Shown here piece by piece: positions 1 to 64,000 of a DNA stretch of 64,000 nt. Numbering within the stretch: the first letter of the stretch is position 1; each line of letters begins with the position of its first letter. The position numbers were made by a program, and so were the translations under genes. Under the pieces are notes generated by a model. That model did no database searches. It saw only the letters and a program-made list of their open reading frames with translations, and was not told the DNA's origin. The DNA comes from Sulfolobus islandicus Y.N.15.51 (GTDB lineage: Archaea > Thermoproteota > Thermoprotei_A > Sulfolobales > Sulfolobaceae), in NCBI RefSeq assembly GCF_000022485.1, contig NC_012623.1, positions 1,302,001 through 1,366,000 on the forward strand, read 5' to 3'.

Positions 1-33
1 TATTCGAATTAACTCCTCTTCGTCTCGTTCCAT
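1..33 (-). CDS. Start of an unidentified element gene (partial)
   Basis: Only the first eleven codons are visible, reading MERDEEELIRI, before the left edge. An ATG at 33-31 is preceded by a GGTGA ribosome binding site, and it lies 33 bp downstream of the stop codon of the 79-residue gene on the same strand, so the two probably form an operon. The start is acidic; no function can be named. Confidence 0.55.
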   Translation of the reverse strand, partial: MERDEEELIRI

Positions 34-66
34 ATCAATTCACCTATTTTTGATAAAATAAGAGTT

Positions 67-306
67 TTAACACGAAACATAACATCCGACCTGAATAGCG
101 AATAGTTTAAGCGCGTCAACAACAATTGAGCGCGCTCTATCTCCTAACATTTGAATTAGCGCCTCGCATTTCTCATCACTTATCACGCCGCGCTCTTTCG
201 CTTTGTATGCGCCCGCTTTAGTATAGCCCGCTCTCATCAAGTCGTCTATCGTAGCGACCGCGATTAGCATTTTTTTATAATCTGTTGGGAGAAATTCACA
301 TACCAT
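67..306 (-). CDS. Element protein of unknown function (79 aa)
   Basis: The frame is open up to 399, but the start is placed at the ATG at 306 because a TATA box and an inverted repeat lie between 312 and 345, which would otherwise be coding. The protein begins MVCEFLPTDYKK and ends with a helix-rich stretch and two cysteines near the C terminus (GCYVSC). The central part (DDLMRAGYTKAGAYKAKERG) could be a small helical DNA-binding fold, but I recognise no family. It is followed closely by a second gene on the same strand at 33. Confidence 0.6.
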   Translation of the reverse strand: MVCEFLPTDYKKMLIAVATIDDLMRAGYTKAGAYKAKERGVISDEKCEALIQMLGDRARSIVVDALKLFAIQVGCYVSC

Positions 307-311
307 GGAAT

Positions 312-345
312 CCCCAGTATAATGTTGGACTGGGGAGTATAAAAG
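312..345 (-). promoter_or_regulatory. TATA box with overlapping operator-like inverted repeat
   Basis: On the minus strand a TATA-like element (TTTTATACT, 345-337) is followed at once by a perfect 7-bp inverted repeat CCCCAGT/ACTGGGG (arms 312-318 and 329-335). The predicted start of transcription falls in or beside the repeat, just before the ATG at 306. This geometry is typical of a repressor operator; the regulator is not known. Confidence 0.55.
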
Positions 346-563
346 CTTTTTTGTATTTTTCCGCGCGATAATGCAAAAAAATAACGCGACTTTCTTCATT
401 TTGTCATGAATTCAACGTAAAATAACGCGAAACGACGACGATAATTCCTTCATTCTCTTGTGAATAATTTATAAAATTAATTATTTATTAGAGTGGGATA
501 GTGTTTGTTTTTCTCCCGCAACCCCCTTTAATAGAGTTTATTTCTGCAGTTTGTCGACTAATT

Positions 564-734
564 CTATTTCTTTATTCTCTTGTAACAAAGCGTCAACCCG
601 TCTTTAGTATCGATAGTCAGTTCGAAGACGTCGTTAGGCGATATACCTAATGCTCTGACAAATTCGCGGGGTATGTGAAGATAGTACGTTTCGTCGCCCG
701 GTCTAGAACCGCGTCTTACATACGGCTTTATCAT
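564..734 (-). CDS. AbrB/SpoVT-like small DNA-binding protein (56 aa)
   Basis: A 56-codon frame, ATG at 734, stop at 566-564. It encodes MIKPYVRRGSRPGDETYY at the start, then a swapped-hairpin-like segment with LHIPREFVRALGISPNDVFEL, the pattern of the AbrB/MazE/SpoVT fold (hydrophobic strand, IP-REF-ALGI-GD-type turn). It is transcribed away from the cluster starting at 835 and shares a 100-bp intergenic region with it, so it is a candidate regulator of that cluster and of itself. The family assignment rests on the motif alone. Confidence 0.75.
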   Translation of the reverse strand: MIKPYVRRGSRPGDETYYLHIPREFVRALGISPNDVFELTIDTKDGLTLCYKRIKK

Positions 735-834
735 AGTATAATCTCTAGTCGGAATCGTTTTTAAGCTTTCCGGTCGGAAAAGTTTATAGAAAAGTTTATA
801 AAGCCGGAAAACTTACTCTATTTTGGAGTAAAAA
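735..834. promoter_or_regulatory. Divergent promoter region with repeats
   Basis: The region lies between the AbrB-like gene and the plus-strand cluster. It contains two direct copies of AAAGTTTATA (about 780-800), each usable as a TATA box, a short CCGG-containing dyad near 770, and a perfect 6-bp inverted repeat TTACTC/GAGTAA (813-818 and 826-831) just upstream of the ATG at 835. The inverted repeat lies where a repressor bound at the transcription start would sit. Confidence 0.5.
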
Positions 835-954
835 ATGGAGTCGGAAATCCTCAATCAAAAAGCCCCGAAAGGGGGTAAATTCGAAAATGTTTTTTTGAAA
901 GATAACCCGCTATACGAGTCTATAAAACCGAAAACGGTGGTGAGAGAACTGTGA
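835..954 (+). CDS. Element micro-protein (39 aa)
   Basis: A 39-codon frame from ATG 835 to TGA 952-954. Its stop overlaps the GTG start (951) of the next gene, the tight coupling seen across this cluster, and a promoter region with TATA elements lies directly upstream. It is basic, beginning MESEILNQKAPKGGKFE. No family is recognised; coding status rests on operon context and overlap. Confidence 0.5.
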   Translation: MESEILNQKAPKGGKFENVFLKDNPLYESIKPKTVVREL

Positions 955-1163
955 GTTTACTAAAAGCAGACTGGGATACTATCGAGAGAGCAATCGAGAA
1001 GATGTTAAACGACCACATGAGGACATGGGGATCGTACGACTACTTCGTCATTGACGACGTTACGATTCTGGTAAAAGTCTACGCTGAGGGCAATAACAGA
1101 CTAATGTTTACGATAAAGGCAAAGTTAGCGGGCGAAAAATTAGAGGTTGTCGAGGTGAGCTAA
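951..1163 (+). CDS. Element protein of unknown function (70 aa)
   Basis: GTG start overlapping the previous stop. A short N-terminal helix (LKADWDTIERAIEKML) is followed by beta-rich sequence (VTILVKVYAEG, LMFTIKAKL). No cysteines, signal peptide or membrane segment are visible. The stop is at 1161-1163 and the next ATG is at 1164. It is part of the small-gene operon of the integrated element; no function is assigned. Confidence 0.65.
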   Translation: MSLLKADWDTIERAIEKMLNDHMRTWGSYDYFVIDDVTILVKVYAEGNNRLMFTIKAKLAGEKLEVVEVS

Positions 1164-1343
1164 ATGAGCAGATTGTACTACGACTATTTACGCATCTGCA
1201 AAGGTAGAGAGTGCGTAATAAGGAGAAGAATCGACGCGGAAAACGATAGACGACGCGTAAGGAGAATGTTCAAAGAGTATTGTAGTACGTGCGTTTTGGG
1301 GAAAATCATGTTTAAAGAGTTAAGAAGGGGCGGGAAGATATGA
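1164..1343 (+). CDS. Small basic Cys-pair protein, possible zinc finger (59 aa)
   Basis: A 59-codon frame from ATG 1164 to TGA 1341-1343, sharing an ATGA overlap with the next gene. It has four cysteines spaced as C12-x4-C17 and C40-x2-C43, with a strongly basic segment between and after them (IRRRIDAEND, RRRVRRMFKEY). This suggests a small zinc-binding, nucleic-acid-binding protein. No named family is recognised. The codon style matches the neighbouring element genes. Confidence 0.6.
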   Translation: MSRLYYDYLRICKGRECVIRRRIDAENDRRRVRRMFKEYCSTCVLGKIMFKELRRGGKI

Positions 1344-1657
1344 TCGTCACTATTCCTTATCGATTTATTGAAGAACACGCGTGGTGTGAAAAAGAGTTCG
1401 GCGAATATTTGCCGTACGCTGAAGACGCTACGTACGAGTTCGGCGTGGACGAATGCGAATTCGAGTACGCCGACCTGATAGACATAGTTATTGAGTATTT
1501 CGATGATATTGTTGATATAATACTTAGCGACAAGCGACTTACGAATGCGCTGGTTAAAAAGATGAGAAGTCGAAAAATCGACGCATTCATGAACGACGCG
1601 AAGGACGAGGGGGGCAACGCATTAAAAAATCGGAAAAATGAGGTGACGCAAAAGTGA
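1340..1657 (+). CDS. Acidic element protein (105 aa)
   Basis: ATG at 1340 overlaps the previous stop (ATGA). The first 65 residues are strongly acidic (EDATYEFGVDECEFEYADL, then EYFDDIVDIILSD); the last 35 are basic and probably disordered. It does not resemble a family I know. Acidic proteins of this size in archaeal mobile elements are sometimes DNA mimics, but nothing here proves that role. Confidence 0.6.
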   Translation: MIVTIPYRFIEEHAWCEKEFGEYLPYAEDATYEFGVDECEFEYADLIDIVIEYFDDIVDIILSDKRLTNALVKKMRSRKIDAFMNDAKDEGGNALKNRKNEVTQK

Positions 1658-1809
1658 AAAGTTTCGCGGGGATGGTTTCATCTTCGTTTGAAGCCAACAT
1701 AAAAAACGTTCAAAACGGGAGCGTGAAAAGAGTGCGGGTTTTCACAGAAAACGGAGTGTATGTATCCCTGCGATTATATTTTTTAACAAGTTTTTCGAAC
1801 AGTGTTTAA
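1654..1809 (+). CDS. Element micro-protein (51 aa)
   Basis: GTG at 1654 overlaps the previous stop, and the frame ends at TAA 1807-1809, just before the ribosome binding site of the CopG-like gene. It begins MKSFAGMVSSSFEAN and ends in a hydrophobic stretch (LRLYFLTSFSNSV). The overlapping arrangement supports coding, but the product is short and unrecognised. Confidence 0.4.
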   Translation: MKSFAGMVSSSFEANIKNVQNGSVKRVRVFTENGVYVSLRLYFLTSFSNSV

Positions 1810-1824
1810 GAGGTGTTACAAAAA

Positions 1825-1998
1825 ATGGTGAACCGCGTATATACAGCCGTAAAACTTTCGGAAGAAGAAAGAAAAATACTGGAAATTATCGCGAAAAGTT
1901 ACGATATTACGATGAGCGATGTTATAAGAATTGCGATAACGGAATATACGCAAAAACATAGAAACGATCTAGAAAAAATCAAGGAGGGGACGACATAA
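1825..1998 (+). CDS. CopG-like ribbon-helix-helix regulator (57 aa)
   Basis: A GAGGTG ribosome binding site at about 1810-1815 sits 9 bp before the ATG at 1825, so I prefer this start to the GTG at 1813 that overlaps it. The sequence shows one beta strand (VYTAVKLSEEE) followed by two helices (RKILEIIAKSY and MSDVIRIAITEYTQ), the ribbon-helix-helix fold. In pRN-family plasmids a CopG protein encoded upstream of the replication gene represses it and controls copy number; the same position here suggests the same role. Confidence 0.8.
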   Translation: MVNRVYTAVKLSEEERKILEIIAKSYDITMSDVIRIAITEYTQKHRNDLEKIKEGTT

Positions 1999-2030
1999 GT
2001 TAAGCCGTTAATCGAAAAAAGGTGGGGTCA

Positions 2031-2429
2031 ATGGGTCTGTTTAAATCTAAGCAAAATGCTAATAAAAAAGTTAACGATCGCTCAGAAAAGGGAGAACGGA
2101 AGAAAGTCAAATATGTCTGGGTTTCATCAAGAAAAGCGATTTTCATCATCGCGGGCGAAGTGAAAGAATCGAAATATAGCTATGGAATACCCATTATACC
2201 GTTACACGGATACTATCGTTCAAAAGACAAATCATATACAGCTAGAGAATTGGGCAATTATTACGTCATATTGAACCTGCCGAAAGATGTTAATATTGAC
2301 GAATTGGAAGGGAAAAGGATCGTTGTCTTAGGGTACGATAAAGGCGCGATATATATCGACGAGAATGATACGAGTGATGAGAGCAACGATAATGATGAAG
2401 AAGGCGAAGGTGGTGATGAGGAGAAATGA
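2031..2429 (+). CDS. Element protein with acidic tail, coupled to the replication gene (132 aa)
   Basis: The GGTGGGG at 2021-2027 acts as a ribosome binding site for the ATG at 2031. The N terminus is basic (LFKSKQNANKK, EKGERKKVKYVW), the middle is beta-rich, and the last 25 residues are almost all D, E, S and N. Its stop overlaps the start of the 664-residue replication protein (ATGA at 2426), which points to translational coupling and possibly a shared function such as loading or copy control. The family is not recognised. Confidence 0.65.
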   Translation: MGLFKSKQNANKKVNDRSEKGERKKVKYVWVSSRKAIFIIAGEVKESKYSYGIPIIPLHGYYRSKDKSYTARELGNYYVILNLPKDVNIDELEGKRIVVLGYDKGAIYIDENDTSDESNDNDEEGEGGDEEK

Positions 2430-4420
2430 CGCCGTTATTGCCGAAAGACTATTGGCGAAGGTTTGAGGACGAAGACGAGACTGATGAAGACGCAACGAAA
2501 AACGGAAAAGCGAATTCGAAAAAATCTCAGAGCGATAGCGAAAAATACAAATTGTCAACACGATCGTCTACAGAAAAACGCATCGCACGCGACAAACGCG
2601 TCGCAAATGCGACGCATGCGACGCGTTTTACTAACTCTCTAGATTACGATTCAGTTGACATCTCCAATAAATCGCAAATTGATGAAATAATTGTAAAAGA
2701 CGAAAAGAACAGAAAAGAAGTTCGCGTAACGATTGAGAAGATAGGCGATAAAGACGTCGTAGTAAAAGACGTGATAAAGACGATACCTAAATTGAAGATT
2801 ACGATACGATATAAGGACAAGACTTGGGAATGTAATGCGGACGTATTTGAGACAGACGATAGCCTACAAACGATAGGGTGCGAAAAGACATTAAGCGAAG
2901 TAGTTAGAGTGACTGGACGACACCCGCCGAAAGAACAAATCACAGATACGATAAACAGATACGTCGACTTGAGTTTTGAGATTAAGGTTACGCCATTATT
3001 AGACTACGTTAAGCAAAAGTACGCCGATAGGTTAGCGGAGATAGAGAACGAACCATTTGAGTGGATACTTCAAAGAACGAACGAAATAGTAGGATACGAA
3101 CGACTGAAGTTATTAACGTTTCTGTCTATCGTTTCGTCTCAAATGCGAAGAATAAGGGGCATATCGCGTGTTCATATCAATATAGTAGGACAATCGGGTG
3201 CGGGTAAATCTTCGGTAGTAAAGAGCGTGTTGAAGTTTGTCGCGGACGACGATATGAAAATTGACGGAACGCGTTTTACAGAAAAATCGTTAGGATATCT
3301 TGGAATTGATAGTTTCGACGGTAGAATAGTCTTTCTTGAACAAATCGATAAACAAAATATCGCGTATCTGAAAGAGGCGATAAGCGAAGAGAAGATAACA
3401 ACGTACGTAACTGTGAAAGTAAAGACTGACGACGGGGAAAAATACGTTACGCAAAAAGTAACTATCGAAGGGCAACCCGTGTTTATTTCGACATCAGTCG
3501 CCGATAACGTCGATCTCGAAAAAGAGCAACTTGAGAACAGAATACTTAACGTATATCTGAAGTACGTATACAGTCGCGAAGTAATTAAGTCGATATTAGA
3601 AAGGGGCAATAATGAGGAGACTTCAGATATCGATAAAATGGTATTTATGGCGTATTTACATAATCGCCCTGAATGGGCGGACATATCACCAGTCGAAAGC
3701 GATATTATGAAATTTACCGATAGACTAGCCGAACTTACTAAGTCGCCCGTAAATAGGACGGCGGAAGTATTACGAAATTTAGTTAGAGCCGTCGCTATCG
3801 CTAGAGGTAAGGCGAAAGCGGATATGGACGATTTGAATTTTGTAATGTCAAATTTCCAATTGGACGTATTCTATAACGGTTTAGGTCTTACAGAACGCGA
3901 TATAGAAATTATAGAGGCGTTACCAGATACGGGCGGTATGAAGACACAAGAAGTTGCGGACGCGTTAAGAATGTCAAAGCAGTACGTACTTAATTTACTG
4001 AAGAATATAGAACGCAAAGGTATAGTCGAAGGTTCGAAAGATGATAATCATACTTTCACGTGGTCTTTAACGGCATTAGGACGAAGAATAAAGGCGTTAG
4101 TTAGCGATAAAGATATCGTCGAAGTCCGCGACGAAAAGGGCGAACTAGTCGGTGCCGTCGACGCCAAATTTCGCCCTGACGCTGACGGAGGAGGAAATAA
4201 AGAAAATGCCGTGTCAGGCAATGACGGAGGAAGAGTGCCGGGAAGCGACGGCGAAACTAATCGCGTTATTGAGGCGTATAAATTCTTGAAGGAGCGTGGT
4301 TGGGTTCGCGTAATGGATATAGCGGGTTGGTTCAGCGACGATATTATAGAAAAATTAAAGCGGAAGGACTTGGTCGAGTTCAATATAATTGATGGTGTTG
4401 AATATGTTCGTGCGAAATGA
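2426..4420 (+). CDS. P-loop replication protein, MCM- or SF3-like helicase with winged helices (664 aa)
   Basis: Residues 1-100 are low-complexity and charged. A Walker A motif GQSGAGKS lies at 255-262, a Walker B IVFLE at 301-305, and a sensor-like strand VFISTS at 352-357 followed by ENRIL with a candidate arginine finger at 372. Residues about 485-560 form a winged helix (TQEVADALRMSKQYVLNLL), and a second one may lie at 610-660, separated by a Gly/Asp linker. There is no visible prim-pol domain, unlike RepA of pRN1. It is most likely the replicative helicase/initiator of the element. Its disordered N terminus is encoded by DNA that matches the downstream repeats in inverted orientation. 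Confidence 0.75.
   Translation: MTPLLPKDYWRRFEDEDETDEDATKNGKANSKKSQSDSEKYKLSTRSSTEKRIARDKRVANATHATRFTNSLDYDSVDISNKSQIDEIIVKDEKNRKEVRVTIEKIGDKDVVVKDVIKTIPKLKITIRYKDKTWECNADVFETDDSLQTIGCEKTLSEVVRVTGRHPPKEQITDTINRYVDLSFEIKVTPLLDYVKQKYADRLAEIENEPFEWILQRTNEIVGYERLKLLTFLSIVSSQMRRIRGISRVHINIVGQSGAGKSSVVKSVLKFVADDDMKIDGTRFTEKSLGYLGIDSFDGRIVFLEQIDKQNIAYLKEAISEEKITTYVTVKVKTDDGEKYVTQKVTIEGQPVFISTSVADNVDLEKEQLENRILNVYLKYVYSREVIKSILERGNNEETSDIDKMVFMAYLHNRPEWADISPVESDIMKFTDRLAELTKSPVNRTAEVLRNLVRAVAIARGKAKADMDDLNFVMSNFQLDVFYNGLGLTERDIEIIEALPDTGGMKTQEVADALRMSKQYVLNLLKNIERKGIVEGSKDDNHTFTWSLTALGRRIKALVSDKDIVEVRDEKGELVGAVDAKFRPDADGGGNKENAVSGNDGGRVPGSDGETNRVIEAYKFLKERGWVRVMDIAGWFSDDIIEKLKRKDLVEFNIIDGVEYVRAK
2519..2668 (-). 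repeat. Inverted copy of the element's 145-bp repeat, inside the replication gene
   Basis: Read on the minus strand, 2570-2519 closely matches 5088-5135 on the plus strand (shared segments include GTTGACA, TTTGTATTT and GCTCTG, with about 19 of the first 23 bases identical). Around 2598-2615 is an 18-bp palindrome that also occurs at 4891-4908, and TTACGATTCAGTTGAC is shared in direct orientation by 2644-2659 and 4937-4952. The replication gene is therefore flanked by related repeats in both orientations. Confidence 0.7.
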
Positions 4421-4736
4421 AGTTGAAGGCAAACGTTACAATCCTGACGATCCCGAACAACGCGAATGCTTACGCAAAGCGAAATGTTATATCGATAGGA
4501 CGGTCGATCCGCCCGTAATACGTATGATAAAGGACGACGACGATTATGAGATCGTCGGTTGGGTTTGGCTTACGGATCGCGGTGAATTAAAATCGAATGG
4601 CGTGAACGTAAAACTCAGTGATGATAAGAAGTATTTCATTTATAATAATAGGAAATACCCGCCGGGCGTTTATTATTTGATACGTCGCCATGGACGTGAG
4701 TTTTTAGTTAGTGAAGAATTCCTAAAGTCGATTTGA
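4404..4736 (+). CDS. Element protein downstream of the replication gene (110 aa)
   Basis: The start is uncertain: ATG codons at 4392 and 4404 both lie inside the end of the replication gene, which stops at 4420; 4404 is chosen as the nearer one. The protein has a charged N-terminal part with two cysteines (ECLRKAKCYIDR) and a beta-rich second half (EIVGWVWLTDRGEL, KYFIYNNRKYPPGVYYLIRRHGREF). No family is recognised. It ends the plus-strand operon; the repeat region follows. Confidence 0.6.
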   Translation: MFVRNEVEGKRYNPDDPEQRECLRKAKCYIDRTVDPPVIRMIKDDDDYEIVGWVWLTDRGELKSNGVNVKLSDDKKYFIYNNRKYPPGVYYLIRRHGREFLVSEEFLKSI

Positions 4737-4890
4737 ATTTTCTAACTGCAGCAGTTTAGACAAAATTCAGTTTTTTGCAAAAGTGAGGAATGGTTTTCTG
4801 TTGACGATTTGTAATTTTCTCTATCATTTTGAGATTTATTGAAATCGTCAACTCAATCGTCAACTGGAGTTTTTGCGATTTGCGTCGCAC

Positions 4891-4908
4891 GCGTCGCAAT
4901 TGCGACGC
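4891..4908. repeat. 18-bp perfect palindrome in the repeat region
   Basis: GCGTCGCAATTGCGACGC is identical to its own reverse complement. A near-identical dyad with the same 8-bp arms and an AA centre occurs at 2598-2615 in the replication gene. More GCGTCGC/CGACGCG half-sites lie just either side (4882-4888, 4911-4918). It looks like a high-affinity protein-binding site shared by the two repeat regions. Confidence 0.7.
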
Positions 4909-5205
4909 AAACGACGCGTTTTTTGCTTTTTTCAGTTTACGATTCAGTTGACGTTCGATTTTTCTCTGTTGCTCTGAGATTTATTGAAATCGTCAACTGG
5001 ATTGTCAACCGGAGTTTGCGTAGTTTGCGTAGAACGCGTAGAAAAATCTGAGCGAACTGAGCAATCTGAGCGTTTTCTCATAGACGATTTAGTTGACAGT
5101 TTGTATTTCTCTCTGTCGCTCTGCAATTTTTTCGATTTTTCGCACAAATGAGGAATCTTTGCCTTCTTCTTTCAAATCGACGCAAATCAAGGCAAAAATT
5201 GACGA

Positions 5206-5237
5206 GTTGCCAATACTTATAAACGCGAATTGGCAAC
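5206..5237 (+). promoter_or_regulatory. int promoter enclosed by a 9-bp inverted repeat
   Basis: The TATA box of the integrase gene (CTTATAAAC, 5216-5224) lies in the loop between perfect 9-bp arms GTTGCCAAT (5206-5214) and ATTGGCAAC (5229-5237). A protein binding both arms would cover the TATA box and block transcription factor binding. The integrase start at 5257 follows about 35 bp after the TATA box. Confidence 0.65.
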
Positions 5238-5430
5238 TATAATACGGGGCGTGAAAATGACGGAAAAACAACGTAGATATAAATTCGGCGACTATATTTT
5301 ACGCGAAAGAAAAGGTCGGTATTATGTCTATAAGTTGGAAACGATAAACGGTGAGGTGAAAGAGCGTTACGTCGGTCCTTTAGCCGACGTAGTCGAATCG
5401 TATCTGAAATTGAAAAATAGCAGTGGGGGT

Positions 5431-5447
5431 GTGGGGGTACCCCCCAC
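5431..5447. repeat. GC-rich hairpin beside the 3' end of tRNA-Arg
   Basis: The arms GTGGGGG (5431-5437) and CCCCCAC (5441-5447) are perfect with a 3-base loop, and a further GTGGGGG copy lies at 5423-5429. It lies three bases from the tRNA 3' end and inside int(N). It may be an integrase arm site, a tRNA transcription terminator, or both. Confidence 0.55.
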
Positions 5448-5449
5448 TA

Positions 5450-5524
<75 letters not shown>

Positions 5525-5715
5525 CCTTATGATACTCTCTACCATATTTAATTATTAAGATTTTAGAGTTAAATACCAGCCTTCATGGTATAACATATAT
5601 ACTCCATTTTAACTAGACTTCAAAATATTATCAGTGACAAAACTCTAGTGATGTCTATATTAATGATTAATATCTACCAGTTAGAAAAATATCCTCTGTA
5701 TTTCATTTTAACTAA

Positions 5716-7593
5716 TTACATCCTTTCTAAGCTCCTTATACCTAAGACGCTTAACCCGTTCTTTAATACAACTGACACTCCTTTTACTATATATAATCTT
5801 AACATTCTCTTCCTTGGATCTTGTTCTTGTAGTACTCTCTCTTTATCATACCAACTATTGAATATGTCAGATAATTCTCTCAGAAACGCTACTAAATCTT
5901 CTAACCTTAAGTTATCTACAGCATTCTTGAATACCTCGGGGAATTTAGCTATCAAGATTAATATGTTCCTCTTATCTCCAACTAAATCACTAAAGTCTAC
6001 CTTGTCCATAGATAAGTTTTCAGTAGATTTAGCTAATATGTTAGCAGCTCTAGCATAAGTATATTGTAAATAAGGTCCACTGTTCTGCTCAAAGCTGGTT
6101 ATCCTGTTTAAATCAAATGATAAAGGCTTATTTGCAGAAACTGACAAAATTGCGTATCTAAGCGCTGCATTTGCTATATCATCAATATTTTCCATATTAC
6201 CACCTTTCTCTTTCAGCTTATTTCTAACTATGTTATCTAGTTTTTCATATATCTCGTCAATGGTTATTATCTTTCCTAGTCTTCCACTCATTCTTAGTCC
6301 TTGGATGTTAACCATCCCATATGAATAATGCAATAAATTTTCCGCAAATCTCGAATATCCGAGTAACTCTAGAGCACCTCTTAATTGTATTTGCGGAATG
6401 TATTGTTCTTCTGCGATCACATTTATAACAAAATCTGCATTAAACTGATTAAATTTGAAAATTGTATACGCAATATCCCTAACGGTATACAATGTAGTTC
6501 CATCGGATCTCATCAACACTAAAGGAGGTATCTTGAGCCCTTTTGGAATTCTCAACTTAGATCTAGCTTCATCACCTAAGAAACTATCTAAGTCCAATGC
6601 TATTACTCCCTTATATGGTATTTTAGCCGAGGAAGACAATAAGGCCTTTAATACTTCATTAACCATTTTCTCCCATAACAAGTCACTCTCATAGTCGAAA
6701 TTGTCAAATCTTATATTAAGTTTGGATAACGTTTCACTAAAGCCTTCTAGCGCATAACTAATGTACTTTCTAATAATCCCCTTTAGTTCATCATTACCCT
6801 CTTCGTATTTCTTTATGATTTCTCCTATCTCCTTCTCCGGCTCCTCCTTAGCATTTATAGTGTCTGCTAACTTATCGAAAAGTACCTCATTTCTATTCCT
6901 TAGATCATTCGCTATTACTATTAGCTCATCTAGTTCTCTCACTTTCTCCCTATACTCTGACTCTGAAAGTTTCTTTAACTCCTCTCTCAACTTCCTAATT
7001 TCTAAAATTACATTAGTCATGGCATATATTATACCCAACCATAGATCCTTCTTTACATTTGGCTCTGGATCAGGAAAACCTAAAAGTTTTAGGCCGTAAA
7101 TTAGAACTGCAACTTGCCTCCCAGTATCGTTAACGTAAAACCTAACATTAACTGAGTGACCTCTAGCTTTTAACGCTCTAGCAAGCGCATCTCCAAGTAT
7201 CGTATTTCTCAAATGGCCTATATGTAACGGATGTATAGGATTAGCGCTCGTGTGTTCAACTACTATTCTTTTTGGCTTTTCGATTTTTTCCAGTCCATAA
7301 CTATCGTCTAGTTTGCTAAAGATACTCACGAAAATATTTCTTAGATTAAGCCTCGCATTAAGATATATTCCGGCTACTTCTATCCTCTCTATTAACTCAC
7401 CTTTATATTCTTGTAATAATTTCGCTTTCTCATTTATATTTCCCTTTATTAATGATGGTAACGCTAATGATAAGTCGCCAAGTTCTTCCCTAGGAGGATA
7501 TGTAATATTTTTAAAGACTTCCTCCTCGCTTATACCTAATTGTGCAGCGACATATTCCGCCAATTCTTTCTTAGCTCTTCCTATTATATCCAC
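5716..7593 (-). CDS. argS: Arginyl-tRNA synthetase (625 aa)
   Basis: Charges tRNA-Arg with arginine for translation; class I enzyme. The signature HIGH is at 124-127 inside SANPIHPLHIGHLRN, the Rossmann core follows, and the weak KMSKS-equivalent segment (SGRLGKIITI) lies near 400. The C-terminal helical anticodon-binding (DALR) domain starts around 500 with the YTYARAANIL pattern. Full length for the family. It is the first chromosomal gene beside the tRNA-Arg integration site, and faces the divergent gene at 7648. Confidence 0.97.
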   Translation of the reverse strand: MDIIGRAKKELAEYVAAQLGISEEEVFKNITYPPREELGDLSLALPSLIKGNINEKAKLLQEYKGELIERIEVAGIYLNARLNLRNIFVSIFSKLDDSYGLEKIEKPKRIVVEHTSANPIHPLHIGHLRNTILGDALARALKARGHSVNVRFYVNDTGRQVAVLIYGLKLLGFPDPEPNVKKDLWLGIIYAMTNVILEIRKLREELKKLSESEYREKVRELDELIVIANDLRNRNEVLFDKLADTINAKEEPEKEIGEIIKKYEEGNDELKGIIRKYISYALEGFSETLSKLNIRFDNFDYESDLLWEKMVNEVLKALLSSSAKIPYKGVIALDLDSFLGDEARSKLRIPKGLKIPPLVLMRSDGTTLYTVRDIAYTIFKFNQFNADFVINVIAEEQYIPQIQLRGALELLGYSRFAENLLHYSYGMVNIQGLRMSGRLGKIITIDEIYEKLDNIVRNKLKEKGGNMENIDDIANAALRYAILSVSANKPLSFDLNRITSFEQNSGPYLQYTYARAANILAKSTENLSMDKVDFSDLVGDKRNILILIAKFPEVFKNAVDNLRLEDLVAFLRELSDIFNSWYDKERVLQEQDPRKRMLRLYIVKGVSVVLKNGLSVLGIRSLERM

Positions 7594-7647
7594 ATCACGT
7601 TTTATGCCTTATAATTTTTAATATTTACTCACTAGAATCATATAACC

Positions 7648-7851
7648 ATGAAGAAAAGGGTGGAAATCCTAATAGTAGAGGATTATAGTGGAAATCCCAA
7701 AATTAATGAGCAAGAAATTAAAAAATCATTAAGTCATATAGGGGATGACATTGTAATAACTAGGTTACATTTGCCACAGTGGACTGAAAATAAAGATGAA
7801 AGTGATCTAGTTGGAGTACATGTAATTGTGAGAGAAGTTGCAGAAACATAA
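7648..7851 (+). CDS. Conserved small Sulfolobales protein (67 aa)
   Basis: The sequence starts MKKRVEILIVEDYSGNP and looks like a compact alpha/beta domain with alternating hydrophobic strands (VEILIVED, DIVITRLHLP, GVHVIVREV). It has no cysteines, membrane segment or catalytic motif. Its end overlaps the TTG start of the Cys-rich gene at 7838, so the two are cotranscribed. It diverges from argS across 54 bp. Function unknown. Confidence 0.7.
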   Translation: MKKRVEILIVEDYSGNPKINEQEIKKSLSHIGDDIVITRLHLPQWTENKDESDLVGVHVIVREVAET

Positions 7852-8230
7852 CGTATGTCCCTATTACAAGAATGGCTACTGCACATCACCTGCATTAGAT
7901 AAGCCTTCTGATATAGTAACTTCTAACAATAGATGCTTTGGTCAATTTAAAACTTGTAGATATTTCTTAGACGACGGGAGCGATAGCAAAACGGGGTTAG
8001 AGAAATTTAATGAAGATAAAACCATTGAGCAAGAGATTAGATTTTACCCAAAAATAAACGCATTAGAAAATATTATAGACAGCGGTTGCGAACATTACCA
8101 GCTCATAAAGAGTGAAAAAGGATTCATTGCGTATTGCAATGCAATTAAAAGGGTTTTAGTAACACGACAGACCATATTATGTAACAAAGAATTCCAAAGA
8201 TGTCCATATAGGACCTTACTCGGTACCTAA
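7838..8230 (+). CDS. Cys-rich protein of unknown function (130 aa)
   Basis: A TTG start overlaps the end of the preceding gene. Nine cysteines lie in pairs or loops (CPYYKNGYC near the N terminus, CFGQFKTC at 33-40, CEHY, CNAIK, then CNKEFQRC near the end). Such spacing suits a metal or iron-sulfur site, but I recognise no named family. The CPYYxxxxC start resembles the small Cys-rich gene at 12472, which begins its motif with CPYYDKKNTKC. Its 3' end overlaps the convergent gene at 8216 by 15 bp. Confidence 0.7.
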   Translation: MQKHNVCPYYKNGYCTSPALDKPSDIVTSNNRCFGQFKTCRYFLDDGSDSKTGLEKFNEDKTIEQEIRFYPKINALENIIDSGCEHYQLIKSEKGFIAYCNAIKRVLVTRQTILCNKEFQRCPYRTLLGT

Positions 8231-8521
8231 CTTAACATACCTACCGTCTTCTGATAAGTTAATTTTTCCTTTTTCAACTAGATCCGCTAGTGCTCTTCTT
8301 ATCTTATCCTCGCTTGCAATTCCAGATAACATACTGTGTAATTCCTTTAGGTTCATTGGCTTTTCATTTAATAAGTCAAGTAATATTTGTTTTAATTCAT
8401 CCTCATTTGGCGCAGTCATTACTATAACGTCTTTATCGGAATAGACTACCTTTAGTTTGTTTTCTACGTTACCAGAATTGGAAGCCGACTTCTTACCTCT
8501 CTTCTTAGTCTCATTACTCAT
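8216..8521 (-). CDS. Small winged-helix-like protein (101 aa)
   Basis: The start is set at the internal ATG (residues MSNETKKRGK) rather than a GTG four codons upstream. After a basic, Ser/Asn-rich N terminus, residues about 40-100 form a winged-helix pattern (LKQILLDLLNEKPMNLKEL, then KIRRALADLVEKGKINLSEDGRYVKL). It is probably a DNA-binding or regulatory protein. The target is unknown. It is transcribed against the 7838 gene. Confidence 0.7.
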   Translation of the reverse strand: MSNETKKRGKKSASNSGNVENKLKVVYSDKDVIVMTAPNEDELKQILLDLLNEKPMNLKELHSMLSGIASEDKIRRALADLVEKGKINLSEDGRYVKLGTE

Positions 8522-8775
8522 ACTAATACACACTCACGTTCATTTCTCATTTCTTACTTTTAAACATTATGCGAATTTTTAAAATCAATTTCATTCTTCA
8601 TTATACCAACGCGTTATAGCATAGAGCAGTAAATATTTCTAATATTAAATAATTAATATCTCTTCATAGCCAAGTCTTATAAAGAATGAGGCCGAAAGCT
8701 TTTAAGGCGGGAAGGAAGCTAGATCATGAATGTATACTTATATTACTGTGTTTAGATTAACATTATTAGGCGACA

Positions 8776-9147
8776 ATGTTGAATCAACCGGACTTCCTTA
8801 GACATGTAGCCAGTAAGATCCTATCGCCACTATCAATAGATTCGAAAAGGTTAGACGAAGCAAGAAGAATTTTAGGAGAGGCAGAAGTTAAATACAACTT
8901 CTCCTCCTACGGAGGAAATCCAAAAAAACTAATAGATTTCCTATTAAGTCCAGACTTCACAGAACTTAGCTTAATTTTAGGCCCAGATGTAACAAAGAAA
9001 CTATTAGAAGCTATAAAAGATAATTATACAGACGAAGACATAAAAAAAGTAGCAGATAAAATGTTGGAAGAAATAAACGGATATACAGAAAACACTGAAG
9101 AGTCTAACGTTAAAGTTTCAGTTAATAAAAAATATTTAGTCTCCTAA
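8776..9147 (+). CDS. Conserved helical protein of unknown function (123 aa)
   Basis: Mostly helical and charged ([49 protein letters not shown]). No motif I can name. The ATG at 8776 has no strong ribosome binding site; an upstream TATA-like CTTTTAAG (8699-8706) would place the transcript start near 8726. Its last 12 bases overlap the end of the convergent thermosome gene. Confidence 0.65.
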
Positions 9148-10818
9148 AGATGGAGTACCAGATCCTCCTTCTCCACCACTTTCTTCTTTACTTCCTTCTC
9201 CACCTTTCTTCTCGCTCTTTAATGGAGCTGCAGCTATTAGGTCATCAATCTTTAATATTGCTGTAGCTGCCTCTGTTGCGCTCTTTAACACTTGAGCCTT
9301 TACTCTTATAGGCTCAATGATGTTTAAGGCATATACATCGTCTACGATCTTCCCACCTATTACATCTACACCAGTATTGGTTAATCCCTTAGCGTGTCTA
9401 GCTCTTAAGTCCATTAGTGCAGATATAGCCTCCAGCCCTGCAGTTTCAGCTAAAATCATAGGTATCTCCTCTAATGCATCTGCAAATGCTTCTATAGCTA
9501 ATTGCTCCTTACCTCCTACACTTCTAGCATACTCTCTTAATTTCATCGCTAATTCTAACTCGATAGCACCACCACCTGGCAATATTACTGGCTCTAATAA
9601 TATGTTCCTCAGAGCATGCAATGCGTCATTTATACTCCTCTCAGCCTCATCTAATGCCATATCATTTGAACCTCTTAACAAGATATTTACGGCTTTCAAG
9701 TTCTTAGCACCTTCTATAAATACCATTTTGTCATTTCCAACTCTCCTTTCCTCAACTAATTCAGCGTATCCTAAATCATCGGGAGTAGCGTCTTTAATGC
9801 TGCTTATTATTCTCGCGCCTAATGCCTTCTCTAATTTCTCTATATCGCTCCTCTTAACCCTTCTTACAGCCAATATACCTTTCTTAGCTAAGAAGTGCTG
9901 TGCGATATCATCAATACCTTTCTGGCATATTACAACGTTAGCACCTATTGACGCTAGTTTATCAACCATGTCCTTAAGATATTTGGATTCCTCATCTAAG
10001 AAAGCCTTGATTTGCTCTGGTGATGTTATACTTATCTTAGCTGAGATTTCAGGTTTTTCTACCTCTAATGCTGCATCCAAAACAGCTATCTTGGCTTTAG
10101 TGACTCTTCTAGGCATTCCAGGGTGCACAACCTCCTTATCTAATACTAGTCCTTTAACTAAGACGCTATCCTCTATACTTCCACCTTTCTTCTTATCTAT
10201 CTTTATTAAGTCTAAACTCACATTATAACCACCATTAGGTAGAGGTTCTGCAACATTAACTATTGCGTCTATTACCATGTCAATTATTTTATTTAATTCA
10301 GCACCTTCTGCAATAAACTTACTTGCTAGTGTAGTAAATACTATCTTTCTTAGAGTATCCCTAGAAACTGAAGAATTCAAATCCCTTATATCGATCTTGG
10401 TTCCTAATTGTGGAAGTAACTCCAAGGCCTTGGTATATGCCTTCTTATACCCCTCAATGATTATTGTTGGATGTATATTTTGATCCAATAAACTTTCAGC
10501 TTTCTCCAATAGAGCACCAGCTAATACTACAGCGCTTGTAGTACCATCACCTACTTCAGCATCTTGTGCTTTAGCTGCTTCTACTAATAGCTTTGCTGCT
10601 GGATGCTGTATCTCCATATCCTTTACTATTGTAGCGCCATCATTAGTTATGGTTACGTCACCGAAACTATCAATTAACATTTTATCAAGACCTTTAGGAC
10701 CTAAACTACTCCTTAACATTTCGGCTAGTGTCTTTGCAGCAAGTATATTGTTCCTTAACGCATCTCTACCAGTAGTTCTACTCGTTCCCTCTTTAAGCAA
10801 TAAGACTGGAGATGCCAT
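9136..10818 (-). CDS. thsA: Thermosome (TF55) alpha subunit, group II chaperonin (560 aa)
   Basis: ATP-driven protein-folding ring subunit of the cytosol, highly abundant and heat-induced in Sulfolobales. The ATPase motif GDGTT is at 90-94 ([15 protein letters not shown]), preceded by NDGATIV at 59-65; [10 protein letters not shown] marks the C-terminal part of the equatorial domain. The tail is Gly/Glu/Ser-rich, as in family members. The N terminus ([20 protein letters not shown]) identifies the alpha rather than beta or gamma subunit. Transcription starts from a TATA box shared with the divergent gene at 10886. Confidence 0.97.
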
Positions 10819-10856
10819 ACCTCACAACACCGTTCCGTGAGAACATTAGTATCGCT

Positions 10857-10866
10857 TATATAAAAA
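10857..10866. promoter_or_regulatory. Shared bidirectional TATA box for thsA and the divergent gene
   Basis: TATATAAAAA can be read as a TATA element on both strands. On the plus strand it lies about 26 bp before the GTG at 10886, which fits a leaderless transcript. On the minus strand it lies about 40 bp before the thsA ATG, leaving a short leader with GTGAGGT next to the start codon. Confidence 0.6.
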
Positions 10867-10885
10867 TTTTTCTCTCAAGCAAACC

Positions 10886-11668
10886 GTGAAGCAATTTTTT
10901 AAATTAATAGAAAATCCATTCTTCTCTAATATGATGTGCGAAAGATGTAACAAAAGAGATGCTATAAACGTAGTAGGAGGAAGAAGATTATGTAGCATAT
11001 GCAGCAAAGACGAGATAGGTAAGAGAATTAAGAGGGAACTTTACCCAAGAAAGATAATAGTACATAATGACAAAATCTTATTTGCTTATCCCTCTTATCT
11101 AAGCTTTATTCAAGAAATTCTAAGAAATATAATAAATAAAATTTACACTAGATTTAATTTACAGTATTACGAAATTACTTTAGAACCACAAAACTCTATC
11201 CTAGATGATATATGGAACTTAATCATAAAAAGTAAACAGTTTTCGGAAAAAAATGGAATAAATAAAATCTTTTTACCTTTTACAGCTGACCTCTTGATGG
11301 CCTACTTAGTATACTCAATAACAAATCAAGATTATACTTATATCCAAATGATAGGATTGGAATACAAAGTCAATAATATTTCATTTCTAATTCCATTTTA
11401 TAACACCTCCTTATATGAATTACAAGGTTTCATAAATAATGAATCTAATGCAATAGTGACAAAGGATGAAATTTTTAATGAAATTCTAACATGGGAAAGG
11501 GACATGTTAAAAGAAAATTACGAACTATTCCACGCTTTCCATAATTCCAAAAAATTACTTGAAATAGGAAGAAAAGATTACAGATGCGAGGGTTGTGGAG
11601 GAATGATTAACTCCCCGGTAAAATACTGCGCGAGATGCTCTCTAATTTACTCTTCTCCTCCTTATTGA
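10886..11668 (+). CDS. Degenerate TtuA/Ncs6-like protein lacking the PP-loop (260 aa)
   Basis: The start (MMCERCNKRDAINVVGGRRLCSICS is split here as CERCNKRD and LCSICS) and the end (CEGCG ... CARC) carry the two zinc-binding CxxC pairs that flank TtuA/Ncs6 tRNA-thiolation enzymes. The middle keeps the family's order: KNGINKIFLPFTADLLMAY sits where a GHNxDDxA helix is expected. The ATP-binding SGGKDS motif is absent: the segment after KIIVHNDKILFAYPS has no SGG. It is therefore probably a catalytically inactive paralogue. The GTG start fits a leaderless mRNA; an ATG at 10931 is an alternative. Confidence 0.55.
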   Translation: MKQFFKLIENPFFSNMMCERCNKRDAINVVGGRRLCSICSKDEIGKRIKRELYPRKIIVHNDKILFAYPSYLSFIQEILRNIINKIYTRFNLQYYEITLEPQNSILDDIWNLIIKSKQFSEKNGINKIFLPFTADLLMAYLVYSITNQDYTYIQMIGLEYKVNNISFLIPFYNTSLYELQGFINNESNAIVTKDEIFNEILTWERDMLKENYELFHAFHNSKKLLEIGRKDYRCEGCGGMINSPVKYCARCSLIYSSPPY

Positions 11669-12434
11669 GAATGACTTCAAAATATATTTGCCCTTGACTA
11701 GGTCTAAATCTAGATGGCGGAATAGGTCCCTCTGAAGTATAGTAGAAGAAACCCGATTTTAAGATCTCGTTAAATCCATCCTTATCCATTCTTAAGAAAT
11801 CTTGTAATATATCAATTACATGTATGATATTTTTTAGTTCCTTCATGCTTAACGTATAACCGCAAATCCTACAAGTTAAATCTGGCATTACCGAATCAAA
11901 TTCACATCTAGGACATTTAATAGGAGATCTTAAGACGTTTGCTAACATTGACCAAGTAACTCGTAACAGATCAATTAAATCCTTTTTATTTCTCTTCAAG
12001 CATTCTTTATACAGCTTATCCATTATGGGAATTAAACCACCTTTACCATAAGTTACTATAAACTCTAATTGGTCTTCACTAAGTTTCTCTATATCATATA
12101 AACGCAAGAGTTTATATGATATAATTTCCATTAATCTGTCTCCCATAGCTCTAAGCCTATTAATTATCGTAGATACTTTAGGCTTCGTTTTCACTTCTCC
12201 TACCGCCATGGCAAAGGGCTCTCTTAACACCTCCTTCAGATCCTCTCTTGAAAGGTTTAAATAGGAAATTCCTAACGCGTTAACTACCTCATCCAAATAT
12301 TCATCCAAAACCTTATCTGCATCTACGTACTTCTCAGATTTTTTACTACTGGAAGATTTTTTCTTCTTCATGCCCTCTTTACTATTCTTCTCACTAGCGA
12401 TTTTTTCTTCCTCATTTTTCTTACGTCTTGGCAC
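11607..12434 (-). CDS. Conserved Sulfolobales protein with zinc ribbon (275 aa)
   Basis: A lysine/serine-rich, probably disordered N terminus (first 35 residues) is followed by a helical domain and a zinc ribbon (KCPRCEF ... LTCRICGY, about 175-196), then a C-terminal alpha/beta part. It lies on the origin side of the thermosome gene and precedes (on the same strand) nothing but the 10886 gene, which it overlaps tail-to-tail by 62 bp. A nucleic-acid or replication-linked role is possible from its position but not shown. Confidence 0.7.
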   Translation of the reverse strand: MPRRKKNEEEKIASEKNSKEGMKKKKSSSSKKSEKYVDADKVLDEYLDEVVNALGISYLNLSREDLKEVLREPFAMAVGEVKTKPKVSTIINRLRAMGDRLMEIISYKLLRLYDIEKLSEDQLEFIVTYGKGGLIPIMDKLYKECLKRNKKDLIDLLRVTWSMLANVLRSPIKCPRCEFDSVMPDLTCRICGYTLSMKELKNIIHVIDILQDFLRMDKDGFNEILKSGFFYYTSEGPIPPSRFRPSQGQIYFEVILNKEEKSKLESISRSILPGS

Positions 12435-12471
12435 TCTACTTATAATTTAGAAACCTATTTTATATAAAACT

Positions 12472-12798
12472 TTAAGTCATTAACGCTAAATCTTGAAAAT
12501 CCATTGGTAACATTTTCTTCTTATTAACAATTTCTTGATACTTGTTATCTAAGAATGAAATAAATATTGGACAAGTCTCATATTTACCATCGCGCTGACA
12601 TTTATCACCCAATGTGAGAAAGCACTTAGTATTCTTCTTATCATAATAAGGACATAACTTGTAGTAAGTTTTAGCGCTTTTTATCATGCGTTCTATCCAT
12701 TGTTTCTTGTGATCCTTTTTTTCTGCCTCTTTTTCGGCCTTTGCCAACGCCTTATTTATCTCATCTTCAGACATTTTCACTGATTTATTAGTTGACAT
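12472..12798 (-). CDS. Small Cys-containing protein beside the origin region (108 aa)
   Basis: A charged helix (DEINKALAKAEKEAEKKDHKK) precedes a Cys cluster CPYY ... KCFLTLGDKCQRDGKYETC at about 48-75, which could bind a metal. The CPYY...C motif is also found in the 7838 gene. It is separated by 37 bp from the 12434 start and transcribed in the same direction, so the two are likely cotranscribed. Function unknown. Confidence 0.7.
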   Translation of the reverse strand: MSTNKSVKMSEDEINKALAKAEKEAEKKDHKKQWIERMIKSAKTYYKLCPYYDKKNTKCFLTLGDKCQRDGKYETCPIFISFLDNKYQEIVNKKKMLPMDFQDLALMT

Positions 12799-12987
12799 AA
12801 ATTCTCCCTCCTACTTGCTATAACTTCTAGTACAAAGATTAAATAGATTACTACTACTACTGATCTGCTCCTATTATAAGAGTATTAAAATGAATGGTTT
12901 GTATAATCTTGATCTTTCTTTCAACATACTTATAATTTAACGTACATATAGTAGTAGTAATTATAATGCCAAAAGGAGAAGGGAAAG
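12799..12987. other. oriC3: Origin region, oriC3-like, next to whiP
   Basis: This AT-rich non-coding stretch lies between the 12472 gene and the 3' end of whiP. In Sulfolobus, oriC3 is known to be adjacent to whiP and to depend on WhiP, so this is the best candidate in the window for oriC3. A 12-bp perfect inverted repeat ATTACTACTACT (12847-12858) and AGTAGTAGTAAT (12950-12961) brackets about 90 bp of AT-rich DNA containing two TATAAT-like elements. Exact initiation sites cannot be read from sequence. Confidence 0.65.
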
Positions 12988-13037
12988 TTAACAAGAAGAC
13001 AGTTTCTCTTTTAGAGTTTTTGAAAGGCCTATTCTGA
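12966..13037 (+). CDS. Possible 23-residue micro-ORF in the origin region
   Basis: ATG at 12966, stop TGA at about 13035-13037; the product begins [21 protein letters not shown]-like CTTATAATTT lies about 30 bp upstream. It overlaps the 3' end of whiP on the other strand by about 50 bp. It is too short for statistical support and may be chance. Confidence 0.2.
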
Positions 13038-13728
13038 CTCCCATTTTAGGATCTTGATATACGTAAAGGAGCCTTTTAATTTGTAAGTTCTTGAGTACTC
13101 TAAATAGCCAACTAGTATCAGCTTTCATTTCTTCTTGAAGCTGGTCAAGGTAGATGTAAGTTGTCCCCCACTCCTTATACTTGTTTAATAAATAACTTAG
13201 TATTTCTTTTTCATCATCAACAAGTTTATCCAAAATCTCCTTTATACAATCCGTTGGATTAGCCTTTTGTTGTTTTTTGTTTTCATTACTGGTTTTTCCG
13301 TCAATAAACCACAAAACTTCTTGTGCTTTTTTGTCATCTCTTTTCTCAACTTTGTTGTTTTTTGTTTGGTAAACTTTTTCACCCTCTAGTACTTGCTTAG
13401 CAAGTAATAAGTACTCTTTGAATTTAGAATTGTTTTGTGATTCAATAATATCTCTAGCTATGTTTTCTCCTCTCCTACTTAAGTGCCATCTTCCTCCTTC
13501 TTGATAAACTAAACCTTTCTTCTTCCAATAACTGAGATAACTACTTATGTATTTAGTTTCGTAACCTAAATTAGTCGCAATTTCAGCTGTTCTTAATGGT
13601 CTGGCGTAGAGGAGGAGTAGTATTGCCTCAACCAATTTGGATCTAGGCGACTCCTTACTTGTTTTCTCCTCCTCGCTTATCTGCTGCGCTATAGCCTCTA
13701 TATCATCTCTTTGATAGTCCTCACTCAT
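12988..13728 (-). CDS. whiP: WhiP, winged-helix origin-initiation protein (246 aa)
   Basis: Two winged-helix domains: residues about 30-95 ([19 protein letters not shown], then [24 protein letters not shown]) and about 160-240 ([13 protein letters not shown], then [19 protein letters not shown]). They are joined by a Lys/Gln-rich linker. WhiP is a distant relative of eukaryotic Cdt1 and drives initiation at oriC3 in Sulfolobus. The neighbourhood, with thermosome alpha a few genes away, matches the known locus. I assign the name from domain layout and synteny. Confidence 0.8.
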
Positions 13729-13767
13729 CTTATTATATTAGGCATTATAACTTAAAATACAAGCTAA

Positions 13768-13783
13768 AATCCCGACTGGGATT
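13768..13783. promoter_or_regulatory. Hairpin/dyad upstream of whiP
   Basis: AATCCC (13768-13773) and GGGATT (13778-13783) form a perfect 6-bp stem with a GACT loop. It lies between the stop of the 13813 gene and the TATA region of whiP, both transcribed leftward. It could terminate the upstream gene or be an operator for whiP. Confidence 0.35.
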
Positions 13784-13812
13784 ATTCAGTTAATTTTTCA
13801 TTTCAGTACTAC

Positions 13813-14883
13813 TCATTGGCAAGTTTTAATAGCGTAGAATTTGTTGTAACCTACTATGACGTTGTAGACACCAGAAAAGAGTTTATCTAAATTCTCATTC
13901 CCCGTATCGATTCTAAAACAGTTAATGGTGTAAAGCTTAGAAAGAGTAGACACTACTATAAGATCATCCTTTTTTACCTTTCTTAAGAACATTGGCCCTA
14001 ATTCTTGATTTCCTCTTCCGATTAGAAACCCTTGTTTGCCTATTGGGGTAAGCAATATTTTTAACTCCCCGGTTAAATTGATTAAATCAAAATAGCTGAC
14101 GTTTTCTTTTATTAATTTCTTTCCTCTAACTATATCAATGCCTAAAAATGGAGTGTTGATCTTTAGTTTCCTTTCTATATATTTTACAGTACTCCCAGGA
14201 CCCATAATATAGGTTATATTGTCATCCATGTTATCTATTATATAATCTGCGATTTCCTCTAGTTCATCCTCGCTATATTGTGTCTCCTCTTTACTTGGGG
14301 TTAATAAACTATTACTGCTTATGGTTAGGGCTATATAATATAATTTGACAGAATACGTTCCTTTTCTATATGCCTCCTCATTAACATCTAGAATTTCTTC
14401 CCTCACGATTTTTGCTTCATCATGTAAAAATTTTGTTAACAGTATCGCTGCGGCCTCGGGCGTATTAGCGAAAACTCCGCTGTGCATTTTTACGCCAGCG
14501 GGAACTCCTAAAATTGGTATTTGCGCTCCTTGAAGTCCCTCAAATACATCCCTTGCTGTTCCATCCCCACCAACAAATACAATAATATCTACCCCTCTTC
14601 TTACAAACTCTTTTACAGAATCAATTGTATCATATCTGGTAGTTTTTTCCTTTTCACCTATAGGTATTGTCTCATATTTCAATTTTGTTTTAATAAAATA
14701 TATTTCTCCCATTTTTAACTTTGGTGTTACATAGATAGTATCTTCTGGGGCTTTGACCAAAAATCTGGCAACTCTACTTGGTATTTCAGGGTTCTCGAGA
14801 TATAATTCATCACTACCTTTCCTTCCTATTCTTCCACCTGCACCAGCATATGGATTCACAAGAAATCCAATTTTCTTCAACAT
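13813..14883 (-). CDS. ATP-NAD kinase / AcoX-like kinase (356 aa)
   Basis: The start MLKKIGFLVNPYAGAGGRIGRKGS and the motif FVGGDGTARDV (about 101-111) are the signature of the NAD kinase/diacylglycerol kinase fold, which phosphorylates NAD+ to NADP+ or a related substrate. Length is close to the archaeal AcoX-like branch, longer than ordinary NAD kinases. The substrate is not certain from sequence. Its start overlaps the end of the regulator-like gene at 14877 by 7 bp, so they form one operon. Confidence 0.8.
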   Translation of the reverse strand: MLKKIGFLVNPYAGAGGRIGRKGSDELYLENPEIPSRVARFLVKAPEDTIYVTPKLKMGEIYFIKTKLKYETIPIGEKEKTTRYDTIDSVKEFVRRGVDIIVFVGGDGTARDVFEGLQGAQIPILGVPAGVKMHSGVFANTPEAAAILLTKFLHDEAKIVREEILDVNEEAYRKGTYSVKLYYIALTISSNSLLTPSKEETQYSEDELEEIADYIIDNMDDNITYIMGPGSTVKYIERKLKINTPFLGIDIVRGKKLIKENVSYFDLINLTGELKILLTPIGKQGFLIGRGNQELGPMFLRKVKKDDLIVVSTLSKLYTINCFRIDTGNENLDKLFSGVYNVIVGYNKFYAIKTCQ

Positions 14884-15497
14884 TTCTTTAACACCTTAAG
14901 TATGAAGGCCAAGGTCAGATTTCCTAGATGTTCTTTATTAGGAACTAGAAATATAATAAGATCGTTAGGACCACAATTCTCACAATTTTCCTTAATTTCT
15001 TCCAATAACCCTTTGAGTGACATCTCCTCTGTCTTAGGTGGAATCTCTATTTTTCCTTCTTCCGTATGAACGCACACCAATACTTTTTCCGCACCTAATC
15101 TTATTATTTCATCTCTTAGATGCAAAACTGGAATCTTTTTTAATAATTCCGCACCTCCCCTTATGATAAGCATTGATGAGTTCCAACCTAATGATTTCAA
15201 AGTAACATTTTTTATATTGGATGTGTTTTTAATACATGAGACTATTTTATTCCCTTCTTCTGTGAGAGTATTTCCTCCTACTGGATCTGTCTGAATTAGT
15301 TTCATTTCTCTTAATCTTTTTAGTAATGTTTTTATAGATGCTTCTGATAATCCCGTTTTTTTCATCAATAATATCCTTCCTACTGGCTGTAATTGGCTTA
15401 TGTAAAATAAGCTCATTATAACATGTCCTTCATCAAATTTAGGCTTATTGCCTTGTCTGGTTTCCACAGCTTTGGTAAGTACAATCTGGATATCCAT
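14877..15497 (-). CDS. Winged-helix regulator-like protein, DUF4443-type (206 aa)
   Basis: Residues about 25-90 form a winged helix (HVIMSLFYISQLQPVGRILLMKKTGLSE split as SLFYISQLQPVGRIL and SEASIKTLLKRLREMKLI, then NTLTEEG). The C-terminal half is an alpha/beta domain with IEIPPKTEEMSL and NLTLAFILKVL. The archaeal DUF4443 group has this architecture. It shares its promoter region with argF and is cotranscribed with the NAD-kinase-like gene. Ligand and targets are unknown. Confidence 0.65.
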   Translation of the reverse strand: MDIQIVLTKAVETRQGNKPKFDEGHVIMSLFYISQLQPVGRILLMKKTGLSEASIKTLLKRLREMKLIQTDPVGGNTLTEEGNKIVSCIKNTSNIKNVTLKSLGWNSSMLIIRGGAELLKKIPVLHLRDEIIRLGAEKVLVCVHTEEGKIEIPPKTEEMSLKGLLEEIKENCENCGPNDLIIFLVPNKEHLGNLTLAFILKVLKKC

Positions 15498-15528
15498 ATT
15501 TAAATATGTGATAAGATAGATTAAAATT

Positions 15529-16452
15529 ATGTTTAGAGGAAGAAGCTTGTTGTGTCTGCTTGATTTTGAAACACATGAAATAGAGAGAATGTTAGATGTT
15601 TCATTTATAATGAAAAATTACGTTTATCATAATAACGTTCCAAGTTCGTTAAGTGGTAAGAGAGTCGCATTACTTTTCGAGAAGCCAAGTACTAGGACTA
15701 GGGTTAGTACTGAATTAGCAGTATCAATGTTAGGTGGAATTCCAATTGTTCTTAATAAGCAAGATTTGCAATGGTCTAGAGGCGAACCCATCGAAGACAC
15801 TGGAAGGGTTTTAGGCAGAGTTGTTAATGGGATAGGGGCCCGAGTACTAAATCACTTAACCCTAGTTAAACTAAAGGAATCATCTGGAGTTCCGGTATTT
15901 AATTTATTAAGCGATCTTTCTCATCCCCTGCAAGCATTAGCGGACTTAATGACCATTAGGGAAAGGTTTGGTAATAATCTAATTAAAATAGCGTTTGTTG
16001 GTGACGGAACTGATAATGTATTGCTAAGCCTAATGGCAATTGTGGCTAAATTAGGATTGGAGTTACATATCGCGACTCCTAAAGAACTTAAGCCTAGAGA
16101 AGATTTGTTTAAGATAATAAGTGAGATTGCAGATGATACGGGTAGCGTTATAGAGTTTCATGAGGATCCATATGATGCTGTTAGGGGTGTGCATGTAGTC
16201 TATACTGATGTTTGGGTTAGTATGGGACAAGAGAATATTGCTGAACAGAAGAAGAAACTATTGCAGAACTATAGGGTTACTTCAGACTTAATGAAGTATG
16301 CGGTTAAGGATGCTATATTTATGCATTGTTTGCCAGCTAATAGGGGAGAGGAAGTAGAGCTTGAGGTAATAGACGGACCTAAGAGTGCCGTCTGGGATCA
16401 GGCTGAGAATAGATTATATACAGCAATGGCAGTGTTTTCATTATTTATTTAA
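15529..16452 (+). CDS. argF: Ornithine carbamoyltransferase (307 aa)
   Basis: Makes citrulline from ornithine and carbamoyl phosphate in arginine synthesis. The carbamoyl-phosphate motif STRTR is at 54-58 and the ornithine-binding HCLP at about 266-269 ([13 protein letters not shown]). [19 protein letters not shown] is the second substrate loop. Length is normal. A palindromic TATA-like CATATTTAAATATG about 28 bp upstream suits a leaderless start at ATG 15529. Its end overlaps the convergent nreA gene by 8 bp. Confidence 0.97.
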
Positions 16453-17671
16453 AGAAATCGTAAATAGATTTTTGCTTGATTAGACCCTTTATCGTACGTA
16501 ACTTAAATAAGTTTATTTTAACCTTTAATTTTTTATTTACTTCAGATATGGCTTGATCCAGATTGTCATATTTTCCTATTCTATTTTTCATAGCATTCCT
16601 CACAGTTTCTCTAATGTGCCAATTTCCAACTGGTGCAAAGTACTCTTCTGTTATTTCCCTAATGATTATAACTCCCGCTTGTCTCTTTACTTCCTCTAAA
16701 TGTTCTAGCACCGCTAATCTTGCAGCCATGTATCCTCCATCTAAGTATTCATACTCTCCCCAGAAATTCTCCTTTAGTTCCGAAATTGTGAGATCTTGAG
16801 ACCACAAACTTAGTGGATGCCATATTTCTATCCATATTGAACTAAACTTTGATGGATAAAGTACAACATAGAAGTAGTTGCCTAAATATGAGCCGTGGTA
16901 CACTTCTATCTCATTTACCTCGTTATAGTTTATTATTTTGCTATATAGAAATTTACCAACTGTGCTGTCAACTGCAGTTATTGCCCATCTAGTTGGTACG
17001 AATCTTCTGTTCTTTTTCTTGCCTAGAAGTCCAAACGATAATGCGTGCATTATCTTATAATAATCTACATTATACCTATACAGTTCTAAGATCGCTTCTG
17101 CAGATTTTACATCATCAAAGATTAGCTTATCCAATTTAGTTGGGATTTTAGGATTATCAATAACCTTTATTTCCTCTGCAATTCCTCCTGGTCCTCTCGG
17201 TAAAATTATTCCGTCAAACTTTAATTTCGCCTCTAATGTTTTTAATTTTGCCTCAGATACTACTGGATTATCTGAAATTATTGCTAATGGTATTTCTGTA
17301 TTGTAATATTCAGTAGCTTTCTCAACCTTAACTGTAGTTATACTCGAGATTAATGAGGATCTCAACTTTATTATATCCCCTAGATTTACCTTTCCCCACC
17401 ATTCCTTAACGTTCTCATATTTTCTAGCATCTTCCCCATATACTGAGGGTGGAATATTTATGATTAGTGAAACTTTAGGATATCCTTTCTCTCCAACTAT
17501 TCCACTAGGAGGAGTAGAACCTTCAACCAGTTTAAATGAGGTATCTATTTTAATTTTCTGAAGACTACTAACCATACCTCTAAATCTCTCCATTATTGGA
17601 CAATACGGTAACCCACAGAGATTCTTATGTCCCTTACACTTGATGCATAGCTCTGCTGGAATTTTGTGCAT
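16445..17671 (-). CDS. nreA: NreA-type DNA repair protein with PCNA-binding motif (408 aa)
   Basis: Archaeal Nre proteins act in DNA repair with PCNA. The N terminus has a zinc-binding set C9, C12, C19, C24 ([15 protein letters not shown]). The C terminus ends in QKSIYDFFK (400-408), a textbook PIP box (Q-x-x-I-x-x-F-F). The middle has [10 protein letters not shown] and [16 protein letters not shown]. The start lies 38 bp inside the end of the PHP gene, so it is the last gene of the thrC-lysC-asd-PHP-nreA overlapping set. Confidence 0.88.
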
Positions 17672-18293
17672 TTCTTATTTTCCTCTCAATATACCATTGT
17701 AAAATGGAAAATTTAGCTCTAAATGATAATCCATTGATTATATTTCTTATTTTCCCTCTCCTTAAGTTATCTAGGATATCGTCTAAGTTAAACTCCATTA
17801 CCTCATATAAATCATTATATGCGGAACCTATTGCTTGAATTACGTGAGCGTCACTATTTGAAACTCCAGCTAAATTCAGCTTTATGGATACTTCTTTAGC
17901 CTTATTATTAGCCATTTTAGGAGCCTTGGAGTTATAAATTTCAATTAAATCAAATTTATATTCAAATACCTTATTACCTATTCCTTTTCTAAAAATATCG
18001 AAAGGATGTGAGGGAAATATTAAGCAAGAGTTCTCCTTAGCGTAGTCTACTAATTCAGCTATTCTGTTAGGTGGAGATGGTGGGAAATTACACAATATTA
18101 CAACGTGCCCATATTCAGTAGTAACTTCTTGTCCAAGGATCACTTTTTCTTCCTTTACGCTGTTTAAACCTAAAGAAGTATCGTGATCTGTAATCGCCAC
18201 GTATATATTTCTAGCTCTAGCATAGGCAATTATATCTTTAGGGAAATATTTTCCATCGCTATATCTCGAATGTACATGGAGATCAAAAAACAT
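17634..18293 (-). CDS. PHP-domain phosphoesterase (219 aa)
   Basis: Metal-dependent phosphoesterase fold. Motifs in order: [12 protein letters not shown] at 3-14 (the HxHxxxS/D metal site), ITDHDT at 34-39, SHPFD near 95 and SNSDAH near 147. These are the four conserved His/Asp groups of PHP domains. The substrate is unknown; related stand-alone proteins include RNase P subunit p30 and small nucleotide phosphatases. The gene shares a base with asd at 18293 and overlaps nreA by 38 bp. Confidence 0.82.
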
Positions 18294-19345
18294 TAGAAGT
18301 AACCTAATTCTTTCATAACTTCTAATGTTAAAATCGTTATTCCAGCAGCGCCTCTCACTAGATTATCTCCAAGAACAACTAATCGTAACACATTTCCTTC
18401 GAACTTTACTCTACCTACTGTCACTGCCATTCCGTCGTAATATTGTAAGTCTCTAGCTGGTTGAGGTCTATCCTCATCTTTAAATAAAATAATTGGTTTC
18501 TTAGGTGCGGTAGGCAAGTTCTTATGTTGAGGTAATGACGCGAAACCATCTAACGCTTTTTGAACTTCTTTTTCATCCACATTATCGTTAGTTACAATAT
18601 TAATTACACCCATATGTCCAACTTTTACAGGGACCCTGGTAGTGGTTGGATGAATTTCTAAGCTAGAAGATTTTAGTTTTCCAGCTTCGAACTTTCCTAA
18701 CATTTTATTTATTTCCTTGGGAATTTTCTCCTCTTCCCCTTTAATCCAAGGTACAACATTGCCATCTATTGCCATAAATGGTAAACCGCTATAGCCAGCT
18801 CCGCTTACTGCTTGTAAAGTTACTATATACACAGCGTTAATTTTGATTAATCTTTCTAAGGGTTTAATTGGCATAGAAAGTATTGCCGCAGTACAGTTAG
18901 GATTTTTGACTAATAGTCCATTCCAGTTTTTATTACTTTTTTGATATTTTAGTAGCTCTAAATGCTCCCAATTTACTTCTGGATTGATCAATGGCACATC
19001 TGGATCCATTCTAAACGGTGATGCATTAGATACTACTATTTTTCCTTGTTTTACTAACTTTAATTCAACATCCTCTGCTAGTTCATTAGGTAATGCTGAA
19101 AGAACAACATCAACATCTTTATGATCTTCGTACTCAGTGGAGACTATTGGTAATTCAGCTATGTTTTCCGGAATATCTCCGGGTTCAATCCATTTTACAG
19201 ATTCTTTGTATTTTTTACCAATCTTTTGGGGTGATGCACTAACTTTCACTAATTCTATATAGGGATGTTTTGAAAGCATCCTTACCATTTTTTGCCCTAC
19301 CATTCCGGTAGAGCCTAGTAACGAAACTTTTATCTTATCAGCCAC
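18293..19345 (-). CDS. asd: Aspartate-semialdehyde dehydrogenase (350 aa)
   Basis: Reduces aspartyl phosphate to aspartate semialdehyde, the branch point to threonine, methionine and lysine. NADP-binding GSTGMVG is at 11-17 and the catalytic cysteine is C151 in [10 protein letters not shown]. The late segment [17 protein letters not shown] carries the substrate-binding residues. It follows lysC with an 8-bp overlap and together with thrC forms the threonine arm of the aspartate pathway. Confidence 0.97.
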
Positions 19346-20678
19346 TTACGATCACCTTATGCAACTCTTTTGCTAATTTTTCTCCTTCTTCCTTATTAAC
19401 TATAAAGGTCATGCTTACGTTAGATATTCCCCTAGAGATAGCTAACGGATCATAACTTGAGGCTATTGAAAGAACCTTAGTAGAGATCTCCTTCTTCTTT
19501 ATTCCACATCCTACTATACCTACGATATTAACATCATTTACCTCGATATCCTTTACCAAAGTTCCCTTTAATTCTTCTAATTTCGATAACAGTCTATTTG
19601 CAGAGAGTGAATCAACAACGAGTTGTATTGTGGTCTCACTAGCTGGTTGAGAAATTGATATTATGTTAACTCCAGCCTCCTTCGCTTCATTTGTTATTCT
19701 TGCCGCAGATCCTATTTTTCCAACGATTTTAGTACTCTCAACTGTTATCAATTTTGCGTTATCCAAGAGTGATATTCCTTTAAGTCCATCATTATTTTCA
19801 CATTCTCCATTAATCATGGTAAATCCATCTTCATATAATGACTCAACTATTACCTTCATATCACTTCCAAAGACTGGATCAAAAGTTCTAGGATGTAACC
19901 TTTTTGCTCCTAACTGTGAGAGTTCTATAGCTTCTTCCAACGAGAGTCTAGTTATCGTTTTAGCATTTTCGAATTTTTTAGGATCTCCTGTCATTATCCC
20001 GGGAACCTCGGTAACTAGTCTAACTTCTCTTAATCCAATTAGTTTACCTAGTAAGGTTGCAGTATAATCGCTACCACCCCTTCCCAAAGTGGTGTATCTC
20101 CCCTCTTTTGTTCTCCCTATAAAACCTGGAAGGACTATCACGTTAGCTTTCACATTTTCTAATATACTCATGATTTCCTTTTTAGATAGATCCCCAATTA
20201 CGTTAGCTTCACCGTAATTTTCATCAGTTATAAATGGAGGAGTAATCACACCTTCAGCTTCAATTCCGTTACTTCTCAATATTGCTGAAAGGAGTAAGGT
20301 AGCCATTCTCTCTCCAAATGAAAGTATGTAGTCTCTAACTCTAGGGGTTACTTCGTCTAATACTCTTATAGACCAAGCTACTCTGAACAGTTCATCACTC
20401 AGCCTAGATATATCCTTAAATGAGTTCTCGAATTCCTTGCCATCTGCCAATTTTGATAACAGTTTTATATGCCTTTCATAGATTTCAGTTACAATATTTG
20501 GAGAGTTATCAGTATTCAAAGTTGCACTTATTAACTCGTTAGTAACGTTTTTAATAGCTGATGTTACTACTATGATCTTATCAGATTTCTTTGAAAAATC
20601 TTGTATCTTCTTTACGATAAGTTCATAATCTTTTTCATCTTTTTGTATTGATCCACCTATTTTAACTATTAGAGCCAT
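19338..20678 (-). CDS. lysC: Aspartate kinase (446 aa)
   Basis: Phosphorylates aspartate, the first step of the pathway feeding asd and thrC. The start [11 protein letters not shown] and the segment [14 protein letters not shown] (about 197-210) are kinase-family signatures; PGIMTGDP and [10 protein letters not shown] follow. The last 150 residues hold tandem ACT regulatory domains ([10 protein letters not shown], then [11 protein letters not shown]), so feedback control by an amino acid is likely. The start overlaps thrC by 17 bp and the end overlaps asd by 8 bp. Confidence 0.96.
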
Positions 20679-21852
20679 TTATCTCACCTAGGATAATTTT
20701 TCCCATATGTAGAGGATTAACTAATATTCTCTTAGCTTCAGCTTTGGTCATACTATCGGGATCTTTTAATGAATGTCCTGTTAGGATTAAAACTGTTTTT
20801 TCATCTTTATCTACTACCTTTTCATTTATTGCCTTAATGTAACCAGCTAAGGCAGCTGCTGAAGCAGGCTCAGCTCCTATGCCCTCTTTTCTAGCTAGGG
20901 TCTTCTGTGCGTCTAATATTTCAGAATCAGATACTGCTATTGCGGTTCCATTGGATTCTCTTATTGCTTTCATCGCTTTTTGCCAATTTACTGGTTTTCC
21001 TATTCTTATTGCAGTAGCTACAGTATCTGGATTTTCTACGAAATCTGGAGAATCTTTGCCTTTGACTATTGCAGTAGCTATTGGTGATGCTCCCTCAGCT
21101 TGGATTCCAATCATTCTGGGAATAGTATTTATCACTCCAGTTTTAACTAGCTCATTAAATCCCTTCCATATTGCGTAAATATTGCCTGCATTGCCTACTG
21201 GGACTATCACATTATCTGGAACTCCTAGTTCTTCCGCTATCTCAAATGCTATTGTCTTCTGTCCTTCTAATCTCCATGGGTTAAAAGAATTTAATGGATA
21301 TACTACTTTTAAATCCTTATATAACCTCATTACCGCATCCATAGCAACGTCAAAACTTCCATCAACCTCTAAAATAACTGAGCCATAAAGTATTGACTGA
21401 GCTAATTTACCTAATGCTACCTTACCTTTAGGTAAGACGATAAAGCTCTTTATACCTGCTCTTGCAGCATAAGCAGCTGCGGAAGCTGCAGTGTTTCCAG
21501 TAGATGCTGCTATTACGGTTTTGTAGTTTAAGCTTACTGCAGAACTAACTGCTACTGTCATTCCTCTATCCTTAAAACTTCCAGTAGGATTAAGTCCTTC
21601 GAATTTAAAATAAAGATTATCATTTATATTTGAGGATCTTATTAGCGGGGTATTTCCTTCATTTATACTTACAATATTTTTATATTTGCCTGCTATCAGT
21701 TCTTTGTATCTCCAAACTCCTCTTCCTCTCAATTTGCTGAAAGAGAAGTCCTTTGGTGGTTCCACTATAATTTCCAATAGTCCTCCACATCTTGGACATA
21801 ATATCTGATCTTGATCTATTTCCGTTTCATATCCACAACTTAAGCACTTCAT
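20662..21852 (-). CDS. thrC: Threonine synthase (396 aa)
   Basis: PLP enzyme converting O-phosphohomoserine to threonine. An N-terminal zinc ribbon (C3, C6, C19, C22) precedes the catalytic domain. The PLP lysine is K94 in TGSFKDRGM, and [17 protein letters not shown] is the phosphate-binding loop. [10 protein letters not shown] is the second PLP site. It opens the five-gene overlapping set that continues with lysC and asd. A TATA-like ACTTTAAAC lies upstream on the minus strand. Confidence 0.95.
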
Positions 21853-21945
21853 TATTCCGCTTAGTGTGTTTCCAACAACAATTCACCAGCTGTTTAAAGT
21901 GGTTTGTTCTGCAAAATATAAGCTTTGTTGAAGTATAATAATCAC

Positions 21946-23391
21946 ATGGCGTTCAAAGATCTTAGAGACTATATAGAATTTATGAAAAAGAGAAATAAGC
22001 TAATTGAAGTTGATGAGGAAGTAAGCGTCGATTTAGAAATAACTGAAATCACAAGAAAAGCAACTTATGCTCATTTACCCCCTCTTTTATTCAAAAGGAT
22101 TAAAAATTATGAGAATTGGAAAATAATCTCCAATATTTTCTATTCAATTGAAAGCTTTTACGAGATTCTTGGAACGAATAAACTAGAATCAATATCGGAA
22201 GGATTTCTATCAAATTTGTCCAACATGCCTATCACATTTTTTGATAAAATAAAATCACTTAGGGAAATTTTAGGACTAGGAAAAGTAATGCCTAAAGCTA
22301 AGACACCTAGTTTTAAAGAGGAAAAGAATTTAGATCTGGCTAAGATTCCTGCAATAAAAACCTGGCCTAAAGATGCCGGAAGATACCTTACCTTTTCCAT
22401 AACAATAACAAAGGACCCAGAGACAGATGTTCATAATCTTAGCGTTTATAGAATTCAAATTCTAAACGAAAAGGAGGCTATAATTCATTGGCAAGCCTTT
22501 AAAAGAGGCGCGCTTACTGCTAAAAGATATTTAGAAAAAGGCACTACCAAGATACCTATTGCCATAGTAACCGGAGTGGATCCTGCTATAGCATTTACAG
22601 CAGCTTCTCCAGTCCCTCATGGAATAGATAAGTATATGTTTGCGGGAATCTTGAGAGGTGAGGGAGTTGATGTAACTGAACTAGATGATAAGTTGCTAGT
22701 ACCGAGTCATTCAGAAGTAGTTTTAACTGGTTATGTTGACTTGAATGACATGCGTCTAGAGGGTCCCTTTGGAGATCATATGGGTTATTACACACCAGCA
22801 GATTACTATCCAGTTTTCAAATTGGAAAAAGTATACATTAGAGAAGACCCCATATTTCACGTAACATCAGTAGGCAAACCACCACTTGAGGATGCTTGGA
22901 TAGGTAAGGCTGTAGAAAGGATATTCTTACCTTTTGCCAAGATGCTAGTTCCAGAACTTGTCGACATGAATCTACCAGAATATGGCCTATTTACTGGGAT
23001 TGGTATATTCTCTATAAAGAAATATTACCCTGGCCAGGCCAAGAGAGTTATGATGGCTCTATGGGGTACTGGTCAGCTAAGCCTTTTAAAGACTATAATA
23101 ATTGTTGATCAAGATATAGACGTTCATGATATTAATCAAGTTATTTACGCTATTGCAGCTAATGTAGACCCTAAACGTGATGTTTGGGTAATAGAAAATG
23201 CACTTACGGACTCATTGGACCCTAGTGTTCAATTTCCACCATTAGGTAGTAAACTAGGTATAGACGCTACTAGGAAGTTTAAAGAAGAAATGGGAAAAGA
23301 ATGGCCAGAAGAGGTTAGGTCAGACGAGGGAGTGGCTAAAAAAGCAGATGAAATAATAAATAAAATTATAAAGAGATATCAAACCTCCTAA
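21946..23391 (+). CDS. UbiD-family decarboxylase (481 aa)
   Basis: Prenylated-FMN-dependent decarboxylase family. The ATG at 21946 is preferred over the TTG at 21925 because a TATA-like AATATAAGC at about 21917-21925 would make it leaderless. Family features are [36 protein letters not shown] and a DATRKFKEE segment near the end. UbiD enzymes act on unsaturated or aromatic carboxylates; the natural substrate here cannot be read from sequence. Its 3' end overlaps the convergent 23366 gene by 26 bp. Confidence 0.9.
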
Positions 23392-23647
23392 CCATCATCG
23401 TATCTCTATATATTATTGAAACCTCACTTATATCTTCTAACTTAGTCTCTATTTCCAATGATTCGTTTTTTCTTAATTCTTTATTCACCTTTACACTATC
23501 TGTAATTGCCTTAAGCCCAACTTTATCGTCTATCATATTTACAGTGATATTATATTTTAGAATTATTTCTAAAATTTGTACCGGATACTCTAAATTACTA
23601 GTTATTTTAAGGATTCTCCCTGTTAATTTCACTACGAAAGGATTCAT
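23366..23647 (-). CDS. Small ACT-like protein of unknown function (93 aa)
   Basis: Sequence shows a beta-alpha-beta beginning ([23 protein letters not shown]) and a later strand pair ([17 protein letters not shown]), reminiscent of small ligand-binding ACT domains, but without a clear signature. It overlaps the end of the UbiD-like gene by 26 bp on the other strand. The comparison to ACT is only suggestive. Confidence 0.55.
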
Positions 23648-23728
23648 ATATGAATATAGTTTTTTCGAGTATTATGCCTTATCGTACTTAAAAAGCGTAG
23701 ACTATCAAAGATGTAGATTAGAGCCGAA

Positions 23729-24394
<666 letters not shown>

Positions 24395-24485
24395 TATCTG
24401 ATTCATAGATTTTTTCCTAAGATTTATACGGTAAAATAGTTTTTTAAGGTTTGGATTGGTAATATATATATTGGGGAGTTTCCTT

Positions 24486-26873
24486 TTGGTTGAGGCAATT
24501 AGTAGTGAAGAAGACCTCATTCTCGACGTAAGTCAAGTCACTAAGGATATGGTACAATTAGCTGGAGGCAAAGGCGCAAACCTTGGGGAGTTAACGAGCA
24601 TTGGAGTTAGAGTACCTCCAGCCTTTGTACTTACTTCTAAAGCTTTTAAATATTTTCTTGAATACAACAACCTTTTTGACAAAATTAGAGAGACTTTAAA
24701 TAGTTGTGAAACCTCCGAGGAGGCTAGTGAAAAAATAAAACAATTGATAAAGAATGCTAAGATTCCAGAGAAATTGAGTAGCATGATATATCAGGCCTAT
24801 GATGAATTAAGTAAAAAAGTTGGAAAAGAAATCTTAGTAGCTGTAAGGTCTTCAGCTACTGCAGAGGACATTGAGACGGTCAGTTTTGCTGGACAGCAAG
24901 ATACTTACCTTAATGTTACTAAGGACGAACTTATTGATAGAATTAAGGATGTATGGGCTAGTCTCTATAACGCAAGGGCTATAGAATATAGAAAGAGTAA
25001 AGGTATAGATGACTTATCAGTACTTATAGCTGTAGTTGTTCAAAAAATGGTTAATTCAAGATCTGCTGGAGTAATGTTTACTCTACATCCAGTTACTGGA
25101 GATGAAAAGTATATCATGATAGAATCTAATTGGGGTTTAGGAGAAAGTGTAGTTGGCGGTAAGGTCACCCCAGATGAGGTTTTAATAGAAAAGTCTACCT
25201 TAAGAATTGCAGAAAAAAAGGTTTCTAATAAGAATATTAAAATCGTATATGATAAACAACTTAAGAAGAACGTTACCATTACCTTAGATGAAAAGGAATC
25301 TAGAGCAATGAGTATAACAGACGAAGAGGCAATAGAACTAGCAAAACTAGCACTTAAGATTGAAGAGCATTACAAGAGGCCAATGGATATTGAGTGGGCT
25401 ATCGATAATGATCTAAGTTTCCCTGAGAATATCTTCATAGTTCAAGCTAGGCCGGAAACTTTCTGGTCTTCTAAAAGGAAAGAAACTAAGAGTGCTGTGG
25501 AAAAGAGTTCTGCTTCTGTAAGTGGCAAAGTATTAGTTAGGGGGCTTGCAGCTTCTCCGGGTATAGCTTTTGGTAAGGCAAAAATTATACTCGACATTAA
25601 AGATCCTAAAATTCATGAGTTTAAGAAGGGTGACATCTTAGTTACGAAAATGACAGATCCGGATTGGGTACCGTTAATGAAGATAGCTGGGGCAATAATA
25701 ACAGATGAGGGAGGAATGACGAGTCATGCTGCTATTGTATCCAGAGAGCTGGGAATTCCAGCTATAGTTGGTAGTAGAGAAGCAACTAAGGTAATACAAG
25801 ATAATCAAGAGATCACTGTAGATGCAATTAGGGGTATTGTGTATGAGGGTAAGGTAATTCAAGCAACTGAGACTGTATCTCAACAAGCTCAACCATCAAC
25901 TGGAATTCAAGGAATAAGTAGGGAAGTCCTATTGAGTCTTTATCCAGTTACTGCAACTAAAATCTACATGAACTTGGGTGAACCTGACGTTATAGACAAG
26001 TATTTGGATCTTCCCTTTGATGGAATAGGCCTTATGAGAATTGAGTTTATTGTAAGTGAGTGGGTTAGGTATCATCCACTTTATCTAATAAAAATAGGTA
26101 ATGCAGAATTACTTGTGGATAAGTTAGCTGAGGGTATAGCCAAAGTAGCAAGTGCAATATATCCTAGGCCAGTTGTTGTCAGATTTTCAGATTTCAAAAC
26201 TAATGAATATAAGAAATTGATTGGTGGAGAGGAGTTTGAACCAGATGAGAGGAATCCAATGATAGGTTGGAGAGGAGTATCCAGATATGTAAGCAAAGAG
26301 TACGAACCAGCATTTAGGCTAGAGGTTAAGGCTATACGCAAAGTTAGGGAGGAGATGGGACTTAAGAACGTATGGGTAATGTTTCCCTTTGTCAGAACTA
26401 CATGGGAACTAGAAAATGCAATAAAAATAATGGAGGAGGAAGGTTTAAGAAGAGATTCAGATTTCAAGGTATGGATAATGGCAGAAGTCCCCTCAGTTGT
26501 TGTTCTTGCAGAGGAGTTTGCGAAGATAGTTGATGGATTCAGCATAGGTAGTAACGATTTAGCACAATTAACTTTAGGTGTTGACAGGGATTCCGAGTTA
26601 CTAGCGAGGATGGGATATTATGATGAGAGAGATCCAGCTGTTTTGGAGTCCATAAGAAAGCTAATCAGAGCTGCTCATAAGTATGGCAAAACTGTCTCAA
26701 TATGCGGACAAGCACCTAGTGTTTATCCAGCAGTTGTTGAATATTTGGTCAAAGCTGGAATAGATAGTATTAGTGTAAATCCAGATGCAGTTATTAATGT
26801 TAGGAGGCAAGTAGCTTCTATCGAGCAACAAATTATACTTAGAAACCTTATGGAAAAAAGGAAGAACAAGTAG
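24486..26873 (+). CDS. ppsA: Phosphoenolpyruvate synthase (about 796 aa)
   Basis: Converts pyruvate, ATP and water to PEP, AMP and phosphate, a gluconeogenic step. The start is the TTG at 24486: a TATA box (AATATATATAT, about 24460-24470) lies inside the longer open frame and is the right distance for a leaderless start there. N-terminal ATP-grasp: [12 protein letters not shown] and RSSATAEDI. The phosphohistidine is near residue 414 in GGMTSHAAI. The C-terminal PEP-binding barrel includes [16 protein letters not shown] and the cysteine in SICGQAPS. Confidence 0.96.
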
Positions 26874-26884
26874 ATAATTTTTAA

Positions 26885-27136
26885 TTATTTTTTATTATAA
26901 CAATTTTTACATATTCTTCTAGCACCATCGAAATACGCTGTACATTCTTCACAAACCGTATTTCCGCAGATTTCACATGAGCCTATTGACAAGTGTTTTT
27001 GACAAAGTTTGCATAGACTCATTTCACAAACTTTACAAATTCCTTTATCTGTTACGTAATCATTACTACACACTTGCCTTCCACATAAATTACACGTAAA
27101 AAATGAGATGTTCTCTTCACAGATTTCACATTTCAA
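26885..27136 (-). CDS. Small zinc-finger protein with B-box-like Cys pairs (83 aa)
   Basis: Start set at TTG 27136, which overlaps the end of the inositol-phosphate synthase gene; the longer open frame upstream is antisense-like sequence inside that gene. At least ten cysteines occur as CxxC pairs (CEIC, CNLC, CKVC, CKLC, CEIC, CEEC, CKNC), giving several zinc sites in a compact domain. It resembles a tandem B-box/RING-like finger. Function unknown; translation is probably coupled to ino1. Confidence 0.7.
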
Positions 27137-28208
27137 TGAACTCTTTAAACCATCTATAGGCTTCTTCGTCGTCTTTAGCCTGAATTGGTGGGTGTTTAAA
27201 GTAAAATGCAGATACTTTTTCAAGTGGACCACCTATCTTTCTATCCAAGGCAACCTTAACTGCCCTTATAACATCTACTAATACTGCGGCACAGTTAGCT
27301 TTATCATCAACCTCTAAGGAAGCTTCTACTTTAATTGGCATACCTGCAAACGCACTTCCTTTTACGTAAATGTAGGCTACTTTCGTATTTCCTAAAAATG
27401 GCACATAATCGCTAGGCCCTATCCTTATTTTTCCCTCGCTTTTTATCACCTCTCCGTTATCTAGTGTGCTAGTTACTGCTTCTGTTTTGCTTATTCTTTT
27501 AGATATTAGCCTTTCTTCTGTCTTCATGTTCAGAAAGTCTGTATTCCCGCCCACGTTTAATTGATAAGTTTCCTCAACTTTTACCCCTCTCAGTCTGAAG
27601 AGTGAAGTAATTGACCTATGGAATATGGTAGCCCCTAATTGACTCTTAATATCATCACCTGCTAATGGCAAGTTTTTCTCTTTGAATTTATTAGGAAAGT
27701 AACCTGAAGGATCACTAGCAATAAACACGGGTATTGCGTTTATAAACGCAGTCCTTGCCATTAGTGCTATATTTGCATATGTCCTCGTCGCATTTTCACT
27801 TCCAACAGGCAATAAATTAAGTAGAATTTCTGTTTTGCTAGCTTTTAATTCGTCTAATGCTTTTTCCAATGTGCCATCATAAGTAGGATTAAAAACGTTA
27901 GTCATATGTTGGGCTACACCATCAAGAACGGGTCCCGCACTTACTTTTACGCCTTTCTTCTCCATATTCACTATCTTTGGTGTAATATTTGGAGGCTGAA
28001 ATATGGCCTCTGCAAGATCCTTTCCTATTTTATTTTTTGAAACGTCGAATGCTGCTACAATCTCTATATCGGTAATTTTATAACCCCCAATTATCGGAGT
28101 AATTAATCCCTCATAATAATTATCGCCTTTTGACTTATAATATTCTATTCCTTGAATTAACATTGATGCGCAATTACCTAAGCCAGCTATTGCTACTCGA
28201 ATCATCAA
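27126..28208 (-). CDS. ino1: Inositol-3-phosphate synthase (360 aa)
   Basis: Turns glucose-6-phosphate into inositol-1-phosphate, the head group of archaeal phosphatidylinositol lipids. The NAD-binding [12 protein letters not shown] (about 10-21) is followed by family motifs [18 protein letters not shown] and [13 protein letters not shown]; a lysine-rich catalytic region near residue 220 contains [11 protein letters not shown]. Length is normal for archaea. The ATG at 28205 or 28208 lies about 26 bp after a TATA-like CATATTTTATC, so the mRNA is probably leaderless. Confidence 0.94.
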
Positions 28209-28235
28209 CTTTAAGTTAAATAACTAGATAAAATA

Positions 28236-28290
28236 TGTTGTGATGAAAGGGAAAAAACAGATCTGTGAAGAAGTGGAGCGACACTGAGGT
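28236..28290 (+). ncRNA. Probable C/D-box guide RNA upstream of acyP
   Basis: A C box GTGATGA (28240-28246) and a D box CTGA (28284-28287) bound a 48-nt core. In between is a C'-like GTGAAGA that lies exactly 12 nt before the D box, the usual guide length in archaeal C/D sRNAs. A TATA-like CTTTAAGTTA at about 28209 would start transcription near 28236. The 12 nt before the D box (AGTGGAGCGACA) would be the guide. Part of this sequence is read as the N-terminal extension of acylphosphatase in S. solfataricus. Confidence 0.6.
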
Positions 28291-28298
28291 GTTTAAAA

Positions 28299-28571
28299 AT
28301 GCTAAAGCGCATGTACGCTCGCGTGTATGGGCTAGTGCAAGGTGTTGGTTTTAGAAAATTTGTCCAAATTCACGCTATAAGGTTAGGTATAAAGGGATAT
28401 GCTAAGAATTTACCCGATGGTTCGGTAGAAGTGGTTGCAGAAGGTTATGAGGAAGCGTTAAGTAAATTATTGGAACGTATTAAGCAAGGTCCACCAGCAG
28501 CTGAAGTAGAGAAGGTAGATTTCTCGTTTAGTGAATATAAGGGAGAATTTGAGGATTTCGAAACATACTAA
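28299..28571 (+). CDS. acyP: Acylphosphatase (90 aa)
   Basis: Hydrolyses acyl phosphates. The signature [13 protein letters not shown] (about 9-21) includes the phosphate-binding loop and catalytic arginine, and [17 protein letters not shown] carries the catalytic asparagine. A GAGGTG ribosome binding site at 28286-28291 sits 7 bp before ATG 28299. In S. solfataricus the known protein is 101 residues with an extra [11 protein letters not shown] start; here that codon series is present but shifted by one base relative to the rest, so the extension cannot be made. The core is otherwise nearly identical. Confidence 0.95.
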
Positions 28572-28622
28572 AAGTTTATAAGGTAAAAACGTTTATAATC
28601 TATCGGTGCTTCTGATGTACCA

Positions 28623-29892
28623 ATGGTAAAAGAAGACGAGATTTTGCCTAAGTACTGGTACAATATAATTCCCGATCTGCCTAAACCCTTGCCTCCTCCA
28701 AGGGATCCACAAGGGGTAGATTTCTCGAGAATTGATTTATTAAGAAGTATACTACCTAAGGAGGTATTAAGGCAACAATTCACAATAGAAAGATACATAA
28801 AGATCCCTGAGGAAGTAAGAGATAGATATTTATCGATAGGAAGACCAACACCATTATTTAGAGCTAAAAGATTAGAGGAGTACTTAAAGACACCAGCAAG
28901 AATCTACTTTAAATATGAAGGCGCTACACCTACTGGATCTCATAAGATAAATACAGCAATTCCTCAAGCATATTTCGCAAAAGAAGAGGGAATTGATCAC
29001 GTAGTTACTGAAACTGGAGCAGGTCAATGGGGAACTGCAGTAGCACTTGCAGCTAGTATGTATAATATGAAAAGTACTATCTTCATGGTAAAGGTAAGTT
29101 ATGAACAAAAACCGATGAGAAGGAGCATAATGCAATTATATGGGGCTAATGTTTATGCAAGCCCCACAAACTTAACTGAATACGGTAAGAAGATGTTAGA
29201 GACAAATCCACAGCATCCTGGATCACTAGGTATAGCAATGAGTGAGGCAATAGAGTATGCTCTTAAGAACGAATTTAGATATTTAGTAGGTAGCGTTTTA
29301 GATGTAGTACTTTTGCATCAAAGCGTTATTGGTCAAGAGACTATTACCCAATTGGATTTGTTAGGAGAAGACGCTGATATTCTAATTGGATGCGTAGGAG
29401 GTGGGAGCAATTTTGGTGGTTTTACATATCCCTTTATCGGAAACAAGAAAGGCAAACGCTACATTGCAGTAAGTTCTGCAGAAATTCCAAAGTTTAGTAA
29501 AGGTGAATATAAGTACGATTTTCCAGACTCTGCTGGATTATTACCTTTAGTGAAAATGATAACTTTAGGTAAAGATTACGTTCCTCCGCCAATATATGCA
29601 GGCGGGTTAAGATATCATGGTGTAGCACCAACATTAAGTTTGTTAGCAAAGGAGGGTATTGTGGAATGGAGAGAATATAATGAAAGGGAGATTTTCGACG
29701 CCGCTAAGATATTTATGGAGAATCAAGGTATTGTACCAGCTCCAGAATCAGCCCATGCAATAAAGGCAGTGGTCGATGAAGCTATAGAAGCTAGGAAGAA
29801 TAATGAGCGAAAAGTCATCGTCTTTAATCTAAGTGGACATGGATTGTTGGATCTATCAAATTACGAATCCATGATGAAAAGGTTGAATGGAA

Positions 29893-29900
<8 letters not shown>
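28623..29900 (+). CDS. trpB2: Tryptophan synthase beta subunit, TrpB2 type (425 aa)
   Basis: Condenses indole and serine to tryptophan. PLP lysine K108 in [22 protein letters not shown] for phosphate binding and VGGGSNFGG for the second PLP site. The longer N terminus ([21 protein letters not shown]) identifies the TrpB2 class, which in Sulfolobus replaces TrpB1 in the operon. It is the first gene of trpB-A-D-F-E-G-C and has two TATA-like elements just upstream (28570-28590). Confidence 0.96.
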
Positions 29901-30610
<710 letters not shown>

Positions 30611-30624
<14 letters not shown>

Positions 30625-31648
30625 TATTCTTAAAAAACTCATAAATAAATCAGATTTGGAAATTGATGAGGCTGAAGAATTAGCTAAGGCTATAATTAGA
30701 GGTGAAGTTCCAGAGATTTTAGTATCAGCAATTTTAGTAGCACTAAGAATGAAAGGTGAAAGTAAAAATGAAATAGTAGGTTTTGCCAGGGCAATGAGAG
30801 AATTAGCAATCAAAATAGACGTACCCAACGCAATAGACACAGCTGGTACAGGTGGCGACGGATTAGGAACAGTAAACGTTAGTACCGCATCTGCAATCCT
30901 ATTGAGTTTAATTAATCCAGTTGCCAAACACGGTAATAGGGCAGTAAGTGGTAAAAGTGGTAGTGCTGATGTTCTTGAAGCTTTAGGCTATAATATTATA
31001 GTTCCACCAGAAAGAGCAAAAGAATTAATCCACAAAACGAATTTCGTTTTCCTCTTCGCACAATACTATCATCCTGCAATGAAGAACGTTGCCAATGTGA
31101 GAAAAACTTTAGGGATTAGAACTATTTTCAATATTCTAGGTCCATTGACTAATCCAGCCAATGCGAAGTATCAGTTAATGGGAGTGTTTTCTAAAGATCA
31201 TTTGGATTTATTGTCAAAAAGCGCGTATGAATTAGATTTCAATAAAGTAATTTTAGTACATGGAGAGCCAGGCATAGATGAGGTAAGTCCGATAGGAAAA
31301 ACTTTTATGAAGATAGTAAGTAAGCGCGGTATAGAAGAAGTCAAGTTTGACGTAACTGATTTCGGTATATCATCAATTCCAATAGATAAGTTAATAGTAA
31401 ATTCTGCTGAGGATTCAGCAATAAAAATAGTTAGGGCATTTCTAGGGAAAGATGAACATGTAGCTGAATTCATTAAGATAAACACCGCAGTTGCGCTTTT
31501 TGCATTAGATAAAGTGAGCAATTTTAAGGAAGGCTATGAGTACGCTAAGTATTTAATAGAAAATTCCGTAAATAAATTAAATGAGATAATCTCACTTAAT
31601 GGAGATCTAACTAAACTGAAAACGATAATGGTGAAGAGTAGTGGTTAA
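30611..31648 (+). CDS. trpD: Anthranilate phosphoribosyltransferase (345 aa)
   Basis: Transfers phosphoribose to anthranilate, the second committed step. The PRPP-binding [14 protein letters not shown] is at 79-92 and the anthranilate site includes [21 protein letters not shown]. Length matches the well-studied S. solfataricus enzyme. Start and end overlap trpA and trpF. Confidence 0.97.
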
Positions 31649-32255
31649 ACTAAAGATATGCGGTAACGCAACGTTATCAGATATCATAGAGCTCTCAAAA
31701 CTTAGTGTAGATTATATAGGAATAATAACTGACGCCATAAGTCAAAGATTCGTAAAGAGCGAGTTCTTAACATTTGTTAGGAGATATACTGAAAAACCGA
31801 TAGTTAATGTGAAAGTCAATATTTTAATGAGTGAAATGGAAAAAGAATTATCAATATCAGATTATTTACAGATACATAGAGTATTAGACGATTTGGAATT
31901 AGAATTGCTTAAATCGTACGATTTTAGAAAAAGAATTATATTATATGTACCAGCGTCCTTCGAGTATAAGAAATACCTAGAGAAGGCTATGGATACTGTG
32001 GATATGGTATTAATAGATTCCGTAAAGAAAGGCGTAGGCGTCGATTATAACGTTGCATCGAGTTTCCTTAAGGATTACCCTCACCTAGGTGTAGGTGGAA
32101 AAATAAGTATAGATAATATTTCTAACTTTATCGATCTAAATCCTGCTTGGCTTGATATTTCCAGTAGTATAGAGATTTATCCTGGCAAAAAAGATATTAA
32201 TATAGTGAAAAAAATAGTTGAGATGGTAAAATATGGAAGTTCATCCGATAAATGA
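31641..32255 (+). CDS. trpF: Phosphoribosylanthranilate isomerase (204 aa)
   Basis: Amadori isomerisation of phosphoribosylanthranilate. A GTG start gives [12 protein letters not shown], with the catalytic cysteine in KICG; the phosphate-binding end is [12 protein letters not shown] (beta-alpha)8 barrel of normal length, one gene in the overlapping trp cluster between trpD and trpE. The catalytic aspartate usually in a VDVSSG-type motif appears as WLDISSSIE. Confidence 0.95.
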
Positions 32256-33498
32256 ATTTGCCTCTCCATTTGAGGTATTTAAGTGCATAGAGAGGGACTT
32301 TAAAGTAGCTGGATTACTAGAGAGCATAGGTGGCCCTCAATATAAGGCGAGATATAGTGTGATAGCTTGGTCAACTAATGGGTATCTGAAAATTCATGAT
32401 GATCCGGTAAATATTCTTAATAGTTATTTGAAAGATTTGAAATTAGTAGATATACCGGGTTTGTTTAAAGGAGGTATGATAGGTTACATAAGCTATGATG
32501 CAGTAAGATTTTGGGAGAAAATAAGAGACTTAAAGCCAGCAGCTGAAGATTGGCCTTATGCGGAATTCTTTATTCCAGACAATATCATAATCTACGATCA
32601 TAATGAGGGCAAAGTATACGTTAATGCCGATTTAAGCTCTGTAGGCGGATGTGGGGATATGGGGGAGTTTAGAATAAGCTTTTATGACGAGTCTCTTAAT
32701 AAGAACAACTATGAGAAGATTGTTTCTGAATCGCTAGAGTATATAAGATCGGGTTACATATTTCAGGTCGTATTATCTAGATTTTATAGATATTTATTTA
32801 GTGGGGATCCATTAAGAATATATTATAATCTCAGAAGAATAAATCCCTCTCCTTACATGTTCTATCTTAAATTTGATGAAAAATACTTAATAGGATCCAG
32901 CCCCGAATTACTTTTCAGAGTTCAAGATAATATTGTCGAAACCTATCCCATAGCTGGCACTAGACCTAGGGGGTCTGATCAAGAAGAAGACCTTAAATTG
33001 GAATTGGAATTGATGAACTCAGAAAAGGATAAGGCTGAGCACTTAATGTTAGTTGATTTGGCTAGAAATGATCTAGGTAAAGTATGTGTCCCCGGAACTG
33101 TGAGAGTACCAGAATTAATGTATGTAGAGAAGTATAGTCATGTCCAACATATAGTATCAAAAGTGATTGGGACTTTAAAGAAGAAGTATAATGCATTAAA
33201 CGTTTTATCAGCTACTTTCCCAGCGGGTACAGTGAGCGGAGCACCAAAACCAATGGCAATGAATATAATTGAAACGTTAGAGGAGTACAAAAGAGGTCCC
33301 TATGCTGGTGCTGTAGGCTTTATCTCAGCTGATGGTAACGCAGAGTTCGCAATAGCCATAAGAACTGCATTTCTAAACAAAGAATTGTTACGAATACATG
33401 CTGGTGCTGGTATAGTATATGACTCTAATCCAGAATCTGAATATTTCGAAACTGAACATAAACTAAAAGCACTAAAAACAGCAATAGGGGTGAGTTAA
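32233..33498 (+). CDS. trpE: Anthranilate synthase component I (421 aa)
   Basis: Forms anthranilate from chorismate with ammonia supplied by TrpG. Family motifs: [50 protein letters not shown] and [14 protein letters not shown]-like end ([17 protein letters not shown]). It is shorter than bacterial TrpE but standard for Sulfolobus. It is feedback-inhibited by tryptophan in known relatives. Next to trpG with one base between. Confidence 0.97.
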
Positions 33499-34086
33499 AT
33501 GGATCTAACCTTGATAATAGATAATTATGATAGTTTTGTTTATAATATAGCTCAAATAGTGGGAGAATTAGGGACTTATCCAATAGTTATCAGAAATGAC
33601 GAAATAAGTATAAAAGGAATAGAGAGAATAGACCCAGATAGGATTATAATTTCACCAGGACCAGGGACACCAGAAAAACGAGAAGATATAGGAGTGTCAT
33701 TGGATGTTATCAAATATCTAGGCAAAAAAACTCCAATACTAGGAGTTTGTCTAGGTCATCAAGCTATAGGTTATGCATTTGGAGCTAAGATAAGAAGAGC
33801 TAGAAAAGTATTTCATGGAAAAATAAGTAACATAATTATAGTAAACGACTCTCCACTTCCACTATATTACGGCATTGCTAAGGAGTTTAAAGCTACCAGA
33901 TATCATAGTCTTGTTGTGGACGAGGTTCATAGACCTCTAATTGTCGATGCAATATCCGCTGAGGATAATGAGATAATGGCAATACATCATGAAGACTACC
34001 CAATATACGGTGTTCAATTTCATCCAGAGAGTGTTGGAACCTCATTGGGATATAAGATACTTTATAATTTCTTGAATAGAGTATAA
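33499..34086 (+). CDS. trpG: Anthranilate synthase component II, glutamine amidotransferase (195 aa)
   Basis: Releases ammonia from glutamine for TrpE. The nucleophile is C84 in [11 protein letters not shown] and the catalytic pair H175/E177 in FHPES near the end. [11 protein letters not shown] at 7-17 is the family start. It follows trpE directly and precedes trpC by 3 bp. Confidence 0.97.
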
Positions 34087-34836
<750 letters not shown>

Positions 34837-34854
34837 CGTTCTTCATATACACTT

Positions 34855-36060
34855 GTGGTCTCACTACTAGACTTCAACGAAAATATGTCGCAAGTTACTG
34901 GAGAGACTACTTTATTGTATAAGGAAATTGCTAGAAATGTGGAGAAGACTAAGAAGATTAAAATTATCGATTTTGGGATAGGACAGCCGGATTTACCTAC
35001 ATTTAAACGTATAAGGGATGCTGCAAAAGAGGCTCTAGATCAAGGCTTCACTTTCTACACTTCAGCATTCGGTATTGATGAATTAAGGGAAAAAATAGCT
35101 CAATACCTTAATACTAGATATGGTGCTGACGTAAGGAAGGAGGAAGTGATAGTCACACCTGGTGCTAAGCCTGCGCTTTTCCTAGTCTTTATACTATACA
35201 TTAATCCCGGCGACGAGGTAATACTTCCAGATCCCTCCTTCTACTCTTACGCTGAGGTTGTTAAGTTACTCGGAGGAAAACCAATATATACTAATTTAAA
35301 GTGGAGTAAAGAAGGATTCTCAATAGATGTAGATGATCTACAGTCTAAAATATCAAAAAGAACCAAAATGATAGTATTCAATAATCCTCATAATCCGACT
35401 GGTACTCTATTTTCTCCTAATGACGTTAAGAAAATTGTAGATATAAGTAGGGATAATAAAATTATCTTATTATCCGATGAAATTTATGATAATTTTGTGT
35501 ATGAAGGTAAGATGAGAAGTACTCTTGAAGACTCGGATTGGAGAGATTTCTTGATTTACGTTAATGGATTTAGTAAGACTTTCTCAATGACTGGATGGAG
35601 ATTAGGTTATATTGTAGCGAAGCGCGAAATTATCCAGAAAATGGGAGTTTTGGCTGCTAACATATACACTGCCCCTACAAGTTTTGTACAAAAAGCTGCC
35701 GTAAAAGCCTTTGATACTTTCGACGAGGTCAACGAAATGGTGAAGCTATTTAAGAAGAGAAGAGACGTAATGTATGATCAGCTTATTAAGGTTAAAGGAA
35801 TTGAAGTATCTAAACCAAATGGAGCATTCTATATGTTCCCAAATGCTGGTAAGTTACTAAAAATAAGTGGGCTCGACGTCAAGTCATTTGCAATAAGGCT
35901 AATTGAAGAAAAAGGTGTAGTCACAATACCTGGTGAAGTCTTTCCATTAAATATAGGTAAGGAATTTTTAAGACTAAGTTTTGCCGTAAACGAAGAAGTT
36001 ATTAGAGAGGGTGTACAAAAAATTAGAGAGTTTGCAGAACAGATGATGAATTCCCGATAG
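34855..36060 (+). CDS. aspC: Aspartate aminotransferase, class I (401 aa)
   Basis: PLP enzyme exchanging amino groups between aspartate and 2-oxoglutarate. The PLP lysine is near residue 240 in [14 protein letters not shown], and [13 protein letters not shown] and the final RLSF arginine bind substrate. The GTG start gives [13 protein letters not shown], as in the known S. solfataricus enzyme. It sits right after the trp operon and ends 13 bp before the end of convergent valS. Confidence 0.95.
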
Positions 36061-36073
36061 TAAGATTGATGAG

Positions 36074-38524
36074 CTAAACTCCCATGGTCTGATTAGCAAG
36101 TTTAATTTCCACTTTTTCTTCAGTTGATTCTACTAGTTCAAGGTTAGTTATCTTTAGCGTCTTCATTATGTCCTCTTTTACCTCATTAATTAACTCAATA
36201 AATTGTCTATTTGCATATAATTTTACGCTAACTGGGGCATTCATTGATAATCTATTCTTAATCTTCTCTGATCTTATTAGAGAGTTTGTTTTCTTTATTA
36301 CTTCCCCAAGTTCTCCTACTCTTTTATCCTCTTCGATATCATCCACTTTAGGCAATTCTTCTAGGAGAATACTCTTCTTATAACCAAATAACCTAGAATA
36401 GATTTCCTCTGTTATATGGGGTGCAATAGGATGTAGTAATATAATTATATCTCTTATTATCCTTTGTATAGTATATTTTGCAGACTTATCGTCTTCGAAT
36501 AATCTATGTTTTATCATTTCTAAATATTCATCAGCTATGATCTCCCAGAAATAGCTATAGAGTTCTTGAAGTACCAAGTAAAAGTCGTAGTTCTTATATG
36601 CGTTTATTGCCTTCATTACAAATTTCTTATGTTCTTGTAAAATCCATTTATCTACTATATGTAGGCTTTCAGGTTTATCAAGTCTTTGATTCGCTATGAA
36701 GGGGTACACTAATCTACTCGCATTCCATAATTTCTGCAATAACATTCTTTTTCCCTTCACTATATCCCATTTAAATGGAAAATCATCGCCGATGCTTGCA
36801 TCAAGAAGTGCCATTCTAATCGCATCTGCTCCAAATTCATCAACTCTATCCAATGGCGATACTACATTTCCCTTGCTTTTACTCATTCTAGTTCCATCTG
36901 GACCAAGGACTTGACCATGAATAAGGACTGTGGTAAAAGGTATATTATTAGCTAACATTAAAGTTCTAAAGAAGGTATAGAATAGCCAAGTCCTAATTAT
37001 ATCAGTACCTTGAAGTCTTAGTGATGCTGGAAAAGTTTTGTTGAAAACGTTTTTATCTTCATAGAACTTGGTTAGGAAAAGAACTGTTACGCTAGAATCA
37101 ATCCACACGTCTGCGACATCGGTAACTGGTTTAAGATGTAATCCACACAATTGACATTTCTCTGATGGTGGGTTAGTTTTGATAGGATCTATTGGTAAAT
37201 CTTTTTCTCTAGCGGGTGTTAAATGCCCATTTTCGCAGTACCAGAATGGCAATGGAGTACCATAAATTCTTTGCCTAGTTATATTCCAATCCCACTCTAT
37301 ACTCTTTATCCAATCCTCAAGATAATAGGACATTCTAGCTGGCTTAAATTTCATCTTTTTGTATTCTTCTAGCAATTTTTGTTTCTTATCTAGAACTTTA
37401 ATGTATATTTGCTTTTTAACTAAGAATTCTACTGGAGACAGACAATCACTTCTCTCAACATGCGACAGTACATTATGTTTTATTTTCTCTACTTTTACGA
37501 GATACCCTTTAGTCTTTAGGATTTCAATCATTTTATTTCTTGCTTGTTCAATTTTCAACTCATCAAGTATACCATTTGTATTTATCATCCTTCCTTTTTC
37601 GTCCACTATAACCCTTGTCGGTAAGTTGTATTTCAATTGCCACTTTATATCTTGGGGATCACCATAGGTACTTATCATTACTGCTCCAGTTCCGAATTCC
37701 TTCTCCACGTCTGAGTCAGATATTATTTTTACCTCAATATTAAACACTGGTACTATTGCAATTTTTCCTACGAAACTCTTATATCTCTCATCATTTGGAT
37801 TTACTGCCACAGCTTGAGTTGCAGCTAGTAGTTCTGGCCTAGTTGTAGCTATAATTATTTCTCCTCCTTCCTTTAATGGGAACTTTATATAAGCAAGAAT
37901 TCCATCTTTCTCTAAGTAACCTACTTCACTTTGTGCTAAAGCAGTCTCACATTTAGGGCACCAAATTACTGGTCCTTCTCTCATTTCTATTAAATTCGTT
38001 TTATACATGTCAATGAGACTTTTTTGAATAATCTTTCTGTATTTTGGTTCATAGGTCTTGTATTCAAACCTTTCCCATTCTGGTCTATATCCTAGTCTAA
38101 TCATTGCTTCTTTCATTTTCTTAATCATATCCTCTGTCCATTCTATACATTTTTGGAGAAATAGTTGCCTATTATCTTTTGGAATTCCTAACCTGTATTG
38201 TACTTTTAGTTCAGTTGGTAAACCTTGTGTATCCCATCCCTGAGGTAATAATACATTATATCCTTCTAATCTCTTAAACCTACCCATAGTATCAGCTATT
38301 GTAACCCAATATGCATGTCCCATATGAAGTTCTCCACTGGTAAAAGGAGGAGGAGTATCAATAACAAATCTCGGTGATTTATCATCCTCATCTCTGAATC
38401 TAAATACGTCCCTCCAATATTCTTCACTTAACCATATCTTTTGCCATTTTTCCTCGATTTCCTTAGGATTATAATGTTTTGGCCATTCTTCCATCTTCTT
38501 TAAAATCTCATCTTGGTTTAACAA
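36074..38524 (-). CDS. valS: Valyl-tRNA synthetase (816 aa)
   Basis: Charges tRNA-Val; class I. Start set at TTG 38524, seven bases after an AGGTGG ribosome binding site; the longer open frame runs into the divergent neighbour. The HIGH-like motif is GELHMGHA near residue 65, zinc-like pairs occur at WCPKCE and KCQLCG, and the KMSKS motif reads [11 protein letters not shown]. The editing domain includes ATTRPELL and [12 protein letters not shown]-type sequence. The C-terminal anticodon-binding helix bundle contains WNASRLV. Full length for archaea. Confidence 0.96.
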
Positions 38525-38589
38525 TAACTGACCACCTATACAGACGATTTTATATAAATATAAATTCGAATAGCTTATAAAATTTCGTA

Positions 38590-39570
38590 ATGAGAATCGC
38601 AATTCTGGGAGGAGGAGTAGCAGGTTCTACTTTGGCATACTTACTTTCAAGAATTAGTAATGAAGTTACAATCTTTGATATTAACCAATACTACGTTAAA
38701 CCATGTGGAGATATAGTCCCAAACGTTTATACACCCCCCTTTAATTGGAATGAAACGTTTGGTATAAAGAGGTTCTCCTTCTATATAGATGGGGAAAAAA
38801 TTTACGATGTTGAATATAGGCATACTAAGTGGCTGGTTATAGATAAGTGGAAATGGATAAATGATATGCGAAAGAGTTCAAAAATAATAGTGACTCATGA
38901 TCTTAATATTAAAGACTTTGATTACGTAATAGATAGTAGAGGGCCTTATCCAATGGATAGAGAGGTAGTTTATACTACTAGAGCCATAATAGAGACTGAG
39001 GAGTTTGACGATGAGGCCATATTGGAATTCGACACTCATTATACAGGTTTTTATTGGATATTTCCTAGCGGGGAAAATGAATATAATATCGGAGCTGGTT
39101 TTTTGGAATATAAGAATTCAAAGGAATTACTTTATTATTATTTGAGGAAGAAATTTAAGAATTTCGAAGTTAAGGATGTTAGAGGAGCTCCTATTAGTAT
39201 TGGGAGTGTTAAAAATAAGAAGTTAAGGATAGGTGAGGCAAGAGGGCTTGTCTTCCCACTAAGCGGTGAAGGGATAAGGCCATCAGCTATTTCAGCTGAG
39301 TACACTTTTGAGGCTATATATAAAGAAAAAGATCTGGATGAGTTTCTTAACGATAAGCTCAGTATTATAGAGAAAAGAATTAAAATTCAGAAAATGCTAC
39401 TAGATCTATATAGATATTCTAGTTTAAGTTTAAGAAAGACTTTTATGAGAATATTCTTTAAGAACGATGTTCTCATAGATACATATTTAGAAGATAAGAT
39501 AGATTTGAATGGAATAATCGAATCCTTAAAGAGTGTGAGAGGGAATGGAAGTATTGTTAGAAAATTCTAG
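38590..39570 (+). CDS. FAD-dependent oxidoreductase, geranylgeranyl-reductase-like (326 aa)
   Basis: The N terminus [18 protein letters not shown] (4-21) is a GxGxxG dinucleotide-binding fold; GDI and the [11 protein letters not shown] segment near 225 are typical of the geranylgeranyl reductase family, which saturates isoprenoid chains of archaeal lipids or quinones. It is shorter than the confirmed lipid enzymes (about 400-450 aa), so the substrate is uncertain. It diverges from valS, and its end overlaps the next gene by 26 bp. Confidence 0.75.
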
Positions 39571-39934
39571 GAGCAGGAAAAATAAGCATGTATTAAGAAC
39601 CTTCCTATTTAAAGTAGACGTAAATGGTGTAATACAGCAGATAGAATTGCCTGGGAAAGTAGTAAGACCTACATATAAGGTAGGTGAAGCAAAGATTGTA
39701 AATATTCCAAATAAAGGCACATACGTTTATCTTTTCCTTCTAAGGAATCTATACGGGCGTGTAATAGGTAGGATAATTGTAATTAATGATGGGAAAATCG
39801 TATTAGTAATGAAGTATAGGAAGTTAAAGTTAAAGCTAATAGATGGTGATGATAAATACGTAACAATTGTAAAAAGAATTTCCGAGCAACTTAAAATTCC
39901 GGTCAAGAAAATAAATATTAACAAGAAGAAGTGA
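39545..39934 (+). CDS. Conserved basic protein of unknown function (129 aa)
   Basis: ATG 39545 overlaps the end of the oxidoreductase gene, so the two are coupled. The sequence is beta-rich and strongly basic, with [21 protein letters not shown] in the middle and a lysine-rich tail. No cysteines or membrane segment. No family recognised; the position suggests cotranscription with the 38590 and 39939 genes. Confidence 0.65.
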
Positions 39935-39938
39935 GAAA

Positions 39939-40253
39939 ATGTTTGAAGTGAGATTCAAGATTTTAGCCGAAGATCCTTTTAGAATAAAGTACTTGTCACA
40001 ATCCATTAATGATGTATTTAAAGATCTATGTGAACCGGTAAAAATAGGAGCATCGTATATTTGTGCTCCGAATCAAGATACCCTCCTCTTGATCTATTTT
40101 AGTTCTCAGCTTTCAAAAGATATGAATGCGTCACTTAAAATAATGTCAAATAATGCGACGTATGTTGCTGAGATCATGAAAGAAGTTAATAATAGGTTAA
40201 GATCACAAGGTTTTTATATAACAATTTCGGAAACCTCTACTACTTCGTTATAG
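39939..40253 (+). CDS. Small alpha/beta protein, possibly Pcc1-like (104 aa)
   Basis: The arrangement is a strand (FEVRFKILAEDPFRIKYLS split as FEVRFKIL and FRIKYLSQSI), a helix, two strands (YICAPNQDTLLLIYFSS), and a long helix (NASLKIMSNNATYVAEIMKEV). This is the order seen in the KEOPS subunit Pcc1, including an NASLK-type turn before the last helix, but the match is weak. Its end overlaps the convergent 40214 gene by 40 bp. Confidence 0.5.
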   Translation: MFEVRFKILAEDPFRIKYLSQSINDVFKDLCEPVKIGASYICAPNQDTLLLIYFSSQLSKDMNASLKIMSNNATYVAEIMKEVNNRLRSQGFYITISETSTTSL

Positions 40254-40528
40254 AGATTTAGGAGTAACTCCTCATTTATATTCTTATTATTAACCTCTAC
40301 TATTGCATTACAAATGTAAGATGAGATTTTAGTTTTGCATATTATTAGCTTTCTCAATATTCCATTCTTTATTTCTTTATTTACATCCATATATACTAAT
40401 CTTTCTTCATCTTCTGCATGTTTTCTTCTCTTTATTTCTTTATTTACATCCATATATACTACTACTATTTCATTCTCATAGATTACAGAAAAATTTAGAC
40501 CATATATATTATAGTGTGTTACTGTCAT
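40214..40528 (-). CDS. Protein of unknown function with an internal duplication (104 aa)
   Basis: The segment VYMDVNKEIK occurs twice, 21 residues apart, encoded by two 33-bp identical direct repeats 63 bp apart; the insertion keeps the frame. The rest is a mix of strands and a C-terminal helix (NINEELLLNLYNEVVEV). No family recognised. Its start overlaps the stop of the zinc-ribbon gene (ATGA), so they form an operon. Confidence 0.55.
   Translation of the reverse strand: MTVTHYNIYGLNFSVIYENEIVVVYMDVNKEIKRRKHAEDEERLVYMDVNKEIKNGILRKLIICKTKISSYICNAIVEVNNKNINEELLLNLYNEVVEVSEIVI
40366..40461. repeat. 33-bp direct repeat inside the 40214 gene
   Basis: The identical 33-bp copies are 40366-40398 and 40429-40461; the period is 63 bp, a multiple of three, so a 21-codon duplication is probable. 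The 30 bp between them differ from what follows the second copy, so the event is either old or not a simple tandem duplication. Confidence 0.85.
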
Positions 40529-40743
40529 AAAATCGGTACCAACTCAGTCCCACAATATGGGCACTTCCCCTTTAATCCTCTCTTATCTGCTTCGCAGAAG
40601 TATGCTGAATATTTCTTTTCACACTTAGGGCATTTGTAGATAATATCTGTCCCTATTACTAGTTTCCTATTACATATCCTACAATATACTGTTAACCATC
40701 CTAGATGCCCATATGCATTTGAGCCTCTATTTTTAATACTCAT
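40525..40743 (-). CDS. Zinc-ribbon protein (72 aa)
   Basis: Seven cysteines: C21 and C24 (CRIC), C38 and C41 (CPKC), C50, and C61 and C64 (CPYC). Two zinc ribbons can be formed. It is small, basic and soluble, and is probably a nucleic-acid-associated protein. It opens a two-gene unit with the 40214 gene. Confidence 0.7.
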   Translation of the reverse strand: MSIKNRGSNAYGHLGWLTVYCRICNRKLVIGTDIIYKCPKCEKKYSAYFCEADKRGLKGKCPYCGTELVPIL

Positions 40744-40852
40744 CTTATACCCACTACCACTTCATGCAAATTAACTTAAATTTTTATTCTCGACGTTATA
40801 CCTTTGTCTACTTTAAAAGACTTTATAGTCTAAGAAGAGGTGTATTTATTAG

Positions 40853-41374
40853 ATGAACTTAGCATCGTATTATAAGCTAGAACCTTTAAAAATTAACGAT
40901 GTTGTTTTGCTTTATGCTTTACGCAGAACCAAAGAAGCTGAAATCATAGATGGAATTCGTGATTTGGAATCAATAATGCCGGATGAGGCTAATGATGTTG
41001 TAATAATTGAGGGAAGTAATGAGAAATATATCAATGGCAGATTTAATTTAGACTTTCAATTCTCTCGCCCATTAAATGTTATTTCCATAGGTGTTCCTCA
41101 ATTTGCAAATGGAGATCAAGTTCAGATTACAAGAATTGATGTAAATATGAGCGATGTTATTGGTGGAGTTTTGGTTAAAAGAGATTTACCATTTATAGTA
41201 TTCTTTACTCATAATGGTACTAAAATAATATCAATGTCAGATATTAATCCACCTATTCCTGAAAAGAAAGATAGTGTAAAGAGGGCTAAAAAGAAGAAAA
41301 AGAGGAGTAAAAAGCGTGCTAAGAAGTCTAGTTCAAAATCCAAGAGTAAGAGCAAGAGTTCTGGAAAGAGTTGA
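40853..41374 (+). CDS. Conserved protein with Lys/Ser-rich tail (173 aa)
   Basis: The first 135 residues look globular ([54 protein letters not shown]). The last 35 residues are almost only K, S and R, with [13 protein letters not shown] at the end, a disordered and probably nucleic-acid-binding tail. The gene overlaps the DNA glycosylase start by 59 bp in another frame, and this overlap lies in the tail. Family not recognised. Confidence 0.7.
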
Positions 41375-41939
41375 CGAATTTAGGTTAAATAATTTATCAA
41401 ATGAGGAAGTGTGGTTTAGGGAACTCACATTATGTTTGCTAACTGCTAACTCATCTTTCATTTCGGCTTATCAGGCCCTAAACTGTTTGGGAGACAAAAT
41501 CTACTACGCTAATGAAGAAGTAATCAGAAGTATTCTTAAATCATGTAAATATAGATTTTATAATTTAAAGGCAAAATATATTATTATGGCTAGGGAGAAG
41601 GTATATGGAAAGTTAAAAGAGGAGATAACGCCTTTAGCTGATAGTGATCAACAATTGGCTAGGGAGAAGTTATTAAACATAAAAGGAATAGGGATGAAAG
41701 AAGCTAGTCACTTTCTTAGGAATGTTGGTTATTTCGATCTGGCAATTATAGACAGACATCTTATAGATTTTATGAGGAGAATAGGTGCGATAGGAGAAAT
41801 TAACGTTAAACATTTATCAAAAAGTCGCTATATATCTTTGGAGAGTGTTTTGAAAAGCATCGCTTTAAATTTAAATATAAGTGTAGGTATATTGGATTTG
41901 TTTATATGGTATAAGGAGACTAATACTATAGTTAAGTAG
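41316..41939 (+). CDS. ogg: 8-oxoguanine DNA glycosylase/lyase, OGG2-type (207 aa)
   Basis: Removes oxidised guanine from DNA and nicks the strand. The helix-hairpin-helix is [20 protein letters not shown] (about 127-146), with the catalytic lysine in GMKEAS, followed by the catalytic aspartate in [10 protein letters not shown]. Length and the short N terminus ([17 protein letters not shown]) fit archaeal OGG2. A GTG start lies inside the tail-coding part of the previous gene. Confidence 0.9.
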
Positions 41940-41984
41940 CAATAAAAAATATAAACCAGTAGTTGTAGTTTGATATGAATCATA

Positions 41985-42104
41985 ATGCAAAACCCTAGTA
42001 TGCTGAAAAGGGAGTTCGAATTTACTCAACTTTTAAGAAAATTAGATCTTATTATTATTTTATTCTCCTCATTTTTCTCAAGCTCATTCTCATCATCATG
42101 TTAA
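41985..42104 (+). CDS. Serine-rich putative leader peptide ahead of serA (39 aa)
   Basis: ATG 41985 to TAA 42102-42104. The last twelve residues read SSFFSSSFSSSC: eight serines and one cysteine, with mostly TCA codons. A TATA-like AATATAAACC at about 41947-41956 places transcription start near 41977, so the ORF would be read at the very 5' end of the transcript. serA starts 36 bp after its stop with its own GGTGGT ribosome binding site. Position and content resemble an amino-acid-sensing leader. Caution: the tract is also a C/T-rich sequence that could simply terminate ogg transcription. Confidence 0.45.
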   Translation: MQNPSMLKREFEFTQLLRKLDLIIILFSSFFSSSFSSSC

Positions 42105-42140
42105 ACTAAATCATATTCTTGAAAATTTCAGGTGGTATGT

Positions 42141-43112
42141 ATGGAAACTATACAGGGTATAAACTCTATAAACAAATTAGATTTCAAAGTATTAATAACT
42201 GATCCAGTAGATCACTACATGATAAAAACTTTACAAAACAATGGATTAATAGTTGACTATAAACCTGAAATTTCAAGAGAGGAATTACTAAAGATAATAG
42301 ACCAGTATCAGGTTTTAGTAGTAAGAAGCAGAACTAAGGTAGATAAGGAGATAATCCGTTATGGGACTAATCTTAAGATTATAGCCAGAGCCGGGATAGG
42401 GCTAGACAATATAGATACAGAAGAGGCATCCAAGAGAAATATAAAAATAGTATATGCAGCAGGGGCTTCTACAGATTCTGCAGCAGAACTAACTATAGGA
42501 TTACTTCTTACAGCAGCTAGAAAACTATATGATTCCATGAATATGGCAAAGGGTGGCATATTCAAGAAAATAGAGGGAATTGAGTTAGCAGGTAAGACTA
42601 TAGGTGTTATAGGATTCGGTCGAATTGGTACCAAAGTAGCTAAGGTATGTAAGGCATTAGATATGAACGTAATTGCGTATGATGTTATCGATATAAAAGA
42701 AAAGGCGAATATGCTTGGAGTCAAGGTAGCTGAAAGTTTAGACGAATTGTTAAAGAACTCAGACGTAATAACCTTTCACGTTACAGTAGGTAAAGACGCT
42801 AAACCAATCCTTAATAAAGATACATTTAATTACGTCAAAGATAATACAATCATAATCAACACCAGTAGAGCCGTAGTAATAGATGGTAAGGCATTACTAG
42901 AATATATTGATAAAAAGCAACTAACTTATGCTACAGACGTTTTGTGGAACGAACCTCCTAAAGAAGATTGGGAGATTAAATTATTGAGACATGAGAGAGT
43001 GATAGTAACTACTCACATTGGTGCTCAAACTAAAGAAGCACAGTATAGAGTAGCAGTAGTCACAACAGATAATCTCATCACTTCTTTAAAAGAAATCGGT
43101 GTTCTCAAATGA
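42141..43112 (+). CDS. serA: D-3-phosphoglycerate dehydrogenase (323 aa)
   Basis: First step of serine synthesis from 3-phosphoglycerate. Start at ATG 42141 with GGTGGT (42131-42136) as ribosome binding site; the GTG at 42132 is inside that site. NAD-binding [11 protein letters not shown] near 150-160, the catalytic arginine in [11 protein letters not shown], the glutamate in WNEPP and the histidine in TTHIGAQT. No C-terminal ACT domain, so no direct allosteric serine control is visible. The stop overlaps the aminotransferase start. Confidence 0.95.
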
Positions 43113-44230
43113 TGCTAATTCCCGGTCCAGTCAATGTTCCTTATAGTGTTCTACAAGCTTCTCTTCATTTAGTGAATCATAGATCAGAGAAATTTAGAGA
43201 AACTGTGAAAACATTAGAGTTTCTGATGAATAAACATTTTGGATCTACTCGTGTTGCACTATTAAGTGGCTCCGGTACCTTAGCTGTAGAATCTATGGTC
43301 TATTCAATGGTAAAAAGAGAGGAGAAAGTATTAACATTCCCTTATGGTGAGTTCGGACACAGATTAAAAGAATCGTTAGTTAGACGTGGAGCAAAGGTAA
43401 TTAGTTACGAGAAAAAAATAGGGGAATCCTTTACACTTGAGGAAATAAAAAAGGCTATTGAGGAAAATAAAGACGCTACTACAGTAGCGTTAGTTCATAA
43501 TGAGACTAGCACGGGTATAGCATTTAGAGACCTTCAAAAGATAGCTGATGTTGTAAAAAGTGCAGGATTAAAGCTTCTTATTGATTCAGTATCAGGGTTT
43601 GCTGCCTATCCGCTATATGTTAATCAGTGGAAAATTGATTGTGCAGTAACTGGCAGCCAGAAAGCTTTAGCAAGCATACCTGGGGTAGGATTCGCTGCGT
43701 TGTCTGATGAGGGCATGAATGAATTGGTAGAATCCGATTTACCTAGTTATCTAGATTTATCACTTCATTTAAAGTTTCAAGATAAAGGAGAGACACCATT
43801 TACTCCTACGGTAGGAGCATTTTTTGCTTCTAGAAGGGCTGCTGAATTACTGGATAAAGAAGGAATAGAAAATAGATGGAAGAGGCATGAAGCTTGTGCA
43901 AGGTATTTAAGGCGAGTAATGTCGACGATGGGATTTAAATTGTTAGGCAATGATGCTAATTTCTCCAACACGGTAGTTGCAGCGTTTCCTCCTATTCCTT
44001 TAGATACATTTATGTCAGAGCTAAAGAAGAGAAATATTGAGATTACTAAGGGTATGGGTGAATTAAGGGATAGAATAGTAAGAATAGGGATTTTAGGTGT
44101 AGTTGATGATAGAGCAATTAGAAGATTAGTTAATAGTATAAGTGAAATAATTAAAAAGAATGTTGAGTTTGAAATTCCAAAAGAATGTGAGTTGCCGGAA
44201 GAGTTAAAAGTTGAAGTTTTATGGGATTAG
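43109..44230 (+). CDS. Serine/alanine-glyoxylate-type aminotransferase (373 aa)
   Basis: Class V PLP aminotransferase. PLP lysine in [12 protein letters not shown] (near residue 190), with the start [17 protein letters not shown] and [14 protein letters not shown]. Because its start overlaps the serA stop (ATGATG), it most likely provides the transamination step of serine biosynthesis or uses serine as donor. The exact substrate cannot be read from sequence. Confidence 0.88.
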
Positions 44231-44245
44231 AGAGGGGATGGAATT

Positions 44246-44509
44246 TTGTCCCAGGATTTACGTTTTAATGAAGTTTTTGTTTCTCTATGGCAGAATAAAC
44301 TAACTAGATACGAGATTGCCAGAGTAATAAGTGCTAGAGCATTACAACTAGCCATGGGTGCACCAGCCTTAATTGATATAAATAACATAAGTTTGACTGA
44401 TGTTATTAGTATAGCTGAGGAGGAGTTTAAGAGAGGAGTTCTTCCAATAACTATTAGGAGAAGATTACCAAATGGAAAAATAATTTTATTATCTCTTAGA
44501 AAGAGTTAA
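44246..44509 (+). CDS. rpo6: RNA polymerase subunit Rpo6 (RpoK) (87 aa)
   Basis: Small, conserved subunit holding the polymerase together, equal to eukaryotic RPB6 and bacterial omega. The core is [25 protein letters not shown] (split as [16 protein letters not shown] and MGAPALI) and then [20 protein letters not shown] start after a GGGATGG stretch; it follows the aminotransferase by 15 bp and precedes topA by 5 bp, so all may be cotranscribed. Confidence 0.95.
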
Positions 44510-44514
44510 ATAAG

Positions 44515-46548
44515 ATGAATTTATGTAATGTAAACAACTATTACCTTATAATTGCAGAAAAGTCAAAAGCAGCTAAAAAAATTGCTGAAGCTCTTTCAGA
44601 GAAACCTATTTTATGTAGAAAATACAACGTTAACTATTGGATAATAAAAGATCATGATAACAATAAATATGTTATTGTCCCTGCGGCAGGACATCTTTTT
44701 GGGTTACAAGGGAAGAGTGGTTTCCCTGTATATGATGTCGACTGGAAACCTTTATGGGAGATTGATAAGAATAGTTATTACACAAAAAGGTACTATCAAC
44801 TTATCTCGTCTCTTAGCAAGTACGCTTTAGGCTTTATCAATGCATGTGATTACGACATAGAAGGTTCTGTAATTGGCTATTTAATAATCAAATATCTGGG
44901 TGATACTAAGAAGGCTAAACGAATGAAATTTTCAGCGCTGACTAAAAGTGACATATTATTGGCATTTAGAAATGTGTCTACATTAGATTACGATATGATA
45001 AACGCTGGAGTAGCTAGGCATAAAATTGACTGGTTATGGGGAATTAATGTTAGTAGAGCTCTTATGATTTCTTTACAAGATTTCGCAAAGAAAAGAGTGA
45101 TATTAAGTGCGGGCAGGGTTCAAAGCCCAACTCTCGTCCAAGTTGTCAGCTCGGAAATTGAAAGAAACCTATTTATTCCATTACCTAAATTCACTGTTTC
45201 AGTTATTGTAAAAATTAAAGATTATTCACTGAATATTAAGATAAATAAAGAATTCGAAAAACTTGCTGAAGCAAACGAATTTTTGAATAGATTAATAAAT
45301 AAAACCGTAAAAGTTACGCAAGTTGAAAATAAGATTAGAATATTAGAAAGACCTCCTCCATTTAATCTCACTGATCTCCAAGTAGAAGCTGGCAGAATAT
45401 ATGGTATATCTCCATATAACGTAGAACGTATAGCAGAAGATCTTTATTTGGACGGATTAATAAGTTACCCAAGAACTAATAGTCAAAAAATACCTTCAAC
45501 TATTAATATTTACAATATAATCAAAGGTTTGGAGAATAGTTCGTATAGAAAGCTAGTTAATTTAGTGAGGAAAATTACAGGAGGGAAATATATAGTTAGG
45601 CAAGGCGTTAAGGACGACCCCGCACATCCCGCAATTCACCCTACTGGCGAATCTCCTAAAAATTTACCTAATAACAAATTCAAGATATATGACCTAATAG
45701 CAAGAAGATTTTTGGCTTCAGTATCTGCCGATGCTAAACTATCAAACACTATTTACACCTTGAAAGTGGCTGATTTTCCCTTAGAGTTCTCAGTCTCATA
45801 TACAAAAATACCAGAGAGAAATTGGCTAGATATATATCACTTTCATAATGTAAGAGAAGATAATCCAATACTTCTCTCAAAAGGTGATGAGGGTATAATT
45901 TCAGATGGAAAAGTAAATATTAGTTTAAGTAAACCCACTTCTAGATATACAAAGGTTTCATTACTTAAATGGATGGAATCTTCTGACTTAGGTACAGAGG
46001 CTACTAGAGGAAGAATAATTGAGATCCTAGTGAAGAGGAGATATTTGACTAGTAACGGGCGCTATATAGTCCCGACAAAATTAGGTTTCTATATTGCTGA
46101 GCTATTAAACAAATTTTTCCCGGATATAGTTGATGTTAGAATGACTGCAGATATGGAAAATAAATTAGAAATGATAAAGACTGGCAAAATTTTAGAAAGC
46201 GAGGTTATTAAAGAAAATATAGAAAAATTAAATAAATTTATAGAGGAATATAAGGCAAATAAAGATAGAGTAGGAGAGTCCTTAGCTAAAGCTTTAGGCC
46301 TCATAAAAATTGTAAAGTGTAAATTTTGTGATCTGGAGCAGTATAAGGATGGATTATGTAAATATCACTATGAAGCCAAAACTAAGCTTTTAGATGCTGT
46401 GAGAATTTGGGAGGAAAGGACAAAATACGATCATAAAAAGATTTTAAAGAGAATCAGTAGTAGTAAATCAACGGGTAAATACGTAAAAGATATAGTAACT
46501 TACATGCTTAACATGAATGATGAAAGTCATGCCAATCTGAAAAGATGA
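44515..46548 (+). CDS. topA: DNA topoisomerase IA (topoisomerase III type) (677 aa)
   Basis: Relaxes or decatenates DNA by single-strand passage. TOPRIM domain: [19 protein letters not shown] at the start and [15 protein letters not shown] near 115-130. The catalytic tyrosine is in [11 protein letters not shown] short C-terminal zinc element ([18 protein letters not shown]) follows. This is the third type IA enzyme of Sulfolobus, separate from the two reverse gyrases. Its end faces cdvC, 25 bp away. Confidence 0.94.
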
Positions 46549-46573
46549 GGTAAACTCTGGGGTAACTGAGTTC

Positions 46574-47692
46574 CTATAATGCCTTAAACTTCTCTGTCCA
46601 CGCCTCATAAGCCTTTATTAATTCTGGATTAACACTTGGCATTCTGACTTTTAATATATCCTTAAAGTCCTGGAGTGTAATTGTTCTTGGTTCACCTAAA
46701 TTATTCTTAAACATTTCTTTGACAACTTTTATATGTGCAGCTTGAACTATATCCCTAATATCGCTCGCCGTGTATCCTTCAGTTAATTTGGTTAACTCTT
46801 CTAGGCTTACCTCAGTATCCAATTTAATCTTCGAAGTATAATATTTGAATAGCGATAATCGTTGTTCATAATCAGGTAATGGTACATATATTCTTTTTTG
46901 AAATCTTCTTAAGAAGGCTTCATCTAACCTCCAAGGCTTATTTGTAGCACCTATAACATATACTTTATAGTTTTCTGATTTGTCCAAAAGCCCATCCATT
47001 TCCTTCAGAAATTGATTTCTTACTCTTGCTTCTCCTCCTACCTCAGTAGAGTAAACTCCTAGCAATGCGTCTAGCTCATCTATAAATATTATAGTAGGCT
47101 TGTTTTGCTTTTTAGACTCTTCCCTAGCCATTTTGAATACATTTGCTACATTTTTTTCAGCTTCTCCTAACCACTTTGACATTACTGACGCAGCATCTAG
47201 TTGTATGAAAATGGAGTCTATCTCATTTGCTACTGCTGCAGCTATCATAGTTTTACCACAACCTGGAGGACCATATAGCAAAATTCCTCTTGGCCAGCCT
47301 AAGGGGAATAAATCTGGTCTCTTAGTTGGGTATATTATTGCTTCTCTTAATGCCTCCTTCACATCATCTAAACCAACTATATCTTTAAACGAGACCTTTG
47401 GTTTCTCGGTAACTACCACTTCCTCAGGTGTAGTTGTACCATCTCCTCCACCATCACTAGAGGCTGGCAAGACTTTTTCCAGATAACTTATTCTTTTCTT
47501 GTACTCATTAATCATCTGCTCATACGCAGTTCTCGCTACTGATTCTGGATAAAGGACTATGATCTGGCTCAAAACCTCTATGGCTTTCTTATAATACGTT
47601 ATTGCATCCTCTACCTTACCCTCCTTATCAGCTTTTACTGCAAGGATAGCATATTTTCTAGCCATATCTTCTAGCATTACTTGAGCACTCAT
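46574..47692 (-). CDS. cdvC: CdvC, Vps4-like AAA ATPase (372 aa)
   Basis: Disassembles ESCRT-III filaments during cell division. N-terminal MIT domain (1-75) with an [14 protein letters not shown] helix, then the AAA module: Walker A GPPGCGKT (141-148), Walker [11 protein letters not shown] (201-210), and the second region of homology [20 protein letters not shown]. It ends in a Vps4-like C-terminal helix ([11 protein letters not shown]). It is the last gene of cdvA-cdvB-cdvC and is 15 bp downstream of cdvB. Confidence 0.97.
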
Positions 47693-47707
47693 CTACATAA
47701 CCCCCTA

Positions 47708-48493
<786 letters not shown>

Positions 48494-48505
48494 TCACTAG
48501 TTTAG

Positions 48506-49336
<831 letters not shown>

Positions 49337-49399
49337 GGAATATTATGTGACGAAGCTTAAAAAGCATAGTGAACATTAATTATTATTTCGAATAGAGTT

Positions 49400-49651
49400 A
49401 TGTCAACTCAAGCTCTTAGTAATATATCCTCGCAGCTTTCTCATCTAGTAGGCAACCTGAACATAGAGCCAATAAGCTATATACTAGTTCTTATAGGCTT
49501 CGCTCTTTTGCTTATTATTATAATAGGTGGTATAATTTATGGTTTAACGAAGGCAGCTAGAGCAGTGCCATCAATGTCAACTAAGGAGTTCATATTGTTC
49601 TTACTAGGAATAGCAATTTTCCTTGTAGTGTTAGGGATATTATTGCCTTAA
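49400..49651 (+). CDS. Two-helix membrane protein divergent from cdvA (83 aa)
   Basis: Two hydrophobic segments: about 28-50 ([21 protein letters not shown]) and 62-82 ([20 protein letters not shown]), with a short charged loop [13 protein letters not shown] between. The N terminus is polar and Ser/Asn-rich. It is divergent from the guide RNA and the cdvABC operon. Function unknown; its end overlaps the end of eno by 4 bp. Confidence 0.65.
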
Positions 49652-50907
49652 AGATAAAAATATTTTCCTCCATATTCCAATCCAAATTTATTTTCTATTT
49701 CTAACAGTTTATTATATTTGCTAGTTCTTTCTCCTCTTGCTGGTGCACCAGTCTTTATGAAATCTGATTCAATTCCCACTGCAAATTCTGCTATGAAATT
49801 GTCTTCCGTCTCTCCACTTCTATGACTAGTTACTAACTTTATTGAGTTCCTTCTAGCAAGATTAGTAAATTCAAATGTTTCAGATATTGTACCGACTTGA
49901 TTAGGCTTAACTACAACACCTTTAGTTGATCTCTTTTCTATACCTATTTTTAGATATTTTATATTCGTAGTATATAGGTCGTCTCCGATGACGATTGTTG
50001 AATTTAGTTTATTTTGTAGTTCACCGAACATATCAAAAGAATTCTCTTCGAATGGATCTTCTAAGTACACTATGGGATATTCTTTAGCTAAGTCGAGGTA
50101 AAATTCAAGTAATTGAGTGGGATTCAATTCTTTGCCATCTATTATATATTTCTCTTTCTTAGGATCGTAGAAATCACTTGCTGCAGGGTCCATTCCCATA
50201 TATATTTTTCCTTGATAGCCTGCGTTATTTATTGAAGTATATATCAGATCTAAGGCCTCTCTAGTCTCTTCTAAAGGTGGAGAGAATCCTCCTTCATCTC
50301 CAACTGCTGTGTAAATTTTACCATATCTCTCTGATATTAGCCCTTTTAGATTTCTATATACTTCTATGGCAGCGAAAAAAGCTTCTTTAAAAGTATTAAA
50401 CTTAATTGGTAATATGATAAATTCTTGTATTTTTAGCTTATTTCCAGCATGTAAGCCGCCATTTATTATATTGAGTAAAGGTATTGGGATTTTAGGTAAT
50501 CGAGGCCCAGCTATGTATTTAAAAACCTCTAGGCCCAAGGCCTTAGAAGCTGTTTTTAATGCAGCTATGGATGTTGCAATTATTGTGTTTCCTCCTAATT
50601 TAGACTTATTCTCAGTGGAGTCTATATCTATTAGTATTTTGTCGATTATACCTTGTTCTCTTACATCGATTCCGTGTAACGCAGGATCTATTATGTAATT
50701 TGCAATATCCACGGCTCTCTTCACCGTAAGCCCATTTTCATCCCTGACTTCGATTGCCTCTCTTGTTCCTTTAGAAGCTCCTGCTGGCGCATCCCCAAAG
50801 GATTCAACACCGTCATTAGTTCTTACAAAAACTCTTATGGTGGGATTGCCCCTAGAATCTATGATTTCTAATCCCTTAACCTTCTCTATGGAAAAACGGT
50901 TAATCAT
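49648..50907 (-). CDS. eno: Enolase (419 aa)
   Basis: Interconverts 2-phosphoglycerate and PEP. Motifs: [13 protein letters not shown], the catalytic glutamate region GDEGGFSPP, metal ligands in [23 protein letters not shown] and [10 protein letters not shown], the general-base lysine in VVKPNQVGT and [13 protein letters not shown]. Length is typical. It supplies PEP for ppsA/glycolysis. Its start is 29 bp from the divergent gene at 50937. Confidence 0.97.
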
Positions 50908-50936
50908 ATTTACTGAAGCGAATTAGTAATAATTAA

Positions 50937-51245
50937 ATGTTAACTCCTAGCATGGCCTCGATAGTGTTTTTAGCATATGGTTTACTTTCCCTCATTTTCT
51001 CTAGATTTTTAAAAGATAAAATAAGTAACGAACGACTATTTCTAGTTGCATGGTCTTTAGCACCTCATCTGGTAGGTTTAACATACTCATCTTCTGTTTT
51101 AATTACACTGCTGGTTTTGATGTCTTTATGCATTAATTTATTTATTGTTTATAAAGGGAAGTTTAGAATTATATACTCAGGAGTTACGTTCTTATTTATG
51201 GCAGTAATTATACAGATATTTATTAATCCTTTAACTGGATTATAG
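50937..51245 (+). CDS. Small membrane protein (102 aa)
   Basis: Three or four hydrophobic stretches (ASIVFLAYGLLSLIFS, LFLVAWSLAPHLVGL, VLITLLVLMSLCINLFIVY split over residues 58-76, FLFMAVIIQIFI). No catalytic motif. It is the first gene of a short run with the zinc-ribbon and signal peptidase genes. Function unknown. Confidence 0.65.
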   Translation: MLTPSMASIVFLAYGLLSLIFSRFLKDKISNERLFLVAWSLAPHLVGLTYSSSVLITLLVLMSLCINLFIVYKGKFRIIYSGVTFLFMAVIIQIFINPLTGL

Positions 51246-51250
51246 AACTG

Positions 51251-51580
51251 ATGCCAAAAAAGAAACAATTTGACCCATACGTTTGTCCAAATTGTGGGAC
51301 AAAGGTAGAGAAGGCACAGAAAACATGGCAGCTAGTTTCACCTCTTCCAGATTCTTACGGCAGAATTACAATAACAGTTATGGGTTCTTTTGTTTGTCCG
51401 AATTGTGGCCATAAATGGAAATCTGTGGTGTCTAAGATAAAGGCGGGAGGTTCTTCGGTAGAGATTGAAGGTAAGAAGGGCGTTAAGAAAATACAATCTA
51501 AGGATTCTGAGGAAAAAGCTAATGAAGGGGAGGTTATAGAATTAGACTTAAGTGATTTAGATGAAGATGAAGAAGAGTGA
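51251..51580 (+). CDS. Zinc-ribbon protein with acidic tail, Elf1-like (109 aa)
   Basis: Two CxxC pairs enclose a beta-rich segment: CPNCGTK near 12-15 and CPNCGHK near 50-53, with a basic N terminus (MPKKKQFD). The C-terminal tail is nearly all D, E and L. This is the layout of transcription elongation factor Elf1 and other polymerase-associated ribbons, though the identity is not certain. Its tail overlaps the start of the signal peptidase gene by 20 bp. Confidence 0.65.
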   Translation: MPKKKQFDPYVCPNCGTKVEKAQKTWQLVSPLPDSYGRITITVMGSFVCPNCGHKWKSVVSKIKAGGSSVEIEGKKGVKKIQSKDSEEKANEGEVIELDLSDLDEDEEE

Positions 51581-51986
51581 TATAATCATTATTTTATTTA
51601 TTGCATTGATATATATTTTAATGTTTTCTAACATCGTACAAAGTGCGAGCGTAGAAGGAGTTTCAATGTATCCCGTATTTCAAAACGGTGCATTAACTTT
51701 TTACGTTAAACCAATTTCCATTAATGTAGGTAATGTGATAATATATAAATCTCCGTATTTTAATAACTACGTAATTCACAGAGTGATAGCTACAGATAAT
51801 GGTTATTATATTACTCAAGGTGTAGACAAAATAACTAATCCGATACCAGATAATAGGATTGGACTAGAACCAGCTAGTGGTATACCGAAAAATTTAGTGG
51901 TAGGGAAGATAATAGAGTTTGGTAATTTTACATTTTCAATACCTTATCTTGGATACATATCCATACTTTTCTCATCTATTATTTAA
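51561..51986 (+). CDS. Signal peptidase I, archaeal Sec11 type (141 aa)
   Basis: Removes signal peptides from exported proteins at the membrane. One N-terminal membrane anchor (about 7-27), then the catalytic serine S35 in VEGVSMYPVF and the histidine H73 in YVIHRVIA, which replaces the bacterial lysine. A DNRIG segment near 100 is box E-like, and a hydrophobic C terminus may be a second anchor. Small but normal for crenarchaeota. The end overlaps convergent gcvPB by 8 bp. Confidence 0.9.
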   Translation: MKMKKSDIIIILFIALIYILMFSNIVQSASVEGVSMYPVFQNGALTFYVKPISINVGNVIIYKSPYFNNYVIHRVIATDNGYYITQGVDKITNPIPDNRIGLEPASGIPKNLVVGKIIEFGNFTFSIPYLGYISILFSSII

Positions 51987-53508
51987 GGTAATTTATTTTA
52001 CCCATCCTCCTCAGCTTTAACACTCTATACGTTGGCGTTATAGTAGAAGGGTGATTAGCATAAGCTTGATCTAATCTTGCAATACTTGTATTACTAGGAC
52101 TTTTTAGAAGTTGTTCTGGGTTTCTTTTAGCATCCTCTACGATCTTTTTGAGAGCTTCAGCAAACATATCTAAAGTTTCTTTACTCTCTGTTTCCGTGGG
52201 TTCTATCATTAACGCTTCTTCAATAATCGGTGGGAAGTATATAGTTGGAGCGTAAAATCCGCTATCAAGTAAGGCTTTTGCAACATCGTTAGCGCTTACT
52301 CCATAATTTTCCATTAACTGTTTCACGCTGAATACTACCTCATGCTTTCTATGTCTATTTGGTGCAATTAGCTCCAGCTCTTTAATGTCTCTTAACTTAG
52401 CTATGAGATAATTGGTTGCCAAAGTGCTCATTTTGCCTACCATTTGAACACCTTGGGGTCCTAATCCTAATAGGTATGCGAAACTACGCGCTAAATTACC
52501 CACATTACCGTAAAATGTAGCTATCTTACCAACACTATTCTTCGGAATCTTACTTAATCTATACTTTCCATTTACTTTCTCTACCATTGGATATGGGAGG
52601 TAATTAACAAGTTCACCCTTTGCACAAATTGCTCCAGCTCCAGGTCCACCTCCTCCATGTGGAACAGCGAATGTCTTATGTAGATTTAAATGCACAATAT
52701 CAAATCCCATATCCCCTGGTCTCGCAATACCTAATACTCCATTTAAATTAGCTCCATCATAGTATAGTATTGCATTTGCAGAATGTATTATCTTAGAGAT
52801 TTCCAAGATATTCTCTTCAAATAATCCCAACGTATTTGGATTGGTTAGCATAAAACCTGCAGTTTTATCATTTACGATCTCTCTTAAGATATCCATATCC
52901 ACAAGCCCTTCTCCATTTGATTTCACATACATAACCTTGTATCCAGCCATTGCAGCACTTGCAGGATTAGTTCCGTGAGCAGTATCTGCAACTAGCATTG
53001 TATCTTTATAATTTCGATTGTGATCCTCATGATATTTTTTAATCATTAGTACTCCAGCGAACTCACCAGCAGATCCAGCAGGTACTTGTAAGCTACATTC
53101 ATCCATACCAGTTATTTCACTAAACCAATTCTGAAGTTCGTAAATCATCTCTAGTATTCCTTGAACATGATCCTCATCTTCTAAAGGGTGATGTGATTCC
53201 GTAATCGCCGTTGCTTTTTCCTCAATTTTTGGATTATATTTCATTGTACATGAACCTAATGGCATAATTCCAACATCTACGCCAAAATTCATCTGAGATA
53301 ATCTAATGAAGTGCCTTACTACCTCTAGCTCGCTTAAACTAGGCAGATTCGGTCCATTCTCCCTCAGTAGATTTTTAGGTATTTTCATTTCCTTTATCTC
53401 GCTTCTTATCTCATCATCCTTATTTATCAAGAGACCTTGTCTATTTGCACCACTATTGTTTAGCTCAAATATTAAAGGCTCGTCCCATTTAGCTTGTCTC
53501 CACACCAT
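51979..53508 (-). CDS. gcvPB: Glycine dehydrogenase (decarboxylating) subunit 2 (509 aa)
   Basis: P-protein subunit of the glycine cleavage system, decarboxylating glycine and passing an aminomethyl group to GcvH. PLP lysine in VHLNLHKTFAVPHGGGGPG (around residue 270). LGSCTMKYNPK and AHGTNPASAAMAG are family motifs. It follows gcvPA with a 20-bp overlap; the two subunits together equal the single long P-protein of bacteria. Confidence 0.96.
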   Translation of the reverse strand: MVWRQAKWDEPLIFELNNSGANRQGLLINKDDEIRSEIKEMKIPKNLLRENGPNLPSLSELEVVRHFIRLSQMNFGVDVGIMPLGSCTMKYNPKIEEKATAITESHHPLEDEDHVQGILEMIYELQNWFSEITGMDECSLQVPAGSAGEFAGVLMIKKYHEDHNRNYKDTMLVADTAHGTNPASAAMAGYKVMYVKSNGEGLVDMDILREIVNDKTAGFMLTNPNTLGLFEENILEISKIIHSANAILYYDGANLNGVLGIARPGDMGFDIVHLNLHKTFAVPHGGGGPGAGAICAKGELVNYLPYPMVEKVNGKYRLSKIPKNSVGKIATFYGNVGNLARSFAYLLGLGPQGVQMVGKMSTLATNYLIAKLRDIKELELIAPNRHRKHEVVFSVKQLMENYGVSANDVAKALLDSGFYAPTIYFPPIIEEALMIEPTETESKETLDMFAEALKKIVEDAKRNPEQLLKSPSNTSIARLDQAYANHPSTITPTYRVLKLRRMGKINYLK

Positions 53509-54856
53509 TTATCATCTCTTGTATCGTTGATACTAATAGATCTATTGACTTCTTATCATGAACTTCCGTTACGCAAAAGAGAGATGTATAATCGGACAAT
53601 TTTAGTCCCCCTTGTAGTTTTCTTTCTTTTAGTTTGTTACTTATTTTATCATATTCTATAGGAAATCTAATTGCAAATTCCTCAAAAAAGTCCGACCTAA
53701 ATGGCATGCTTACGTTATCTATTTCAGTCAACTTTTTAGCAGCGTAGTGGCTTCTGAAGTAAATCTCCTCTGCAAGCTCTCTCATTCCCTCTTTTCCTAA
53801 CAAGCTTAAATAGACGGCATTAGCTATAGCAAGTAAGGCTTCGTTTGTAGTTATGTTAGATGTTGCCTTTTCCCTCTTGATGAATTGTTCCCTAGTTTGA
53901 AGAATTAGCGTAAATCCCATTTTGCCATTTGTGTCTTTTGTAATTCCCACTATTCTACCTGGCATTTGTCTTACCAAACTCATATCCCATCTTACTGCAA
54001 ATACTCCCATTAAAGGTCCTCCAAAATTCAATGGAAGCCCTAATTCTTGACCATCACCCACAACTATATCAGCTTCGTAGCTTCCAGGTGGCTTTATTAG
54101 ACCAAGTGAAAGTGGGTTAACTCCCACAATACTTAATGCTCTTTTATGTTTGGCAACATCAATTACATGTTCAATATTACTTTCAAAGATCCCAAAGAAA
54201 TTTGGTTGTTGTATATATATTGCAGATATGTCATCGATATTAGATTTCTTCTCCAGATCCTCTAAATCAAGTTCGCCAGAATTCTTATCATATTTAACTT
54301 CCTCTATTTTTATCCCCTTTCCTCCAATCCATGTTCTTACTACTTCTTTATGAAATGGGTTAGCATTTTCAGGAACCAATACAGTCTTTTTCCCATTTAT
54401 TCTATTAGCCATCAGTACGGCCTCAGCTAAAGCTGAACCCCAATCATACATCGAAGCGTTAACTACATCCATGTCTAGTAGCTCAGCCATTAAACTTTGA
54501 TATTCAAACAATGCTTGTAATAGGCCTTGAGAAATTTCTGGTTGATACGGAGTATATGATGTATAAAACTCTGATCTACCTATGATAAATTTCACTACAT
54601 TAGGGATGTAATGGGGACAAATACCAGCTCCAATAAAAGGTGGCGCTTGTAGCTCTACGTTTTTCTTCACTTTTTCATTGATTTCTTTTTCAATTTCATA
54701 TTCTGATAGTGGTTTGCCTTTTGCTACGTTCAATAATCTATTTATTTTGATTTCAGCCGGTATATCATTAAACAACTCGTCAAGGGAGTTTACCCCTATC
54801 TCTTTCAGCATCTCATCTATTAGGTCTAGGTTTGGAAGCCAAGGATGCTTATACAT
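53489..54856 (-). CDS. gcvPA: Glycine dehydrogenase (decarboxylating) subunit 1 (455 aa)
   Basis: N-terminal-type subunit of the two-part P-protein. Motifs: FIGAGICPHYIPNVVKFI, SYTPYQPEISQGLLQALFEYQ (split as SYTPYQPEIS and QGLLQALFEY), and GGPLMGVFAVR. It holds a PLP-fold but no active lysine. Start ATG 54856 is 35 bp from the divergent gcvT, so gcvPA-gcvPB and gcvT-gcvH share a regulatory region. Confidence 0.95.
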   Translation of the reverse strand: MYKHPWLPNLDLIDEMLKEIGVNSLDELFNDIPAEIKINRLLNVAKGKPLSEYEIEKEINEKVKKNVELQAPPFIGAGICPHYIPNVVKFIIGRSEFYTSYTPYQPEISQGLLQALFEYQSLMAELLDMDVVNASMYDWGSALAEAVLMANRINGKKTVLVPENANPFHKEVVRTWIGGKGIKIEEVKYDKNSGELDLEDLEKKSNIDDISAIYIQQPNFFGIFESNIEHVIDVAKHKRALSIVGVNPLSLGLIKPPGSYEADIVVGDGQELGLPLNFGGPLMGVFAVRWDMSLVRQMPGRIVGITKDTNGKMGFTLILQTREQFIKREKATSNITTNEALLAIANAVYLSLLGKEGMRELAEEIYFRSHYAAKKLTEIDNVSMPFRSDFFEEFAIRFPIEYDKISNKLKERKLQGGLKLSDYTSLFCVTEVHDKKSIDLLVSTIQEMINGVETS

Positions 54857-54890
54857 AAGCCTTAATACAACTTTAAGACATTTTTAATAT

Positions 54891-55931
54891 ATGTTTGTTT
54901 CACCTTTCCATGACCTTGAGGAAAAGTTGGGAGCTAATTTTGGAGAATTCGCTGGCTGGGAAATGCCAATGAGCTTTACCAGTTATGCAGAAGAGCATAT
55001 GAGTGTGAGAAGTTCAGTAGCGTTTTTCAACTTATCTCATATGGGCAGACTAAGAGTTAAAGGTAATCCAAAGGAGTTTGAAATGTTAGTAGCTAAGGAA
55101 GTTAGCAAGACGAATTCTGGAAATATGATAGGGCCTACTGCATTTTTGAACGATAAGGCTGGCTTTAAAGATGATGTAATGGTTTATAAAGTATCTGAGA
55201 ATGAATGGTTAATTGTAACGAATGCAATAAATAGAGAGAAAATTGTAAATTGGATAAAATCCAATTCAAATTTGGATGTAGATGATTTAACATTCAAATA
55301 TGGCATGATTGCTATTCAAGGTAGGAAATTAGAAGAAATTTTAGGTAAAAATGAATTAAAACCGTTAGAATTTAAGCTTAATACTAAATTTATGGGATAT
55401 GACGTTTTTTTAGTTAGTAAATCTGGATGGACAGGGGAGAATGGGTTAGAAGTTTGGGTTACATTAGATATTGGCAGACAACTAATTATGGATTTAGTGA
55501 AAATCGGAATAAAGCCTGCTGGTTTGATTGCAAGAGACAGTTTAAGGCAAGAGATGGGATTTGTTCTTTATGGAGAAGATATTGATGAGACCATTACTCC
55601 GGTTGAAGCAAGATATTGGGTTTTCTCGCTGGAAAAGGATTTCATAGGAAAAGATAGTTTAGTTGAACGTATAAAGAGTGGTATCGAGAAAGTTAGGATA
55701 GGCTTTAAGATGAAAAAAGGCAAGAGGATTATACCTAGGCATCCATCTAAGATATACTCACTTGGAAATGAGGCAGGATATGTGACGAGTAGTACTTTTT
55801 CTCCTTACTTAAATAGAGTCATAGGTATGGGTTATGTAAATCCCAAGTACTTCTATCTAGGCTATAATCTGGCAGTGGAAATTAGAAGTAAACAGTATGA
55901 TATAAAAATTGACGAGTTTCCATTTATCTAG
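54891..55931 (+). CDS. gcvT: Glycine cleavage T-protein, aminomethyltransferase (346 aa)
   Basis: Moves the one-carbon unit from GcvH to a tetrahydrofolate-like or methanopterin-type carrier. Family features: FAGWEMPMSF with nearby SVAFFNLSHMGR, the GYTGE-like SGWTGENGLEVW, and LIARDSLRQEMGF carrying the catalytic aspartate region. It begins the gcvT-gcvH unit diverging from gcvPA. Confidence 0.95.
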   Translation: MFVSPFHDLEEKLGANFGEFAGWEMPMSFTSYAEEHMSVRSSVAFFNLSHMGRLRVKGNPKEFEMLVAKEVSKTNSGNMIGPTAFLNDKAGFKDDVMVYKVSENEWLIVTNAINREKIVNWIKSNSNLDVDDLTFKYGMIAIQGRKLEEILGKNELKPLEFKLNTKFMGYDVFLVSKSGWTGENGLEVWVTLDIGRQLIMDLVKIGIKPAGLIARDSLRQEMGFVLYGEDIDETITPVEARYWVFSLEKDFIGKDSLVERIKSGIEKVRIGFKMKKGKRIIPRHPSKIYSLGNEAGYVTSSTFSPYLNRVIGMGYVNPKYFYLGYNLAVEIRSKQYDIKIDEFPFI

Positions 55932-55942
55932 GTGAATATTAG

Positions 55943-56347
55943 ATGAAAGTAGGTAGATATGTAGTTCTGACAGATAGACTATATACGGAGACTGATGAAT
56001 GGGTAGTACTTTCCAACGATAACGTGGTGGTGGTTGGAATAACTGATTATGCGCAAAAGAAGTTAAGAGATATAGTAGGAATTGAATTACCTCAGCTGCA
56101 GAAAGAGGTAAAGGCAGGAGAATCTGTGGGAGTTATAGAATCTGTAAAAGCCGCAGCAGATATTTTCTCTCCGTTAAGTGGGATAATAGTTGAGGTAAAC
56201 AGTAAATTACTTGAGCATCCAGAGATAATAAATAAGGATCCCTATGGTGAAGGCTGGATTTTCAAGTTAAAGGCGTCTAAACTATCAGAGGAAAAGGAAA
56301 AACTACTTAGCCCAGAAAAGTATATTGAAAAAATAAAGGGTGGATGA
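55943..56347 (+). CDS. gcvH: Glycine cleavage H-protein (134 aa)
   Basis: Lipoyl carrier between P, T and L proteins. The lipoylated lysine is K69 in [15 protein letters not shown]-type start reads ETDEWVVL and the later GEGWIFKLK is the family end. It follows gcvT by 11 bp and overlaps the PAC2-like gene by 8 bp. Confidence 0.96.
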
Positions 56348-57095
56348 ATTGAGTGAAGCGTTTGAAATTAGGGAAAGATACGTTCCTCAGATAGGTAGAC
56401 CATCGTATTTATTAGTGAGCTTACCAGATGCTGGCTTAGTAGGTAGTATATCTGGAGAATTTTTGATTAATTCTCTAAATTTAAAAGAATATGGAGAAAT
56501 TTACTCACACAAATATTTGCCCCCCATTTCTCATGTAGTTAACGGAGTAGCTAAGTCACCTATACGTTTATATCACTATGATAACTTCCTTTTACTTCAT
56601 TCTTGGGTTGCAATCCCAGCAAATAGTATACATCATTTGGCAAATTTAGTTGTAGACTATGCAGAGAAATATGGGATACAGACAATAATATCGATAACCG
56701 GAGTCCCAGTGCCAAATAGATTAGATCTAGAGAAGCCAACTCCCTATTGGGTGGTTAGTTCTGAGGATTTCGCTAAAGAGTTAGATAGTTTGAATTTAAT
56801 GAAGAAATTTGTAGAAGGTTACGTAACTGGGCCTTATGCTCCTATTTTATTCGAATCCGCTAAAAAGTTTATCAAGAATTTGGTTATAGTAGTTGAATCA
56901 TTTCTAGATTTGCCTGATCCCGAAGCCGCTGCAGTAGCCTTAGATATAGTATCTAAGATGTTAGGATTTAAAGTTGATACTTCTTCCTTACTTAAAGAAG
57001 CAGAGGAAATTAGAGTAAGAATTAAGGGCTTGATGCAACAGACAAGACAAGAACTCCCAAACTATTCTGGATTGCGTCCATACACATATGCGTGA
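56340..57095 (+). CDS. PAC2-family protein, proteasome-assembly-chaperone-like (251 aa)
   Basis: Archaeal members of the PAC2/DUF75 family are related to proteasome assembly chaperones; some bind proteasomes. Family features: [20 protein letters not shown] (split as [12 protein letters not shown] and SISGEFLI), [13 protein letters not shown] and [16 protein letters not shown]. Helical C terminus. It overlaps gcvH, which suggests cotranscription but not a shared function. Confidence 0.85.
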
Positions 57096-57101
57096 CCTTC
57101 A

Positions 57102-57473
57102 ATGCCTGCATACAAGGACTTATATGATATGGTAAAGTCAATGATAGAAAAGGAAATAAGCAGGATGGAGAAAGAGTTCCGAAGGATAGAGAGCGAAATT
57201 AAAGAGGAAATTGAAAAATACAATGTTCCCCTATATTCCTTTTATGAATCTGAGGATTTCTATTACTACTTGATCGACATTCCTAATGTTGACACATCTA
57301 CAATATATGTAAAAGTTGAAAACAATAATAGTCTAAAAATCAGTTGTAAAGATAAGAGTAATAAGAAGTATGTTCTAAATGTAAAGGTACCAGAGGATGC
57401 TGATATTGATAGTTTATCTGTTACAAGAGTAAAATGGTTAGTTAAAATTACTGTAAAGCGTAGAAAAGATTAA
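57102..57473 (+). CDS. Small Hsp20/alpha-crystallin-like protein (123 aa)
   Basis: A charged coiled-coil N terminus (MIEKEISRMEKEFRRIESEI split as MIEKEISRMEK and EFRRIESEIKEE) is followed by an alpha-crystallin-like beta domain: FYYYLIDIPNVDTSTIYVKV, SLKISCKDKSNKKYVLNV and VPEDADIDSLSV. It lacks the usual C-terminal IxI tail, so it may not form large assemblies. It lies 6 bp after the PAC2 gene; the pair hints at a protein quality-control unit. Confidence 0.7.
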   Translation: MPAYKDLYDMVKSMIEKEISRMEKEFRRIESEIKEEIEKYNVPLYSFYESEDFYYYLIDIPNVDTSTIYVKVENNNSLKISCKDKSNKKYVLNVKVPEDADIDSLSVTRVKWLVKITVKRRKD

Positions 57474-57545
57474 GTATTAGCTTTTCTAAGAGTTTGAAAG
57501 ACTTTTATAAACACTGTTTAAGAAAATAATATAGAGGGACTACTT

Positions 57546-58547
57546 TTGAGTGAGGAAAAAATAGCCAGGGATATAGAGACTAGAAAAGTCCAGAAATTAG
57601 GTTCTTCATCATTATTTATCACACTTCCGAAAAAATGGATAAATAAATGGAGCATAAAGCCGGGTGACAAGGTAATTCTTGAGGCCTTGGATGATGGTAG
57701 TTTAAGGCTAATAGCAGAGAAGGTTAAGTCTAACGCAGGGAAAAAGACAATATTAGTTGATGCAGACTCGTTAAAACAGCCATTAATTAATATAATTCCA
57801 TGTCTATACATTTTAGGATTCGATGAAATAGTTTTTGAAACAAAGAAAGATTTCACTAAAAAGGATTTCGAAGATGTTCTCTACATATCTAAACATCTAG
57901 TTGGAGCAGAAGTTGTTGAGAATTCCGAGAAAAAAATCAAATTAGAGTGTTTACTAGATACAGAGAAAGTCGGAGTTGAATCCTTACTGAGACGTATATT
58001 AAATATTATCTCAAAAAGAATTGACGAAGTATCCAAGTTTCTAACTAATTTTAATACAACCCATCAAATCGGTATAACTAATAATGACGATTTAAGGAAA
58101 ATATATTTGATGTTACTTAGGAGAATAATAGGAAATAAGTATCAATCCAGTAGTACGGAATATTATAGGAATTCATTTATTTTATTGAATATATCTATTT
58201 TGACAAATATAGATTATATAGTGTCAAAGATTTCTGAACTTAGAGGTAACTTTGATGTTAGCCCGAGCCAGACGGATACGTTAAAATCGATTTTCACTAG
58301 TATAAATGATGTATTAGATGAGATAGTGATGAGCGTCTTATTCCCTAGTGTAAAAAGAATATCAAATGGATTCAATCTAATATCGCAAATAAGACAAAAT
58401 CTCTTAAAAATCAAGGATTCCTTACCGAGCTCATTTAATTTGTATTTAGAAGATTTAGTAAATCTATTAGAAAATGCTCTAAACAATTCCATGTGTGGGA
58501 TTTTCTTAGAGGACTTACCTTGGATAGAAAAAGATTTAACGGCGTAA
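57546..58547 (+). CDS. AbrB-PhoU fusion regulator (333 aa)
   Basis: N-terminal AbrB/SpoVT-type DNA-binding domain (12-55: VQKLGSSSLFITLPKKWI and IKPGDKVILEALDDGSL), then two PhoU-like helical repeats (about 130-330). Archaeal proteins of this layout are thought to regulate phosphate or metal uptake. It starts with TTG about 26 bp after a TATA-like TATAAACAC region and ends 16 bp before sufC, so it may control the suf genes. Confidence 0.85.
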   Translation: MSEEKIARDIETRKVQKLGSSSLFITLPKKWINKWSIKPGDKVILEALDDGSLRLIAEKVKSNAGKKTILVDADSLKQPLINIIPCLYILGFDEIVFETKKDFTKKDFEDVLYISKHLVGAEVVENSEKKIKLECLLDTEKVGVESLLRRILNIISKRIDEVSKFLTNFNTTHQIGITNNDDLRKIYLMLLRRIIGNKYQSSSTEYYRNSFILLNISILTNIDYIVSKISELRGNFDVSPSQTDTLKSIFTSINDVLDEIVMSVLFPSVKRISNGFNLISQIRQNLLKIKDSLPSSFNLYLEDLVNLLENALNNSMCGIFLEDLPWIEKDLTA

Positions 58548-58563
58548 AAGGAGAGGATAGAGT

Positions 58564-59310
58564 ATGGTAACGTTAAAAATAGAGGATTTACATGTAGAGG
58601 TTGAAGGCAAAGAAATACTTAGGGGTATAAATCTTGAAGTTAAGAGCGGAGAAATACATGCATTAATGGGTCCAAACGGGAGCGGTAAGACTTCATTGTC
58701 CTTGGCGTTAATGGGACATCCCAAATATAAAATTACTAAGGGAAGGATAACATTAGATGGTGAGGATATAACTAATTTAGAACCTCATGAGAAAGCTAAA
58801 AGAGGTCTTTTCTTGGCCTTTCAAAATCCGATAGAAATTGCCGGAGTTAGGTTATCGACACTTTTAGTTGCAGAGTACAATAAGGTAAGTGGTGCCAACA
58901 CTTCAGTAATGGAGGTAATATCAAAAGTTAAAAATATTAGCAAAGAAGTTGGAATAGCAGATTCTTTATTGAATAGGGGAGTGTTTGAAGGCTTTAGTGG
59001 TGGTGAAAAGAAGAGGGTAGAAATCCTACAAATGCTTCTATTAAAGCCTAAGATAGCTATTTTAGATGAACCAGATTCTGGTGTGGACGTTGATGGACTT
59101 AGAATGATTTCGTATTTTATAAATAAGCTTAAGAATGAATTAAATGTTGGCTATCTAATAATAACCCATTATAGGAGAATTTTAGATCACATAAGTGCGG
59201 ATAAAGTTCACGTATTGTATAGGGGGAAGATTATAGCGGAAGGAGGAATGGAACTAGCCAAATTAATTGACGAAAAAGGATATGAAGCAGTCCTAGAGAG
59301 GAATTCATAA
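58564..59310 (+). CDS. sufC: SufC, ATPase of the SUF iron-sulfur cluster system (248 aa)
   Basis: ABC-type ATPase that drives the SufBD scaffold. Walker A GPNGSGKT (36-43), signature FSGGEKKRVEI and Walker B IAILDEPDSGVD; the D-loop and final H-loop ITHYRR follow. Soluble, no membrane segment. It is the first gene of sufC-sufB-sufD. Confidence 0.97.
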   Translation: MVTLKIEDLHVEVEGKEILRGINLEVKSGEIHALMGPNGSGKTSLSLALMGHPKYKITKGRITLDGEDITNLEPHEKAKRGLFLAFQNPIEIAGVRLSTLLVAEYNKVSGANTSVMEVISKVKNISKEVGIADSLLNRGVFEGFSGGEKKRVEILQMLLLKPKIAILDEPDSGVDVDGLRMISYFINKLKNELNVGYLIITHYRRILDHISADKVHVLYRGKIIAEGGMELAKLIDEKGYEAVLERNS

Positions 59311-59375
59311 GTTTATTTTTTATTAAAGATAGACTTATATTCATCTTTAACAGAGTTAAAGAATAGGTTATAAGT

Positions 59376-60815
59376 ATGCAAGAAGATAAAATATCATTAG
59401 ATCTTCATGAGATAATAAACGCTACTATAGACGCCAAGTACAATAAACTTAACCAGTTAGAATTTCATAGAAGAATAGTAGAATCGGGATTAAGCAGATC
59501 TACGATAGAGGAAATTTCCAGAATAAAGAAAGAACCAGAATGGATGTTAAAATTAAGATTAAAGGGCTTAGAATTATTCGAAAAATTACCTACGCCAAAT
59601 TGGTTACCAGACGTTTTATCAAGTTTAGACATTTCAGCATTAGAACTTTACGTTAAGCCTGGTGTCGATAAAGCCCAAAGCTGGGAAGAGCTACCACCAG
59701 AAATAAGAAAATATTACGATGAATTAGGTATACCTGAAAGTGAGAAAAAGTTCCTAGGAGGTCTTGTAGCAGTATTAGAATCAGAACCAATTTACTCTAA
59801 CGTTAAAGTTGAACTAATGAAAAAAGGAGTAGTAATGCTACCAATAGATGAAGCTGTGAATAAATATCCGGACCTTATGAAGGAGTACTTTATGAAGATA
59901 TTTCCAGCCTCTGATCACAAGTTTGCCGCTTTACATGGCGCATTATGGAGTGGGGGTGTATTCGTATACGTTCCAAAGAATGTGAAGATAACAACACCAG
60001 TAGAAGGATTCTTCGTAATAGGATCGGAGCTTGAAGGACAGTTTGAGCACACTCTACTAATAGCTGACGAGGGATCGTATATCCACTTTATTGAAGGTTG
60101 TACAGCACCACAACTTAAGAAATACTCATTCCATGATGGTATGGTAGAATTATACGCAAAAAAGAACGCTTACATAAAGTTCACTACAATCCAGAACTGG
60201 AGCAAAAACGTGATTAATTTCAATAATAAGAGAGCATGGGCTGACGAAAATTCGACTGTGGAATGGGTCGAAGGATCATTAGGTTCCAAGTACAGTTTTG
60301 TATACCCATCAACTATCCTTAGAGGGAAGAACGCTTCATCAACCAGTTTAGTAGTTACAATGACCAGTGGAGAGAGTGAGTGGAAAGATAGTGGTTCGAA
60401 AATGATCCATGCTGCACCTTATACTAAGAGCAAAGTGGTAAACAAAAATATTGGTTTCAATGGTGGTGTTAACGTATATAGAGGATTAATTAAAGTAAAT
60501 AAAGGGGCAGTAGGTTCTAAGGCATTTGTGAAATGCGACTCTCTAATGCTTGATGATAAAACTAAAGCCTACACGTATCCACATAATCAAGTGTTAGAGG
60601 AAGACGCAGACGTAGGACATGAAGCGCATACATTCAGAATGAATGAGGATCAACTCTTCTATCTAATGACAAGGGGTATAGATGAAAAAGAGGCCACTTC
60701 GATGCTAGTATTAGGGTTCATAGATGAGATCATGAAAGAACTTCCATTTGAGTACGCTACCATGTTAAATAAGGTTATAAAGTTAGAATTAGATAAGCTA
60801 GGTGCAGTGGCTTAA
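59376..60815 (+). CDS. sufB: SufB, Fe-S cluster scaffold (479 aa)
   Basis: Beta-helix scaffold on which Fe-S clusters are built. Family features: ALHGALWSGGVFVYVP, ADEGSYIHFIEGCTAPQ (with a conserved cysteine), and ADVGHEAHTFRMNEDQLFYL (split as ADVGHEAHTF and RMNEDQLFYL), which carries the functional glutamate/histidine region. Full length. A TATA-like region lies in the 65 bp after sufC. The stop overlaps the sufD start. Confidence 0.96.
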   Translation: MQEDKISLDLHEIINATIDAKYNKLNQLEFHRRIVESGLSRSTIEEISRIKKEPEWMLKLRLKGLELFEKLPTPNWLPDVLSSLDISALELYVKPGVDKAQSWEELPPEIRKYYDELGIPESEKKFLGGLVAVLESEPIYSNVKVELMKKGVVMLPIDEAVNKYPDLMKEYFMKIFPASDHKFAALHGALWSGGVFVYVPKNVKITTPVEGFFVIGSELEGQFEHTLLIADEGSYIHFIEGCTAPQLKKYSFHDGMVELYAKKNAYIKFTTIQNWSKNVINFNNKRAWADENSTVEWVEGSLGSKYSFVYPSTILRGKNASSTSLVVTMTSGESEWKDSGSKMIHAAPYTKSKVVNKNIGFNGGVNVYRGLIKVNKGAVGSKAFVKCDSLMLDDKTKAYTYPHNQVLEEDADVGHEAHTFRMNEDQLFYLMTRGIDEKEATSMLVLGFIDEIMKELPFEYATMLNKVIKLELDKLGAVA

Positions 60816-61971
60816 GTTGGGAGTAGTCGATATACAATTAGCTAAAAAAATAATTAATGAAAACTTTACACAAGATAGAGGAGAGAGGGAAAAAGCGTTT
60901 TCTTTGTATCTTTCTAAGCCATATCAATTGATACATGACTCACCAACTATCAAACATTATACTGAATGGGACTTATACGAGTCATTAAACCTCAGTGAAA
61001 TTTCTAGGCAAGAAGTAAAATATAGTGAAACTGAAAATACAATTGAAATTATAGATGACACTATAAGAATTCCAAAAAATAACATAGAAGTAGATGACTT
61101 ATTGAATGATAATGTTATAAGTAGTGATGAGCATAAATTAGTATCACTTGCCTATTCTCTATCTAGGCGGATAACAATAAGTAACGAAGGAGAGTATCAC
61201 GTTAGGCATGTCGTCAATAAAAACAAATATCTTTTACCTTCACATCTAATAATTAACGTACCTAAAGATAAACAAATCAAGGTAATTTATGAAGGTCTAA
61301 ATCTTGGTGAAGGCTCCTTAATAACTCCAATAATATCTGTTAATATAGAAGATGGTTCTACTTTAGATTTCCAATTTGTGAACTTCTCTAGCAACAACAG
61401 TCTTCTTTTCTCGTACATTAAGGCTAACATAAAAGGTACAATGCATTCATCAATATTTGTGAACGGTAACAAAATGGGTCACGTTCAATTTAACACTAGG
61501 CTAGAGGAGGGCAGTGTAAGTGAGTTCTCATCAAGAGCTTTTGGGACGCACAACAATAAGATAGATGTAGTTAATAATGTCATTCATCTAGGCCAGAGGA
61601 GTGTAAGCAATGGCTTTATGAAGGCAATCTCCAACGATCAAGCGTTTACTGTGGTAAGGGGGGTTGCAACTATAGATGAGACTGCAATTAACTCTTCCAC
61701 ATCGATAATTGGTAGATCATTAGTCTTAGGAAAAGATGCTAAAGCAGTAGTTTCTCCCATGCTTGAAGTAAAAACTGGCAGGGTAGTTATGGCTAAACAC
61801 TCTGCTGCAGTAAGTAGGATAGACGAAAATCAAATCTTCTATCTACAAACTAGGGGGTTAAGTAAAAGAGAGGCTGAAGGGATTATAATAAGGGGTTTTA
61901 TAATTGAAGAGCAAGATCCAGAGACGCTTAAGGATAGGATAGAAGAAATCTTGAAGTCTTTGGGATATTAG
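60802..61971 (+). CDS. sufD: SufD-like Fe-S assembly protein (389 aa)
   Basis: Partner of SufB and SufC. The C-terminal beta-helix ends with KHSAAVSRIDENQIFYLQTRGLSKREAEG (split as KHSAAVSRIDENQ and IFYLQTRGLSKREAEG), the SufBD signature. The N terminus is poorly conserved, as is usual for SufD. The start ATG 60802 overlaps the sufB stop; a TTG at 60817 would remove five residues. Confidence 0.92.
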   Translation: MQWLKLGVVDIQLAKKIINENFTQDRGEREKAFSLYLSKPYQLIHDSPTIKHYTEWDLYESLNLSEISRQEVKYSETENTIEIIDDTIRIPKNNIEVDDLLNDNVISSDEHKLVSLAYSLSRRITISNEGEYHVRHVVNKNKYLLPSHLIINVPKDKQIKVIYEGLNLGEGSLITPIISVNIEDGSTLDFQFVNFSSNNSLLFSYIKANIKGTMHSSIFVNGNKMGHVQFNTRLEEGSVSEFSSRAFGTHNNKIDVVNNVIHLGQRSVSNGFMKAISNDQAFTVVRGVATIDETAINSSTSIIGRSLVLGKDAKAVVSPMLEVKTGRVVMAKHSAAVSRIDENQIFYLQTRGLSKREAEGIIIRGFIIEEQDPETLKDRIEEILKSLGY

Positions 61972-62179
61972 TTTCACTCAACTCCCTCTCTATTTGCTTA
62001 TAATAGAAATTTTCCTATAATATACTACTTAACCAATTTATAAAAGAGGAAAATTGGTTAGAGTAATCACTTTTAAAGCAGAGGAGGAACTTTTAGTAAA
62101 ACTAGATCTATTTGCATTAAATAGTAGAATGAGTAGAAGCGAAGTAATTAGAATGGCTATAGAAAAATATTTGGAAGAA

Positions 62180-62269
<90 letters not shown>

Positions 62270-62431
62270 TTAAGAAAACTATCATATAATAAGATTTAAA
62301 GCTTATTGCGATAAAGGAAGGAGTAAGTTTTTCCTAATTCTCGTTTATTCTTCTTGTCTCTTTTATCTAGGGTTGGTCTTTCTTATCTACGTGGTAATAA
62401 ACTTTTAAGTAATGTTCCCTTATTTAAATAC

Positions 62432-62503
62432 AGCCGGGTAGTCTAGTGGTCAAGGATCCAGGGCTCTGGCCCCTGGGACCAGGGTTCGAATCCCTGCCCG
62501 GCT
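62432..62503 (+). tRNA. tRNA-Gln (anticodon CTG)
   Basis: Acceptor arms AGCCGGG and CCCGGCT pair, positions 8-9 are TA, the anticodon stem CAGGG/CCCTG encloses CTCTGGC with anticodon CTG, and the T arm carries GGTTCGAATCC. The base after the acceptor is A. A TATA-like CTTTTAAGT lies about 26 bp upstream (62402-62410). No intron is visible. Confidence 0.93.
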
Positions 62504-62519
62504 ACCTAGCTAGTAAGTA

Positions 62520-62531
62520 TGAGAATTCTCA
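62520..62531. repeat. 12-bp perfect palindrome after tRNA-Gln
   Basis: TGAGAATTCTCA is its own reverse complement and lies 16 bp downstream of the tRNA. It may be a transcription terminator hairpin or a protein-binding site; the 150 bp that follow to nrdJ hold no ORF of note. Confidence 0.35.
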
Positions 62532-62680
62532 CTCGGAGCTATTCAATTATTTTAATGATGCCTTTAAATTTTGAGTTCTGAAAAAGCAGATATTATCTTT
62601 TTGAAATACGACGAGGTAATACTCTTCTCATGTACAGTATAAAGTTAAATTGATCTAGGTTATAATAATCCTTGAAGACA

Positions 62681-64000
62681 ATGGAGCAGTTACTATACTC
62701 TACATCTTTAAGAAAGATTAAAGTAATTAAACGAGATGGAAGGGTTGACGAGTTTAAATTAGAGAAGATATTATCTAAACTTTCTTCTGTACCAGATGAG
62801 GTAACAGATGGTATAGTTAATGATGTCCAAGCAAATGTTAAGGATAACGCTATAGATACTAGAGCAATTGCTGATATAGTAGAAAGAAATCTCATAGAGA
62901 ACTCTCTAAAGTATCCTTTCTTAATGGAATTAGCGAAGCGATATGTCTTAGCTAGAATTTACAATCACGTTTTCGGTAAAGGGAAATGGAAAGATTTTAA
63001 TGAAAAGGACTTGCTTCTCTCTTACAATGCATTAAAAGTATTGGAAGCTAGATACTTATTGAAAGATCCAAATACCTTAAGATATATTGAGACACCACAG
63101 ATGTTATTCAGAAGAGTAGCCAGATTTCTTGCATCAGTTGAGAGAAAGTATGGTAAGTCTGAGGCTGAAGTTAAACAGTTAGAAGAGAAGTTTTACGAAA
63201 TGATAAGCAGCCTAAAGTTTGTACCTAATTCGCCAACCTTAATGAATAGTGAAACTAGATTAGGCATCTTATCAGCATGTTTCGTAATTCCAGTTAAAGA
63301 TGCTATGACTACACCAGAGGGAGATGGTATATATGACGCATTAAGAGCTACTGCTCTGGTTCATCAACAAGGTGGAGGGACAGGTTTCGATTTCTCAGAA
63401 TTAAGACCTAAGGGCGATGTTGTTGCTTCGACTGCAGGTGTAGCCTCTGGCCCGGTATCATTTATGAAAGTATTTGATGCCTCTACTGATGTCATAAAGC
63501 AAGGTGGAAAGAGAAGAGGAGCTAATATGGGAGTTATGCATGCATGGCACGCTGATATTGAGGATTTCATAAGAGCGAAAACTGGACAATTGAAGGACGT
63601 TCAGTTGCAGAATTTCAATATTTCTGTAGGTGCTTATGACTACTTTATGGAGGCTGTTGTAAAAGGCGAGAGTGTACCTTTGATTAACCCTAGAAAGACT
63701 AAAATAGCAGGAAGGGATCACGAATATTATATTACAAAAGCTAGAGGTTATATGAATGAGGAGTGGATTCAAGAGGTTATCATATCAGAACTAGAAGAAA
63801 AAGGTGGAGTAGTTTCATTGGATGAGAGTAAAGTCATTACAGTTGATGAGGCCCTCATAATAGCCTCGAAGGAGGGTGCTGTTGTAAGATATGTTAATGC
63901 TAAATCACTATTCGATGAAATCGTTAAAGGAGCTTGGGATAGTGGTGATCCTGGTCTTCTCTTTATTGATACTATTAATAGGAGGCACCCGGTATGGTAT
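62681..64000 (+). CDS. nrdJ: Adenosylcobalamin-dependent ribonucleotide reductase (partial, first 440 aa)
   Basis: Class II ribonucleotide reductase, making deoxyribonucleotides with B12. The ATG at 62681 is followed by an ATP-cone (about 10-90: [19 protein letters not shown] split as [10 protein letters not shown] and [10 protein letters not shown]). The substrate cysteine is in [11 protein letters not shown], and [23 protein letters not shown] and [17 protein letters not shown] are family motifs. The frame is open to the window edge and the C-terminal half, with the radical and redox cysteines, is missing. TATA-like elements lie in the 150 bp upstream. Confidence 0.95.

Follow-up and report, generated by a model that had tools for sequence, protein, structure and literature searches.

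The rep gene at the left end of the window (the whole stretch of 64,000 nucleotides that was analyzed; coordinates without a prefix refer to it) contains a self-contained inverted iteron array within its own coding sequence, and this array is the feature conserved among its relatives. Based on sequence comparisons, we believe that the array is a cis-acting DNA site, probably the iteron-type replication origin of a pSSVi-like element, situated inside the gene for its own initiator. Tests of synonymous codon use, of the reading frame and of wobble pairing favor selection on the DNA over selection on the protein or the mRNA.

The window begins with the right part of a 7,590-bp element integrated in a tRNA-Arg gene [tRNA-Arg(TCG), 5450–5524, minus strand]. 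The 46-bp att core at 5448–5493 has an identical copy 7,590 bp upstream (L033:13859-13904), and the SSV-type integrase gene is split at the tRNA gene into an N-terminal part, int(N) (5257–5529, plus strand; Pfam SSV1_ORF_D-335, E 1e-37), and a C-terminal half, int(C), which adjoins the upstream att copy (L033:14175-14711). The spacing of the att repeats and the split integrase indicate that the element is similar to pSSVi in size and integrase type and, together with the homology of its Rep protein (see below), identify it as a pSSVi-like, or fuselloviral, integrative element. There were no matches to the VP1 and VP3 capsid families among the element ORFs scanned, a set that covers part of the small ORFs, and an Rfam search identified only tRNA. 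Upstream of rep are a small RHH-type ORF (1813–1998) and a second small ORF (2028–2429), and the gene is followed by an ORF of 109 aa with no known family (4407–4736, plus strand). In L029 the rep ORF (5972-8560, reverse complement) is fused to an apparent homolog of the small ORF at 2028–2429. Two further repeats were observed beside the integrase gene. Directly before int, a TATA-like sequence is enclosed by GTTGCCAA and TTGGCAAC (5206–5237); this inverted repeat also precedes int in pSSVi, L025 and L026, and is a likely operator of the integrase promoter. The palindrome GTGGGGGTGTGGGGGTACCCCCCAC lies within int(N), adjacent to the att core (5420–5450), with near versions at the equivalent place in SSV10, L025 and L028.

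The largest gene of the element is rep (2426–4420, plus strand), whose product of 664 aa has a disordered N terminus, an MCM-like AAA+ domain and a TrmB/MarR-type winged helix, according to Pfam (TrmB and P-loop matches) and an AF2 model. Rep is homologous to the SSV10/SSV11 protein (58% identity) and to the pSSVi protein (47%), and the database labels for it are either MarR-like or unknown. In the AF2 model, which is based on nine sequences, residues 1–82 have pLDDT values <50 and residues 112–500 form the MCM-like AAA+ region; the winged helix matched by Pfam, at residues 486–542, comes after this predicted MCM-type fold. Comparison of the predicted model with MCM helicases gave a Z value of 23.3 and an rmsd of 3.5 over 281 residues with 14% identity, while the score to the curated Pfam MCM family (15 bits) was below its cut-off of 23.3. 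No lambda O family was found for Rep in Pfam, PHROGs or NCBIfam, the matches being to the MarR/TrmB winged helix and the P-loop, and no primase family was found in it either, the fold being that of an MCM-like AAA+ protein. Based on this model, the name "replication gene" used in an earlier reading of the sequence alone (hereafter, the sequence-only reading) is fair, though deduced, and we infer that Rep acts as the initiator. The annotation of the SSV7 Rep (L022:2425-4476) divides it into two ORFs, B471 and B192, and the match to ASV1 C674 spans both; this split is a frameshift in either the virus or the record.

The origin-like unit in rep (2511–2659, plus strand) is composed of a left flank, a GTCAAC box (2554–2559, plus strand), an inverted array (core at 2578–2629) and a GTTGAC box (2654–2659, plus strand), and the left box is conserved in the closest group of relatives. 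The two outer boxes enclose two opposed arms, each of about three cores of ~6 bp with 9-bp phasing and A/T-rich spacers. In the window the left arm has GCATCG and GCGTCG, and the right arm has two copies of CGACGC. The array core forms the best hairpin of the gene; that its z value is modest (−3.5) and its arms are irregular counts against an origin. Within the 7,590-bp element, the iteron GCGTCGCA is found only in this array and in one of the downstream units described below (U2).

To assess conservation we used 18 full-length relatives whose genes have the N-terminal extension, a set comprising pSSVi, fuselloviruses and integrated elements. Scans of viral contigs (with A1 and the SSV10 Rep) and of genome contigs (with A1) for relatives returned none, and a broader alignment produced ten loci. 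In 17 of the 18 genes, the exception being L031b, the most stable 120-nt hairpin anywhere in rep is in the segment encoding the disordered N terminus, although several of these genes are closely related, which brings the number of independent cases down somewhat, to about 14. The hairpins have z values of −2.3 to −6.3 relative to synonymous-codon shuffles, which preserve both the protein and its codon usage. Since 14 host ORFs treated in the same manner had a mean z of −2.1 and reached −4.0 (ORF 9136–10818), hairpin energy is not decisive on its own, and it is the fixed location and the covariation of the arms that carry the argument. The position is kept down to ~30% protein identity. The array is not annotated in the sequence records examined for pSSVi, SSV10, SSV11, SSV7 and ASV1.

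Nearly all of the relatives have inverted cores of ~6 bp, spaced mostly by 9 bp (three codons), whose sequence varies by lineage while the two arms within one gene match. SSV10, for example, has three copies of CCCCTA followed by three of TAGGGG, and the cores are CCCGCG in L025, TCCGCC in L028, GTTACGG in SSV7, CCCCGG in pSSVi, GCGTCG in the window and TTTGCACCAG in ASV1. The summed match of each arm to its own partner was 326, compared to a mean of 126.5 (sd 17.9) for permuted arms, a sum that none of 20,000 permutations reached. The peptides encoded by the cores include SPKSPKSP...GEIGEIGE. The array is flanked by GTCAAC and GTTGAC boxes in the closest group, and GTCAAC falls in frame 2 in the window, pSSVi, L025, L026 and L064, but in frame 0 in SSV10, indicating that the DNA and not the peptide has been kept. 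Where the two arms fail to match, this is mostly through A opposite A in the spacers (35 of 88 mismatches), and there are 9 G-U pairs on the sense strand versus 19 on the antisense strand; both features are evidence against simple palindrome repair and against a hairpin in the mRNA. Together with the matching arms and the frame of GTCAAC, they point to double-stranded DNA sites that are read from both arms. In addition, GCACCAG in ASV1 (24 kb) and TCCCCGG in pSSVi are confined to their own arrays.

An origin best explains an array that is fixed in place and variable in sequence and that lies in the gene for a probable replicative helicase. An MCM-like Rep might bind the opposed arms, via its winged helix or another domain, load as two rings facing in opposite directions and melt the DNA adjoining the array, which transcription of rep would cross. 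The winged-helix residues appear rather conserved among Reps whose iterons differ, which counts against an origin. Similarly, the extremes of GC skew in five circular records and the element do not coincide with the arrays, and AT enrichment beside the arrays is only mild. An alternative that would also have a protein bind the array is that it is an operator or copy-control site, at which a nearby RHH protein (CopG/ORF56-like) or Rep itself represses rep. The small RHH-type ORF upstream of rep, the ORF56-family copy-control gene of pSSVi and the suitability of opposed short repeats for dimeric regulators are consistent with this expectation, but we consider it unlikely because in most relatives the site is ~70–250 nt inside rep and is preceded by other genes in the same orientation, which would be an odd location for a promoter operator.

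It is very improbable that the array has no function in cis and arose through slippage or template switching in a segment that tolerates it, with the downstream block a chance inverted duplication. Each arm is internally homogenized, the arms of one downstream unit (U1) are homogeneous and yet do not match, and the segment is disordered in the Rep model, all of which favor this reading. However, the conserved place in 17 of 18 genes, the survival of the outer boxes through a change of frame, the unrepaired A-A spacers and a codon choice that adds to pairing are contrary to it. Least probable of all is that the array works in RNA, as a hairpin in the rep mRNA that governs translation or stability, as the sense-strand hairpins are strong but sense G-U pairs are not favored, the spacers stay unpaired, no Rfam match was found and a copy persists on the other strand in noncoding DNA.

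The sequence-only reading had described a fourth, inverted copy of a repeat inside the 5′ end of rep. The inverted similarity that it saw between the minus strand of 2519–2570 and 5088–5135 is real: the coding bases 2511–2697 recur inverted downstream of the gene at 4799–5138, with an inverted local alignment score of 78 compared to a mean of 12.9 and a maximum of 24 for 1000 dinucleotide shuffles. The direct-repeat score of 41 also exceeded all such shuffles (maximum 18). The count of copies is refined: there is one unit of ~146 bp in rep and ~2.5 units downstream. Inverted pairs were found at 2513–2581/5070–5138 (69 nt, 80%) and 2554–2683/4823–4952 (130 nt, 72%), and direct pairs, at an offset of 2293, at 2589–2629/4882–4922 (85%) and 2641–2659/4934–4952 (95%). 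By blastn, 2511–2697 matched the minus strand of 4992–4808 (72%, 188 columns, E 6e-29), 2513–2676 that of 5138–4975 (65%) and 2511–2560 that of 4847–4799 (82%). As the copies are only 65–82% alike, the repeat is old or fast-evolving and not a recent perfect duplication. Along 2589–2659 the rep array agrees with the plus strand of 4882–4952 at 58 of 71 positions, a closer match than in inverted orientation; for its left flank the match is to the minus strand of U1/U2. Such a mosaic, with matches to U1 and to both U2 strands, suggests that units have recombined or been inverted in the past. Two other points of the sequence-only reading were confirmed, namely that the segment is translated as the disordered N terminus of Rep and that the minus strand of the downstream block encodes a similar peptide (SDREKYKLST, in the ORF 5147–4944). 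The check that it proposed on homologous Reps showed that they have the same kind of N-terminal segment.

The downstream copies are in a noncoding block of 365 bp upstream of int (4792–5156), bounded by direct repeats of TGAGGAAT (4784–4791 and 5149–5156). All are on the minus strand: U1 (4993–5138), U2 (4848–4992) and the start of a third unit, U3 (4799–4847). The palindromic core of U2 (4882–4917) shares GCGTCGCA with the rep array. U1 has 9-bp repeats of the TTTGCGTAG type (5015–5041) and the TCTGAGCAA type (5047–5072); these arms are each internally regular and no longer match one another. U1 also retains a coding-like frame, and the minus-strand ORF through it keeps the Rep-like peptide KSKKLQSDREKYKLSTKSS...NKSQSNREK, which indicates that the downstream copies were probably derived from rep coding sequence. 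The corresponding region of SSV10 has no block, and in SSV Lassen and SSV3 sequence similar to 4740–4792, at the left junction, runs uninterrupted to the integrase start; an insertion is thus the best reading of the block. Inverted downstream copies were not found in the other relatives compared, and 31 family genomes gave only weak matches, two of them at G018 rep genes. Hence the inverted framing of rep described in the sequence-only reading is present here but is not conserved, and we have dropped it as a functional layout; of the roles proposed with it (autoregulation, recombination or origin firing), origin firing is the best.

From its sequence, the block appears to be a lineage-specific insertion of origin-like units, in which ~2.5 units of rep-type coding sequence would have been inserted in inverted orientation. 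The restriction of GCGTCGCA to the rep array and U2 suggests that one protein may bind both, and U2 could be a second origin or a titration or copy-number site. U1 may be foreign, having come from another element, or decaying. The mosaic of the rep array is also compatible with the in-gene and stored downstream arrays recombining as an exchangeable cassette, so that origin specificity switches while the reading frame is kept. We regard this as quite unlikely; if true, incompatibility with related viruses could switch along with origin specificity.

An N-terminal array was not seen in the distant homologs L081-L083; in the L081 ORF (3347-5248) the strongest hairpin (z −4.8) is at offset 1524, toward the 3′ end. 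In fuselloviruses whose Rep is short, without the N-terminal extension, there are several large inverted repeats in the noncoding DNA after rep. In short MCM-like Rep fuselloviruses these include L072:5640-6580, L075:4520-4840 and L077:4350-4670, which are candidate origins, although the near-perfect pair of 65 nt in L077 extends across an N and could be an artefact of assembly. It is as if the site could reside either in rep or after it, and the window has both.

Of the elements compared, pSSVi, SSV10, SSV11, SSV7 and ASV1 are the most similar to that in the window, sharing the Rep family, the in-gene array and the SSV-type integrase, and pSSVi is likewise a small integrative element; inverted downstream copies are present only in the window. 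No mapped origin for fuselloviruses or pSSVi was found in the open literature searched, and the repeats may have been described earlier in the original pSSVi papers. Within the Sulfolobales, the experimentally mapped origin of pRN1 is a stem-loop of 100 nt next to rep, in which the structure has been kept but not the sequence (PMC4234260). The array resembles it in having inverted repeats tied to rep and a structure that is kept as the sequence varies. However, in pRN1 the site is in noncoding DNA, downstream of the gene for a Rep with primase-polymerase and SF3 helicase domains, an architecture that the window Rep does not have, whereas the array is inside the gene for an MCM-like Rep.

In phage lambda, ori is located in gene O and is built of iterons of inverted symmetry, with adenine residues as the joints between them (PMC6022878). 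The array is similar in having iterons of inverted symmetry within the coding sequence of what we infer to be the initiator, with adenine-rich joints. The lambda iterons are 18-bp units, each with its own symmetry, and the initiator is of the O type, whereas the array has short cores in two opposed arms, an MCM-like Rep and an archaeal host. The fixed place and architecture of the array, with its changing sequence, permit a precise, codon-neutral test of where replication starts, and its opposed arms suggest how a minimal MCM could load in two directions. If our interpretation is correct, the array would be an archaeal, MCM-based counterpart of the lambda origin in gene O, and the embedding of an origin in an initiator gene would then seem to have evolved separately in the two systems.
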